Shown here one piece after another: positions 1-49,076 of a stretch of 49,076 nucleotides of DNA. The position numbers and the translations under genes are program-made. The stretch is from an uncultured Oscillospiraceae bacterium (lineage in GTDB: Bacteria; Bacillota; Clostridia; Oscillospirales; Oscillospiraceae), in contig CANRMY010000014.1 of assembly GCA_947631845.1 (NCBI GenBank), positions 1-49,076 of the forward strand, in the 5' to 3' direction. Numbering within the stretch: the stretch's first letter is position 1; each line of letters opens with the position of its first letter. The notes under the pieces were generated by a model. The model did no database searches. It was not told the origin of the DNA and worked only from the letters and a program-made list of their open reading frames with translations.

Positions 1-76
1 CGCAAAATTCATAGAAAATTACCCGCACGTTCCCCTTGTCGGAAAAAGCCCGTCAGGGCTTTTTCGACAGTCTCAA
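1..76 (-). repeat. E1 structured repeat, copy A (cut by window edge)
   Basis: Read on the minus strand, this starts with the hairpin GAAAAAGCC / GGCTTTTTC and continues into the conserved block AAGGGGAACGTGCGGG. It then enters the left arm of a long hairpin, ending at the TGCG loop where the window stops. The same order of parts is seen at 35246-35417 (plus) and 45141-45316 (minus). The copy follows the terminator of the membrane-protein gene at 128-703, in the same orientation as that gene. Function is unknown. Confidence 0.75.
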
Positions 77-80
77 AAAA

Positions 81-108
81 GCTCCCGGATCTCTCCGGGA
101 GCTTTTTT
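81..108 (-). terminator. Rho-independent terminator (bidirectional)
   Basis: A GC-rich stem (GCTCCCGGA with TCCGGGAGC, 4-nt loop) at 81-102 is flanked by an A-run and a T-run, so it can act on either strand. It lies about 20 bp past the stop codon of the minus-strand gene at 128-703 and probably ends the whole 128-5188 minus-strand run. Confidence 0.85.
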
Positions 109-127
109 GTATTCCGTTCGCTGTTTT

Positions 128-703
128 TTACGTTTTCGATTCCTTTTTCTCCTCCGGCTTGGCGTCCACCCGCCAGACGTAGAGGGCCAGGGCGGCGTAA
201 CAGCAGGCGGAGACCGCCGCCGACAGGATGCCCTGGAGAGCCGGCGTGTCCGGCAGGAGGGAAGCCAGCGGGCCGCCCGCCACCTGCAACGCCAGCGCGC
301 CGGTCACCAGGCCGAAAAGCAAAAGCTTCTTGCGGCGCAGGGCCGTAAAGGCCATCACCGCCATGTACGCCCACCCCAGCACCGGCTGGAGCGCCGCGTA
401 GGCCGGGGTGAAGAAGGCAATCATCAGGGACAGGATCATCAGCGCCGCCACGGTCAGATCCGAGCCGCGCCGCAGCTCCACATACCGAAGGGCGAACCCC
501 GCCGCGGCCAGGATCATCCCCACACCGCTGAGGGTGCTGAGCGCCCCCGCCGCCCTGGCGGCCGCGCCGCCTGTAACGATCTGGTCAAGGAAGATATCCG
601 TGAGGCTCTCCCCGGCAAAGAGATACAGAAGGCCCAACAGCGCTCCCGCCGCGCCCTGGAGCAAAAAGCCCCCGGCGGCCAGCTTTTTCCCAAGCTCCTT
701 CAT
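128..703 (-). CDS. Hypothetical multi-pass membrane protein
   Basis: 191 residues, mostly hydrophobic, with about five predicted membrane segments separated by short loops and a charged Lys/Glu-rich C-terminal tail. No catalytic motif or family is recognised. The ATG at 703 follows a GAGGG Shine-Dalgarno with a 7-8 nt spacer. The gene begins 12 bp after the ftsK stop codon, so it is probably cotranscribed with ftsK and is last in the unit before the terminator at 81-108. A role in the envelope is possible from context only. Confidence 0.75.
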   Translation of the reverse strand: MKELGKKLAAGGFLLQGAAGALLGLLYLFAGESLTDIFLDQIVTGGAAARAAGALSTLSGVGMILAAAGFALRYVELRRGSDLTVAALMILSLMIAFFTPAYAALQPVLGWAYMAVMAFTALRRKKLLLFGLVTGALALQVAGGPLASLLPDTPALQGILSAAVSACCYAALALYVWRVDAKPEEKKESKT

Positions 704-715
704 GGCCGCGCCCTC

Positions 716-3541
716 TCATTCGCCGTCGTCCGGGAAATCCCCGGCGTCCCCGCCGTCCTCCCCCGGCTCCGGCATGGCCATATTGTCCGGCATCCCCGCC
801 TGTCCGATGGGGGCGGTGCCGTGGACGAACTGCATCTCCTGCCACTGCTGGTAGGTCATGATGATCTGCCGGGGCTTGGAGCCCTCGAAGGGGCCCAGAA
901 CGCCCACCTCCTCCAGCTGATCCACGATGCGGGCGGCCCGGGCGTAGCCCAGCTTCAGCCGCCTCTGCAGGGCCGAAACGCTGGCGATCTTTGTTTCGAA
1001 GATGATCTCCGCCGCCTGGGGCAGCAGCTCGTCGTAGTCCTTGAATTTATCCTCCTGGGTCTGGGCAGTCCCGCCCTTGCCGCCGGCGTCCTTCTCCGCC
1101 GCGGCCTTTTCGATCTCGTGGATCACGTCCTCGGAGTAGCTCACCTCGCCGGAGGCGCTCTTGACGTACTCGATGACGGCCTCCCGCTCCTCGTCCGACA
1201 CCCAGGTGCCCTGGATACGGGTGGGCTTGGAGGCGCCGATGGGGGCGTAGAGCATATCGCCGTTGCCCACCAGCTTGTCCGCCGCGCCGCCCGCGTCTAA
1301 AATGATGCGGGATTCCAGCGACGAGGCCACCTTCAGGGCGATGCGGGAGGGGATGTTGGCCTTCATCAGGCCGGTGATCACGTCGGCGCGGGGGCTCTGG
1401 GTAGCGATCACCAGGTGTACCCCGGCGGCGCGGCCCATCTGGGCCACCCGGCAGATGGATTCCTCCACCTCCTTGGCGGCGATCATCATCAGGTCCGCCA
1501 GCTCGTCGATGATCACCACGATCTGGGGGATCTTGGGCGTCTCCGGGTCCAGCTGGGCGTTGTAGCCCGCCAGGTCCCTGGCCCCGGCGTCGGAGAAGAG
1601 CCGGTAGCGCTTCATCATCTCCACCACCGCCCACTGCAGGGCCCCGGCGGCCTTCTTGGCCTCGGTGACCACGGGGATCAACAGGTGGGGGATGCCGTTG
1701 TAGATCTTGAATTCCACCATCTTGGGGTCGATCATGATGAATTTGACTTCCTCGGGCGTGGCCTTGTACATCAAACTCAGGATCAGGGAGTTTAAGCACA
1801 CCGACTTGCCCGAGCCGGTGGTTCCGGCCACCAGCAGGTGCGGGAGCTTGGAGATATTGCCCACCATCACGTCGCCGGAGATGTTCTTGCCGATGGCGAA
1901 GGTGAGCTTGGACTTGGCGTTTTTGAATTCCGGCGCGTCGATGATCTCCCGGAGGTACACGGTGGAGACGTTCTTGTTGGGCACCTCGATGCCCACGGTG
2001 GAGATCTTGTTGGGGATGGCGGCGATGCGCACGCCGGTGACGCCCAGGGCCAGGGCGATGTCGTCGGCCAGGTTCGTCAGCTTGTTGAGCTTGACCCCGA
2101 TCTCCAGCTCCATCTCATACCGGGTGATGGAGGGCCCGTGGACGATGTTGGACACGGTGACGTTGACGCCGAAGGACCGCAGGCACAGCTCCAGCCTGTC
2201 CTTGGTGGCGGCCAGCTCGTCCTGGCTGTCCCGGCTGCCGGTCCGCACCGGCTCGTTGAGCAGGGTGATGGGCGGGAACCGGTACGTCCGCTCCCCCTCC
2301 CGCTTCGCCTCCTCCACCAGGCTCGCGATCTCCCCCGCCGCCGCGGCGGTCTCCCCCTTGGCAGCCGCCGGAGCGGGAGACGTCAGGGGCACGGGGATGG
2401 GCGCCGGCTTCGCGGTGGCCACGCGGGCCTCCGTTTCGGCGGGGCGCTTCACCGTCTCGATGGGCACGGGCGCGGGCTTGGCCGGTTTTTCCTGTTTTTC
2501 CGGCTTCTCCGGCTGGACGGGGGGCTCCGCCTCGGCGGCAGGCTCCTCCGCCGGCGGGGCAAACAGGCTGTCCGGCGCGGGCGCGCCCTGCTTCCTGTTG
2601 AAAAAGCCGCTCTTTTTCGGCGTCTCCCCCTGGGGCCGGTCCCCGGTATGCTCCGGCATCCCCTCCGGTTCGTCGTCCATGGGGATATCGAAGGACGCGC
2701 GGCGGCGGGCCGCCGGCGGCTCCGGCGCGGGCTTGGCGGGCTCCTTGCCGTCCGGGGGCGTCTCATCGGGCGCGGGCACGTTGATGCTCCGCCGCGCCTG
2801 CTCCACCCGGCGGCGGTTCTCCGCCGGCCGGGACTCCGGCTCCGGCTGGGGCTCCGGCTCGTTCATATACGCCTCGATCCGGCGCTCCTCGCGCTCACGC
2901 CTCCCCTGGCGCGCCAGCTCCACAAGCCCCCGCAGGGTCATGCCCGACAGCACCAGCAGGACAAAGGCGGAGAGGAAGATCAGCAAAATGACCGCCCCCG
3001 CCTTGGAAAAGAGCTTCGTAAACAGCAGGGCCACGCACCCGCCCACAGCGCCGCCTCCGGTCAGGGCCTGGCCGTCCTGCCACAGATAGCGGAACATCTT
3101 CATATCCAGGTCGTAGGTCTTGGCGAACACCTGGCAGAAGGCGGCGGTCAGCACGGGCACCGCCAGGGCGGCGGCGATCCTGCCCCCGGTCTTTCCGTCC
3201 CTGCTCATGACCAGCAGCGCCGCCGCGGCCAGGAGCATGGGCGGCAGCAGGTAGAAGCCCCCGCCGAACAGCCCCGTCAGGAGCCCCCGCAGGAGCTTGA
3301 CCACCACCCCGTCGGAGTTGAAATACCCCAGCAGGGACAAAAGGCCCACAAAGGCCAGCACCAGGGCGCCCAGCGTCCTTCGGCGGCGGGCCTTCTCCTC
3401 GTTCATCCTGGCTCTGGCCGCCGCCGTCTTGGCCTGGGCGGCCTTGGAGGTCTTGCGCCCGCCGGAGGACGGGCTCTTTTTGGATGACTTGCTGCCGGAG
3501 GATCCCCCGGCAGCAGTTGTTTTTTTCTTCTGTTCAGCCAT
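716..3541 (-). CDS. ftsK: DNA translocase FtsK/SpoIIIE
   Basis: 941 residues. A cluster of N-terminal membrane segments (about residues 55-200) anchors the protein. A long Pro/Glu/Lys-rich linker follows, then the RecA-like motor with Walker A GTTGSGKS at about 570-577 and a Walker B region containing IDELADLM. A C-terminal winged-helix gamma domain (about 834-893) would read KOPS-type polar sequences. By family it pumps chromosomal DNA through the division or sporulation septum. The ATG at 3541 has GAGG 7 nt upstream. The gene follows uppP with a 68-bp gap. Sequence alone does not decide between a vegetative FtsK and a sporulation SpoIIIE; the single-protein clostridial form may do both. Confidence 0.95.
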   Translation of the reverse strand: MAEQKKKTTAAGGSSGSKSSKKSPSSGGRKTSKAAQAKTAAARARMNEEKARRRRTLGALVLAFVGLLSLLGYFNSDGVVVKLLRGLLTGLFGGGFYLLPPMLLAAAALLVMSRDGKTGGRIAAALAVPVLTAAFCQVFAKTYDLDMKMFRYLWQDGQALTGGGAVGGCVALLFTKLFSKAGAVILLIFLSAFVLLVLSGMTLRGLVELARQGRREREERRIEAYMNEPEPQPEPESRPAENRRRVEQARRSINVPAPDETPPDGKEPAKPAPEPPAARRRASFDIPMDDEPEGMPEHTGDRPQGETPKKSGFFNRKQGAPAPDSLFAPPAEEPAAEAEPPVQPEKPEKQEKPAKPAPVPIETVKRPAETEARVATAKPAPIPVPLTSPAPAAAKGETAAAAGEIASLVEEAKREGERTYRFPPITLLNEPVRTGSRDSQDELAATKDRLELCLRSFGVNVTVSNIVHGPSITRYEMELEIGVKLNKLTNLADDIALALGVTGVRIAAIPNKISTVGIEVPNKNVSTVYLREIIDAPEFKNAKSKLTFAIGKNISGDVMVGNISKLPHLLVAGTTGSGKSVCLNSLILSLMYKATPEEVKFIMIDPKMVEFKIYNGIPHLLIPVVTEAKKAAGALQWAVVEMMKRYRLFSDAGARDLAGYNAQLDPETPKIPQIVVIIDELADLMMIAAKEVEESICRVAQMGRAAGVHLVIATQSPRADVITGLMKANIPSRIALKVASSLESRIILDAGGAADKLVGNGDMLYAPIGASKPTRIQGTWVSDEEREAVIEYVKSASGEVSYSEDVIHEIEKAAAEKDAGGKGGTAQTQEDKFKDYDELLPQAAEIIFETKIASVSALQRRLKLGYARAARIVDQLEEVGVLGPFEGSKPRQIIMTYQQWQEMQFVHGTAPIGQAGMPDNMAMPEPGEDGGDAGDFPDDGE

Positions 3542-3609
3542 TGATAAACCTCATGAAAAAATCAGAAAAAGCTCAATAGATCCTGAATAAATCCCGCCTT
3601 ACGCGCCGG

Positions 3610-4455
3610 TCACTCCAAAAACAGGGACAAAATCAGCGACACGATACCGGCGCCCCAGCAGTAGTAGGCGAATTTGGAGAAGGCGTTGCCGGACATGACC
3701 ATCTTCTTCAGGAACACCAGGGCGAAATAGCCCGTGACGCCGGCCACCGCCATCCCCACCAGGTACGCGGGGACGTTGCTCCAGACGATGGTGCCGGAGG
3801 CAAAGGCCTTCACCAGGGTCAGCAAAGCCGAGCCCAGTATAGCGGGGATGGACATGAGGAAGGAGAAGCGCACCGCGAACTCCCGCTTGTAGCCCCGGGC
3901 CAGTCCCACGGTGATGGTGGTCCCGGAGCGGGACACGCCGGGGATGGTGGCCACGGCCTGGGCCGCGCCCACGATCAGCGCGTCCACCACCGAGGCCGTC
4001 TTTTCGTTCTTGCGCCCCTCGGTGAGCTTGCCAGATATGTAGATGAGCACACCGGTGACGATCAGGGCGAAGGAGATAAAGGGCGTGTTCTGGGCAAGCC
4101 GGCCGATGGCGTCGTTGAAGGGCAGCACCAAAAGCAGCGGCAGCGTGGCCGCGATGATGAGGAACACCAGGCGCACCGAGGGCTTCAGCCGCCCTCCCTC
4201 GCCGGCGTCCTTGGTATTCCCGGCGATGAAGCCCAGGGTGTCCGTCACCATGGCGCGGATGTCCTTCCAGTAGAAGATGAACACCGCCGTCAGGGTGCCC
4301 ACGTGCAGGAGCACGTCAAAAAGCAGATGCTCGTTCTCATCGTACTGCAAATTGAACAGATTCTGGAAAATGGACAGATGTCCGGAGCTGGAGATGGGCA
4401 GGAACTCGCTAATCCCCTGCACCAGTCCCAGAAAAGCGGCCATGATCAGTTTCAT
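3610..4455 (-). CDS. uppP: Undecaprenyl-diphosphatase UppP (BacA family)
   Basis: 281 residues and strongly hydrophobic, with about eight membrane segments. The two family signatures are present: the Glu/Ser-rich motif GISEFLPISSSGH near residues 14-26 and PGVSRSGTT near residue 172. The enzyme removes a phosphate from undecaprenyl diphosphate on the outer face of the membrane, recycling the lipid carrier for peptidoglycan and other wall polymers, and can confer bacitracin tolerance. The ATG at 4455 has GGGAGG 8 nt upstream, and a consensus promoter lies at 4497-4525. It sits with plsY and ftsK in an envelope block. Confidence 0.95.
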   Translation of the reverse strand: MKLIMAAFLGLVQGISEFLPISSSGHLSIFQNLFNLQYDENEHLLFDVLLHVGTLTAVFIFYWKDIRAMVTDTLGFIAGNTKDAGEGGRLKPSVRLVFLIIAATLPLLLVLPFNDAIGRLAQNTPFISFALIVTGVLIYISGKLTEGRKNEKTASVVDALIVGAAQAVATIPGVSRSGTTITVGLARGYKREFAVRFSFLMSIPAILGSALLTLVKAFASGTIVWSNVPAYLVGMAVAGVTGYFALVFLKKMVMSGNAFSKFAYYCWGAGIVSLILSLFLE

Positions 4456-4496
4456 CCCGATTGCCTCCCTGTCTATGGAAATCAGTTACCATAATC

Positions 4497-4525
4497 ACTA
4501 TAACACAGTTCCCTGGAAATTGCCA
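4497..4525 (-). promoter_or_regulatory. Sigma-A promoter of uppP
   Basis: On the minus strand, -35 TGGCAA (4520-4525), a 17-bp spacer and -10 TATAGT (4497-4502) lie about 40 bp upstream of the uppP start. Confidence 0.7.
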
Positions 4526-4561
4526 CAGTTTTTTTGAAAAAAGAAGGAAAAACCGCGAAAA

Positions 4562-5188
4562 TCACTGTTTTTTATGGCGCGAAAGGCCGGTTTTTCCCGG
4601 CCGGAAGGGCTTTTCCTCCCCCTTCAGGAGCCTTTTCAGGTTCCCCCGGTGCATGATGAACACCGTCAGGGCCGCCGCCGCGCCGAAGAGGAGCGTAGGC
4701 CAGTCCCGGAACCCCGCCGCCAGCTCGGCGGGCACAAAGGCGACGGTACACATAATGGAACCGGCGGAGACGCGCCGGGTTATGAAAAAGGTTATGAAGA
4801 AGGCCGCCACGATTATGACAAACACCTTCCAGTGGAGCATCAGCCCCAGGGCGGCGCCTACGGAGACGCCCTTCCCGCCCTTGAAGCCGAAATAGAGGGG
4901 GAAGCAGTGGCCCAGAAGACAGCAGTACCCCGCCGCCAGGAGCCCGTACCAGCCGCCGATCAGCCGGCCCAAAAGCATGGATACCACCGTCTTGGCCCCG
5001 TCTAAGAGGAAGGTGGCGGCGCCCACGCCCATGCCGAAAAGCCGCGCTATATTGGTGGCCCCGGCGTTGCCGCTGCCGTAATGGCGCACGTCCTTGCGGC
5101 TGACAAGCCAGCTCATCACCACCGCCCAGGAGACAGAGCCCAACAGGTACCCCACGGCCCCCGCGCCCAGAATTTTGATCGCTTCCAT
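4562..5188 (-). CDS. plsY: Glycerol-3-phosphate acyltransferase PlsY
   Basis: 208 residues with about five membrane segments. PlsY signatures are visible: GSGNAGATN near residues 38-46 and FKGGKG near 102-107, which form the phosphate-binding and acyl-phosphate site. The enzyme moves an acyl group from acyl phosphate to glycerol 3-phosphate, giving lysophosphatidic acid, the first membrane step of phospholipid synthesis. The C-terminus is Lys/Arg-rich. A near-perfect promoter lies at 5255-5283. The gene is followed by uppP, which has its own promoter, so the two may be separate or partly coupled units. Confidence 0.95.
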   Translation of the reverse strand: MEAIKILGAGAVGYLLGSVSWAVVMSWLVSRKDVRHYGSGNAGATNIARLFGMGVGAATFLLDGAKTVVSMLLGRLIGGWYGLLAAGYCCLLGHCFPLYFGFKGGKGVSVGAALGLMLHWKVFVIIVAAFFITFFITRRVSAGSIMCTVAFVPAELAAGFRDWPTLLFGAAAALTVFIMHRGNLKRLLKGEEKPFRPGKTGLSRHKKQ

Positions 5189-5254
5189 ATTCCGCCTCCG
5201 TTCTGTGCTCCTCTTTTGTACCCCGTGCTTCTCTATCGTGAATAGTAAAAAATA

Positions 5255-5283
5255 ATTATAGCACAGATTTCCTGATTTGTCCA
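5255..5283 (-). promoter_or_regulatory. Sigma-A promoter of plsY
   Basis: On the minus strand, -35 TGGACA (5278-5283), a 17-bp spacer and -10 TATAAT (5255-5260) lie about 70 bp before the plsY start. Confidence 0.85.
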
Positions 5284-5296
5284 GCTGAGAAAATAC

Positions 5297-5352
5297 GCTT
5301 TCTTCTCTTTTGTGTTGACAAAAGAGAAGAAAGCTTCAAAGAAGAGAAAAGC
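5297..5352. repeat. Perfect hairpin plus purine mirror repeat
   Basis: 17-bp perfect inverted arms (5297-5313 and 5318-5334) are separated by a 4-nt loop. The right arm also forms a 13-nt purine mirror repeat: AAAAGAGAAGAAA at 5320-5332 against AAAGAAGAGAAAA at 5338-5350. It lies just upstream of the plsY promoter. The hairpin resembles, in composition, the CTTTTCTC-type hairpin inside element E2. No gene was found from 5284 to 6125; this stretch is entirely repeats and spacer. Confidence 0.7.
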
Positions 5353-5454
5353 AATTTTTGGGCCTGGCAGATATCCTGACCTGGCGCTCCGTTACGGCGG
5401 AACGGCTCCCGCGGCAAGATTCGATACCTATGGTCCCATTCATATCCGCGCGTG

Positions 5455-5555
5455 GCGTCGTCGCGGAACCGGCTTAACCTCGGGCTCCAAGTATTCGCCC
5501 TCAGGCGCACGGTTCGCTCCTCCTTTCCCCATCGGGCAACAGCCCGATGGGGGCC
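5455..5555 (+). repeat. Dispersed intergenic repeat with CCCCATCGGGC palindrome
   Basis: About 100 bp that reappears inverted at 31921-32030. Shared pieces are GTCGTCGCGGAACCGG, CCAAGTATTCG, GGTTCGCTCCTCCTTT and the palindrome CCCCATCGGGC / GCCCGATGGGG (5527-5552). The palindrome also occurs at 26469-26494 and 26610-26635, always next to an AAAGGAGGA-like run. No credible ORF was found. Confidence 0.75.
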
Positions 5556-5660
5556 CCGCATTGTCTCTGCGCCTAACTCGCTTAGCCGCTCACATCTCTA
5601 TCAATAGAGCCTTCGTTTCTATTTCACCCGCGCTGCTGCGGCTAAAATCGTGTGGTTTCT

Positions 5661-5894
5661 GTAGGGGCCGATGACCACATCGGCCCACACGCCGCACCGT
5701 CGAATTCCCTTCCGTACGGGCCGGACACCCGGCCGGCCCGTCTTCCGAATTCCCGAAAATCCTTCAATCACCGCCGTAGGGGCCGCCTTTCTTGGCGGCC
5801 CGTAAATTCAATGGCGGCGAAGCCGCAACCTTTTTAATCGATGGCGCGCGGGAAATTCGATAATGCGTCGGGCCGGCCGGGTGTCCGGCCCGTA
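5661..5894. repeat. Cluster of GC-rich palindromic units
   Basis: Four short inverted repeats built around GGGCC/GGCCC lie at 5661-5686, 5714-5741, 5775-5793 and 5870-5894. Several are separated by a conserved TCGAATTCC-like spacer. Related units occur at 26420-26447, 31847-31874, 32069-32096, 32134-32159, 40031-40061 and 48880-49076. They resemble REP/BIME-type bacterial intergenic palindromes in organisation. Function is unknown. Confidence 0.75.
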
Positions 5895-5904
5895 CAGGGT
5901 ACGT

Positions 5905-6122
5905 GCGGGCAAGCCCCCGGGGGAGTCCAGATGGGGGCTCGCAAGCCCCCTCTGGTCGTTTTTAAAAGGTGGGGTCCAGGGGAGGGAAAAAACGAAATCC
6001 CTCCCCTGGTCGCTTCTCTCTTTTGTTGCCTTTTCTCTCTTTGGCGACCCAAAGAGAGAAAAGCAAATCACCTCCGCCCTATAAGGGCGGAAACCTTATA
6101 AACCCCCGCCGGGGCAAGGCGG
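5905..6122 (-). repeat. E2 structured repeat, copy 1
   Basis: On the minus strand it begins 3 nt after the stop codon of the PBP gene with CGCCTTGCCCCGGCGGGG. Four hairpins follow: TCCGCCC/GGGCGGA (6073-6091), CTTTTCTCTCTTTGG with its complement (6030-6063), CCAGGGGAGGG/CCCTCCCCTGG (5976-6009), and CCAGA..TCTGG (5927-5955). A second full copy lies at 31577-31792 on the plus strand. The arms differ between copies, but pairing is kept by matched changes. Confidence 0.8.
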
Positions 6123-6125
6123 GCA

Positions 6126-7451
6126 CTATTTCGTACACGCCTGCAAGACGGCGTTGGCCACTTTTCCCGCCTGGGAGGCGCCGGAGCCGGCGTTCTCCAC
6201 GCAGACGGCGAAGGCGTAGGGGTGCTTTGGATCCTCGATGTAGCCCACAAACCAGGCGTTGGGCTTCTCCGCCCCCACCTCGGCGGTGCCGGATTTGGCG
6301 TGGAGCTTCAGGCCCGGGAAGTTGTCCGCGCCGTAGGTGCGCGCCACCGCGTACTCCATGATCTCCCCCAGCTTCTCCGCCGTGGTGGCGGCCATAATGT
6401 GGTCGCGGGTCACGCCCAGGCGGGTGTAGTCCCGTCTCAAGGTCAGGGCCGGCGTGTCGCCCCGGCCCGCGATGGCGGCCACGAAGCGCACCATGGCGGC
6501 GGGGTTCACCAGGTCGTGGTACTGCCCCGCGCCGGACCAGCCCAGGTTGAAGCTGCCCGCCTCCCCCACGTCGAACCGGCCCGCCGCCGTGCGCATACCG
6601 TCCACGGTCTGCCGGGAGGTGAGGCCGAAGCGGTCCGCGTATTCCCGGAGCTTCTCCCCGCCCAGCTCCACGGCCAGGGCGGCGAAGGTGCAGTTGCAGG
6701 ACTCCGCCAGGGCGTCCTCGATCTTCATATCCCCGTGGGCGCGGCCGCAGGTCACCTTCCCGCCGCCGATCTGCGCGCTGCCGGAGCAGTGGAAGTCCCG
6801 CTCAAAGAGGTCGTCCAGATTCTCGATGGCGGCGGCCAAGGTCACCAGCTTGAAGATGGAGCCCGGCGTATAGGCGGCGGACAGGGGCCGGTTCAGGTAG
6901 ACGCCGGAGGTGTCGTCGGCGGCGATCTCCGGCGGATCCTCCGGATCGAAGGACGGGGAGGACACCAGGCAAATGATCTCCCCGGTGACATAGTCCGTGA
7001 CGATGACCGCCCCCCGGCGGCCCTTCAGGGCCTCCCAGGCGGCCCTCTGGGCGTCCGCGTCCACGGATAAATTGAGCACGCCGCCCTGGCCGTCCCGGCT
7101 GTAGAGGCCGTTCACCGGGTCGTAGCCCAGGATCTCCCCGGCGTAGTTATAGAGGACCCCGCTGCCGATGAAGCCGTCTCTGTCGCCTATGAGGTGGAGG
7201 CTGGCGATCCGGGTCGTCTCGTCCTCCGCCCAGCTCCCCTCCCCGTCCCGGACGGCGTAGAGGATCTCCCCGTCCCGGTCCTTGACGGTGCCGGCCCGGA
7301 TGCGGCCGGAGATAAAGGCGTCCCCGTTGGAGGGGAAGCCCGCCCACTGGCCGCCGTCCAGCGCCTGGCGGGTCACGTAGAGGGCGGTGAGGCCCAAAAT
7401 CAGCGCCGCGATCAGCGACACGGCCAGGGCCCTGCGGTGGATGCGTTTCAT
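6126..7451 (-). CDS. Class B-like penicillin-binding protein (transpeptidase)
   Basis: 441 residues. One N-terminal membrane anchor (about 8-26) is followed by a short dimerisation-type region and a transpeptidase domain with all three active-site motifs: SxxK (S198-K201 in PGSIFK), SxN (S251-C252-N253) and KSGT (386-389). By family it cross-links septal or lateral peptidoglycan on the outer membrane face and is inhibited by beta-lactams. It is shorter than typical FtsI/PbpA proteins and lacks PASTA domains. Its ATG overlaps the stop of the upstream FHA-SEDS gene by 4 bp (ATGA), so the two are translationally coupled and likely form a polymerase-transpeptidase pair. Element E2 starts right after the stop. 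Confidence 0.9.
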   Translation of the reverse strand: MKRIHRRALAVSLIAALILGLTALYVTRQALDGGQWAGFPSNGDAFISGRIRAGTVKDRDGEILYAVRDGEGSWAEDETTRIASLHLIGDRDGFIGSGVLYNYAGEILGYDPVNGLYSRDGQGGVLNLSVDADAQRAAWEALKGRRGAVIVTDYVTGEIICLVSSPSFDPEDPPEIAADDTSGVYLNRPLSAAYTPGSIFKLVTLAAAIENLDDLFERDFHCSGSAQIGGGKVTCGRAHGDMKIEDALAESCNCTFAALAVELGGEKLREYADRFGLTSRQTVDGMRTAAGRFDVGEAGSFNLGWSGAGQYHDLVNPAAMVRFVAAIAGRGDTPALTLRRDYTRLGVTRDHIMAATTAEKLGEIMEYAVARTYGADNFPGLKLHAKSGTAEVGAEKPNAWFVGYIEDPKHPYAFAVCVENAGSGASQAGKVANAVLQACTK

Positions 7452-9202
7452 GCCTCCTCACCTCCCGATCCCTTCCGTTTTTTCTCCTTTTTCCGGTTCA
7501 GCGGAATGGCGAAGGAGGCGTTCTGGCGGGCGTCGGCCGCCTTGACAAAGGCCAGAAGGCCCCAGACGGAGATCATGCTGGAGCCGCCCTTGGACACAAA
7601 GGGGAAGGTGACCCCGGTGAAGGGCAGGATATCCACCGAGCCGAACACGTTGAGGGTCAGCTGGGTCAGCAGGACGGTCATGGCGGCGCAGGCGCCGATG
7701 GCGTAAAAGGAGCTGCGGGCCTGGCCGGAGGAGCGCACGGCGAACAGGGCCAGAAGCACCAGGGCCAGGATGGCGGTGACGGCCACGATGAGGCCCAGCT
7801 CCTCGGCCACCATGCCGAAGGCCATATCCGTGTCGGCGGCGAAGACCCGGTGGAGCCGCCCCTTGCCGCCCCCCAGGCCGAAAAGGCCGCCGGAGGCCGC
7901 CGCGGCCATAGTGCGGGTCTGCTGGAAGCCGCCCCCCTGGGCGTCCTCCCAGGCGTGGCCCCAGGCCGCGAAGCGGGACAGCACATAGGGCCGGGCGGTG
8001 AGCACCATGAAGACGCCCAGGCCCGTCCCCGCCAGGGACAGGAACACCGTGGCGAAGCTCCCGGAGCGCATAAAGGCGATGACGATATAGGCGGCGAAAA
8101 AGACGGCGGCAGTGCCGAAGTCGCTCATGGCCGCCAGGCACAGCACGCAGGCCGCCGCGAAGGCGATGAACGCCACCAGGTTCCGCTTGGCAAAGAGCCT
8201 GTCTAACGTGGCCGCGCCGGTGAACACAAAGCAGATCTTCACCAGCTCCGAGGGCTGGAAGGAGATGCCGCCGATCTGCACCCAGTTTTTCGCGCCGAAG
8301 ATGCTCCTGGCGGTGACCAGATTCACCAAAAGCAGCAGGATCCCGATGACCGCCATGGGCGTGCGGAGCTTTTTGGCCCGGTCCAGATCCCGCAGATACG
8401 AGCCGATGATGAAATATAAGACCACCCCCGCCAGCAGGCAAATCAGCTGCTTCCACAGCCCCTCCGGGTCGGAGGAGGCGCATACGCCCAGGCCAATGGC
8501 GGTGAGGAAAAAGGCCAGCGTCTCCACCTCGAAGCCCGTGCGGTGCAGGCTCCTGGTGACGGCGTAGCAGATCCAGCAGAGGGCGATCAGCGCCAGGAAC
8601 GAGGCCGGCACGGCGGCGTTCAGCGCCTCCCCCGCGGCGGCGGTGTGCTGGATCCCCAGAAGCAGGATAAATTCGGTGAGCAGGACCAGCGTGGCGCCGG
8701 GGTGGATCCGCGCGCCGGGCTTTACCCGGCTCTGGGCCTGGGCCTTCTCGTCCTGCACCGTGGAGGGCGTGAAGACGCAGTTGGCCTTGCCGAAGGTGAC
8801 GATATCCCCGGCGTGGATGGCGGCGATGCCCTCCAGGGAGCGGCCCCGAAGCCGCGTCCCGTTTTTGGACCGCAAATCCCGCACGAACCACCGCCCCTGG
8901 GGATCCCGGGTCAGCGCCGCGTGGGTGCGGGAGACGGTCTGATAGTTGAGGCACACGTCCGCCGAGGACGCCCTGCCCACGATGTTTTCCCAGTTGGTCA
9001 GCTCCAGCCTGGCGCCATTGGGCAGGGTGAGCCAGCCCCACACCTCCCGCTGGGTCTTCCCCGACAGCATGGAGACGGCGCAGCGCAGTAAGATCAGCAC
9101 CGCCAGCACCGGCAGGACATAGCGGGTGACGGCGGTGATGACGCCGGAGGCGCGATACAGCGCCGACGGGTCTAAGTTTTCAACGGCTTCCAGCGTCTCC
9201 AC
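7448..9202 (-). CDS. FHA-SEDS fusion: FtsW/RodA-family glycosyltransferase
   Basis: 584 residues. A membrane segment (about 23-47) precedes a forkhead-associated domain with its phosphothreonine-binding signature (GR at 76-77, SRTH at 91-94, NGT at 114-116). A ten-helix-type SEDS polymerase region follows, with the family motif FGAKNWVQIGGISFQPSE at about 302-319. SEDS proteins polymerise glycan strands from lipid II and work with a cognate PBP, here the next gene. The fused FHA domain suggests control by Ser/Thr phosphorylation; no kinase gene lies in this window. The first codon is a GTG at 9202 with AAAGGAGG upstream. Actinobacteria carry rodA, pbpA and FHA genes side by side; here FHA and SEDS are one protein. 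Confidence 0.92.
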   Translation of the reverse strand: METLEAVENLDPSALYRASGVITAVTRYVLPVLAVLILLRCAVSMLSGKTQREVWGWLTLPNGARLELTNWENIVGRASSADVCLNYQTVSRTHAALTRDPQGRWFVRDLRSKNGTRLRGRSLEGIAAIHAGDIVTFGKANCVFTPSTVQDEKAQAQSRVKPGARIHPGATLVLLTEFILLLGIQHTAAAGEALNAAVPASFLALIALCWICYAVTRSLHRTGFEVETLAFFLTAIGLGVCASSDPEGLWKQLICLLAGVVLYFIIGSYLRDLDRAKKLRTPMAVIGILLLLVNLVTARSIFGAKNWVQIGGISFQPSELVKICFVFTGAATLDRLFAKRNLVAFIAFAAACVLCLAAMSDFGTAAVFFAAYIVIAFMRSGSFATVFLSLAGTGLGVFMVLTARPYVLSRFAAWGHAWEDAQGGGFQQTRTMAAAASGGLFGLGGGKGRLHRVFAADTDMAFGMVAEELGLIVAVTAILALVLLALFAVRSSGQARSSFYAIGACAAMTVLLTQLTLNVFGSVDILPFTGVTFPFVSKGGSSMISVWGLLAFVKAADARQNASFAIPLNRKKEKKRKGSGGEEA

Positions 9203-9264
9203 GCTCCCGGCCTCCTTTCCGCCGCGCAGGGCAGGATCCTGCGGTTTTTACGCGCAGTTTTGAT

Positions 9265-9293
9265 ATTATATCACAATTCTCTTGAAATTTAAA
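9265..9293 (-). promoter_or_regulatory. Promoter of FHA-SEDS/PBP unit
   Basis: On the minus strand, -10 TATAAT (9265-9270) has a 17-bp spacer to a weak -35 TTTAAA (9288-9293). It overlaps the divergent gltX promoter, so the two probably compete. Confidence 0.55.
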
Positions 9294-9310
9294 GTCAGAT
9301 ACGGTATATT
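9282..9310 (+). promoter_or_regulatory. Sigma-A promoter of gltX
   Basis: -35 TTGAAA (9282-9287), a 17-bp spacer and -10 TATATT (9305-9310) lie 29 bp before the gltX start. The short leader leaves no room for a T-box. Confidence 0.7.
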
Positions 9311-9339
9311 TGGGAAAGTACGACTTTGGGAGGTACACT

Positions 9340-10833
9340 ATGCCCGATATGAACTGGCTTGCCGAGATGGAGGCGCGCATCCCCCACGACGGCGTGCGGA
9401 CGCGGTTCGCCCCCTCCCCCACGGGGTATATGCATGTGGGGAATCTGCGCACGGCGCTGTACACCTGGCTCATCGCCCGCCACAACGGCGGAAAATTCAT
9501 CCTGCGCATCGAGGACACCGACCAGGGCCGGCTGGTGGAGGGGGCGGTGGACGTCATCTACCGCACGCTTGCCGAGTGCGGCCTTACCCACGACGAGGGG
9601 CCGGACGTGGGCGGCCCGGTGGGACCGTATATCCAGACGGAGCGCCGGGGCTTTTACAGGGAATACGCGGAGCTTCTCATCGAGCGCGGCCACGCCTACC
9701 GGTGCTTCTGCGAAAAGACGGAGTCCGAGGAGGATTCCGGCAATTTTGACCGGGGGCCGGATCCCTGCCGCGCCCTCAGCCGGGAGGAGGCGGACCGGCG
9801 CGCCGCCGCCGGGGAGAGCTATGTCATCCGGCAGAAAATGCCCCGGGAGGGCTCCACCACCTTCCACGACGCCGTCTACGGCGACATCACCGTGGAGAAT
9901 AAGGAGCTGGAGGATCAGATTTTGCTGAAATCCGACGGCCTGCCCACCTACAACTTCGCCAACGTCATCGACGACCACCTGATGGGCATCACCCACGTGG
10001 TGCGGGGGGCCGAGTACTTGAGCTCCGCCCCGAAATACAACCTGCTCTACAGCGCCTTCGGCTGGCCCGTGCCCACCTACGTCCACTGCTCCTCCGTGAT
10101 GGTGACGGACAGCGAGACGGGCGCGGCCCGGAAGATGTCCAAGCGCCACGGGGATCCCAGCTACGAGGATCTGATCGCCGGCGGCTACCTGACCCCGGCG
10201 GTGGTGAACTACGTGGCCCTGCTGGGCTGGTCGCCGGGAGGCGAGCGGGAGATCTATTCCCTCCCGGAGCTGGCGGAGATCTTCGAGCCGCGGGGCGTCT
10301 CCAAGTCCCCGGCGGTCTTCGACATCAACAAGCTGACCTATTTCAACGCGGAATATCTGCGGGCCATGTCCCCGGAGGACTTCGCCAAAACGGCGGAGCC
10401 CTGGATCCGCCGGGCCGTGAAAAACCCGGCCGTTGACGCCTCCCAAATCGCGGCGCTCTTACAGCAGCGCACGGAGAAGCTCACGGAGATCCCCGAAAAG
10501 GTGGACTTTTTCGACGCCCTCCCGGACTACGCCCCGGAGCTTTTCGTCCACAAAAAGTCCAAAACCGACATCCCCGGCTCCCTGGAGACCCTTGGGGCGC
10601 TCCTGCCCGCCCTGGAGGCGGTGGAAACGTGGGACGACGACACCCTCCTGAAGCTTCTGACGGAGCAGGCGGAGGCCCGGGGCGTGAAAAACGCCAAGAT
10701 CATGTGGCCTCTGCGCGTCGCCCTCTCCGGCAAGGCCGTCACCCCCGGCGGCGCGGTGGAGATCGCCCGGATTCTGGGGAAGGACGAGTGCTTAAAACGC
10801 ATAAAGTACGCTTTGGATAAATTTCAAGCATAG
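9340..10833 (+). CDS. gltX: Glutamyl-tRNA synthetase
   Basis: 497 residues. It is a class I synthetase with the HIGH-type motif as HVGN in RFAPSPTGYMHVGN near the N-terminus and KMSKRHGD as the KMSKS loop. The catalytic Rossmann domain is followed by an all-helical anticodon-binding region. It charges tRNA-Glu with glutamate, and in organisms lacking GlnRS may also charge tRNA-Gln for later amidation. The ATG at 9340 has GGGAGG 6 nt upstream; an in-frame TTG at 9310 overlaps the promoter -10 and is rejected. It is monocistronic or reads toward ypeB through the hairpin at 10917-10958. Confidence 0.96.
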   Translation: MPDMNWLAEMEARIPHDGVRTRFAPSPTGYMHVGNLRTALYTWLIARHNGGKFILRIEDTDQGRLVEGAVDVIYRTLAECGLTHDEGPDVGGPVGPYIQTERRGFYREYAELLIERGHAYRCFCEKTESEEDSGNFDRGPDPCRALSREEADRRAAAGESYVIRQKMPREGSTTFHDAVYGDITVENKELEDQILLKSDGLPTYNFANVIDDHLMGITHVVRGAEYLSSAPKYNLLYSAFGWPVPTYVHCSSVMVTDSETGAARKMSKRHGDPSYEDLIAGGYLTPAVVNYVALLGWSPGGEREIYSLPELAEIFEPRGVSKSPAVFDINKLTYFNAEYLRAMSPEDFAKTAEPWIRRAVKNPAVDASQIAALLQQRTEKLTEIPEKVDFFDALPDYAPELFVHKKSKTDIPGSLETLGALLPALEAVETWDDDTLLKLLTEQAEARGVKNAKIMWPLRVALSGKAVTPGGAVEIARILGKDECLKRIKYALDKFQA

Positions 10834-10916
10834 TATAGCATCCTGGCCCAGCTCTGTCAAGTATTTTTGAAGTAAATTTAATTAATTTTTTGTTAAGGTA
10901 AATATTACAAGGCAAC

Positions 10917-10959
10917 AAACACCCCTTTTGCGGAAAAGCTACGGCAAAAGGGGTGTTTT
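10917..10959 (+). promoter_or_regulatory. Stem-loop that buries the ypeB ribosome-binding site; possible gltX terminator
   Basis: A 15-bp perfect stem (AAACACCCCTTTTGC at 10917-10931 with GCAAAAGGGGTGTTT at 10944-10958) has a 12-nt loop and ends in TTTT. It has the shape of a terminator for gltX, yet its right arm contains AAGGGG, the only Shine-Dalgarno for the ATG at 10963. Folding would therefore both terminate readthrough and hide the ypeB start site. Confidence 0.7.
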
Positions 10960-10962
10960 CTT

Positions 10963-12327
10963 ATGGTTTTGTCCAAAAAAGCGGGCAGGCTGATCATCGT
11001 CTACTCCCTGGCGGCGGTGCTGGTGATGGGGGCGTTTGTGTGGAAGGCCGATCGGGAGCGCGCGGCCCTGTCCCGCTCTCTGGCCATCGGGTACGACCAC
11101 GCCTTTACGGAGCTGGCCACGGCGGTGGGGGAGCTGGACGCCACCCTGCAAAAGGCCCGGTGCGCCGCCTCCCCGGCCATGGTCAGCACGGTCTGCGCCC
11201 AGGGGTACGCCCACTGCGCGGCGGCGGGCCAGGCCATCGCCTCCCTGCCCCGCTCCGACCTGGAGCTGGAGCACACGGCGGCGTTTCTCACCAAGGCGGG
11301 GGATTATCTTTTCTATCTCTCCCGCTCCGCCGCCGGGGGCGGGGCGCTGACGGAGGAGGAGCGGGAGGCCCTGGGAAAGCTGTCGGAGAGCGCCGCCCAG
11401 GTGTCCGGCGTCCTCAGCGACCTGACGGCGCGGCTGATCGCGGGCCAGGTCAGCACCCATGAGCTGGAAAAGGCGGAGGACGCCATAGCGGACGCGGAGG
11501 ACAAGATGGTGGACACGGGCTTTGCCGGGTCCTTCAAGGCGTTGGAGGACGAGCTGCCGGAGCTTCCGGCCCTCATCTACGACGGCCCCTTTTCCGCCCA
11601 CATCGAGCAGGCGGAGCCCCGGCTCCTCAAGGGGCTCGCGGAGATAGGCCAGGACGCGGCCGCGGAGGCGGCGGCGGAATTTCTGGACGTGCCCGCCGGC
11701 TCCCTCACCTTCCGGCACGTCCGGGAGAAGCCCGTGGCCGTCTTTGTGTTCACCTGCCAGAGCGGCAACGAGGTGCAGACGGTGGAGGTGTCCCGCACCG
11801 GGGGAAAAATCGTCTATTTCGGCACGGCGCGGGAGTCCGGCGAGGGGCAGATGACGGCGGAGCAGGCGCTGACCCGGGCGGAGGCGTTTTTGAAGGAGCA
11901 CGGCTTTGATAGCATGACGCCCACCTACCACCAGGCCGAAGCCGGGGAGCTGACCGCCAGCTTCGCCTATGAGCAGGACGGGGTGATCTGCTACCCGGAC
12001 CTTGTGAAGGTCACCGTGGCCCTGGACACCGGCAAGGTGGTGGGCCTGGAGGCCGGGGGCTATACCATGTGCCACGAACAGCGCGCCCTGGGCGGCGTAA
12101 GCTTTGATACGGAGGCCGCCGTCTCCACTCTCTCCCCCTGGCTGACCGTCCGCTCCCACCGCCCCGCGCTGATCCCCACGGAGGGGAAAAACGAGGTGCT
12201 CTGCGAGGAATATCTCTGCGAGACGCCGGAGGGCAAGCACGCGCTGGTATATCTGAACGCCGAGACGGGCCGGGAGGAGCAGATTTTGCTGCTGTTGGAA
12301 TCGGAATCAGGGACGCTGACCGTGTAA
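10963..12327 (+). CDS. ypeB: Spore germination protein YpeB
   Basis: 454 residues. An N-terminal membrane anchor (about 9-26) precedes an alpha-helical region containing the family-typical ALIYDGPFSAHI segment near residue 205. C-terminal PepSY-like repeats follow (about 245 to the end). In Bacillus, YpeB is needed to localise and stabilise the cortex-lytic enzyme SleB in the spore. No sleB gene is adjacent here, so its partner is elsewhere. The gene faces the MerR-RDD gene tail to tail with only 4 bp between stop codons and no terminator seen. The presence of ypeB supports a spore-forming host. Confidence 0.9.
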   Translation: MVLSKKAGRLIIVYSLAAVLVMGAFVWKADRERAALSRSLAIGYDHAFTELATAVGELDATLQKARCAASPAMVSTVCAQGYAHCAAAGQAIASLPRSDLELEHTAAFLTKAGDYLFYLSRSAAGGGALTEEEREALGKLSESAAQVSGVLSDLTARLIAGQVSTHELEKAEDAIADAEDKMVDTGFAGSFKALEDELPELPALIYDGPFSAHIEQAEPRLLKGLAEIGQDAAAEAAAEFLDVPAGSLTFRHVREKPVAVFVFTCQSGNEVQTVEVSRTGGKIVYFGTARESGEGQMTAEQALTRAEAFLKEHGFDSMTPTYHQAEAGELTASFAYEQDGVICYPDLVKVTVALDTGKVVGLEAGGYTMCHEQRALGGVSFDTEAAVSTLSPWLTVRSHRPALIPTEGKNEVLCEEYLCETPEGKHALVYLNAETGREEQILLLLESESGTLTV

Positions 12328-12331
12328 AGGT

Positions 12332-13765
12332 TCAGGGGATCCTTGAAAGCTCCAGCTCCAGCCGGTAGAGGTCGTCGGGCAGGAGCTCATCGGCGCGGCG
12401 CAAAACGGGGATGCTCCACACCCGCCAGGACCCGCAGGCGGTAACCACGGCTTCAGTACCCGCGACGGCCATTTTCGACTCCAGTCCCAAAAATCCCAGG
12501 AGCGTCAGGGACCTGTCGGCCCCGGCGAGGCTCACGGCGAGCGCCCGGGCATACCGGGCGTTGAACATCTCGGCGTTCCTCTCACTGTCTTCGGACACCT
12601 GGTGCCAGGAAAGGCCCGTGACGACGCCGTTCTCTACGGTTAATTCCACCGGTGCGGGAACCAGATTTTCCCAAGGCCCCATGTACACCGTGCCGGGGCT
12701 GACGGGCCGGGTGTCGGTCCAAGCGCCGTCGGCCCCCAACTCCCACCGGCCCTCCCCCAGGTTTCTGCGGAGATACCAGTTCACGTTCTCCGCAAGCTCC
12801 TCCGGCGTCAGCTCCCCCCGGTGGACGGGCAGGTAGGAGTCCACATAGACCGCTCCCGCAAGGAAGATCAGGGCCGCCAGGGACACCGCGCACAGGGGCT
12901 TCCACCACCTTCCCCGGGGAGTGAACACCACCTCCGAGCCCCCTTCCCAGGGCAGCTCCAGGCCGTCCCCGGCGTCCCGCCAGCTCTTGGCATACCGCCA
13001 GAGGGAGATAAGCGGCAGTCTCAGTCCTTCCCCCCACAGGAGAACGCCCCAGGTGCGGCGAAAGGCCGCCGGGAGCGCGAGCTTCCGCCCGTCCCGGCCC
13101 CGGACCCGCAGGCCCAACAGGAGCTTGCCCGGGGTGGCCCCGAACAGACGGAGGAACAGGGGCTCCAGGGCGAGCGCCGCGGCGAGGGTGACGGCCCAAA
13201 GCACAGCCCGCTCCCCTATGCTCCCGGCGGCCGGGACGCGCAAAAGCTCCACCTGGACCCACAGAAAGCACAGCCTGACAAGGGCCGCGTCTATAGTCCT
13301 GGCGAAAAACCGGGGCCAGGGGCCGGCGTAGTCCGGGCATGGCTCCGGCTCCTCCTCCGGTTTCAGCTTCTCCGGCGCGGCCTCCGGCAGGGCCGGCGCG
13401 CCGGATTCCAATTGCGTAAGGTAGTCGTCGCTGCGCAGGGACTCATACGCCGCCCCGTCGGCGAGCATCTGCTGAATGACCCGCCTGGCGTCCTCGATGT
13501 CCTCCGCCCGGGCGTCCAGACTGCGGATCCTGGCCCGCAGACGGTCCTGAAAGTCGCCGTCCCCGGCGTCCATGGCGCGGATGTCGTCCAGGGAGAAGCC
13601 CAGCGTACGCAAAAGCTTCACCTTCTGGAGCTTTTCAAGGTCTGCCTCTGAGTAGTTCCGGTAGCCGTTGGGCTCCCTGGCCGGCCTTATGAGCCCCTCG
13701 GCCTCGTAGTAGCGCACCGTGCCTCTGTCCAGGCCCGTGCGGGCCTCGATCTCGTTGACCGTCAT
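12332..13765 (-). CDS. Membrane-bound MerR-family regulator fused to an RDD domain
   Basis: 477 residues. A MerR DNA-binding head (about 1-70; GTVRYYEAEGLIRPAREPNG is the wing region) and a helical dimerisation region lead into a Pro/Glu linker. A membrane RDD-type domain follows (about 147-285, with PRFFARTID and GATPGKLLLGL signatures), then another membrane segment (about 289-307) and a roughly 170-residue extracytoplasmic tail without recognised motifs. This suggests a one-component sensor with DNA-binding in the cytoplasm and a sensory tail outside. The ATG at 13765 follows AAGGGGGG. The promoter at 13790-13820 has the 19-bp spacer typical of MerR-controlled promoters, so autoregulation is likely. 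The signal is unknown. Confidence 0.85.
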   Translation of the reverse strand: MTVNEIEARTGLDRGTVRYYEAEGLIRPAREPNGYRNYSEADLEKLQKVKLLRTLGFSLDDIRAMDAGDGDFQDRLRARIRSLDARAEDIEDARRVIQQMLADGAAYESLRSDDYLTQLESGAPALPEAAPEKLKPEEEPEPCPDYAGPWPRFFARTIDAALVRLCFLWVQVELLRVPAAGSIGERAVLWAVTLAAALALEPLFLRLFGATPGKLLLGLRVRGRDGRKLALPAAFRRTWGVLLWGEGLRLPLISLWRYAKSWRDAGDGLELPWEGGSEVVFTPRGRWWKPLCAVSLAALIFLAGAVYVDSYLPVHRGELTPEELAENVNWYLRRNLGEGRWELGADGAWTDTRPVSPGTVYMGPWENLVPAPVELTVENGVVTGLSWHQVSEDSERNAEMFNARYARALAVSLAGADRSLTLLGFLGLESKMAVAGTEAVVTACGSWRVWSIPVLRRADELLPDDLYRLELELSRIP

Positions 13766-13789
13766 GGGTGATCCCCCCTTTCACCGGCC

Positions 13790-13820
13790 ACTATACGGTA
13801 TAAAGCGGCTTTACAGTCAA
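13790..13820 (-). promoter_or_regulatory. MerR-type promoter with palindromic operator
   Basis: On the minus strand, -35 TTGACT (13815-13820), a 19-bp spacer and -10 TATAGT (13790-13795) are present. The spacer holds the perfect palindrome TAAAGC-C-GCTTTA, and TATAC-C-GTATA overlaps the -10. A 19-bp spacer with central dyad is the hallmark of promoters activated by MerR proteins twisting the DNA. Confidence 0.8.
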
Positions 13821-13849
13821 GCGGTTTTTTGAAAAATCTGAAAAAAATC

Positions 13850-14131
13850 TCACGAAAACCGCCAAAAGAGATAGGCGTACAGGAACACCTGGACGAAAAA
13901 GGCGGTGGAGACGGTGAAATAAAATTTGTTGTGCTTCGTCTTGTGGTGGAGAAGGTGCATCCCCAAAAGCGCGCCCAGGGAGCCGCCCAGGACGGCGGCG
14001 AGGAGCAGGGTGGACTCCCGGATCCGCCACATGTGAAGGCGGGCCCGGCGCTTATCCACGGCGTAGAGGGCGAAGGCCAGGAGATTGACGGCGGCGATAT
14101 ATACCGCCAGGGCCAGCTGGGCGGCGGTCAT
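13850..14131 (-). CDS. DUF1294 family small membrane protein
   Basis: 93 residues with about three membrane segments. It has the DUF1294 core AVDKRRAR followed by R-x-E (RIRE) and a GG-x-LGA-type glycine stretch (GGSLGALLGMHLLHHKTKH). The function of the family is not established. The ATG at 14131 overlaps the stop of the HAD gene by 4 bp, so it is translated by coupling. The pair probably forms one small operon. Confidence 0.8.
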   Translation of the reverse strand: MTAAQLALAVYIAAVNLLAFALYAVDKRRARLHMWRIRESTLLLAAVLGGSLGALLGMHLLHHKTKHNKFYFTVSTAFFVQVFLYAYLFWRFS

Positions 14132-14982
14132 TTCAGGGCCCTCTCCAGCTGGGCCATGGACTTGCGGCGCAGAGCGTCGGTGATGGCCATCTTCCGGATC
14201 ACGGTCTTGACGGTGGTCTCCAGCTCGCCCCCCTCCGAGTAGTCGGCGGGCAGCATGTAGTCGGCGCGGCCGTCCCGGAGGAGCTGAGCGGCGGTGTCCC
14301 GCCTGTTTTTGGGGTACACGGCGATGGAGCAGCCGCCGTTGACCCGCACCAGCTTCATGCAGGGCACGTCGGTCTTGCCGTCGGCGATGTAGAGCATGTT
14401 GCGGAAGGGGACGGGCCGCTCGTCCTCGGGGGTGTAGTCGTTGAGGGCGGCGTCCTCGGACAGGTCCAGCACGCCCTTGTTGACCCGGAACAGGAACTGG
14501 GTCTTGGTGGTGTAGTTCACCACGTTCTTGGGCCAAACGGGCATTCTGTCCACGTCGTAGAGGAATTCGCAGGCGAAGACCTCGGCGAAATATTTATAGA
14601 TGCTGGAGCCCTCGATGATCTCCCGGAGGCCGGAGGAGATGATGAAATGGCGCACGTCCACCCCCTGCTCCCGGCCGAAGGCGCCCATCCGGTCGAACCA
14701 GGTCTCCACGCCGGGGTAGAACTCCAGATCCCGCCCCAGGGCCACAAAGCTCTCCCGCCGCACCGAGACGGTCTTGGCGGAGCGGGCCTTGTCCAGCATC
14801 ACGTACATATAGGCCAAAATTCCGTCCATCTTCTTCTCCCGGGCCAAGGAATTGGCCTCGTCCCAGAATTCCCGGGCGGTGAGGCCCACGTTGGGGATGA
14901 AGGAATACTCCTGCATGTCCTTGGTACACAGGGTCTTGTCAAAATCATACATCAGGGCGATAACGGGGCGCTTGTTTTTCAT
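14128..14982 (-). CDS. HAD-superfamily hydrolase
   Basis: 284 residues. Motif I is DFDKTLC near residues 13-19 with the nucleophile Asp and acid-base Asp. Motif II is the SSG segment near 116. Motif IV is ADGKTDVPC near 210 in place of the usual GDxxxD. Family members are Mg-dependent phosphatases; the phosphoserine-phosphatase-like cap is plausible but the substrate is not known. It is the first gene of the pair with DUF1294 and is divergent from the response-regulator gene, with about 170 bp between starts. Confidence 0.85.
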   Translation of the reverse strand: MKNKRPVIALMYDFDKTLCTKDMQEYSFIPNVGLTAREFWDEANSLAREKKMDGILAYMYVMLDKARSAKTVSVRRESFVALGRDLEFYPGVETWFDRMGAFGREQGVDVRHFIISSGLREIIEGSSIYKYFAEVFACEFLYDVDRMPVWPKNVVNYTTKTQFLFRVNKGVLDLSEDAALNDYTPEDERPVPFRNMLYIADGKTDVPCMKLVRVNGGCSIAVYPKNRRDTAAQLLRDGRADYMLPADYSEGGELETTVKTVIRKMAITDALRRKSMAQLERALK

Positions 14983-14992
14983 GATCTGCCAC

Positions 14993-15021
14993 TTCCGTTT
15001 TTATTCAGGTTTTGGTATAAT
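14993..15021 (+). promoter_or_regulatory. Candidate promoter of the two-component operon
   Basis: A perfect -10 TATAAT (15016-15021) has only a weak -35 (TTCCGT, 14993-14998) at 17 bp. A weak -35 is compatible with activator dependence, possibly by the response regulator itself. An inverted repeat was not clear. Confidence 0.4.
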
Positions 15022-15153
15022 GATACTGTTCATTGTAATACGGCGGCGCTAAAAATTCAAGCGGCGGTTTTTTCCCGTATGATGCAGATTTGATGCAGGA
15101 AAGATGTAGGATAAGCTCGAAAGAATTTCGCCAAGCGCAAAGGGGATCTACAT

Positions 15154-15813
15154 ATGATACGCGTCCTGATCGTCGACGACGAGCGGCCCATCGCCAATCT
15201 CATCAAAATGAGCCTCACCAAGGCCGGCTACGCCTGCACCTGCGTTTACGACGGGCTGGCGGCGGCGGACATTTTGGAGAAGGAGACCTTTGACCTTATT
15301 TTGCTGGACATCATGCTCCCCGGCGCCACGGGCTTTGAGCTGATGGACTACATCCGGCCCCTGGGGGTGCCGGTGATCTTCCTCACCGCCAAAGGCGACA
15401 TCGCCGACCGGGTCCACGGGCTGAAGATCGGGGCGGAGGATTACATCGTCAAGCCCTTTGAGATCGTGGAGCTTCTGGCCCGTGTGGAGGTGGTGCTCCG
15501 GCGCTACAACAAGCTGGCCAGCGTCATCGAGATCGCGGGCCTCAGCATCGACACCCGCTCCATGCGGGTGACCCGGGACGGGGAGGAGATCCCCCTGACC
15601 AACAAGGAATACAACCTGCTCCTGCTCTTTGCCCGGAACCCCGGCGCGGCCCTCTACCGGGAGACTATCTATGAGCGGGTCTGGGGCGGCGACTACAACG
15701 TGGGCAGCCGCACGGTGGATCTGCACATCCAGCGCCTGCGCAAGAAGGTGGGCTGGGAGGACAAGCTGGTGTCCGTCCACAAGGTGGGCTACCGCCTGGA
15801 GGCCGACGGATGA
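15154..15813 (+). CDS. OmpR/PhoB-family response regulator
   Basis: 219 residues. The receiver domain has the acidic pair D8-D9, phospho-acceptor D52 in LLDIMLPG, the conserved Thr in FLTAKG and the Lys in VKPFE. It is followed by a winged-helix DNA-binding domain ending with the recognition-helix region RTVDLHIQRLRKK. It is a transcription factor activated by the kinase encoded next, with a 4-bp ATGA overlap. The ATG at 15154 has AAAGGGG 8 nt upstream. The target genes likely include its own operon with two exported proteins. Confidence 0.93.
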   Translation: MIRVLIVDDERPIANLIKMSLTKAGYACTCVYDGLAAADILEKETFDLILLDIMLPGATGFELMDYIRPLGVPVIFLTAKGDIADRVHGLKIGAEDYIVKPFEIVELLARVEVVLRRYNKLASVIEIAGLSIDTRSMRVTRDGEEIPLTNKEYNLLLLFARNPGAALYRETIYERVWGGDYNVGSRTVDLHIQRLRKKVGWEDKLVSVHKVGYRLEADG

Positions 15814-17195
15814 GGCTCTCCACCAAATTCACCCTGGGGGCGGTGACCCTGCTGGCGGTGATCTTCGGCATCTGCGGGTCGCTGATGATCTCCGCCTCCT
15901 TCGACGCCATGCTCAAAAGCGAGCGGGACTCCGCCCTGCGTACCTATTATTCCGTGCAGAGCACCCTGCGGCTGGCCACGTCCATCAGCACCCAGTCGGA
16001 TTTTGAGGACGTGGCGGACACGCTGGACATCTTAGAGGATCACGGCCGGGACATGTGGGACGGCATTTTGCTGGAGACGGAGGCCGGGACGCTGTACAGC
16101 GGCGGCATCGCCCCGGACCGGGTGGAGACGGAGACGGGCCTGTGCTCCGTGAGCTACCCCAGCCGCGGCGGGGCCAGGCTCCTGCAGGTGTCCGGGGCCA
16201 TGACGGCCAACGGGCGGAAGATGTCGCTCTATCTGCTCAGCGACATCTCCCCGGTCTACGAGCTGAGGAGCACGCAGCTGGACACCTACCGGAAGCTTCT
16301 GCTGCTGACGGTGCTCCTGGGCGCGGCGGGGGCGTACCTCATGTCCGTGTTCCTGACCCGGCCCCTGACGCGGCTGACCAGGGCCTCCCGGCAGATCGGC
16401 GCGGGGGATCTGTCCAGCCGGGCCGAGGTCAGCTCCGGCGACGAGCTGGAGACGCTGGCGAGGGAGTTCAACGCCATGGCCGACAGGCTCCAGGGCAACA
16501 TCACCGAGCTTACGGAGAACGCCCGGCGGCAGACGGAGTTCATGGGCTCCTTCGCCCATGAATTAAAGACCCCCATGACCAGCATCATCGGCTACTCCGA
16601 CCTCATCCGCCGGCGGATGCTCTCCCCCGAGGAGGAGCAGGAGGCCGCCAACTACATCTTCTCCGAGGGCCGGAGGCTCGAGAGTCTGTCCATCAAGCTT
16701 CTGGATCTGCTGATGCTTAAAAAGCGGGATTTCGAGCTGGCGGAGGCATCCCCCGCCGCCATCGTCACCGGTGTGGTGCGGCTTTTGCGGCCCAATCTCA
16801 CCCGCGCGGGCATCACCCTGCGCTACAGGACCGCCGAGGGGCGGTGTATGCTGGAGCCGGATCTGGTGAAGTCCCTTTTGATAAATCTTGTTGACAACGC
16901 GCGAAAAGCGATGGATAATGGAGGAGCGGTGTTCATCCTCTCCGAGATGACGGACACCGGCTGTGTGATCTCCGTCACCGACAACGGCCGGGGCATCCCG
17001 GCCTCCGATCTCACCAAGATCACCGAGGCCTTTTACCGGGTGGACAAGTCCCGCTCCCGGGCCCAGGGCGGCGTGGGGCTGGGACTGGCCCTGTGCGACG
17101 AGATCGCCAAGCTCCACGCCGGCTCTTTAGAGATCCAGAGCGTGGAGGGCAAGGGCACCCGCATCGCGGCGATCCTGAACGGAGGGCGCGTATGA
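15810..17195 (+). CDS. Membrane sensor histidine kinase
   Basis: 461 residues. Two membrane segments (about 8-30 and 165-185) flank an extracytoplasmic sensor region without a recognised fold. HAMP (about 186-236), HisKA with phospho-accepting H250 in AHELKTPMTS, and an HATPase domain (N-box NLVDNARKA, DNGRGIP, GGVGLGLALC) follow. It phosphorylates the upstream response regulator. Overlaps of 4 bp on both sides place it firmly in a four-gene operon. The signal is not known; the downstream exported and protease-like genes point to envelope sensing. Confidence 0.93.
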   Translation: MRLSTKFTLGAVTLLAVIFGICGSLMISASFDAMLKSERDSALRTYYSVQSTLRLATSISTQSDFEDVADTLDILEDHGRDMWDGILLETEAGTLYSGGIAPDRVETETGLCSVSYPSRGGARLLQVSGAMTANGRKMSLYLLSDISPVYELRSTQLDTYRKLLLLTVLLGAAGAYLMSVFLTRPLTRLTRASRQIGAGDLSSRAEVSSGDELETLAREFNAMADRLQGNITELTENARRQTEFMGSFAHELKTPMTSIIGYSDLIRRRMLSPEEEQEAANYIFSEGRRLESLSIKLLDLLMLKKRDFELAEASPAAIVTGVVRLLRPNLTRAGITLRYRTAEGRCMLEPDLVKSLLINLVDNARKAMDNGGAVFILSEMTDTGCVISVTDNGRGIPASDLTKITEAFYRVDKSRSRAQGGVGLGLALCDEIAKLHAGSLEIQSVEGKGTRIAAILNGGRV

Positions 17196-17962
17196 GGAAA
17201 AGAAGCATCCTGATCTGCGCGCTCACCGCCCTCATGTGCTTGGGAAGCCTCTTCCTCCCGGGCTTGGTGCTCTCCCTGCGGGACCGGGCCCTGGCCCGGG
17301 CCTCCGAGTCCGTGGCCGTGGACGAGGTGGAGCTGAACCTGATCACAAAGCTTGACATGGTGGGCAAGCTCCGGCTGGCGGGGGACGCCTCCGCCGCCGT
17401 GATCCCTCTGGAATCCGGGCGGCTGATCACCGGCAAGGACGCGGTACAGCAGGCCATCAAGACCCAGCACGAGATGGGGATCTATCTGGGCGACGGGATC
17501 AGCTCCTCCGTCTCTCCCCGGCTCCTGATCAGCGATCAGGGCGAATCCATGGTGCTGTGGGACGTGATCCTCACCTGGCCGGATTCCGGCATGACGGGGC
17601 ACTATCTCATCGACGACGAGACCAGCGCTCTGCTGGGCATCGAGCTGAGGCTGGACAGCGCGGCGGTGGACTCGGAATACGGGGACATGGAGGTGGAGGG
17701 CGACGACGCGGACTACCACTACTTCCTCTGGCTCTTTTTAGGGCCGCTGGGTCTGGACGAATCCAATGTGGCCGCCATCTACTTCACCCACGACAGCAAC
17801 ACGGGCTATGTGCTGGTGACCTCCGACAGCGCGGAGGCGGATCTTCCCATCGTCCTGCGGCTGTCGGATCCCGTCGACTGGTGCTTCAGCATCAACATGC
17901 CCACGGAGGGCGAGGCCGCCTCCGATCCCGTGGTACCCGACACCACGGCACTGCAAAGATAA
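17192..17962 (+). CDS. Hypothetical exported or membrane-anchored protein
   Basis: 256 residues. A basic N-terminus and one hydrophobic segment (about 5-27) form a signal peptide or anchor. The rest is an acidic, soluble domain of about 225 residues with no recognised family. The ATG at 17192 overlaps the kinase stop (ATGA) and has GGAGGG 5 nt upstream. Its tight coupling to the two-component genes suggests an accessory sensor or effector at the membrane surface. This is inference from position only. Confidence 0.8.
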   Translation: MRKRSILICALTALMCLGSLFLPGLVLSLRDRALARASESVAVDEVELNLITKLDMVGKLRLAGDASAAVIPLESGRLITGKDAVQQAIKTQHEMGIYLGDGISSSVSPRLLISDQGESMVLWDVILTWPDSGMTGHYLIDDETSALLGIELRLDSAAVDSEYGDMEVEGDDADYHYFLWLFLGPLGLDESNVAAIYFTHDSNTGYVLVTSDSAEADLPIVLRLSDPVDWCFSINMPTEGEAASDPVVPDTTALQR

Positions 17963-17995
17963 ACCATTTTTCATATTTTCAGAGGTAGAGAGAAC

Positions 17996-18958
17996 ATGGA
18001 TCAAAGAGAGTACAGGGATGAAAACGACAGACCCTATGAGCGCGCCGGGGCGTACCGCTCCTACGGCGGACGGGACGACCGGGACGGATATAACCGGGAG
18101 CGGACCCGGAGCCGCGCCGGTGGCAGGCCCGCCCCCCACCGGGGCGGCCCCCAGGATCCCCTGCGGCCCCTGATCGTGGGGGCGGTGCTGTTCGTCGCCT
18201 GCGTGGTGGCGCTGGTGATGAGCATGGTGCCCCGGGGGGCCAAGGCCCCGGCGGATACCTCCGGCGACACCGCCGGGCAGCAGGACAGCGCCGGCGACAC
18301 CGGCGGCGACACCTCCGGCGACACTGGGCCGGATCTCACCGGCCTTCCCGACGCCCTCCACGCCCTCTACGACAAGGTGCCCGAGGCCAGGGATTACGTG
18401 CTGGCCTGGTTCGACAGGCCCAAGGCCCAGCCCACCGAGAGCATCGACCTTTCCGGCCTGGATCTGAGCCGGGTGCCGGCCCTCTACCAGTGGGATATGC
18501 GCTGGGGCTACTCCATCTACGCCGGGAACTACCTGGGCCTGTCCGGGTGCGGCCCCACCTGCCTGTCCGTGGTGGCCCTCTATTTCACCAAGGACGCCAC
18601 GCTGAACCCCCAGAAGGTGGCGGAATACGCCACGGCCAACAACTACGCCACAGCGGGCGACGGCACCTCCTGGACGCTGTTCTCCCAGGGCGCGGCGGGG
18701 CTGGGCCTCTCCTCACGGGAGCTGTCCCTTGACCAGAGCCAGATCGACGCCGCCCTGGCCGCCGGCGACCTGGTGGTCATGGTGCTGGGCCCCGGCGACT
18801 TCACCACCATCGGCCACTACATCGTGGTCACCGGCGGCGACGGCACGAACGGCTACACCGTCCACGATGTGAACAACCCCGCCAACAGCGCCAAAACCTG
18901 GACCTTTGAGCGGCTGAAGGACCAGATCCGGAACATCTGGGCCATGAATAAGGCATAA
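17996..18958 (+). CDS. Membrane-anchored C39-like cysteine peptidase
   Basis: 320 residues. A charged Arg/Asp-rich cytoplasmic head (1-55), a membrane segment (about 58-78) and a Gly-Asp-Thr repeat linker (about 85-112) precede an extracellular papain-like domain. That domain has Cys185 in SGCGPTC, His274 in GHYIVVTG and an Asp/Asn pair in VHDVNNP. This matches the Peptidase_C39_2 family. Substrates of this family are mostly unknown; wall or surface peptides are plausible. It is 33 bp after the previous gene, probably in the same operon, and is followed by the terminator at 18982-19024. Confidence 0.87.
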   Translation: MDQREYRDENDRPYERAGAYRSYGGRDDRDGYNRERTRSRAGGRPAPHRGGPQDPLRPLIVGAVLFVACVVALVMSMVPRGAKAPADTSGDTAGQQDSAGDTGGDTSGDTGPDLTGLPDALHALYDKVPEARDYVLAWFDRPKAQPTESIDLSGLDLSRVPALYQWDMRWGYSIYAGNYLGLSGCGPTCLSVVALYFTKDATLNPQKVAEYATANNYATAGDGTSWTLFSQGAAGLGLSSRELSLDQSQIDAALAAGDLVVMVLGPGDFTTIGHYIVVTGGDGTNGYTVHDVNNPANSAKTWTFERLKDQIRNIWAMNKA

Positions 18959-18981
18959 CCGACTGTTAAATTCCATAGGCA

Positions 18982-19024
18982 GGCAAGGGACGGAGCCGCG
19001 AGCACCATCCCTTGTCGTTTTTTT
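18982..19024 (+). terminator. Rho-independent terminator of two-component operon
   Basis: A stem of GGCAAGGGA..GG with CC..TCCCTTGTC (18982-19016, one G-T pair, one mismatch) is followed by a seven-T run. Confidence 0.85.
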
Positions 19025-19038
19025 GTCAATTTTAAGGC

Positions 19039-19205
19039 TTTATACTAATATTTAATTAAAACAAGACATTCTCGCCGGTCTTTTTCGCGTCATACTTCGT
19101 CAGCCGTCTTGGAAATACCAATGGGTATTCCCTTCACCGGCTTCCTCGTCTGACACGAAAAATCCTCGCCGATTGATGTCTCTTTTAAATAAATATTAGT
19201 ATTTA
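19039..19205. mobile_element. MITE-like element, copy 1
   Basis: 19-bp terminal inverted repeats (TACTAATATTTAATTAAAA at 19043-19061, its near-perfect complement at 19183-19201) enclose about 120 bp with an internal imperfect hairpin around GGAAATACC. The element is flanked by direct TTTA repeats (19039-19042, 19202-19205), as expected for a target duplication. A second copy is at 37613-37780. It has no transposase. The reverse strand has a run of sense codons, but that reading is interrupted by stops in the second copy. Confidence 0.8.
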
Positions 19206-19209
19206 AAGC

Positions 19210-19238
19210 TTGACAACCTCCGGGCCATCTCTTATAAT
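19210..19238 (+). promoter_or_regulatory. Consensus sigma-A promoter of the S-layer-homology gene
   Basis: -35 TTGACA (19210-19215), exactly 17 bp, and -10 TATAAT (19233-19238). It is a perfect match and should be very strong unless repressed. The start site is expected near 19245, giving a leader of about 100 nt. Confidence 0.92.
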
Positions 19239-19327
19239 ATGTTACGTAAACTTTGGGAGTTATGTCAACATCTGGATTATGTAAAGTTAACATAATGTTG
19301 GACATAAAGTCAGGTTTACATAACATT
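19239..19327 (+). promoter_or_regulatory. Operator-like repeat array in the leader
   Basis: An AT-rich stretch has repeated ATGT/ACAT dyads: ATGTTACGTAAAC (19239-19251), ATGTCAACAT (about 19262-19271), TTATGTAAAGTTAACATAA (19277-19295), ATGTTGGACAT (19295-19305) and GTTTACATAACAT (19314-19326). The first and last boxes are inverted copies with one mismatch. Position over and just past the start site suits a repressor. The protein that binds is not known. Confidence 0.55.
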
Positions 19328-19346
19328 CGTAAAGGATGTGGGAGAC

Positions 19347-22300
19347 ATGAAAAAACGTTTTATCTGTTTGCTTTTGGCGCTGGTCATGGCCGTCGGCGTT
19401 CTGCCGGGGCTGGTGTTCGCGGCGGACGCCTGGAAGGCGGAAACCGTCGAGTCCCGCTATTTTTATGACCAGCTCAATCCCCGGGCCAAGGTCATTTATT
19501 CGAAGCTCCTGAACGAGTTTACAGGAAAAGACAAGGCGTCCTATTACGGCGGCACCAAGACCATCGACCTCATCGGTCTTGAGGGCGTGGATCTGGACGC
19601 TGTGGAGGCCTACATAGCCGGCAGCAAGGAGCTTTTCAACGACTTCTGCGCCGCCAAGGACGCGCTGGATCTGGACCACTCCGAGATCTGGTGGATGGAC
19701 TCCGGGTATCTGACCTTCCGGGTGACCCAGGACAGCGCCAAGTCCGGCGCTTATGAGGGCTACCATGTGATCATCGGGCCGGGCCGGGGCGATACCTACC
19801 TGCTGGGCGGCCAGACCATTGACAAAGTGGCGGAGAAGGACCGGGAGATCAACGCCGCCATCGACAAGATCGTCACTGGCGCCGTGTCGGCTCTCAACGC
19901 CAACAGCGCCGCCGGAGGCTTCAGCCAGGAGGACAAGATCGCGTATCTGACGGGCTATATCCACGACCAGATCACCCAGGGGATCCACTACCGCTATGAG
20001 ATCGAGTGCCGTGACAATGGCGCCAACGCCAAATACATCCGCACCATCTACGGCTTCGCCACCCACGAGGGCGTCTGCGAGGCCTATGCCCGCACGCTCC
20101 AGGTGGCTCTGCGGCGCCTGGGGATCCAGTGCGTGCTGATCCACGGTGTCCAGACAAAGGGCACCCCCGAGGACCACATGTGGAACGCGGTGAACATCCC
20201 CGACGCCAAGGGGGCCCACTGGTACGCGGTGGACGCCACCTGGGACGACCCGCTGGCGGCGGACTACACCGGCAAGCGGGATCTGACCTTCGCCCACGGC
20301 CTGGACGGCAAGGAGACAAACACCTACCTGCTGGTGGGGCAGGCCCAGGTGGGCGAATACTGGCGTCCCTCCGGGTTCGTCTCCACCGGTACCTTTGAGT
20401 TTTCCTATCCCACCATCGAGGCCGACGCCTACGCCGGCGCGTCGCTGGACGGCGATTATAACGGGCTGGAGGTAAAATACTCCGCCGGGGCCTCCATGGA
20501 GGACAACACCCCCGCCGGCGTGTTCACCGTGACCTACAAGGGCATGAACGCGGCCCAGGCCAAGGAGAAGGGCCTCTACTTCATGGTGAAAATGTACGAC
20601 TACCACGCCGACGGCACCGCCGACGTGATGGACGAGTGGTACTACGCCGACGCCTCCTTTATTCTGGCCTCCGACAACCGCTACTTCGGGGACCACAAGA
20701 ACGGCCTGCGCATCTACACCGCCACCTGCGAGTACGTGGACATCGCCGTCACCACCCGGGAGCCGGACCACCGGAGCGAGTGGAGCACCAACCCCAGCAC
20801 CAGCTACCTCTCCCAGCACCCGGAGGCCGGGTATTTCCAGGGAGACGAGAGCGAGATCATCGCCCAGACGGGAATGCTCTACAACGTGAACGCCAGCTAT
20901 GAGGCGCCCCCCTATGTGCTGACCCAGACCCCGGCCCCCAACGGCAACGCCACGGCGGGGTATCAGTACCGCTTCAAGGTCACCTTTGACGACGACCTCT
21001 ACCACATCCTGCCCGAGGGCAATGACGCCGCGACGGTCTACGGCGAGGACTACGCCCGGGCGTCCACCCAGAAGGTACAGCTGCGCTACGTCACCCGGCA
21101 GCAGGATCTGCACACCGGCGGCGAGAAGGTCGTCCAGATCGCCGGCGAGCTGCCCTTTGACGCGAACCGCGACGGCGTGGTGGATATGACCGGCGGCTAC
21201 ACCGAATTCAAATGGATCTACAAATACGACGGGAAGTACGCCCAGTGCCCCAACCACGCCAAGCACAAGGGCGGCCAGTGCGACGTGGAGGCCGGCTGTC
21301 CCATCGTGGGCGTGGAGTTCAACTTCCGGGCCTCCGATCTGTGGATCGACGACGTGACCGAATATAACTTCTCCGTGGAGGGCGTGGTGGGCTCCCGCTC
21401 CGCCAAATTCCCTAACAACTTCTCCGTCATCTGCACCGTCCCCGGCCTGTGCCCCGCCTGCTACCGCAGCCAGGGCATCGACTGGAACCTGTGGGGCCAG
21501 CCCACGCTGCTGGACGCCCCGGAGGATCTTGACCTCCACGACATGGCCGTGGCCGGCGGCACCGACAAAGAGACCCTCAAAAAGCTGGACGACGAGATGC
21601 GCCGGGACGAGCTGAACGGCCGCCTGATGCTGGTGGTGGAGGACAAGAGCCAGGGCGCCGGCAACCGGCAGGAATATGAGGAGCTCAACGAGGAGCTGGC
21701 GGAGAGCGCCGCCGGCAAGGAGCTTTCCGGCCAGGATGTCGCCGCCCGGATGCTCTTCGAGATCAACTTCAACCGTTTGTGCCCCATGGTGAAGCTGAAG
21801 CCCAACCAGGGCCAGTCCCTGCGCGTCCAGGTGGGCTACCCCGCCGGGGTGACCTACGAGTCCCTGGGAAAAGGTGAATATGAGCTGATGGCCTACCACT
21901 TCACCCGCTGCGCGGAAAATGAACGGTGTAAGGAATTTTATGAGGAGTATGCCAAGGCGACGAACGATTTGGACAGAGCGGCCGTAAAAGCTTCCCACGA
22001 CTGGGGCGCTCACATCATCAGCGTGGAGAAGATCACCGTCATCCCCACCCCCTACGGCATGGTGCTCATGTGCGACGCCTTCTCCCCCTTTGAGATCGTG
22101 GCGGTGAAGAAGAACAACGCCGTGACCTCTGTCTCGGACGGCCCCAAGACCGTGGTGGTCGTCTCCGACGGCAACGGCACCGTCAGCGTGGACAATCACG
22201 ACACCGTGGGCAAGGGCGGCAACGTGGAGTTTACCTCCGGCGCATCCAAGACCTTCACCGTAACGCCCGACCCGGGTTACGCGGTGGACACCGTGTCCCT

Positions 22301-24185
22301 GGGCGGCAAGGCCATTCAGATGAACGGTGACGGCAATACCTTCACCGTCAGCGGCGTTACGAAAAACGACGTGCTCAGCGTCACCTTCCTGCCGGAGAAG
22401 GTCAAGACCGCCGAGGATGCGGCCTACGGCGCCACCGTGGTGGCCCAGGTCTGCGATCATTCCAGCACTGTTCCCCTGGAGGAAGCGGGCCACAAGGCTA
22501 ACGTGGATCCCACCTGCACCACCGACGGCTGGAAGATGGGCACCAAGTGCAGCAAGTGCGGCCAGATCATCACCCACGGCCAGGTGATCCCCGCCACGGG
22601 CCACAGGCACACGGAAGTCCGTCAAGAGGCCAAGGAGCCCACCTGCACCGACAACGGCTCCACCGCCCAAATCTGGTGCAATGACTGCAAAACATACATC
22701 TCCAACGCCTCCGAGGTCCAGGCCCTGGGCCACCTGTTCAAGAACTACACCTCCACCGGCGTCACCTCCTGCAAGGGCACCGAAATGACAGCCACCTGCG
22801 AGCGGTGCCATACCGCCGTGGACACCCATTTTGACGCCTCCGTGAAGTCCGACCACCAGTTTGTCAATTACGTCTATCAGCATGACGCCACCTGCACCAA
22901 AAACGGCACCGAGAAGGGCGCGTGCATCTACTGCGGCGCCTCCGATGTGCGGGAGAAGGAGGGCACCATGCTCCCCCACGACCTGGATCCAGACACCCAC
23001 ATCTGCCGCGTCTGCCATGAGTACGCCTGCGCCGGAGGCCACACCCCCCAGACCGTCCCCGGCAAGGCGGCCGCCTGCACCGAGAACGGCCTTTCGGAGG
23101 GCCAGATCTGCTCCGTCTGCGGCGAGGTGCTGAAGATCCAGGACATCCTTCCTGCCCAGGGACACACCTTCCCCACCGACCACGCGGTGAAGGACGTTGC
23201 CTGTCTGGTCTGCGGCCAGGTGATGAAGGCCTCCGCCCACACGCCGGAGGATATCCCCGCCGTGGCGCCCACCTGTGACGCCGAGGGCCTGACGAAGGGC
23301 GTCCGGTGCGCCCTCTGCCATCACATCATCGAAAAGCAGGAGGTGCTCCCCGCCCTGGGCCACGAGTACGACACCGAAAAGCTGGCCTGGGTCTGGTCCA
23401 CCGACGGCCTCAACCACGCGGCGGCCACCGTCCCATGCGTCCGGGAGGGCTGCTCCCACCAGGAGACCCTCGCGGCCCAGGTCACCCTGAAGACCGTGAC
23501 GGAGGCCGGATGCACCTCCGTGGGAAACGCCGTGGCCACCGCCTCCGTGACCGTGGGCGAGGAGACCTTTACCGACACCCGCACCGTGGAGCTGCCCGCC
23601 CTGGGCCATGACGTCATAGGCGGCATCTGCGCCCGCTGCGGCCGCAACATAGGCGACTTCCCCAGCCATCCGGTGATCCGCCCCTACGATAACTTCGCGG
23701 ACGTGCCCGGCGACGCCTGGTACGAGGAGGAGCTGGAATACGTCAACACCCGCGGGATCATGCTGGGCGGCGACGGCGGAAACTTCAAGCCGAATGAGAA
23801 CATCTCCCGCGTCCAGATGATGACGCTTCTGGCCCGCTTTGACCTGAACGCCGAATCCTCCGGCGAGAACTGGCACGACGCCAGCATCGACTGGGCCGTA
23901 AAGGCCGATATCTCCGACGGACAGAACCCGGAGGCCTTCCTGACCCGAGAGGACTGCGTCACCATGCTCTGGCGCTACTACGGAGAACCTCTGGTGGATC
24001 ACGACCTCAGCGCGTACCCCGACCAAAACCAGGTAAATACCTGGTCCCGCGACGCCCTTAAGTGGGCCGTCAGCGAGGGCATCATCACCGGCACCGGAGA
24101 CGGCGGGCTCGCCCCCCTGGGCACCGCCACCCGCGCCGAGGCCGCCTGCATCTTCGCCAGATTCGCCCAGCTCGTAGAGGGCTGA
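19347..24185 (+). CDS. Giant S-layer-homology surface protein with transglutaminase-like domain
   Basis: 1612 residues. A signal peptide is cleaved near VFA-AD (about 25). A transglutaminase-like fold has a complete triad Cys244 (GVCEAYA), His277 (EDHMWNA) and Asp296 (VDATWDD). A long middle region of unassigned beta-rich sequence follows, then an InlB-type beta repeat (about 935-1017). Next come six to eight Cys-rich repeats (about 1035-1435; consensus CT..G...G..C..CG...PA.GH). C-terminal SLH domains (about 1445-1612; FADVPGDAWYEEELEYV start) bind the wall. ATG 19347 is chosen because the signal peptide starts there; AAAGGA lies 10 nt upstream. It probably acts outside the cell as a peptide- or protein-modifying surface enzyme or scaffold. 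The Cys/His repeats may bind metal (inference). Confidence 0.9.
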   Translation: MKKRFICLLLALVMAVGVLPGLVFAADAWKAETVESRYFYDQLNPRAKVIYSKLLNEFTGKDKASYYGGTKTIDLIGLEGVDLDAVEAYIAGSKELFNDFCAAKDALDLDHSEIWWMDSGYLTFRVTQDSAKSGAYEGYHVIIGPGRGDTYLLGGQTIDKVAEKDREINAAIDKIVTGAVSALNANSAAGGFSQEDKIAYLTGYIHDQITQGIHYRYEIECRDNGANAKYIRTIYGFATHEGVCEAYARTLQVALRRLGIQCVLIHGVQTKGTPEDHMWNAVNIPDAKGAHWYAVDATWDDPLAADYTGKRDLTFAHGLDGKETNTYLLVGQAQVGEYWRPSGFVSTGTFEFSYPTIEADAYAGASLDGDYNGLEVKYSAGASMEDNTPAGVFTVTYKGMNAAQAKEKGLYFMVKMYDYHADGTADVMDEWYYADASFILASDNRYFGDHKNGLRIYTATCEYVDIAVTTREPDHRSEWSTNPSTSYLSQHPEAGYFQGDESEIIAQTGMLYNVNASYEAPPYVLTQTPAPNGNATAGYQYRFKVTFDDDLYHILPEGNDAATVYGEDYARASTQKVQLRYVTRQQDLHTGGEKVVQIAGELPFDANRDGVVDMTGGYTEFKWIYKYDGKYAQCPNHAKHKGGQCDVEAGCPIVGVEFNFRASDLWIDDVTEYNFSVEGVVGSRSAKFPNNFSVICTVPGLCPACYRSQGIDWNLWGQPTLLDAPEDLDLHDMAVAGGTDKETLKKLDDEMRRDELNGRLMLVVEDKSQGAGNRQEYEELNEELAESAAGKELSGQDVAARMLFEINFNRLCPMVKLKPNQGQSLRVQVGYPAGVTYESLGKGEYELMAYHFTRCAENERCKEFYEEYAKATNDLDRAAVKASHDWGAHIISVEKITVIPTPYGMVLMCDAFSPFEIVAVKKNNAVTSVSDGPKTVVVVSDGNGTVSVDNHDTVGKGGNVEFTSGASKTFTVTPDPGYAVDTVSLGGKAIQMNGDGNTFTVSGVTKNDVLSVTFLPEKVKTAEDAAYGATVVAQVCDHSSTVPLEEAGHKANVDPTCTTDGWKMGTKCSKCGQIITHGQVIPATGHRHTEVRQEAKEPTCTDNGSTAQIWCNDCKTYISNASEVQALGHLFKNYTSTGVTSCKGTEMTATCERCHTAVDTHFDASVKSDHQFVNYVYQHDATCTKNGTEKGACIYCGASDVREKEGTMLPHDLDPDTHICRVCHEYACAGGHTPQTVPGKAAACTENGLSEGQICSVCGEVLKIQDILPAQGHTFPTDHAVKDVACLVCGQVMKASAHTPEDIPAVAPTCDAEGLTKGVRCALCHHIIEKQEVLPALGHEYDTEKLAWVWSTDGLNHAAATVPCVREGCSHQETLAAQVTLKTVTEAGCTSVGNAVATASVTVGEETFTDTRTVELPALGHDVIGGICARCGRNIGDFPSHPVIRPYDNFADVPGDAWYEEELEYVNTRGIMLGGDGGNFKPNENISRVQMMTLLARFDLNAESSGENWHDASIDWAVKADISDGQNPEAFLTREDCVTMLWRYYGEPLVDHDLSAYPDQNQVNTWSRDALKWAVSEGIITGTGDGGLAPLGTATRAEAACIFARFAQLVEG

Positions 24186-24222
24186 ACCGCTAAGAACCAT
24201 CCCTCCCCCCGCGGGGGAGCGG

Positions 24223-24263
24223 ACTGTCGGAAAAAACTTCGGATTTGAGTTTTTTGACAAACT
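24223..24263 (+). terminator. Terminator-like inverted repeat of a dispersed family
   Basis: GTC-GG-AAAAAACT pairs with AGTTTTTT-GAC (24226-24258), containing a six-T run. A close relative lies on the minus strand at 37575-37615, sharing ACTGTYGGAAAAAA, GATTTG and TTTTTTGACAA.CTG. It may end the S-layer-gene transcript. Confidence 0.65.
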
Positions 24264-24269
24264 GCCCTC

Positions 24270-24300
24270 CCCCCCGCGGGTCACCCGCGGGGGGAATTTT
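24270..24300 (+). terminator. Strong GC hairpin terminator
   Basis: An 11-bp perfect stem, CCCCCCGCGGG with CCCGCGGGGGG, has a 3-nt loop and is followed by AATTTT. Together with the hairpin just before it, this closes the S-layer-homology gene. Confidence 0.75.
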
Positions 24301-24346
24301 CGCGCCCCGCTCTCCGGCCCGAACCGTTAATTTTCCCGCTCCAGCC

Positions 24347-24374
24347 TTGACAAAATCCCCTCTTGTGGTAAAAT
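24347..24374 (+). promoter_or_regulatory. Sigma-A promoter of the glycosyltransferase gene
   Basis: -35 TTGACA (24347-24352), a 16-bp spacer and -10 TAAAAT (24369-24374). The leader is long, about 155 nt. Confidence 0.75.
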
Positions 24375-24414
24375 AGCCACAGTGTGGAAAAATAATATAA
24401 TTTCATGTAGCTTT

Positions 24415-24509
24415 CTCCCCGGCTTGCGCCGGGAGTCGAAAAAACATGGCACATTACACCTTATTTATAACGGACCGGCAGGCGTCCCCGTATGGTTTGC
24501 GGGGATGCC
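24415..24509 (+). other. Two leader hairpins
   Basis: CTCCCCGGC/GCCGGGAG (about 24416-24435) and GGCGTCCCCG/CGGGGATGCC (24481-24509) fold in the untranslated leader before the start at 24538. They match no riboswitch I know. Neither is followed by a T-run, so attenuation is not obvious. Confidence 0.4.
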
Positions 24510-24537
24510 CGCAATACTAAAGGAAAGGCGGGGTTTT

Positions 24538-25260
24538 ATGCGTACCGAGGTCCTTGGCGTGGAATTTGACGCCGTGACCATGGCCGAGGCCGTGGAGCGC
24601 GGCATGGCGATGCTGGACACCGCCTCCCCCGACTATGTGGTGACCCCCAACCCGGAGGTGGTGATGGTCTGCCGGGAGGACCCGGAGGCCGCGCGCGCCG
24701 TGGCCAACGCCTCCCTGGTGCTGCCCGACGGCATTGGTGTCATCTACGGCGCCAAAATGTTGGGCCGGCCCCTGCCGGAGCGCGTCCCCGGCGCGGATTT
24801 TGCCCTTCACATGATGGAGCGGATGGCCGCCTCCGGCCGGAGCGTCTTTCTGCTGGGGGCCAAGCCGGGTGTGGCGGAGCTGGCCGCCGAAAAGCTGTCC
24901 GCCCGGTTCCCCGGTCTGCGGATCGCCGGCGTCCACGACGGCTATTTCAAGGAGGACGGGCCGGTTATTGACGCGATCAACGCCGCCGCCCCGGATCTCC
25001 TGCTGGTGTGTCTCGGCGCGCCCAAGCAGGAGAAGTGGATGTTTGAAAACCGCGACAAGCTGAAGGTACGGCTCATGGCGGGTCTGGGCGGCTCTCTGGA
25101 CGTGTACGCCGGCGTGGTGGAGCGCGCCCCGGAGCGCTGGCAAAGGATGAATCTGGAGTGGCTCTACCGCCTTAAAAAGGAGCCGAAGCGCCTGGGGCGC
25201 ATGATGAAGCTGCCGAAATTCCTGGTATGCGTCGCCGGGGAGCGTCTCAGCGGGAAGTGA
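24538..25260 (+). CDS. WecB/TagA/CpsF-family glycosyltransferase
   Basis: 240 residues, the usual length for the family. Recognisable segments are NPEVVM near 40, LPDGIGV near 65, the donor-site region LLGAKPGVAE and the family motif LGAPKQEKWM near 163-172. Family members add N-acetylmannosamine or a related sugar to undecaprenyl-linked GlcNAc on the cytoplasmic membrane face, for teichoic-acid or other wall glycopolymer synthesis. The ATG at 24538 follows AGGAAAGGCGGGG. It may supply the secondary wall polymer that SLH domains bind; the neighbouring SLH gene makes this attractive but it is inference. Confidence 0.9.
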   Translation: MRTEVLGVEFDAVTMAEAVERGMAMLDTASPDYVVTPNPEVVMVCREDPEAARAVANASLVLPDGIGVIYGAKMLGRPLPERVPGADFALHMMERMAASGRSVFLLGAKPGVAELAAEKLSARFPGLRIAGVHDGYFKEDGPVIDAINAAAPDLLLVCLGAPKQEKWMFENRDKLKVRLMAGLGGSLDVYAGVVERAPERWQRMNLEWLYRLKKEPKRLGRMMKLPKFLVCVAGERLSGK

Positions 25261-25299
25261 AGCGCCCTCCCCCATTTTGAAGCGAAAGGATCTGTTTTT

Positions 25300-25854
25300 A
25301 TGGTATATATTCTTCTGGCCGACGGTTTTGAGGAGGTGGAGGCCGTCTCCCCCGCCGACGCTCTGCGCCGCGCCCGGGTGGAGGTCCAGCTGGTGGGCGT
25401 CACGGGCATGACCGTCACCGCCAGCCACGGCCTGCGCGTCGCCGCCGACGCGGCCCTGGCGGACATCGACCCGGCCTCCTGCGAGGCGCTGATCGTCCCC
25501 GGCGGGCTTCGCGGGGTGGAGAATCTGAAGGCCTCCCCCGCCGCCCTGGCGGCCATTCAAACCGCTTACGACGCGGGCCGGCTTGTCTGCGCCATCTGCG
25601 CCGGCCCCACGGTGCTGGCCAGGCTCGGCATCTTAGAGGGCAAAAAGGCCGTCTGCTACCCCGGTATGGAGGGGGAGCTTGCCGGCGCCGTCCCCCAGCC
25701 CGACGCCAGAGCCGTGACGGACGGCCAGGTGATCACGGGCCGTTCCGCCGGCACGTCCTGGGATTTCGCCCTGGCCATCCTCACCGCCCTGCGGGGCCCG
25801 GAGGCGGCCCAAAAGGTGGCCGGCGCCATCCACTATGACGGCTTCCAAGGCTGA
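25300..25854 (+). CDS. DJ-1/PfpI family protein
   Basis: 184 residues with a class I glutamine-amidotransferase-like fold. The conserved acidic residue lies in DGFEEVEA near residue 7. The reactive Cys is in AICAGP (near 104) at the nucleophile elbow. Bacterial relatives such as YajL or ThiJ act in oxidative-stress defence or deglycation; a definite activity cannot be read from sequence. AAAGGA lies 9 nt before the ATG. Its 3' end overlaps the next start by 20 bp, so the pair is cotranscribed. Confidence 0.9.
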   Translation: MVYILLADGFEEVEAVSPADALRRARVEVQLVGVTGMTVTASHGLRVAADAALADIDPASCEALIVPGGLRGVENLKASPAALAAIQTAYDAGRLVCAICAGPTVLARLGILEGKKAVCYPGMEGELAGAVPQPDARAVTDGQVITGRSAGTSWDFALAILTALRGPEAAQKVAGAIHYDGFQG

Positions 25855-26380
25855 CCTCCGGAGGCTTGTCCGGGAGGCGGAACGAAACCTCTCCCCGGCG
25901 GAAAAGGCGGAGAGCGACCGGATCCTGGCCGCCCGGTTCTTAGCGTCGGAGCCCTACCGGCGGGCCGGTGTCCTTTTCCTCTACGCCGGCGTCGATCCGG
26001 AGCCGGACACCCGGCCTGTCATCGCCGCCGCCCTGCGGTCGGGCAAGACCGTGGCCCTCCCCAAGATCACCGGTCCCGGCCTCATGGACGCCCGGCGGAT
26101 CACCGCCCTGGAGGGGCTTGTCCCGGATAAATTCAACATCCCCGCCCCGTCTGAGAAAAGCGAGACGGTCCCCCCGGATGCCTTTGACCTCATTTTGGTC
26201 CCCGGCGCGGCCTTCACCCCCGGCGGCGTCCGTCTGGGGCGCGGCGGCGGGTACTATGACCGCTATCTCCCCCGCACCCGGGGCCTGAAGCTGGCCCTGG
26301 CTCGGCGTCAATTCGTCTTCCCCGCCCTCCCCGCGGAGGCCCACGATATAAAAGTGGATATCCTCATCACCGACGCGTAA
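25835..26380 (+). CDS. 5-formyltetrahydrofolate cyclo-ligase
   Basis: 181 residues, matching the MTHFS/YgfA family. An N-terminal basic patch, the VALPKI region and the signature GRGGGYYDRYL near residue 134 are present. It uses ATP to turn 5-formyl-THF into 5,10-methenyl-THF, returning a storage folate to the one-carbon pool that feeds purine synthesis. The ATG at 25835 lies inside the DJ-1 gene, indicating translational coupling. Downstream is repeat-filled sequence without a clear terminator. Confidence 0.93.
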   Translation: MTASKADLRRLVREAERNLSPAEKAESDRILAARFLASEPYRRAGVLFLYAGVDPEPDTRPVIAAALRSGKTVALPKITGPGLMDARRITALEGLVPDKFNIPAPSEKSETVPPDAFDLILVPGAAFTPGGVRLGRGGGYYDRYLPRTRGLKLALARRQFVFPALPAEAHDIKVDILITDA

Positions 26381-26419
26381 CGCGCACCCACAGCGTCCCC
26401 TCCGTCCTGTTTTCAAAAT

Positions 26420-26447
26420 GTAGGGGCCGCCGTCCCCGGCGGCCCGT
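26420..26447. repeat. GC-rich palindromic unit
   Basis: GTAGGGGCCGCC with GGCGGCCC, followed by the family spacer ATCGAATTTCC. It belongs to the same family as the units at 5661-5894. Confidence 0.7.
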
Positions 26448-26468
26448 CCATCGAATTTCCTTCCGGGG

Positions 26469-26722
26469 CCCCATCGGGCTGTCGCCCGATGGGGAAAGGA
26501 GGAGCGAACCCTCTACACCCCTTTTTCGGGGCCCCCGCGCGGTCATCGACCGCGTGGGGAAAGGAGGAATCGAGCCCGCGCCCCGTCCTTTTTCGGAGTC
26601 CTTCTAAAACCCCATCGGGCTGTCGCCCGATGGGGAAAGGAGGAGTGAACCCTCTACACCCCTTTTTCGGGGCCCCCGCGCGGTCATCGACCGCGTGGGG
26701 AAAGGAGGAACCGAGCCCGCGC
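26469..26722. repeat. Tandem 141-bp repeat, about 1.8 copies
   Basis: Copy 1 is 26469-26609 and copy 2 starts at 26610. Each has the palindrome CCCCATCGGGC/GCCCGATGGGG, then AAAGGAGGAG, a CCTTTTTCGGGG segment and a second palindrome CCCGCGCGGT/ACCGCGTGGG followed again by AAAGGAGGAA. The two copies differ at only a few positions. Open frames here are artefacts of the repeat. Apart from these repeats, 26381-26789 contains no gene. Confidence 0.85.
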
Positions 26723-26731
26723 CTGAGGGGT

Positions 26732-26758
26732 GAGGCTGAAGCCATTCGCTTCAGCCTC
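26732..26758 (-). terminator. Hairpin downstream of the Cys-rich peptide gene
   Basis: An 11-bp perfect stem GAGGCTGAAGC/GCTTCAGCCTC has a 5-nt loop, about 30 bp past the stop at 26790. There is no T-run, so it may stabilise the transcript end instead of terminating. Confidence 0.4.
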
Positions 26759-26789
26759 GCCCCGAGGTAAAGCGGCTCGTGTGACGACG

Positions 26790-26927
26790 TCAGCAGCCGC
26801 AGCCGCAGCCGTTGTTGTTGCAGCCGCAGTCATTGCCGCAGCCGTTGCCGTTGTTGCCGCAGCAGCAGCACAGGACGATGATGATCAGGATGATCCAGAT
26901 ACAAGAATTATTTCCGCCAAAGCACAT
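26790..26927 (-). CDS. Tiny Cys-rich membrane peptide
   Basis: 45 residues, starting MCFGGNNSC. A hydrophobic helix (about 9-19) leads into four consecutive cysteines (20-23) and a Gly/Asn/Cys tail. Twelve of 45 residues are Cys. The ATG at 26927 follows GGAG with an 8-nt spacer; the longer open frame upstream lacks a ribosome-binding site at its first Met and is rejected. The tail could bind metal or form disulfide cross-links, perhaps in the spore coat or envelope. This is speculation; no family is recognised with confidence. Confidence 0.65.
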   Translation of the reverse strand: MCFGGNNSCIWIILIIIVLCCCCGNNGNGCGNDCGCNNNGCGCGC

Positions 26928-27082
26928 AGTTTTTACTCCATTCCGCCGACGCGCCCGGCATTTTGAGAGGATTTTTCTGTCAGCGCCGCGCGCGTTTCCG
27001 GCGTGACAGGATGACTTGCCTGCCATCTGGCTCATTCTATGCCGGGTGGGGAGCGCATGTCACGCAGGCACAAAGTTTTCAG

Positions 27083-27103
27083 GCCGGCGGCCTTCCCGCC
27101 GGC
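27083..27103 (+). other. Hairpin before mltG ribosome-binding site
   Basis: GCCGGCGG/CCGCCGGC with a 5-nt loop ends 8 nt before AAAAGGAGG. It leaves the ribosome-binding site free but is placed to affect it. 26928-27124 has no other clear feature and no confident promoter. Confidence 0.4.
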
Positions 27104-27124
27104 ATCCCGGAAAAGGAGGTACTC

Positions 27125-28867
27125 ATGTCCGGCAGCAAGGATGATTTCTGGAAGGAATTGATGGGCGATGATTTCAAGGTCGATCCCCTTGACGGCGCGA
27201 CGGCGCAGCCCCCCGCGCCCGAAAAGCCCTCCCCGGAGAAGGCCGCACCCAACCGGGCCGGATCGCCCGCCGTTCCCTCCGGGGGCACGGAGACGCCCGC
27301 GTCCGCGGGCGAGCGCGATCCCGGCTTCACCATAGAATATATCTCCCGCTCCGGCGAGCAGGCCGGCCGGCCCCAGGAGAAGCGGGTCGAGAGGCCGGCG
27401 GACCCTCCCCGGCCCTCTCAGATCCCCTCCGCCGCTCCTCAGGCGTCTCCTCAGACGCCCTCCGGCGGCTCTCAGGTCCGTCCCCCGTATCCCGCCGCCC
27501 CGCAATCCCCCCCGCGTGCGCCCTCTCAGAGCGCCAGCCCGGCCCCGCGTCAACCGGCGGAGCCTCCCCAGGAGGAGCCCACCCGGCGCTTTGAGCCCAT
27601 CCGGCCGTCTCTCCCGGAGGAGGACGACTCCGCTCCGGCCCGTACCGGCCGCCGCCGTCGCTCCAAGGAGGACAATTTCGAGGTGGAGTTCGACTTTGAC
27701 GCCGAGTACCCGGATGTGAACGAAAAGACCATCCGGCGGGGCCGGACAAGGCGCACGGGGCTGATGTCGGGCCTTTTGCTGTTCCTCTTCGTCATCTGCG
27801 TCAGCGTGGTGCTGGCGTGTCTGGGGTGGATGTGGGCCATGGACGTGCTGGGCTTTGACGGCACGGACGAGACCGTAGAGGTCACCCTGCCCAAGAGCAT
27901 CTTCACCGAAGATCAGGTGGAGGAGGAGAACGACGAGGGCGAGACGGTGACCACCACCGTGCTCCGGGCCGATATGGACGCGGTGGCGGAGGAGCTGTAC
28001 GGCAAGGGTCTTATCTCCTACAGGTGGCTTTTCAAGCTCTTTGCCGACATCTCCCACGCCGACACCAAGGTCCAGGCCGGCACCTACACCCTCAATATGA
28101 ATTACGACTACCGGGCCATCATCCACGGCATGAATCCCAAGAGCGGCCGCCGGAACACGGTGACGGTGGCGATCCCCGAGGGCTACACCATCTCTCAGAT
28201 CGCGGCGCTGATGGAGAAAAACAACGTGTGCTCCGCCGCCGATCTGCTGAATTCCCTGGCCAACACCGATTTTGATTACGATTTTCTGAAGGACGACGAC
28301 GTGCCGCCCCTGGGCGACCCCAAGCGCCTGGAGGGGTACCTGTTCCCGGACACCTACGAGTTTTACGAGGACGACGACCCGGACGCCGTTATCCGGCGCT
28401 TCCTGGTGAACTTCCAGAAGAAATGGGAGGACGGCTTTGACGAGCTGGCGGAGCAGCAGGGCTTCACCCGCCGCCAGATCCTGAACATCGCCGCCATGAT
28501 CGAGAAGGAGGCCGGCGTGGACGCGGAGCGGGATACCATCGCCTCCGTCATCTACAACCGCCTCAACCACCCGGAAACACAGAACACCAACGGGCTTTTG
28601 CAGATCGACGCCACCATTTACTACGCCATCGCCGACACCGGGGAGGCGTTCTCCACGGAGCTGGAAAGCCCCTATAACACCTACAAGTACCCCGGCCTGC
28701 CGGCCGGCCCCATCGCCAACCCCGGCATCGCCTGTATCCGCGCCGCCCTGAACCCCGCCAGCACCAAGTATTACTTCTACGCCCTGGGCACCAACGGCCG
28801 CCACAGCTTCTTCGAGACGTACAAGCAGTTCACCAATTTCGTCAACTCCGATAAATACGGCGGATAA
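27125..28867 (+). CDS. mltG: Endolytic murein transglycosylase MltG with long cytoplasmic extension
   Basis: 580 residues, much longer than the roughly 340 of E. coli MltG. The first 200 or so are Pro/Ser/Arg-rich and probably disordered in the cytoplasm. One membrane helix (about 213-240) and a LysM-like region follow, then the YceG catalytic domain with Glu460 in MIEKEAG and VIYNRL. MltG cuts nascent glycan strands at the membrane and sets their length. The ATG at 27125 with AAGGAGG 5 nt upstream is chosen over an open frame that starts earlier. alaS follows after 42 bp, so cotranscription is likely. Confidence 0.92.
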   Translation: MSGSKDDFWKELMGDDFKVDPLDGATAQPPAPEKPSPEKAAPNRAGSPAVPSGGTETPASAGERDPGFTIEYISRSGEQAGRPQEKRVERPADPPRPSQIPSAAPQASPQTPSGGSQVRPPYPAAPQSPPRAPSQSASPAPRQPAEPPQEEPTRRFEPIRPSLPEEDDSAPARTGRRRRSKEDNFEVEFDFDAEYPDVNEKTIRRGRTRRTGLMSGLLLFLFVICVSVVLACLGWMWAMDVLGFDGTDETVEVTLPKSIFTEDQVEEENDEGETVTTTVLRADMDAVAEELYGKGLISYRWLFKLFADISHADTKVQAGTYTLNMNYDYRAIIHGMNPKSGRRNTVTVAIPEGYTISQIAALMEKNNVCSAADLLNSLANTDFDYDFLKDDDVPPLGDPKRLEGYLFPDTYEFYEDDDPDAVIRRFLVNFQKKWEDGFDELAEQQGFTRRQILNIAAMIEKEAGVDAERDTIASVIYNRLNHPETQNTNGLLQIDATIYYAIADTGEAFSTELESPYNTYKYPGLPAGPIANPGIACIRAALNPASTKYYFYALGTNGRHSFFETYKQFTNFVNSDKYGG

Positions 28868-28909
28868 CCCCCAACGCGGACAAATTCATTCAAGGAGATA
28901 CAAAAACAC

Positions 28910-31576
28910 ATGAAACCATTCGGCCTTAACGAGCTTCGGGAGATGTTCCTCAAATTCTTCGAGACGAAGGGGCATCTGCGCCTTCCCTCCTTCTCCCTGA
29001 TCCCCCAGAACGACCAGAGCCTCCTGCTCATCAACTCCGGCATGGCGCCCATGAAGCCCTTCTTTACCGGCGAGCAGGAGCCGCCCCGGCACCGTGTCAC
29101 CACTTGCCAGAAGTGCATCCGCACCGGGGACATCGAGAACATCGGCCACACGGCCCGCCACGGCACCTATTTTGAGATGCTGGGCAACTTCTCCTTCGGG
29201 GATTATTTCAAAAAGGAGGCCATTCCCTGGGCCTGGGAGTTTTTGACCAGCCCCGACTGGGTGGGTCTTGACCCGGCGCGGCTCTACCCCTCCGTCTTTG
29301 CCGGGGATGAGCAGACCCCCGCCGACGACGAGGCCTACGCCATCTGGCGGGACGTGGTGGGCGTACCCGAGGATCACATCGTCCGCTTTGGCCGGGAGGA
29401 CAACTTCTGGGAGCACGGCTCCGGCCCCTGCGGCCCCTGCTCCGAGATCTACTACGACCGGGGCCCCGCATGGGGCTGCGGCAAGCCCGACTGCCACGTG
29501 GGGTGCGACTGTGACCGGTACATCGAGGTCTGGAACGTGGTGTTTTCCCAGTTCGACAACGACGGGGAGGGCCACTACACGGAGCTGAAGCAGAAGAACA
29601 TCGACACCGGCATGGGCCTGGAGCGCCTGGCCTGTGTCTGCCAGAACGTGGCCAGCCTCTTTGACGTGGACACGGTGATGAACATCACCAACAAGGTCAG
29701 CGAGCTCACCGGCGCCCACTACGGCGAGAGCCACCACAAGGACGTGTCCCTCCGGGTCATCACCGACCACATCCGCTCCAGCGTCTTCATGATCTGCGAC
29801 GGCGTCCTCCCCTCCAACGAGGGCCGGGGCTACGTCCTGCGCCGGCTGCTGCGGCGGGCCGCCCGCCACGGGCGGCTTCTGGGCGTCACCGAGCCCTTCC
29901 TGCACGACGTGGTGGACACGGTGGTGCATGAAAACGAGGGCCACTACCCGGAGCTTCGGGAGCGGCAGGCGTACATCACCCGTGTCATCCGGGTGGAGGA
30001 GGAGAACTTCGCCAAGACCATCGACGCGGGTCTGCGCATCTTCAACGATATGCTCTCAGCGCACCAGGCGAAGGGCGAAAAGACCTTCTCCGGCGCCGAC
30101 GCCTTCAAGCTCTATGACACCTACGGCTTCCCCATCGACCTGACCCGTGAGATGGTGGAGGAGCAGGGCATGGCCGTGGATGAGGCCGGCTTCAAAACTC
30201 AGATGGAGGAGCAGCGCCAGCGCGCCCGCAAGGCCCGGGAGGCCCTGGGCGATCTGGGCTGGGCCGGCGTGGAGTTCGGCAAGGACGTGCCCGAGACGGC
30301 CTTTGTGGGCTACACCGAAAAAACCGTTGACGACGCTAAGGTCGTGGCCTTAGTGGTGGAGAACGAGCAGGCCGAGGAGCTGATGCCCGGCGTGGAGGGC
30401 ATCGTGGTGCTGGACAAGACCCCCTTCTACGCCGAGATGGGCGGCCAGGTGGCCGACCACGGCCTCATCACCGCCGGGGATGCCTCCTTCACCGTCACTG
30501 ACGTGCAGAAGAACAAGGGCGGCAAGTACATGCACTACGGCAAGCTCACCGCCGGCATCCTGAAGCTGGGCGACACCGTCACCGCCGCCATCGACCAAGA
30601 GCGCCGCCAGGCCGTCATGCGGGCCCACTCCGCCACGCACCTTTTAGACGCCGCTCTGCGGCAGGTCCTGGGCGACCACGTCCACCAGGCCGGCTCTCTG
30701 GTGGAACCGGACAGACTGCGGTTCGACTTCACCCACTTCGCCGGCCTCACCGGCGAGGAGCTGCTGAAGGTCGCCGATATCGTGAACCGGGAGATCTTGA
30801 AGGGCCTGCCCATCGTCACCGAGGAGCTGCCCATCGAGGAGGCCAAGCAAAAGGGCGCTATCGCCCTCTTCGGCGAGAAATACGGCGATGTGGTCCGGGT
30901 GGTCACCATGGGCGGCGGCTTCTCCGTGGAATTCTGCGGCGGCACCCATCAGGACAACACCGCGAAGATCGGCCCCTTCCGCATCACCGGCGAATTCTCC
31001 GTGGCCTCCGGCGTGCGGCGCATCGAGGCCATCACGGGCCTTGCGTATTTTAAAGAGAACGAGCGGATGAACCGCACCCTTTTGGAGGCGGCCAACGCCA
31101 TGAAGACCTCCCCCTTCGAGCTGGTGGACAAGCTGAAGGCCAATCAGGAGGAGATCCGGAAGCTCCACCGCGACCTGGATTCCCTCCAGGACAAGCTGCG
31201 CTCCGGCGAGATCGGCCACTTCCTGGCCGCCGCCAAGACGGTGGGCGGCCTCCATGTGGTCACCGCCAGCCGTCCCGGCGCCGCCCCCGACGAGCTTCGG
31301 AAGCTGGGCGACATGCTCCGCGACCGGGACAGCGCCGTGGTGGCGGTGATCGCCAGCGTGGACGGGGAAAAGCTGACCTTCCAGGCCGTCTGCGGCAAGG
31401 ACGCGGTGACCAAGGGCGTCAAGGCCGGCGACATCATCCGCGCCGTCTGTGCCGTCTGCGGCGGCAAGGGCGGCGGCAGGCCCGACTCCGCCATGGGCGG
31501 CGGCAAGGACGTGCTGATGCTGGATGACGCCTTAGCCAGCGTTGACAACTTCGTTGCCGGGAAGCTGGGGATTTAA
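28910..31576 (+). CDS. alaS: Alanyl-tRNA synthetase
   Basis: 888 residues, the normal length. A class II catalytic core (GMAPMKPFF near 44, RLLRRAARHGR near 308) is followed by the editing domain with the zinc-type motif HSATH near 568 and CGGTH near 675, then a C-terminal C-Ala domain. It charges tRNA-Ala and clears Ser/Gly mischarging. The AAGGAG site lies 12 nt from the ATG, a long spacing. The short gap after mltG leaves no room for a T-box. Element E2 begins directly after the stop codon. Confidence 0.96.
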   Translation: MKPFGLNELREMFLKFFETKGHLRLPSFSLIPQNDQSLLLINSGMAPMKPFFTGEQEPPRHRVTTCQKCIRTGDIENIGHTARHGTYFEMLGNFSFGDYFKKEAIPWAWEFLTSPDWVGLDPARLYPSVFAGDEQTPADDEAYAIWRDVVGVPEDHIVRFGREDNFWEHGSGPCGPCSEIYYDRGPAWGCGKPDCHVGCDCDRYIEVWNVVFSQFDNDGEGHYTELKQKNIDTGMGLERLACVCQNVASLFDVDTVMNITNKVSELTGAHYGESHHKDVSLRVITDHIRSSVFMICDGVLPSNEGRGYVLRRLLRRAARHGRLLGVTEPFLHDVVDTVVHENEGHYPELRERQAYITRVIRVEEENFAKTIDAGLRIFNDMLSAHQAKGEKTFSGADAFKLYDTYGFPIDLTREMVEEQGMAVDEAGFKTQMEEQRQRARKAREALGDLGWAGVEFGKDVPETAFVGYTEKTVDDAKVVALVVENEQAEELMPGVEGIVVLDKTPFYAEMGGQVADHGLITAGDASFTVTDVQKNKGGKYMHYGKLTAGILKLGDTVTAAIDQERRQAVMRAHSATHLLDAALRQVLGDHVHQAGSLVEPDRLRFDFTHFAGLTGEELLKVADIVNREILKGLPIVTEELPIEEAKQKGAIALFGEKYGDVVRVVTMGGGFSVEFCGGTHQDNTAKIGPFRITGEFSVASGVRRIEAITGLAYFKENERMNRTLLEAANAMKTSPFELVDKLKANQEEIRKLHRDLDSLQDKLRSGEIGHFLAAAKTVGGLHVVTASRPGAAPDELRKLGDMLRDRDSAVVAVIASVDGEKLTFQAVCGKDAVTKGVKAGDIIRAVCAVCGGKGGGRPDSAMGGGKDVLMLDDALASVDNFVAGKLGI

Positions 31577-31792
31577 CGCCTTGCCCCGGCGGGGGGAATA
31601 AGGTTGTCCGCCTTATAGGCGGACGGTGATTTGCTTTTCTCCTTTTGGATTTCCAAAAGGAGAAAAGGCAACAAAAGAGGAAAAGAAACCAGAGGGGGGC
31701 TTTCGCTTTTTCCCCCCTCTGGACTCCCCCTTTTAAAAACGACCACACAGGGGCCGCGGCCCCTATGTGGAGAACCCCGGGGGAACGCCCGC
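31577..31792 (+). repeat. E2 structured repeat, copy 2
   Basis: It starts at the first base after the alaS stop with CGCCTTGCCCCGGCGGGG. Hairpins are GTCCGCC/GGCGGAC (31606-31624), CTTTTCTCCTTTTGG with its complement (31634-31667), CCAGAGGGGGG/CCCCCCTCTGG (31689-31722) and CCACA..TGTGG (31743-31770). It matches 5905-6122 in order, spacing and conserved linkers such as GGTGATTTGCTTTTCTC and TTTTAAAAACGACCA. The stems differ by paired changes. Confidence 0.8.
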
Positions 31793-31846
31793 AGGGAGAC
31801 TGGCGCGGTAAACGGTCTTTTTCCCACGCACGACGGCTTCCCTTCC

Positions 31847-32159
31847 GTACGGGCCGGACACCCGGCCGGCCCGTGTATCGAATTCCTGCAAATCCCCCTA
31901 AGACGCCGTACGGGCCGCATCGTGGCCCCCATCGGGCTGTTGCCCGATGGGGAAAGGAGGAGCGAACCTGGCGAGTGAGCCCGAATACTTGGAGGGCGAA
32001 CCATCGCCGGTTCCGCGACGACGTCGGCGGCCCACCGACTTCCCGGTACGTTCCATCCAACGCACCCCGTACGGGCCGGACACCCGGCCGGCCCGTCCCT
32101 CGAATTCCCGCATCATTATCGTATAACGCACCCGTAGGGGCCGATGACCACATCGGCCC
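31847..32159. repeat. Cluster of dispersed palindromic repeats
   Basis: GC-rich palindromic units lie at 31847-31874, 32069-32096 and 32134-32159. Between them is an inverted copy (31921-32030) of the repeat at 5455-5555, including CCCCATCGGGC/GCCCGATGGGG. The order roughly mirrors 5455-5894. From 31577 to 32201 no gene is credible; the open frames seen are translations of these repeats. Confidence 0.75.
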
Positions 32160-32201
32160 ACACGCCGCACCATCGAATTTCCTTTCGAAAGGATTCTTAC
32201 C

Positions 32202-32543
32202 ATGAAACTGGACTTTACCGCCATTCCCGAACAGCGCATCGAGGGCTTCAAGGGCGGTTCCGGCCTTTTTGAGCCTCGGATGTTCACCGATGAAAACATC
32301 AAGATCATGACCGCCGTCCTAGCCCCCGGCGCATATATCGGCCCGCACACCCATGAGGGGTCGAGCGAGATCGTCTACATCTTAGAGGGCCAGGGCGTGA
32401 TGGTCTGCGACGGGGAACGGGAGCTGCTGTGCCCCGGCGACGTGAGCTACTGCCCCGAGGGCCACACCCACAGCCTCCGCAACGAGTCCGACCGGCCCCT
32501 CCGCTTCTTCGCCGTGGTGCCGGAACATAAGAAAGGAGCATGA
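32202..32543 (+). CDS. Small cupin-domain protein
   Basis: 113 residues, a single cupin barrel. Motif 1 (PHTHEGSSEIVYILEG) gives two His and one Glu, and motif 2 (PEGHTHS) gives the last His, together a metal site. Such proteins may be isomerases, oxygenases or simple binding proteins; nothing here decides between them. AAAGGA lies 8 nt before the ATG. The HIT gene starts 4 bp after the stop, so the two share a transcript. Confidence 0.88.
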   Translation: MKLDFTAIPEQRIEGFKGGSGLFEPRMFTDENIKIMTAVLAPGAYIGPHTHEGSSEIVYILEGQGVMVCDGERELLCPGDVSYCPEGHTHSLRNESDRPLRFFAVVPEHKKGA

Positions 32544-32547
32544 TCCC

Positions 32548-32910
32548 ATGTCCGACGTTTTGAATTTCGACGAAAACTGCCTGTTTTGCAAGATCATCAA
32601 GGGCGATATCCCCTCAACCAAGGTTTACGAGGACAATCTCTGCTACGCCTTCCGGGACATCAACCCCCAGGCGCCCACCCACATTTTAGTGGTGCCCAAG
32701 GCTCATATCCGGTCCGTGGCGGAGATCAACGCCAAAAATGAGGCCCTGGTGGGCCACATCTTCACCGTCATCGCCAAAATAGCGGCCCAGGAGGGCCTCG
32801 CCGGCGGCTATCGCGTCATCTCCAACTGCGGCCCCGACGCCTGCCAGTCCGTCCCGCACCTGCACTTCCATATCCTGGGCGGCGCCAAGCTGGGCGAGCG
32901 GATGGGCTGA
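32548..32910 (+). CDS. HIT-family (HinT-like) nucleotide-binding protein
   Basis: 120 residues. It has the N-terminal CLFCKI segment and the catalytic histidine triad HLHFHILGG near 103-111. HinT relatives hydrolyse AMP-lysine and other adenosine phosphoramidates, some of which arise from aminoacyl-tRNA synthetases. AAAGGAG lies 9 nt before the ATG. The gene lies just after the cupin gene and before a GNAT remnant. Confidence 0.93.
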   Translation: MSDVLNFDENCLFCKIIKGDIPSTKVYEDNLCYAFRDINPQAPTHILVVPKAHIRSVAEINAKNEALVGHIFTVIAKIAAQEGLAGGYRVISNCGPDACQSVPHLHFHILGGAKLGERMG

Positions 32911-32913
32911 CCG

Positions 32914-33188
32914 ATGGTCATTGAACCGATCCCCCTCCTGCTGAAGGACGGGCGGGGGGGCGGTTTTGGGGACTTGGCATCGGCACGGCCATGTTCCAAG
33001 CCCTGATAAGCATCGCCAGATCCCGCCAGGGCGTGACCCAGCTGGAGCTGGACTGCTTTGAGGGTAACGCCCGGGCCCGGGCGCTCTATGAGAAGATGGG
33101 CTTTCGCATATGCGGCGTGCTCCCCGACGCCATCTGCCTCTCGGACGGGACGCTGCTCAACGAGTATAAAATGATCCTTAAACTCTAA
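32914..33188 (+). pseudogene. GNAT acetyltransferase remnant with internal deletion
   Basis: An ATG at 32914 opens a start resembling the N-terminus of a clostridial GNAT family (LLKDGR). After a G-run near 32952-32958 the coding sense jumps to a different frame, where the C-terminal half is intact: WGLGIGTAMFQALI, then LELDCFEGNARARALYEKMG and EYKMIL at the end. About 80-90 residues between these parts, including the acceptor region, are missing. The gene cannot make a full enzyme. It follows the HIT stop by 3 bp. Confidence 0.75.
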
Positions 33189-33193
33189 AACGA

Positions 33194-33223
33194 TTGCAAA
33201 TATCCCATCAAGCGTGCTACAAT
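33194..33223 (+). promoter_or_regulatory. Promoter of metG
   Basis: -35 TTGCAA (33194-33199), an 18-bp spacer and -10 TACAAT (33218-33223) lie about 33 bp before the metG start. Confidence 0.65.
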
Positions 33224-33255
33224 AGAAAAACCTTAACCAATTCAGGAGGTACACT

Positions 33256-35202
33256 ATGAGTAAAGGGAAATTCTACCTTTCCACCGCCATCGCCTACGCG
33301 TCCGGCAAGCCCCACATCGGCAACACCTATGAGATCGTGCTGGCCGACGCCATCTGCCGCTTCAAGCGAATGGAGGGCTACGATGTGTACTTCCAGACCG
33401 GCACCGACGAGCACGGTCAGAAGATCCAGGAGAAGGCCGAGGCCGCCGGCGTGACGCCCCAGCAGTTTGTGGACGGCACCGCCGGGGAGATAAAGCGCAT
33501 CTGGGATCTGATGAACACCAGCTACGACCGGTTCGTGCGCACCACGGACCCGGAGCACGAGCGGAAGATCCAGGACATCTTTGAGAGGATGCTGGCCTCC
33601 GGGGACATCTACAAGAGCAAATACGAGGGCTGGTACTGCACCCCCTGCGAATCCTTCTGGACCGAGAGTCAGCTTGTGGACCACAAGTGTCCCGACTGCG
33701 GCCGGGAGGTGAAGTGGGCCGAGGAGGAGGCGTACTTCTTCCGGCTCTCCAAATACACCGAGCCGCTCCGGAAATACATCGAGGAGCACCCCGATTTCAT
33801 CCAGCCCGAGGCCCGGAAGAACGAGATGATCAACAACTTCTTGAAGCCGGGGCTTCAGGATCTGTGCGTCTCCCGCACCAGCTTCACCTGGGGCATTCCG
33901 GTGCGCTCCGACCCCCGGCACGTGGTGTACGTGTGGCTGGACGCCCTCTTTAACTACGCCACCTTCCCCGGCCTGGAGGTGAACGGGGCACCCTGCGGCG
34001 AGAACTACCAAAAATACTGGCCGGCGGACGTACACCTCATCGGCAAGGATATTTTGCGGTTCCACACCCTCTACTGGCCGGCGTTTCTGATGTCCATGGG
34101 CCTGCCCCTGCCCAAGCAGGTGTTCGGCCACCCCTGGCTTTTGATGAGCGACGGCAAGATGTCGAAATCCAAGGGCAACGTCCTCTACGCCGACGATCTG
34201 GTGGAGCTCTACGGCGTGGACGCGGTGCGGTACTACGTGCTCCACGAGATGCCCTTCGCCTCCGACGGCACCATGAGCCACGACCTTGTCATCGAGCGCA
34301 TCAACTCAGACCTGGCCAACATCCTGGGCAACCTGGTGAACCGCACGGTGTCCATGCAGAACAAGTATTTTGGCGGCGTGGTGGGCGCCAACCGCACCCT
34401 GGAGCCCGTGGACGCGGAGCTCATCGAGCTGGCCCTGGCGACCCCCCGGCGGTGCCAGGAGAAGATGGACACCCTCCACGTGGCCGACGCCATCGACGAG
34501 ATCTTTACCCTCCTGCGCCGCGCCAACAAGTACGTGGACGAGACGCAGCCCTGGGTCCTGGGCCGGAGCGAGGAGACAAAGCCCCGCCTGGCCACCGTGC
34601 TCTATAACCTCCTGGAGACGGTGCGCATCAGCGCCGCGCTCCTCTCCCCCTTCCTGCCGGAGACGGCGGAGAAGATCTTCGCCCAGCTGAACCTGCCCGT
34701 GTCCGACTGGGACAGTCTCGCCTCCTTCGGCGCGATCCCGGAGGGCCACAAGATCGGCCAGCCGGAGATTCTTTTCGCCCGCATCGACCCCGCCAAGAAA
34801 GCCAAAGAGATCGAGGCATTTTACGCCGCCAAACATCCCGCCCCCGTCTCCGACCCGGTCCTCCCCGACGTGACCATCGACGAGTTTGCCAAATGCGACA
34901 TGCGGGTGTGCAAGGTGTTGAGTTGTGAGAACGTGAAGAAGTCCGAGCGGCTTTTGAAGTTCACCCTGGACGACGGCTCCGGCTCCCCCCGGCAGATCCT
35001 CTCCGGCATCGCCAAATTCTATAAGCCCGAGGAATTGGTGGGAAAAACCGTCGTGGCCATCCTGAACCTCCCCACCCGGAAGATGATGGGTCTGGAGTCC
35101 AACGGCATGCTGATCTCCGCCGTCAAGGAGGAGAACGGCGAGGAGAAGCTTCACCTTCTCATGCTGGACGACGCCGTCCCGGCAGGCTACAAGCTCTGCT
35201 GA
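33256..35202 (+). CDS. metG: Methionyl-tRNA synthetase
   Basis: 648 residues. It is a class I synthetase with the HIGH motif as HIGN (KPHIGNTYE), a zinc-binding insertion with CTPC and CPDC pairs, KMSKSKGN as the KMSKS loop, a helical anticodon domain, and a C-terminal tRNA-binding EMAP/Trbp111-like domain (about 540-648) starting near FAKCDMRVCKV. It charges tRNA-Met for initiation and elongation. AGGAGG lies 6 nt before the ATG. Two hairpins and an E1 element follow. Confidence 0.96.
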   Translation: MSKGKFYLSTAIAYASGKPHIGNTYEIVLADAICRFKRMEGYDVYFQTGTDEHGQKIQEKAEAAGVTPQQFVDGTAGEIKRIWDLMNTSYDRFVRTTDPEHERKIQDIFERMLASGDIYKSKYEGWYCTPCESFWTESQLVDHKCPDCGREVKWAEEEAYFFRLSKYTEPLRKYIEEHPDFIQPEARKNEMINNFLKPGLQDLCVSRTSFTWGIPVRSDPRHVVYVWLDALFNYATFPGLEVNGAPCGENYQKYWPADVHLIGKDILRFHTLYWPAFLMSMGLPLPKQVFGHPWLLMSDGKMSKSKGNVLYADDLVELYGVDAVRYYVLHEMPFASDGTMSHDLVIERINSDLANILGNLVNRTVSMQNKYFGGVVGANRTLEPVDAELIELALATPRRCQEKMDTLHVADAIDEIFTLLRRANKYVDETQPWVLGRSEETKPRLATVLYNLLETVRISAALLSPFLPETAEKIFAQLNLPVSDWDSLASFGAIPEGHKIGQPEILFARIDPAKKAKEIEAFYAAKHPAPVSDPVLPDVTIDEFAKCDMRVCKVLSCENVKKSERLLKFTLDDGSGSPRQILSGIAKFYKPEELVGKTVVAILNLPTRKMMGLESNGMLISAVKEENGEEKLHLLMLDDAVPAGYKLC

Positions 35203-35220
35203 AAAAATCGACAACAAAAA

Positions 35221-35240
35221 AGAGCGCCGCAGGGCGCTCT
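35221..35240 (+). terminator. Hairpin after metG
   Basis: A perfect 8-bp stem AGAGCGCC/GGCGCTCT with a 4-nt loop is preceded by an A-run. There is little T-run on the plus strand, so termination may rely on the next hairpin (35251-35274), which belongs to E1. Confidence 0.55.
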
Positions 35241-35245
35241 TGAGA

Positions 35246-35417
35246 CTGTCGAAAAAGCCTTGACAGGCTTTTTCCGGCAAGGGGAACGTGCGGGTAATTT
35301 TCTTTGAATTTTGCGAAATTCAAAGAAAATTACCCTGCTGTCGCCCTGCGCGCACGCAGAGCGCACACTTGGGCGACAATAGGAATTTTTTCCGACGTAC
35401 ATGCCGCCGGAAAAAAT
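35246..35417 (+). repeat. E1 structured repeat, copy B (complete)
   Basis: Parts in order: P1 hairpin GAAAAAGCC/GGCTTTTTC (35251-35274); the conserved AAGGGGAACGTGCGGG; P2, a 20-bp perfect stem with a TGCG loop (35292-35135+200, that is 35292-35335); CTGCT; P3 GTCGCCC/GGGCGAC (35340-35377) holding an inner stem; and P4 ATTTTTTCCG/CGGAAAAAAT (35385-35417) with the invariant 13-nt loop ACGTACATGCCGC. It follows metG in the same orientation. No ORF is present. Confidence 0.8.
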
Positions 35418-35454
35418 ATAAGAAAATAAATTAGGTTTTGTCAATACTCTGAAG

Positions 35455-35483
35455 GGAAGGTCAGCCTATGACCTTCCTTTTTT
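35455..35483 (+). terminator. Rho-independent terminator upstream of the sigma-factor gene
   Basis: GGAAGGTCA/TGACCTTCC with a 5-nt loop is followed by six T. Its place, after element E1 and about 80 bp before the sigma-factor start, suits either a terminator for transcripts crossing E1 or an attenuator of the sigma operon. No confident promoter is seen between it and 35565. Confidence 0.75.
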
Positions 35484-35564
35484 CTCTCTCCCGCAACCAC
35501 GGAGGGGAAAAGGGGTACTTATAGGGTGAAGGGCCCTGAAAGAAAACAGAAAGGAGGCGAAGGC

Positions 35565-36119
35565 GTGGAGGACGAGGCGATCATCGAGCTCTATTTTGAC
35601 CGGGATGAGCGGGCGCTCCGGGAGACGCAGGCCCGGTACGGCCCCCTGTGCCGCCAGGTGGCGGCCAACATTCTGGGCGACCCCCAGGACGTGGAGGAAT
35701 GCGTCAACGACGTCTACCTGGCGCTTTGGGACGCCATTCCCCCGGCAAGGCCCCGGAGCCTCATGGCCTTCGCCTCCGGCGTCGCCCGCCGCCAGGCCCT
35801 GAAAAGGCTCCGCCACGATACCGCCGGAAAGCGCTCCGCCGGGTGCCTGGTGCCCCTTTCAGAGCTGGCGGAGGTCCTGCCGGATGAGAGCTTCAGCCCT
35901 GAGGCGGAGGACGGGGAGTTGGCCCGGATCATCGGGCGCTTTCTCAAAGAACAAAGCCCGGAGGCCCGGTGCGTCTTTGTCCGCCGCTACTGGTACTTCG
36001 ACTCCGTGCGAGACATCGCCGGACGGTACGGCTTCAGCGAAACCAAGGTGAAATCCCTCCTGTTTCGCGGGCGGAACCGTCTGAGAGACTATCTGAGAAA
36101 GGAAGGCATTTCCATATGA
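35565..36119 (+). CDS. ECF-type RNA polymerase sigma factor
   Basis: 184 residues. Region 2 (about 20-75, CVNDVYLALWDAIPPARP) binds core polymerase and the -10. Region 4 (about 125-180, with the helix-turn-helix SVRDIAGRYGFSETKVKSLL) reads the -35. The GTG at 35565 has AAAGGAGG 7 nt upstream and is preferred to an in-frame ATG at 35526 without a site. It overlaps the next gene by 4 bp (ATGA), the usual layout of a sigma factor with its membrane-bound controller. It probably drives an envelope-stress regulon (inference). Confidence 0.88.
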   Translation: MEDEAIIELYFDRDERALRETQARYGPLCRQVAANILGDPQDVEECVNDVYLALWDAIPPARPRSLMAFASGVARRQALKRLRHDTAGKRSAGCLVPLSELAEVLPDESFSPEAEDGELARIIGRFLKEQSPEARCVFVRRYWYFDSVRDIAGRYGFSETKVKSLLFRGRNRLRDYLRKEGISI

Positions 36120-36937
36120 ACATACCGAGGATCGCCGACGTCCTGGGTCTCATTGACGAGGACCTGCTGGACACCGAGCTGCCCAAGAGAAGACGGCGGG
36201 GCAGGACCGTCAGGATCCTGCTCACCGCCGCCTGTGTGTGCCTCGTTGTGGGGACAGTCACCGCCCTGGCCGCCGGGGCGGGGACCACGCTTTTGGCGAA
36301 GCTCCGAAAGGGGGAGGACGGCGGCTTTGAGTCCGGCTACGACATGGCCGCCCAGCTGACGCCCTTCCCGGAGGAGGCCCTGACCGGGGACATCCGGGAG
36401 GTCCCGGCCATCCTCCGCCGGCAGCTGGAGGAGGCCGCTCCCTGGTCAGACCAGCTCCCCAACACCTGCTACCGCCAGTTCGACACCGCCGCCCAGGCCC
36501 TGGCATACGTGGGTCTTGAGGAGCTCCGGCCCATCCGTTGGGATGTGGAGGAGACGGGGACGACCCTCTCCGTTTTCGGGGGCGCGCGGGGGGAGATCAC
36601 CGACGTGAGTATTATGACCTACTGCCGGAAGGGGGAGGTGCGCCTCCAGGCCCAGGCGTGGCTGCGCACGGAGAACGACAGCACGGACAACACCTTTGGC
36701 GTCCGCACCACGGAGGATGTGGACTACACGGAGGAGCGCTTCACCGCCGCCGGGGGCTTTGACTGCCATGTGATCCGCTCCACAGCCCTGGAGAGCGGCT
36801 TTGCCACCTATGACGGCTGCATCGTCCGCGCCGGCATCCTCTACACCCTCCACGCCGCCTACCCGCCCTCCGAAGAGGCCCAGGCCGACCAGCTTCTCCA
36901 CATCTGGGCCGACCAATTCGAGCCGGAAACGAGGTGA
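36116..36937 (+). CDS. Putative anti-sigma or sigma-linked membrane protein
   Basis: 273 residues. A short cytoplasmic head (DVLGLIDEDLLDTELPK) and a basic stretch precede one membrane helix (about 31-53) and a roughly 220-residue outer domain. The head resembles that of proteins encoded next to clostridial ECF sigma factors. No zinc-binding anti-sigma motif is seen, so the anti-sigma role rests on gene order and topology. Its ATG overlaps the sigma stop. The outer domain could sense the signal. Confidence 0.75.
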   Translation: MNIPRIADVLGLIDEDLLDTELPKRRRRGRTVRILLTAACVCLVVGTVTALAAGAGTTLLAKLRKGEDGGFESGYDMAAQLTPFPEEALTGDIREVPAILRRQLEEAAPWSDQLPNTCYRQFDTAAQALAYVGLEELRPIRWDVEETGTTLSVFGGARGEITDVSIMTYCRKGEVRLQAQAWLRTENDSTDNTFGVRTTEDVDYTEERFTAAGGFDCHVIRSTALESGFATYDGCIVRAGILYTLHAAYPPSEEAQADQLLHIWADQFEPETR

Positions 36938-36945
36938 AAAGAGGC

Positions 36946-37455
36946 ATGAGAAAACGACTCATAGCAGCTGCACTGGCCGCGCTTCTCCTCTTCTCCCTCG
37001 CCGCCTGCGGGGAAACGGTGTCGGAAAAGGACATTGAATTGGATCTGGACGCCATTGCGGGGGCCCTGTGCGCCAGCGGGTATTTTTCCGGGGAAATGGC
37101 CATGATGGACCCCGGAACCGTGCCCGAGCTTTTGCTTCTGAATGAGGACAGGGTCCAGGCATCGACAGAGGATCTGGCGGACGCCAGATACTACGGCGTG
37201 ACGATAGGCACTTCCGCCAATCAGTTTATTCTGCTTAAGGGAGCCGACGCAAAAGCGGCGGATCGATTGGAAGAAGCGCTGAGGATCTATGCCGAGGACC
37301 AACGGACGGGGTTTGAGCTCTATCTCCCGGAGCAGGCGGCGCTGTTTGAGGACTTCATCCTGGAGCGCCAGGGCAGATATCTCCTCTTTGCCATAGGGGA
37401 GGACCGCGAGGCGCTGTCCGGCCTTTGCCGCCGGCTTATGAGCGGTGAGACATAA
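36946..37455 (+). CDS. DUF4358 family lipoprotein
   Basis: 169 residues. A basic signal peptide ends in the lipobox LAAC, so Cys at about 21 is lipidated and the protein sits on the outer membrane face. The remainder fits DUF4358, including the pattern FELYLPEQAALFEDFIL followed by GRYLLFAI. The family has no established function. The ATG at 36946 uses GAGGTGA 8 nt upstream; an earlier GTG overlapping the previous stop is possible but would put the site on the start. It is last in the sigma operon. Confidence 0.82.
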   Translation: MRKRLIAAALAALLLFSLAACGETVSEKDIELDLDAIAGALCASGYFSGEMAMMDPGTVPELLLLNEDRVQASTEDLADARYYGVTIGTSANQFILLKGADAKAADRLEEALRIYAEDQRTGFELYLPEQAALFEDFILERQGRYLLFAIGEDREALSGLCRRLMSGET

Positions 37456-37533
37456 AAATTAATCCTTTTGATACCTCCCGGTTGTCACCAAAATATATTT
37501 TCTGAGCGTAACAGCTCCCCTTTACCCAATAGC

Positions 37534-37569
37534 CATTTCCCCATCGGCAAAATTGCCGATGGGGAAATG
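37534..37569. terminator. Long perfect palindrome after the sigma operon
   Basis: 17-bp arms CATTTCCCCATCGGCAA/TTGCCGATGGGGAAATG have a 2-nt centre. The inner part resembles the CCCCATCGGGC palindromes at 5527, 26469, 26610 and 31927. No T-run follows. It may mark the 3' end of the operon or be a repeat of that family. Confidence 0.5.
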
Positions 37570-37574
37570 ACTAT

Positions 37575-37615
37575 CAGCTTGTCAAAAAACAAATCAGATT
37601 TTTTTCCAACAGTTT
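37575..37615 (-). repeat. Second copy of the ACTGTYGG inverted repeat
   Basis: The minus strand matches 24223-24263: ACTGTTGGAAAAAA, GATTTG and TTTTTTGACAAGCTG. It contains a T-run and may serve as a terminator for the minus-strand DUF975 gene beyond the MITE. Confidence 0.65.
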
Positions 37616-37780
37616 ATACTAATATCTAATTAAAACAAGACATTCTCGGCGGCCTTTTTCGCGCCATGCTTTGTCAGCCGCCTTGGAAATACCAAAGGGT
37701 ATTCCCTGCGGCGTCTTCCTCGCCTGACACGAAAAATCCTCGCCGCTCGGTGTCTACTTTTAAATAGATATTAGTATTAA
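37613..37780. mobile_element. MITE-like element, copy 2
   Basis: Terminal repeats TACTAATATCTAATTAAAA (37617-37635) and its near-perfect complement (37758-37776) enclose a body clearly homologous to 19043-19201, including GACACGAAAAATCCTCGCCG. Flanks are TTTA on the left and TTAA on the right. The right end abuts the stop codon of the DUF975 gene (37777-37779). The 37456-37776 gap holds only this, the palindrome and the inverted repeat. Confidence 0.8.
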
Positions 37781-38577
37781 AATTCGATCGGTTCCACGGG
37801 CTCGGGCTGGTAGTGGATGAGCTCGTTGTAGAAATTGGCCACGGACAGGTTGATATACGGCGTCAGATAGATGTTGAGCAGGGGCACGCCCAGGAGGCTC
37901 GAGACCAGGTTGGCGACGATCATCCACAGGATGAAGGAGAAATACAGCTTGAAAAGCCGCCACTTGTGGCCGCTCATCAGCCGCGCCGACTCCTTCATGC
38001 AGGCAATGGCCCCCTTGTCCGGGTCATCCAGGAGCACCATCACGGACAGGGAGAACATCAGGCTCAGGATCAGGCCGGGGATCACCAGGAAAAGACTGCC
38101 CACCGCTACCGCCAGGCTCGTCAGCAGGCCGATGGCGACGGTCTTGAAGGTCATCTTGAAGCCGTGCATCAAAAAGCCCACGGAGGTGTCCTTCTTGCGG
38201 CTCTCAAAGAGGATGTGATGGGTATAGCCCGCCGCCAGGGGCAGGGAGATCAGCGTCACCAGCACCGACAGCAGCGGCCCCACCAGGCTCCGCCCGGCGA
38301 AGAACTCCATGGCCGAGGGGACGGAGGCGTAGATCTGGGTGAGGATGGCCTGCAGCTGCGCCGGGTCGTCCAGCGCCTCCTGCAGCTGGCCGGCGTAGGA
38401 GTTCACCAGATCGCTCACCGCCCTGACATACGCGTTGGCCCCGGAGAGCTCGCTGGCGAAGTAGTTGATGAGGTACCCCGCCAGGATATACACGGCGGCC
38501 ACCAGCAGGATGGGGAGCATCCGCTGGCGCAGGCGCGACTTGGCGGCCAGCTTCAGCTCATGGGAATCGGAAAACAT
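37777..38577 (-). CDS. DUF975 family membrane protein
   Basis: 266 residues with about six membrane segments. The N-terminal AAKSRLRQRM start and the LVIPGLILSLMFSLSVMVLLDD segment are typical of DUF975 proteins. Function is not known. The ATG at 38577 has AAAGGGG upstream and lies 17 bp after the MATE stop, so it is probably cotranscribed with the transporter. Confidence 0.82.
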   Translation of the reverse strand: MFSDSHELKLAAKSRLRQRMLPILLVAAVYILAGYLINYFASELSGANAYVRAVSDLVNSYAGQLQEALDDPAQLQAILTQIYASVPSAMEFFAGRSLVGPLLSVLVTLISLPLAAGYTHHILFESRKKDTSVGFLMHGFKMTFKTVAIGLLTSLAVAVGSLFLVIPGLILSLMFSLSVMVLLDDPDKGAIACMKESARLMSGHKWRLFKLYFSFILWMIVANLVSSLLGVPLLNIYLTPYINLSVANFYNELIHYQPEPVEPIEF

Positions 38578-38594
38578 CAGAAAAACCCCTTTCG

Positions 38595-39950
38595 TCAGAG
38601 TTTATATACCACGCTTTTATAGATGCGCCGCAGAAGGAGCAGGGACACGGCCAGGCTCACCGTCTCGGCGATGGGGAAGCACCACCACACCGCCTGAAGG
38701 CCAATGGTCTGCGAGAAGATGTAGGCCACCGGCAGGAGCACCACGATCTGCCGCAGGAAGGAGACGATGGCGGAGTATACGCCGTTGCCCAGGGCCTGAA
38801 AAACGCTCCCTATGACGATGCAGGCCCCGCACAGGAGGAAGTGGATGGAGATGATGCGCAGTGCCGGGACGCCGATCTCCAGCATGTAGGGGGAGGCGTC
38901 GAACATGCCCAGCAGCGCCTCCGGGAAGAGCTGGAAGGCCAGGAAGCCCGCCGCGGTGATGCACTCGGCGAAGATCACGCTGTAGCGGACGGTCTTTTTG
39001 ATGCGCTCCTTTTGCCGCGCGCCGTAGTTGTAGGCGATGATGGGCACCATGCCGGCGTTCAGGCCGAAGACGGGCATACACACAAAGGACTGGATCTTGA
39101 AATACGCCCCGAACACCGCCGCGGCGGTGGAGGAGAAGGCCATCAGGATGCGGTTCATCACATAGCTCATCACCGAGCCGATGGCCTGCATCACCGTGGT
39201 GGGGATGCCGATGATAAGCATCTGGCGGAAGACACGCCGCTCGCACCGGAACAGAAGGCGCGGCTCGATCCGGATCTCCCGGTTGACAAAACGGTTGAGG
39301 ACGGCCCCCAGAACGGCCGCCGTGATCTGGCCGATGACCGTGGCCACCGCCGCGCCGGTCACGCCCAGGCGCGGGAAGCCCGCCAGGCCGAAGATCATGA
39401 TGGGGTCCAGGATGATGTTGATGATGGCGCCGGTGGCCTGGGTGACCATGGACCACACGGTCCGGCCCGTGGACTGGAAGAGCCGCTCCGAGGCGATCTG
39501 GGCGAAGATGCCGAAGGAGAAGATACAGACGACGGACAGATACTGCACGCCGTATTCCAGGATCTCCGGGTCAGTGTCCGCCGTCACCTGGGTGGCCATG
39601 AAGGGCCGGGTCAGAAACAGGCCGAAGACCAGGAAAATCAAATAGCACACCGCCATCAGCAGGATGCCGTGGCGGGCCGCCTTGTTGGCCTCGTCAGGCT
39701 TTTTCTCCCCCAGCGCCCGGGATAACAGGGCGTTCATGCCCACGCCCACGCCGTTGGCAAAGGCGATGATCAGCGTCTGGATGGGAAAGGCCAGGGAGAC
39801 GGCGGTCAGCGCGTTCTCGCTGACCCGGGAGACAAACATGCTGTCGACGATGTTGTACAGCGCCTGCACCAGCATGGAGGCCATCATGGGAAGCGACATG
39901 GTGATCAGCAGCTTCCCCACGGGCATGACGCCCATCTTGTTTTCTTTCAT
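38595..39950 (-). CDS. MATE-family efflux transporter
   Basis: 451 residues with twelve predicted membrane helices in two bundles. The opening GKLLITMSLPMMASML and repeated Gly/Pro-rich helix starts are typical of the DinF/NorM-like MATE group. It exports cationic drugs or metabolites using a Na+ or H+ gradient; the substrate cannot be told. The ATG at 39950 has AGGG upstream. A good promoter lies at 39997-40024, with a hairpin between promoter and gene. Confidence 0.92.
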   Translation of the reverse strand: MKENKMGVMPVGKLLITMSLPMMASMLVQALYNIVDSMFVSRVSENALTAVSLAFPIQTLIIAFANGVGVGMNALLSRALGEKKPDEANKAARHGILLMAVCYLIFLVFGLFLTRPFMATQVTADTDPEILEYGVQYLSVVCIFSFGIFAQIASERLFQSTGRTVWSMVTQATGAIINIILDPIMIFGLAGFPRLGVTGAAVATVIGQITAAVLGAVLNRFVNREIRIEPRLLFRCERRVFRQMLIIGIPTTVMQAIGSVMSYVMNRILMAFSSTAAAVFGAYFKIQSFVCMPVFGLNAGMVPIIAYNYGARQKERIKKTVRYSVIFAECITAAGFLAFQLFPEALLGMFDASPYMLEIGVPALRIISIHFLLCGACIVIGSVFQALGNGVYSAIVSFLRQIVVLLPVAYIFSQTIGLQAVWWCFPIAETVSLAVSLLLLRRIYKSVVYKL

Positions 39951-39965
39951 AGCTTACCCTCTGCC

Positions 39966-39991
39966 GTGACCGGAAGCCTTCTTCCTGTCAC
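39966..39991 (-). other. Leader hairpin of the MATE gene
   Basis: GTGAC-c-GGAA with TTCC-t-GTCAC, an interrupted inverted repeat just past the promoter -10. It could be an RNA stem or a repressor operator. Confidence 0.4.
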
Positions 39992-39996
39992 GTTCT

Positions 39997-40024
39997 ATCA
40001 TAATCGTTTTATAAAATTTGTCAA
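39997..40024 (-). promoter_or_regulatory. Sigma-A promoter of MATE-DUF975 unit
   Basis: On the minus strand, -35 TTGACA (40019-40024), a 16-bp spacer and -10 TATGAT (39997-40002). Confidence 0.75.
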
Positions 40025-40030
40025 GTACAA

Positions 40031-40061
40031 TGTACGGGCCGTCTCCCTGGCGGCCCGTACA
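40031..40061. repeat. Perfect GC-rich palindrome between two minus-strand genes
   Basis: TGTACGGGCC (40031-40040) and GGCCCGTACA (40052-40061) have an 11-nt loop. It is a member of the scattered GGGCC/GGCCC family. It may also help end purine-operon transcripts. Confidence 0.65.
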
Positions 40062-40100
40062 TTTATGCGAAAGTTGCATGGATAAAATGAGTAGATTTGC

Positions 40101-40128
40101 TTGACTATGCTTATTTTTATGGTATAAT
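40101..40128 (+). promoter_or_regulatory. Orphan promoter pointing into purL (antisense)
   Basis: -35 TTGACT (40101-40106), a 16-bp spacer and -10 TATAAT (40123-40128) on the plus strand. The -10 lies in a near-palindrome GGTATAATGCACTATACC (40121-40138). No plus-strand gene follows, so a transcript would be antisense to the 3' end of purL. Confidence 0.5.
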
Positions 40129-40143
40129 GCACTATACCGAAGA

Positions 40144-43100
40144 TTATTTGAAGTACCGCACCGCCGAGGCGAACAGCTTCATATCATATTCGCCGGGGAC
40201 GTTCCTGTACAGTCCGCCCACGCGCTCGGAGTGGCCCATCTTGCCGAAAACGCGCCCGTCGGGGCTGGTGATGCCCTCGATGGCGGCCACGGAGCCGTTG
40301 GGGTTGTGGGCGATATCCATGGTGGGACGGCCGGTGAAGTCCACATACTGGGTGGCGATCTGTCCCTTTTCGGCCATCTGGGCCACGGTCTGGGCGGAGG
40401 CCAGGAACTTGCCCTCGCCGTGGGAGATGGGGACGGTGTAGATCTGGCCCGGCTCGGTGGCGGCCAGCCACGGGGACTTATTGGAGGCCACGCGGATCCG
40501 CACAAGGCGGGACTGGTGGCGGCCGATGGTGTTGTAGGTCAGGGTGGGGCAGGTCTCGTCGGTGTCCAGGATCCGGCCGTAGGGCACCAGGCCCAGCTTT
40601 ATGAGGGCCTGGAAGCCGTTGCAGATGCCGCCCATCAGGCCGTCCCGGCGCTCCAGGAGGGCGGTGACGGCGTCCTTCACCTGTCCGGCGCGGAAGAACG
40701 CGGTGATGAACTTGCCGGAGCCGTCCGGCTCGTCGCCGCCGGAGAAGCCGCCGGGGATAAAGACGATCTGGGATTCCTCCACCAGCTTCGCGAATTCCTC
40801 CACGCTCCGGGCGATGGCGGCGCTGGTCTGGTTGCGCACCACAAAGATCCTGGCCTCGGCCCCCGCCTCCTCGAAGCGGCGGGCGGTGTCGTACTCGCAG
40901 TTGGTGCCGGGGAACACGGGGATCAGCACCCGGGGCCGAGCCACGGACACCTTGGGGCTGACCCGGGTGATGGCCGTAAAGCTGTACTCCGGGGCGGGGA
41001 CGTCGTCCCCGGCGCGGGTGGGATAGACCTTCTCCAGCTTTCCCTCCCAGGCCGCCAGGAGCGCGGAGAGCTCCACGCTTTCGTCCTTATACTCGATCTC
41101 GCCGCTGGCGGTGGTGACGCCCAGGACGTTCCCGGTGGTCTCCCCCGTCAGCTCCAGCAGGAAGGAGCCATAGCAGGGGGCGAAGATGCTGTCCCTATCC
41201 ACAGAGGAGGAGAACTTGAAGCCCACGCCGTTGCCGACGCACATTTTGAACACCGCTTCGGCGGGCCCGCCGCCGGTGGGGGTCCAGGCGGCCACGGCCT
41301 CGCCGGAGCGCAGGAGCTCCGTGACCCTGGCGTACAGCTTTTTCAGGCTCTCGGCGTCGGGCAGACCGTTTTTCGTCTCCGGCTTCAGCCAGACCACCTT
41401 GTGGCCGGGGGCCTTGAACTCCCCGGAGACCACGTCGCTCTCCTTCCCCATGGTGACGGCGAAGCTCACTAAGGTGGGCGGCACGTCCAGCTTCTCGAAG
41501 GAGCCGGACATGGAGTCCTTGCCGCCGATAGCGGCGATGCCCAGCTCCCGCTGGGCCTTCAGCGCGCCCAGCAGGGCCGCCAGGGGCTGGCCCCAGCGCT
41601 CCGGGTCGCTGCCGGGGCGGCAGAAATACTCCTGGAAGGTGAGGTACACGTCCTCAAAGGCCGCGCCCTGGGCGATGAGCTTGGAGACGGACTCCACCAC
41701 TGCCAGATACGCGCCCTTAAAGGGGCTGGCCTCGGTGACAGTGGGGTTATAGCCCCAGGCCATAAAGGAGCAGTCGGAGGTGTGCCCGTGATCCAGGGGG
41801 AGCCGGTGGGCCATGGCCTGGATGGGCGTCAGCTGGTTCTTCCCACCAAAGGGCATCAGCAGGGAGGCCGCGCCGATGGTGGAGTCGAACCGCTCGGAAA
41901 GTCCCCGCTTGGAGCAGACGTTCAGATCGGAGACGGTTTTCAGCATGTTTTCGGTGAAGGATCCGGACGCCTCCGCGGGGATCTCCCGGGGGGCGGCGAC
42001 CTTGACGGCGGTGTGCTTGGGCGCGCCGTTGGTGTTCAGGAAGTCGCGGGAGATATCCACGATCTTCTTCCCGTTCCACTCCATCACCAGACGGGGCTCC
42101 TTTGTGACCACGGCCACGACGGTGGCCTCCAGGTTCTCCGCGTCCGCCAGCTCCAGGAACTCATCCCTGTCCTCCGGCGCAACCACCACGGCCATACGCT
42201 CCTGGGATTCGGAGATGGCCAGCTCCGTGCCGTCCAGGCCCTCGTATTTCCGGGGGACGGCGTTCAGGTCGATGAGAAGTCCGTCGGCCAGCTCGCCCAC
42301 GGCCACGCTGACGCCGCCGGCGCCGAAGTCGTTGCACCGCTTGATGAGGCGGGTGGCGATGGGATTGCGGAAAAGACGCTGGAGCTTGCGCTCCTCGGGG
42401 GCGTTGCCCTTCTGCACCTCGGCCCCGCAGGTTTCCACGGAGTGGGCGTTGTGGGCCTTGGAGGAGCCCGTCGCGCCGCCGATGCCGTCCCGGCCCGTGC
42501 GGCCGCCCAGCAGGATCACGATATCCCCCGGCGCGGGGGCCTCCCGCCGGACGTTTTCCGCCGGGGCCGCGCCCAGTACCGCGCCAATCTCCATGTGCTT
42601 GGCCGCATAGCCGGGGTGGTAGATCTCGTCCACGATGCCGGTGGCCAGGCCGATCTGGTTGCCGTAGGAGCTGTACCCCGCCGCCGCGCCGGTGACCAGC
42701 TGGCGCTGGGGGAGCTTGCCGGTCATGGTCTCGGACACCGGTACGGTGGGGTCGGAAGCGCCGGTGACGCGCATGGCGGCGTAGACGTAGCTGCGCCCGG
42801 ACAGGGGGTCGCGGATGGCCCCGCCGATGCAGGTGGCCGCGCCGCCGAAGGGCTCGATCTCGGTGGGGTGGTTGTGCGTCTCGTTTTTAAAGAGCAGCAG
42901 CCAGTCCTGGGGCTCCCCGTCCACGTCGATCTTGATCTTCACCGTGCAGGCGTTGATCTCCTCGGACTCGTCGAGCTTGGGCAGCAGGCCCTTTTTCTTC
43001 AGGTATTTGGCGCCCACGGTGGCGATATCCATGAGGCACGGGGGCTTTTTATCCCCGCACTCGTCGCGCATGGCCAGGTAATTTTCATACTCCGCCTGGG

Positions 43101-43821
43101 CCGCCGGGTCGTCAAAGGTCACGCTGTCGATATGGGTCAGGAAGGTGGTGTGGCGGCAGTGGTCGGACCAGTAGGTGTCGATCATGCGGATCTCGGTGAT
43201 GGTGGGCTCCCGGCCCTCGGACTTGAAGTAGTCCCGGCAGAAAAAGAGATCGTCGGCGTCCATGGCCAGGCCGTATTTGGCGACGAACTCCTCGATCTGC
43301 CCGTGGTCAAGGCCCGTGAAGCCCGTCAGCGTCTCCACCTGGGTGGGGACGGTGTAGGCGGTCTTCAGCGTTTCAAAGGCGTCCAGGGACGCCTCCCGGG
43401 CCTCCACGGGGTTGATGACGTATTTTTTGATCCTCTCCACGTCCTTTGAAGAGAGCTTGCCCCGGAGCACGTACACCTTGGCGGTGCGCACCGTGGGCCG
43501 CTCCCCCTGGGAGATGATCTGGATGCACTGGGCCGCGGAATCGGCCCGCTGGTCGAACTGGCCCGGCAGGTACTCCACGGCGAAGACCGTGCCGCCGGAG
43601 GTATCCAGCTCCGAATAGGTCACGTCAAGCTGGGGCTCGGAGAAGACGGTCCGCACCGCCGTATGGAAAAGCGCCTCGTCGATCCCCTCCACGTCGTACC
43701 GGTTGAGGACGCGCACGCCCCGGAGCTCCCTGATCCCCAAAAGCTCCCGCAGATCCGACGCCAGGGCGTCGGCCTCCAGGGTCAGGCCGTTTCGTTTCTC
43801 CACATATACTCTGTAAACCAT
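40144..43821 (-). CDS. purL: Phosphoribosylformylglycinamidine synthase (large, fused PurL)
   Basis: 1225 residues. A PurS-like N-terminal segment, two AIR-synthase-like ATP-binding halves (DNFGAGG-type region is DFGAGGVSVAV; GGRTGRDGIGGATGSSKA lies near 440) and a C-terminal class I glutaminase with Cys975 in FPGTNCEYD are on one chain. It makes FGAM from FGAR, ATP and glutamine, step 4 of purine synthesis. The large single-chain form is typical of many Clostridia and Proteobacteria, not of Bacillus. ATG 43821 is preferred to an upstream TTG. It is the last gene of the purine operon, 14 bp after purD. Confidence 0.95.
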   Translation of the reverse strand: MVYRVYVEKRNGLTLEADALASDLRELLGIRELRGVRVLNRYDVEGIDEALFHTAVRTVFSEPQLDVTYSELDTSGGTVFAVEYLPGQFDQRADSAAQCIQIISQGERPTVRTAKVYVLRGKLSSKDVERIKKYVINPVEAREASLDAFETLKTAYTVPTQVETLTGFTGLDHGQIEEFVAKYGLAMDADDLFFCRDYFKSEGREPTITEIRMIDTYWSDHCRHTTFLTHIDSVTFDDPAAQAEYENYLAMRDECGDKKPPCLMDIATVGAKYLKKKGLLPKLDESEEINACTVKIKIDVDGEPQDWLLLFKNETHNHPTEIEPFGGAATCIGGAIRDPLSGRSYVYAAMRVTGASDPTVPVSETMTGKLPQRQLVTGAAAGYSSYGNQIGLATGIVDEIYHPGYAAKHMEIGAVLGAAPAENVRREAPAPGDIVILLGGRTGRDGIGGATGSSKAHNAHSVETCGAEVQKGNAPEERKLQRLFRNPIATRLIKRCNDFGAGGVSVAVGELADGLLIDLNAVPRKYEGLDGTELAISESQERMAVVVAPEDRDEFLELADAENLEATVVAVVTKEPRLVMEWNGKKIVDISRDFLNTNGAPKHTAVKVAAPREIPAEASGSFTENMLKTVSDLNVCSKRGLSERFDSTIGAASLLMPFGGKNQLTPIQAMAHRLPLDHGHTSDCSFMAWGYNPTVTEASPFKGAYLAVVESVSKLIAQGAAFEDVYLTFQEYFCRPGSDPERWGQPLAALLGALKAQRELGIAAIGGKDSMSGSFEKLDVPPTLVSFAVTMGKESDVVSGEFKAPGHKVVWLKPETKNGLPDAESLKKLYARVTELLRSGEAVAAWTPTGGGPAEAVFKMCVGNGVGFKFSSSVDRDSIFAPCYGSFLLELTGETTGNVLGVTTASGEIEYKDESVELSALLAAWEGKLEKVYPTRAGDDVPAPEYSFTAITRVSPKVSVARPRVLIPVFPGTNCEYDTARRFEEAGAEARIFVVRNQTSAAIARSVEEFAKLVEESQIVFIPGGFSGGDEPDGSGKFITAFFRAGQVKDAVTALLERRDGLMGGICNGFQALIKLGLVPYGRILDTDETCPTLTYNTIGRHQSRLVRIRVASNKSPWLAATEPGQIYTVPISHGEGKFLASAQTVAQMAEKGQIATQYVDFTGRPTMDIAHNPNGSVAAIEGITSPDGRVFGKMGHSERVGGLYRNVPGEYDMKLFASAVRYFK

Positions 43822-43835
43822 GTCCAGTCCCCTTC

Positions 43836-45107
43836 TCAATCCTTCAGAGCGTCCAGCGCCCGTTTTCCGATATCCCGGCGGCAGAAGCCGTTTTCAAAGG
43901 TCACGCTGTCCGCCACCTGATAGGCCGCCTCCACGGCCTTTTGAAGCGTATCCTCCACGGCCACGCACCCCAGGACGCGCCCGCCGTGGCTCAGGAGCTT
44001 TCCGTCCTTAGTCTCCGCCCCGGCCACGTAGATCTCCCGGTTTTCCCCAAGGGCGGGGAGGACGATCTCATACCCGCTCTGATACTTGACGGGGTAGCCC
44101 TTGGAGGCCAGCACCACGCAGCAGGCGGATTTGTCGGAGAACCTGACCTCCGTCTCGCCCAGCCGCTCCTCGGTCACCGCCCGCATGACGGTGAGAAGGT
44201 CGGACTCCAAAAGCGGCAGGACCACCTGAGTCTCCGGGTCGCCGAAGCGGCAGTTATATTCGATGACCTTGGGGCCGTCCCTTGTGATCATCAGGCCGAA
44301 GTAGAGGCACCCCCGGAAGGGCCGCCCCTCGGCGTTCATAGCCTGGATCGTGGGCAGGAAGATCTCCCTCATGCACCGCTCCGCCACCTCCGGGGTGTAA
44401 TAGGGGTTGGGGGCCACGGTGCCCATGCCGCCGGTGTTGGGGCCGGTGTCGTTATCTCCCGCCCGCTTGTGATCCATACTGGACACCATTGGCACCACCG
44501 TATGACCGTCGGTGAAGCTGAGGACCGAGACCTCCGGTCCCTCCAGATACTCCTCGATGACCACGGTGGAGCCGGAGGCGCCGAATTTGCCCTCCGCCAT
44601 CATCTGGCGAATGGCCTCTTTGGCCTCGGCCACGGTCTTTGCCACGGTAACGCCCTTGCCCAGGGCCAGACCGTCTGCCTTGACCACGATGGGCGCGCCC
44701 ACCTGATCCACATAGCGGAGGGCCTTGTCCATGCTGGTGAAGGTCTCAAATTTGGCCGTCGGTATGTTGTATTTTTTCATGAGGCGCTTGGAGAAGGCCT
44801 TGCTGGCCTCGATGACGGCGGCGTTTTTGCGGGGGCCGAAGGCGGGGACGCCCGCCCTCTCCAGCTCGTCCACGCACCCCAGCGCCAGGGGGTCGTCCGG
44901 GGCCACCACGGCGTAGTCCACCTTCTTTTCCACGGCGAAGGCGACGATCTTCTCAATGTCCGTGGCCCCGATGGGGACGCACTGGGCGTCCGCGGCGATG
45001 CCGCCGTTGCCGGGGAGGGCGTAGATGACGTCCACCGCCGGGTTCTTTTTCAGGGCCTTGATAATGGCGTGCTCGCGGCCTCCGCCGCCGACTACAAGAA
45101 TTTTCAT
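43836..45107 (-). CDS. purD: Phosphoribosylamine-glycine ligase
   Basis: 423 residues with an ATP-grasp fold. The N-terminal MKILVVGGGGREHAI, the KADGLALGKGV region that binds ATP and EYNCRFGDPETQ near the active site are all diagnostic. It joins glycine to phosphoribosylamine to give GAR, step 2 of the pathway. ATG 45107 has GGAGG 7 nt upstream; a longer frame starts at 45128 without a site. It is separated from purH by the 200-bp E1 element, so operon expression must pass through that structure. Confidence 0.96.
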   Translation of the reverse strand: MKILVVGGGGREHAIIKALKKNPAVDVIYALPGNGGIAADAQCVPIGATDIEKIVAFAVEKKVDYAVVAPDDPLALGCVDELERAGVPAFGPRKNAAVIEASKAFSKRLMKKYNIPTAKFETFTSMDKALRYVDQVGAPIVVKADGLALGKGVTVAKTVAEAKEAIRQMMAEGKFGASGSTVVIEEYLEGPEVSVLSFTDGHTVVPMVSSMDHKRAGDNDTGPNTGGMGTVAPNPYYTPEVAERCMREIFLPTIQAMNAEGRPFRGCLYFGLMITRDGPKVIEYNCRFGDPETQVVLPLLESDLLTVMRAVTEERLGETEVRFSDKSACCVVLASKGYPVKYQSGYEIVLPALGENREIYVAGAETKDGKLLSHGGRVLGCVAVEDTLQKAVEAAYQVADSVTFENGFCRRDIGKRALDALKD

Positions 45108-45140
45108 GAAAACGCCTCCGTATTTCAATTCCCAAATTCA

Positions 45141-45316
45141 ATATTTTTTCGGCGGCATGTACGTCGAAAAAAATCCCTTTTGTTTTGCGCAGTGTATGGC
45201 CCTCCGGGCCATGCGCGGAGCAAAACAGCAGGGGAAATACTCTGAATTTCGCAAAATTCAGAGTATTTTCCCGCACGTTCCCCTATCATTAAAAGGGCGT
45301 CAGCCCTTTTAATGAT
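45141..45316 (-). repeat. E1 structured repeat, copy C
   Basis: On the minus strand: P1 is a 14-bp perfect stem (45303-45316 with 45285-45298) that includes the last codons and stop of purH. Then come AGGGGAACGTGCGGG, P2 (AAATACTCTGAATTT with its complement around TGCG), CTGCT, P3 GTTTTGC/GCAAAAC with an inner ATGGCC/GGCCAT stem, and P4 TTTTTTCG/CGAAAAAA with the same 13-nt loop as copy B. Arms differ from copy B by paired changes. Confidence 0.8.
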
Positions 45317-46493
45317 GAAAGAGTCTCATGCCGGTGAAGGCCATAGCCATATTGTATTTATTTGCCACTTCGATCACATTGTCGTCTCTCACGGAGCCGC
45401 CCGGCTCGGCCACATATTTCACGCCGCTCTTGTGGGCCCGCTCCACGTTGTCCCCGAAGGGGAAGAAGGCGTCGGAGCCCAGGGAGACGTCGGTGACCGT
45501 GTCAAGGTATTCCCGCTGCTCCTCGGCGGAGAAATACTGGGGCTGCTGGGTAAAATAGCGCTGCCAGACGCCGTCGGCGGTGACGTCCTCCTCGTTGTGG
45601 TTGATAAAGCCGTCGATGACGTTGTCCCGGTCGGCGCGGCCCAGGCCCTTCAGGAAGGGCAGCTCCAGCACCCGCTGGGACTGGCGCAGATGCCAGGTGT
45701 CGGCCTTGCCGCCGGCCAGGCGGGTGCAGTGGATGCGGCTCTGCTGGCCGGCGCCCACGCCGATGGCCTGACCATCGGCGGCGTAGCAGACGGAGTTGGA
45801 CTGGGTGTACTTGAGGGTGATGAGGGAGACCACCAGATCCCGCTTGGCGAAGTCCGGGATGTCCTTATTCTCCGTCACCACGTTGTTCAGAAGCGCGTAG
45901 TCGATCTTGAAGTCGTTGCGGCCCTGGGAGAAGGTGACGCCGAAGACCTCCTTGGTCTCCTCGTGCTCCGGTACATACTTTTCGTCGATCTTTACCACGT
46001 TATACCCGCCCTTTTTCTTGGCGGAGAGGATCTCCAGGGCCTCGGGGGTGTAACCGGGGGCGATGACGCCGTCGCTGACCTCCCGCTTGATGATTTTAGC
46101 GGTGGTGACGTCGCAGATATCCGAAAGGGCGATCCAGTCGCCGAAGGAGCTCATGCGGTCCGTTCCTCTGGCTCTGGCGTAGGCGCAGGCCAGGGGGGAG
46201 TCGTCCAGGCCCTGGATGTCCCGGACGAAGCAGGCGGCCTTCTGGGTGTCGGAGAGCTTCAGGCCGATGGCGGCCCCAGCGGGGGACACGTGCTTGAAGC
46301 TGGCGGCGGCGGGGAGGCCCAGCTCCCGCTTCAGCTCCCGCACCAGCTGCCAGGAGTTGAGGGCGTCCAGGAAGTTGATGTAGCCGGGGCGGCCGTTCAG
46401 AACCTGGATAGGAAGCTGGGCGCCCGAGCGCATATAGATCTTTGAAGGCTTCTGGTTGGGGTTGCAGCCGTATTTCAGTTCAAATTCAGTCAT
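45309..46493 (-). CDS. purH: AICAR transformylase (PurH without cyclohydrolase domain)
   Basis: 394 residues covering only the transformylase half of PurH. GCNPNQKP near the N-terminus and ASFKHVSPAGAA near 65-76 carry the catalytic Lys-His. The N-terminal MGS-like IMP cyclohydrolase domain of standard PurH (about 200 residues) is absent; that activity is encoded by the gene just upstream. It adds a formyl group from 10-formyl-THF to AICAR. ATG 46493 has GAGG 6 nt upstream, 8 bp after the preceding stop; an earlier GTG lacks a site. Confidence 0.92.
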   Translation of the reverse strand: MTEFELKYGCNPNQKPSKIYMRSGAQLPIQVLNGRPGYINFLDALNSWQLVRELKRELGLPAAASFKHVSPAGAAIGLKLSDTQKAACFVRDIQGLDDSPLACAYARARGTDRMSSFGDWIALSDICDVTTAKIIKREVSDGVIAPGYTPEALEILSAKKKGGYNVVKIDEKYVPEHEETKEVFGVTFSQGRNDFKIDYALLNNVVTENKDIPDFAKRDLVVSLITLKYTQSNSVCYAADGQAIGVGAGQQSRIHCTRLAGGKADTWHLRQSQRVLELPFLKGLGRADRDNVIDGFINHNEEDVTADGVWQRYFTQQPQYFSAEEQREYLDTVTDVSLGSDAFFPFGDNVERAHKSGVKYVAEPGGSVRDDNVIEVANKYNMAMAFTGMRLFHH

Positions 46494-46501
46494 GTCGCAC
46501 C

Positions 46502-47206
46502 TCACACGTTTTTATTGATGATGACGCTGTCGGCCTGGCCGGTGGCCAAATCGATAAAGCTCACATAGAGGGACACCTTGTTGTCCGCGTTCAGGTTGTC
46601 CCAGAGAAGCTCCGCGAATTCCCGGGCGCTCTCCGCCTCGACAGTCACGCGCTCCGGCTCCCCCTCAAAGCTGGGGATGGGGCTGCCGTCGCCTTTGTAG
46701 GTGTGGATGAAGTGGCCGTACCCGGCGATGGGGCGGTCATACTCAAAGAAATACCGGCAGCAGCAGGCGGGGTCGCCGTCCATGCTCTTTAAGATGGACA
46801 GGCTGTACTTCCCGTCCGGGGCAACGACGCCGGAGATGCGGGGCGTCCAATTGGGGCCGTCCGGCTCAAAGGTGCGGGTGTGGAGGCCGTGGCGGTAGCA
46901 GTGTCCGGCCTTCATATGGTCCCGGATGGTGTCCGTCTGGTCGCCGTTGGTGACAATGGTGGTCCCGTTCAGCACCCGCACCGGGTGATAGATGATGAGG
47001 CTGGGATCCTCCATTTTGGACTCGTCAAAGGCGCGGGTGCGGATGCCGTCCTCCGTGGCCTCAAAGACCCGGTTGCGGCTGTTCTGGCTCCGGCCCATGA
47101 TGAAGTAGGCCACGACGGCCTTTTTGTCGTCCTTCGTCCGGCCCAGAAGGATGCCCCGGCCGGGGTAGGTGTTCTCGCTCAGGAGCTTGGCTATGTCGTA
47201 GATCAT
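46502..47206 (-). CDS. purO: IMP cyclohydrolase, PurO-type
   Basis: 234 residues. The start MIYDIAKLLSENTYPGRGI and the internal YPGRG, NGDQTD and GPNWTPRI segments fit the separate IMP cyclohydrolase family first known from archaea (PurO). It closes the ring of FAICAR to give IMP, the final step. The ATG at 47206 overlaps the purN stop (ATGA) and is preferred to a longer frame that runs inside purN. It lies directly next to a PurH lacking this domain, which strongly supports the assignment. Confidence 0.88.
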   Translation of the reverse strand: MIYDIAKLLSENTYPGRGILLGRTKDDKKAVVAYFIMGRSQNSRNRVFEATEDGIRTRAFDESKMEDPSLIIYHPVRVLNGTTIVTNGDQTDTIRDHMKAGHCYRHGLHTRTFEPDGPNWTPRISGVVAPDGKYSLSILKSMDGDPACCCRYFFEYDRPIAGYGHFIHTYKGDGSPIPSFEGEPERVTVEAESAREFAELLWDNLNADNKVSLYVSFIDLATGQADSVIINKNV

Positions 47207-47814
47207 GCTTTTCCCTCCACAATCGCTTTTGAAACGGTCTGGGCGGCCTGGGGGAGAATGACCCACTCGGCCTCCTGCATGACGCGCTTTTGCAAAATTT
47301 CCGGCGTGTCGCCGTCTAATACCTCCACGGCCTTCTGGGCGATGATCCGCCCGCCGTCGGGGATCTCGTTGACGAAATGCACCGTGGCCCCGGTGACCTT
47401 GACGCCGTAGGCCAGGGCCGCCTCGTGGACCTTCAGCCCGTAGAAGCCCTTGCCGCAGAAGCTGGGGATCAGGGCCGGGTGGACGTTGATGATCCGGTCG
47501 GGCCATTTGGCGGTGAAATCGGCGCTTAAAATGCTCAAAAAGCCCGCTAAAATAATGAGATCGATGCCGTGGGCCTGAAGCTCCTCCTGGAGCCGCGCCT
47601 CGAAGGCCGCCCGGCCGCCCAGCTCCTTTTTGAGCAGGGTCAGCGTCTCGATCTCGGCCATTCTGGCCCGCTCCAGGGCGTAAGCGCCGTCCACGTTGGA
47701 GATCACCAGGGCGATCTCCCCGTCCCGCAGAAGGCCGCTCTTCTCGGCGTTGATCAGGGCCTGCAGATTGGTGCCGCCGCCGGAGACGAGCACCGCGATC
47801 CTCGCTCTCAGCAT
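47203..47814 (-). CDS. purN: Phosphoribosylglycinamide formyltransferase (folate-dependent)
   Basis: 203 residues. The phosphate loop VSGGGTNLQAL lies at about 9-19. The catalytic HPALIPSFCGKGFYG includes the conserved His. The IIAQKAVEV region lies near 155. It formylates GAR with 10-formyl-THF, step 3. It overlaps purM by 7 bp and purO by 4 bp. Confidence 0.96.
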   Translation of the reverse strand: MLRARIAVLVSGGGTNLQALINAEKSGLLRDGEIALVISNVDGAYALERARMAEIETLTLLKKELGGRAAFEARLQEELQAHGIDLIILAGFLSILSADFTAKWPDRIINVHPALIPSFCGKGFYGLKVHEAALAYGVKVTGATVHFVNEIPDGGRIIAQKAVEVLDGDTPEILQKRVMQEAEWVILPQAAQTVSKAIVEGKA

Positions 47815-48848
47815 ATTTGCATCCTCTCTTCGGAGCGGACCACGGTCCCGCAGACGTAGGCGTCCTCGCCGGCGGCTTTCAGGGCCGCCAGAGCCCTGTC
47901 CGCGTCCTCCGGGGCCACGATGACGGTCATGCCCACGCCCATGTTGTAGACGTTGAACATCTCCCGCTCCGGCACGCCCCCCAGGCGGGCCAGGAGGGTG
48001 AAGATTGGCGGGATATCCAGGCTGGCCCTGTCGATTTTGGCCCCCAACCCCGCCGGCAGGGCGCGGGGGATATTCTCATAGAACCCGCCGCCGGTGATGT
48101 GGGCCACGGACTTGACCCGCACCGCGTCCATCAGCGCAAGGACGGGCTTCACATAGATCCGGGTGGGCGTCAGAAGCGTCTCGCCCACGGTTTTTCCGTC
48201 CAGCTCGTCAAAGGCGTCCGTCAGGGCGGTGTGGGAGTCGGCCAGGATCTTCCGCACCAGGGAGAAGCCGTTGGAGTGGACGCCGGAGGACCTGAGGGCG
48301 ATGATCACGTCCCCCTCGGCCACGGAGTCGGGCTTTAAGACCTTCTCCCGGTCCACGATCCCTACGGCGAAGCCGGCCAGATCGTATTCGTTCTCCGGCA
48401 TAAGGCCCGGGTGCTCGGCGGTCTCGCCGCCGATGAGGGCGCAGCCGGCCCGGACGCAGCCCTCGGCCACGCCGCCCACGATGGCGGCGATCTTCTCCGG
48501 GATATTGCGCCCGCAGGCGATGTAGTCCAGGAAGAAAAGGGGCTTTGCGCCGCAGCAGACGATGTCGTTGACGCACATGGCCACGCAGTCGATGCCCACG
48601 GTGTCGTGGCGGTTAAGCTCAAAGGCCAGCTTCACCTTGGTCCCCACGCCGTCGGTGCCGGAGACAAGCACGGGCTCGCGCATACCGGTGAGGTTCGGCA
48701 CAAAGGCGCCGCCGAAGCCGCCGATGTCGTCGTCCGCGCCGGGGATCACGGTGCGCTTGATGTGGGCGCGCATCAGCTCCACGGCCTTGTAGCCGGCGGT
48801 GATATCCACCCCGGCGGAGGCGTAAAAATCGGATCTGGAGTCGTTCAT
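47808..48848 (-). CDS. purM: Phosphoribosylaminoimidazole (AIR) synthetase
   Basis: 346 residues, the normal length. DGVGTKVKLAF near the N-terminus, the GCALIGGETAEHPG glycine-rich segment, RSSGVHSNGFSLVR and the GGGFYENIPR motif are all present. It closes the ring of FGAM to AIR with ATP, step 5. ATG 48848 has AAAGGA 8 nt upstream; an ATG at 48857 lies on the ribosome-binding site and is rejected. It is the first gene seen of the operon; earlier pur genes and the promoter are probably to the right, beyond the edge. Confidence 0.96.
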   Translation of the reverse strand: MNDSRSDFYASAGVDITAGYKAVELMRAHIKRTVIPGADDDIGGFGGAFVPNLTGMREPVLVSGTDGVGTKVKLAFELNRHDTVGIDCVAMCVNDIVCCGAKPLFFLDYIACGRNIPEKIAAIVGGVAEGCVRAGCALIGGETAEHPGLMPENEYDLAGFAVGIVDREKVLKPDSVAEGDVIIALRSSGVHSNGFSLVRKILADSHTALTDAFDELDGKTVGETLLTPTRIYVKPVLALMDAVRVKSVAHITGGGFYENIPRALPAGLGAKIDRASLDIPPIFTLLARLGGVPEREMFNVYNMGVGMTVIVAPEDADRALAALKAAGEDAYVCGTVVRSEERMQIC

Positions 48849-48879
48849 ATAAATCATCCTTTCGTATGTTCGTGGATTC

Positions 48880-49076
48880 GGGCCGGCCGGGTGTCCGGCC
48901 CGTACGGCGTCTATCAAAAAGTATTCGGGAATTCGATCACGGGCCGGCCGGGTGTCCGGCCCGTACGGCGTCTATCAAAAAGTATTCAGGAATTCGATAC
49001 ACGGGCCGGCCGGGTGTCCGGCCCGTACGGCGTCTATCAAAAAGTATTCAGGAATTCGATACACGGGCCGGCCGGG
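48880..49076. repeat. Tandem 61-62-bp repeat, three full copies and part of a fourth
   Basis: Copies start at 48880, 48941, 49003 and 49065 (cut by the edge). Each has the palindromic unit GGGCCGGCCGGGTGTCCGGCCC, given here only by its arms GGGCCGG and CCGGCCC, then GTACGGCGTCTATC and AAAAAGTATTC, ending in GAATTCGAT. Copies 2 and 3 are nearly identical. It lies just upstream of purM inside what should be its leader or the gap to the previous pur gene. Confidence 0.9.

Follow-up and report, generated by a model that had tools for sequence, protein, structure and literature searches.

The window analysed here is the whole of one contig (G000:C14; 49,076 nucleotides) of the 2.59-Mb draft genome of an uncultured Oscillospiraceae bacterium, and it harbours three copies of a structured element, E1, one behind the metG terminator, one between purH and purD and one at the contig end (Table 1). 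An initial annotation made from the sequence alone had proposed copies at 1-76, 35246-35417 and 45141-45316, and covariance-model matches agree with these places: copy A matched at 35246-35419 on the plus strand (194.3 bits), copy B at 45141-45317 on the minus strand (152.3 bits) and copy C, cut by the contig end, at 1-70 on the minus strand (64.6 bits). The location given for copy A was right while its extent was drawn too short: the element begins at 35242, ends near 35452 and carries terminal repeats beyond P1 and P4. E1 is about 209 bp long and oriented copies span GAGACTGTCG to TTTTTTGACAAGCTGA. In copy B the right terminal repeat is absent and the stems contain few mismatches.

Table 1. 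Features of the E1 copies and their flanks in the window.
Feature	Position	Strand	Basis or remark
E1 copy C	1..74	-	Partial, cut by contig end
Terminator hairpin at left end of copy C	75..108	-	
metG terminator hairpin, left surviving copy of the target	35220..35241	+	Terminator scan; metG by NCBIfam
E1 copy A	35242..35452	+	Left terminal repeat GAGACTGTCG through degenerate right repeat TTTTGTCAATACTCTGA
P1 hairpin	35247..35279		Takes in part of the left terminal repeat
Conserved unpaired spacer AGGGGAACGT	35280..35289		Alignment
P2 hairpin, TGCG loop, bulged T	35290..35338		
P3 hairpin, conserved internal loop TGCGCG / ACACTTG, replaceable inner hairpin	35339..35378		
P4 hairpin, loop YRCATGY	35385..35417		
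Promoter-like TTGACA-N18-TATATT, 11/12, reads into P4	35415..35444	-	Promoter scan; top score among copies
E1 copy B	45141..45317	-	purH-purD spacer; P1 overlaps purH stop codon

Abundance and variants of E1

E1 was read at 47 places in its own genome, where 40 of 87 BLAST candidates were scored. The covariance model gave 75 matches in this genome, a number that is not a copy count because palindromic copies match on the reverse strand too, as seen in the window. Model matches were obtained in 31 of the 34 genomes of the genus, with at least 60 matches in 16 of them when the best 81 candidates per genome were scored; all such per-genome counts refer to the best 81, 18 or 12 candidates and include reverse-strand matches to the same palindromes. 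A pattern scan of named genomes yielded at least 80 loci, and among those listed 79 were from uncultured Oscillospiraceae and one from Lachnospiraceae, all of them 'Lapin' isolates. One exact E1 pattern was absent from the viral contigs searched, and no match to a purD fragment came from a scan of viral contigs.

Several contig ends (among C15, C30, C33, C48, C68, C71, C77, C79 and position 1-74 of the window) lie inside E1 or an IS1182 element, so copies may be absent from the draft assembly. The hairpin next to copy C also flanks the right end of the E1 copy at the end of contig C77 (L009), and the window and C77 therefore probably adjoin through copy C. Mini-derivatives of about 83-110 nt with P1 and P4 only were observed at L027:1734-1816, L047:546-651 and L293:1410-1492, one of them beside a full copy. 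In some E1 copies the inner P3 hairpin is longer by roughly 100 bases; at L146:1433-1711, L155:6418-6693, L176:1442-1719, L138:1809-2082, L158:7539-7816 (inverted), L291:1233-1507, L043 and L046 this is an insert of ~105 nt (CGTCGTCGC...CTCTCCCC[hairpin]GGGGACCCC) which looks like an independent nested mobile element.

Conserved hairpins and covariation

By eye P1 is terminator-like in both directions, and the terminator scan lists an overlapping site on the plus strand only. The loops had been described as invariant; they are strongly conserved, yet strict invariance fails. The block GGGGAACGTGCGGG, for which the same had been said, is common, with 26 exact matches in its own genome and variants elsewhere such as GGGGAACGAGCGGG in L016, and the supposed 13-nt loop of P4 proved to be a loop of 7 nt (YRCATGY) closed by a paired stem.

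The claim of covarying stems was borne out by three sets of copies, in all of which the covariation score was far above shuffles. For 37 copies of the own genome (37 of 40 rows; L006, L007 and L010 left out) the structure was read from the alignment and the alignment was not fitted to the model. Here 93.3% of the cells were paired, 32 of 63 pairs were changed on both sides and the covariation score was 0.198, against 0.068 in shuffles and 0.027-0.067 with slid partners; none of 500 shuffles reached any of five measures. A larger alignment of 103 distinct copies, from the own genome, the sister species and pattern-fetched contigs, had 94.4% paired cells, two-sided changes in 56 of 61 pairs and a score of 0.322 against 0.088 in shuffles, and leans towards the structure because it was fitted to the model. 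For the purH-purD copies of nine species the corresponding values were 96.8%, 30 of 61 pairs and 0.460 against 0.135. By parsimony on a tree of 90 of 106 rows, 258 paired events led from one Watson-Crick pair to another. Conservation of unpaired columns was no lower than that of stems (majority frequency 0.892 vs 0.856), and among the purH-purD orthologs their identity was 0.782 as against 0.716 in stems. The best explanation is that the E1 body is a separately conserved multi-hairpin module, consisting of P3-P4 together with P1, P2 or P5 depending on the lineage, and constrained as a folded single strand.

Terminal repeats and the IS1182-family partner

The terminal repeats of E1 match an IS1182 element of the same genome, imperfectly at the left end and exactly at the right end in four copies (L009, L027, L028 and L042), which share the IS end TTTTTTGACAGACTG. 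In this genome the partner is represented by fragments, the four PF05598 matches all lying in fragments at or near contig ends, whereas complete copies of 1496-1510 bp with repeats like CAGTCTGTCAAAAAACC come from four sister species. The 474-aa transposase at L054 belongs to IS1182 by NCBIfam (380.7 bits vs a cut-off of 270). Direct-repeat length is variable in IS1182. A second IS1182-family lineage, 45% identical, is present in the genus (L058:1474-3078 and L059:1474-3051) with ends like CAGTCTGTCGACAAACC, and it also begins directly after a hairpin (AAACCACTCGTTAAACGAGTGGTT in L058).

Insertion at terminator hairpins

Copy A joins at the 3' foot of the metG terminator hairpin. The sister species G002 (L309) has the same metG terminator with the element absent, a match that covers one junction only because the right hairpin of copy A has been lost. 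Behind the corresponding metG terminator of G018 an E1 copy lies in the opposite orientation. metG was found in 30 of 34 genomes, and E1 adjoins it in 3 of the 30 loci examined.

Comparison of the left and right flanks of each copy revealed duplication (score of at least 14) in 18 of 41 copies of the own genome and in 0 of 1681 mismatched pairs; the remaining 23 copies had no flank duplication of this score. The test drew on 42 copies with usable boundaries, 41 of them with both flanks; excluded were L041, which covers the region of L027, the two partial copies L045 and L048, and also L043, L046 and L047. In nearly all cases what is repeated is an entire terminator-like hairpin that is peculiar to its locus, and the length of the duplication tracks that of the palindrome (Pearson 0.886, Spearman 0.913; n = 17, 18-36 bp). 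This correlation covers 17 of 19 duplications, L031, with a duplication of 84 bp and no simple hairpin, and L034, with half a hairpin, being left out; short or half-hairpin repeats are found at L005, L030, L033, L034 and L037. All four complete IS copies of the sister species sit between exact hairpin copies, of 21, 23, 31 and 31 bp. Among further loci, 58 of 61 of which had enough flank, 10 lie between two hairpin copies (eight in other genera, two in the own genus) compared with 3 of 3306 mismatched pairs. These loci display insertion at palindromic targets, as is the case in some IS1182-family members. Scores against the seed profile were higher for copies with a duplication (mean 213.5 bits, n = 19) than for those without (188.5 bits, n = 22), as expected if old copies lose one terminator.

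A mobile structured repeat had been one of the two readings offered initially, and it is upheld by the IS1182-like ends, the IS1182 partner in the same genome, the duplicated terminator hairpins and the element-free terminator in a sister species. E1 has itself the marks of a MITE, being short, multi-copy and without a transposase gene. We estimate a probability of roughly 80% for the overall reading, in which E1 is a non-autonomous MITE of the IS1182 family that is mobilised in trans, as we infer from these sequence comparisons, by the IS1182-family DDE transposase of the same genomes.

Gene context and the purH-purD copies

Neighbouring genes, which were called mechanically from a codon model, both point in the plus direction in 20 of 44 copies. 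Where the neighbours form a co-directional pair, copies were plus-oriented 20 to 5 overall, 13 to 0 without a duplication and 7 to 5 with one (Fisher p = 0.015). This bias fits with selection after insertion, numbers being small and the gene calls mechanical.

purH was found in all 34 genomes, 30 of which were fetched and 4 left out. By the R1 model, the purH-purD spacers of these 30 loci contained a full E1 in nine, while one further spacer had a P5-type copy and another a remnant. In none of the nine E1 copies does a right terminal repeat occur within 75 bases, and their left ends are variable. The spacer of G024 (L295:1332-1507) holds a P5-type element with a duplicated P4-P5-tail unit. A copy that is common to several species and has lost its right end while keeping a compensated structure suggests, as we infer, some domestication; apparent vertical retention at this site could, however, also result from gene conversion among copies.

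Relatives in other genera

Relatives of E1 are present outside the genus. Model R1 matched 16 of 147 genomes of the order (two of them from the own genus), in 8 of 85 genera at E 1e-4, and its matches include families f7, f13 and f3. In the alignments examined these relatives keep P1, P3 and P4, P2 is missing or replaced by another hairpin, and most finish with one more hairpin (P5) plus the tail ACTCTGCGAGG. A second model, R2, built from 24 relatives in other genera and no copy from the genus, detected the two full copies in the window with scores of 61.2 and 40.5 bits, which constitutes reciprocal homology. In a class-wide search with stricter filters and the best 12 candidates scored per genome, R2 reached E 1e-5 in 2 of 245 genomes, namely its own and that of G049, a member of the same family, with no match beyond the order. 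RNAalifold applied to the other-genera alignment recovered P4 and P5 and did not recover P3. The P4 loop, and partly the P3 internal loop, persist in other genera despite diverged stems. The own genome contains a P5-type copy between atpG and atpD, and at L115:1292-1622 a P5-type element lies 12 bases after a 6S RNA gene.

Strand asymmetry of the stems

On the strand chosen in the initial annotation, stem mismatches were A·C in 234 cells and G·T in 52, and parsimony on the 90-copy tree gave 113 A·C against 40 G·T events (p = 3e-9), with the same direction in all five helix groups. Since transitions in 50 unpaired columns were balanced (90 vs 87), mutation bias is an unlikely source of the asymmetry. 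A·C on this strand is G·U on its complement, which favours the minus strand as the folded one. At the third P4 pair from the loop, the 56 copies from other genera comprise 25 with A-T, 31 with A·C and none with G·T, and the purH-purD orthologs had 14 A·C and 3 G·T. The minus strand had the lower predicted energy in all 37 own sequences, in 21 of 24 from other genera and in 9 of 9 from purH-purD. One P3 pair is reversed, with 9 G·T and no A·C; counted pair by pair the strands split 25 to 15; and the other-genera alignment without the P4 A·C pair has 14 A·C against 20 G·T, some of which are perhaps misalignment. From these counts the complement is the likely folded strand, as RNA or as single-stranded DNA. 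A 3'-UTR RNA, the other initial reading, fits in position, since 33 of the 42 copies for which a left gene was called lie behind a co-directional gene, but the wobble asymmetry disfavours such an RNA on the sense strand. The initial annotation had captured a real and strongly covarying element, without its ends and probably on the wrong strand.

Discussion

Duplication of whole hairpins is best accounted for by a transposase that selects terminator hairpins by their shape. The target hairpin would probably be extruded as a cruciform and the element joined, on each strand, to the 5' foot of the hairpin. Joining at both 5' feet would make the stagger equal to the whole palindrome, gap repair would then leave a complete terminator on either side, and with a complete terminator on both sides the insertion would be cheap for the host. 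A mode of transposition that seeks terminators yet keeps them would account for the tolerance of dozens of copies next to housekeeping genes, and natural insertions allow the duplication length to be read against the hairpin length. That the IS1182 relatives studied here cut both feet of a cruciform, the shape of the target setting the length of the duplication, is put forward tentatively and jointly with a reading of the conserved core: across this order of gut bacteria the core may represent a new and strand-specific class of functional nucleic acid, either RNA from the antisense strand or single-stranded DNA, in which the P3 and P4 loops are conserved. It is possible, and equally tentative, that terminator-targeting transposition took this core from gene to gene and that the host then retained it in operons, among them purH-purD (nine species) and perhaps atpG-atpD (one genome). 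Mobile copies can here be compared with old fixed ones to ask how a selfish structure becomes part of its host.

If E1 were primarily a gene for a small structured minus-strand RNA, starting near P4, ending at the P1 terminator and hitchhiking on IS1182-type ends, the wobble asymmetry and the minus-strand stability in all three sets of sequences would be accommodated, as would TTGACA-N18-TATATT upstream of P4 in copy A. At this promoter place 33 of 103 copies score at least 9/12 where about 6 are expected, but most of these scores stem from one inherited terminal sequence, TTGTCA-N16-TATTTT, which forms part of the terminal repeat and which copy B lacks (6/12). The promoter-like sequence was for that reason not counted as evidence of a gene. 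With the -10 box kept almost outside P4, promoter scores were not above shuffles that kept base composition only, so that a conserved minus-strand promoter is not seen beyond the inherited terminal repeat. Moreover, a minus-strand RNA would be antisense in the 20 of 44 copies with both neighbours in the plus direction, and we consider an RNA gene of this kind unlikely.

The compensated stems might also stem from hairpin-templated mutation, by quasi-palindrome correction or gene conversion, instead of structural selection. Quasi-palindrome correction perfects palindromes, and the 258 exchanges of one Watson-Crick pair for another fit frequent templated repair. It is nevertheless quite improbable as the explanation, given that conservation outside the stems equals or exceeds that within them, in the copies at large and in the purH-purD orthologs, and that the P4 loop and partly the P3 internal loop outlast the divergence of the stems, which templated correction alone does not predict. 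Dispersed, palindromic, intergenic repeats that often occupy 3' regions are familiar as REP, BIME and ERIC sequences. E1 resembles them in being dispersed, palindromic and situated mostly after genes, and two Y1 matches in the own genome (37.2 and 25.1 bits, cut-off 23) would allow for a repeat of the REP/BIME type with a Y1 (RAYT) transposase as its mover. It differs from them in its ends and in its mover: 4 of 10 carrier genomes, all drafts, have no Y1 match (G157, G143, G063 and G081), G063 and G081 having at least 18 element matches each, and both the ends and the duplications are typical of a DDE element, the duplicated hairpins contradicting a RAYT. A RAYT as the mover of E1 was accordingly rejected as highly implausible.

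The Rfam 15 covariance models gave no match in the window; the best sub-threshold score was 25.6 bits vs a threshold of 60. In 16 other-genera loci they gave no match to the element, the 6S and ssnA matches of L115 lying beyond it and MIR814 in L116 staying below threshold. In the open-access literature searched, subscription papers being mostly outside the scope, there was no description of E1 or of whole-hairpin duplication as something actually observed. The statement that no described family matches is thus sound for Rfam 15 and the open-access literature searched and fails in that E1 belongs to a known kind. E1 represents a large family of covarying elements from poorly studied gut bacteria, undescribed in the literature searched.

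The closest comparison is with IS1272 and TnSha1, staphylococcal members of the IS1182 family which, as parts of two papers relate, target hairpins without a sequence consensus (PMC5678879, PMC4923244). In what we draw from the latter paper, several of the target hairpins are confirmed transcription terminators and both orientations at one target are reported (Furi 2016, PMC4923244), and a passage of the former places some older copies at non-palindromic sites (Wan 2017, PMC5678879). The elements reported here share the transposase family and the targeting of hairpins with these. The passages on IS1272 and TnSha1, however, describe removal of part or all of the hairpin and no target duplication (PMC5678879, PMC4923244), whereas E1 and its IS often duplicate it. 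Stem-loop replacement of the IS1272 type does not describe the 18 of 41 E1 copies and the four of four complete IS copies that carry duplications, nearly all of whole hairpins, a comparison that covers the duplication-bearing copies. E1 and the IS elements resemble instead a hypothetical branch drawn by Wan et al., where the element is joined to the 5' feet and the entire stem-loop is thereby duplicated (legend of Fig. 13, pathway b; PMC5678879).

Short non-autonomous elements assigned to an IS1182 member are also known from Methanosarcina acetivorans, where MITEs that are partners of ISMac2 measure 160 and 169 bp and have direct repeats of 4 and 0 bp (PMC3852290). E1 is like them in being short, non-autonomous and assigned to the IS1182 family. 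It is unlike them in its duplications and in its terminator targeting and its covarying body, neither of the last two being described for the ISMac2 partners in the portion of that paper on which the comparison is based (PMC3852290). The most fitting place for E1 is among the IS1182-family MITEs, where both its treatment of the target and its conserved body are unusual.
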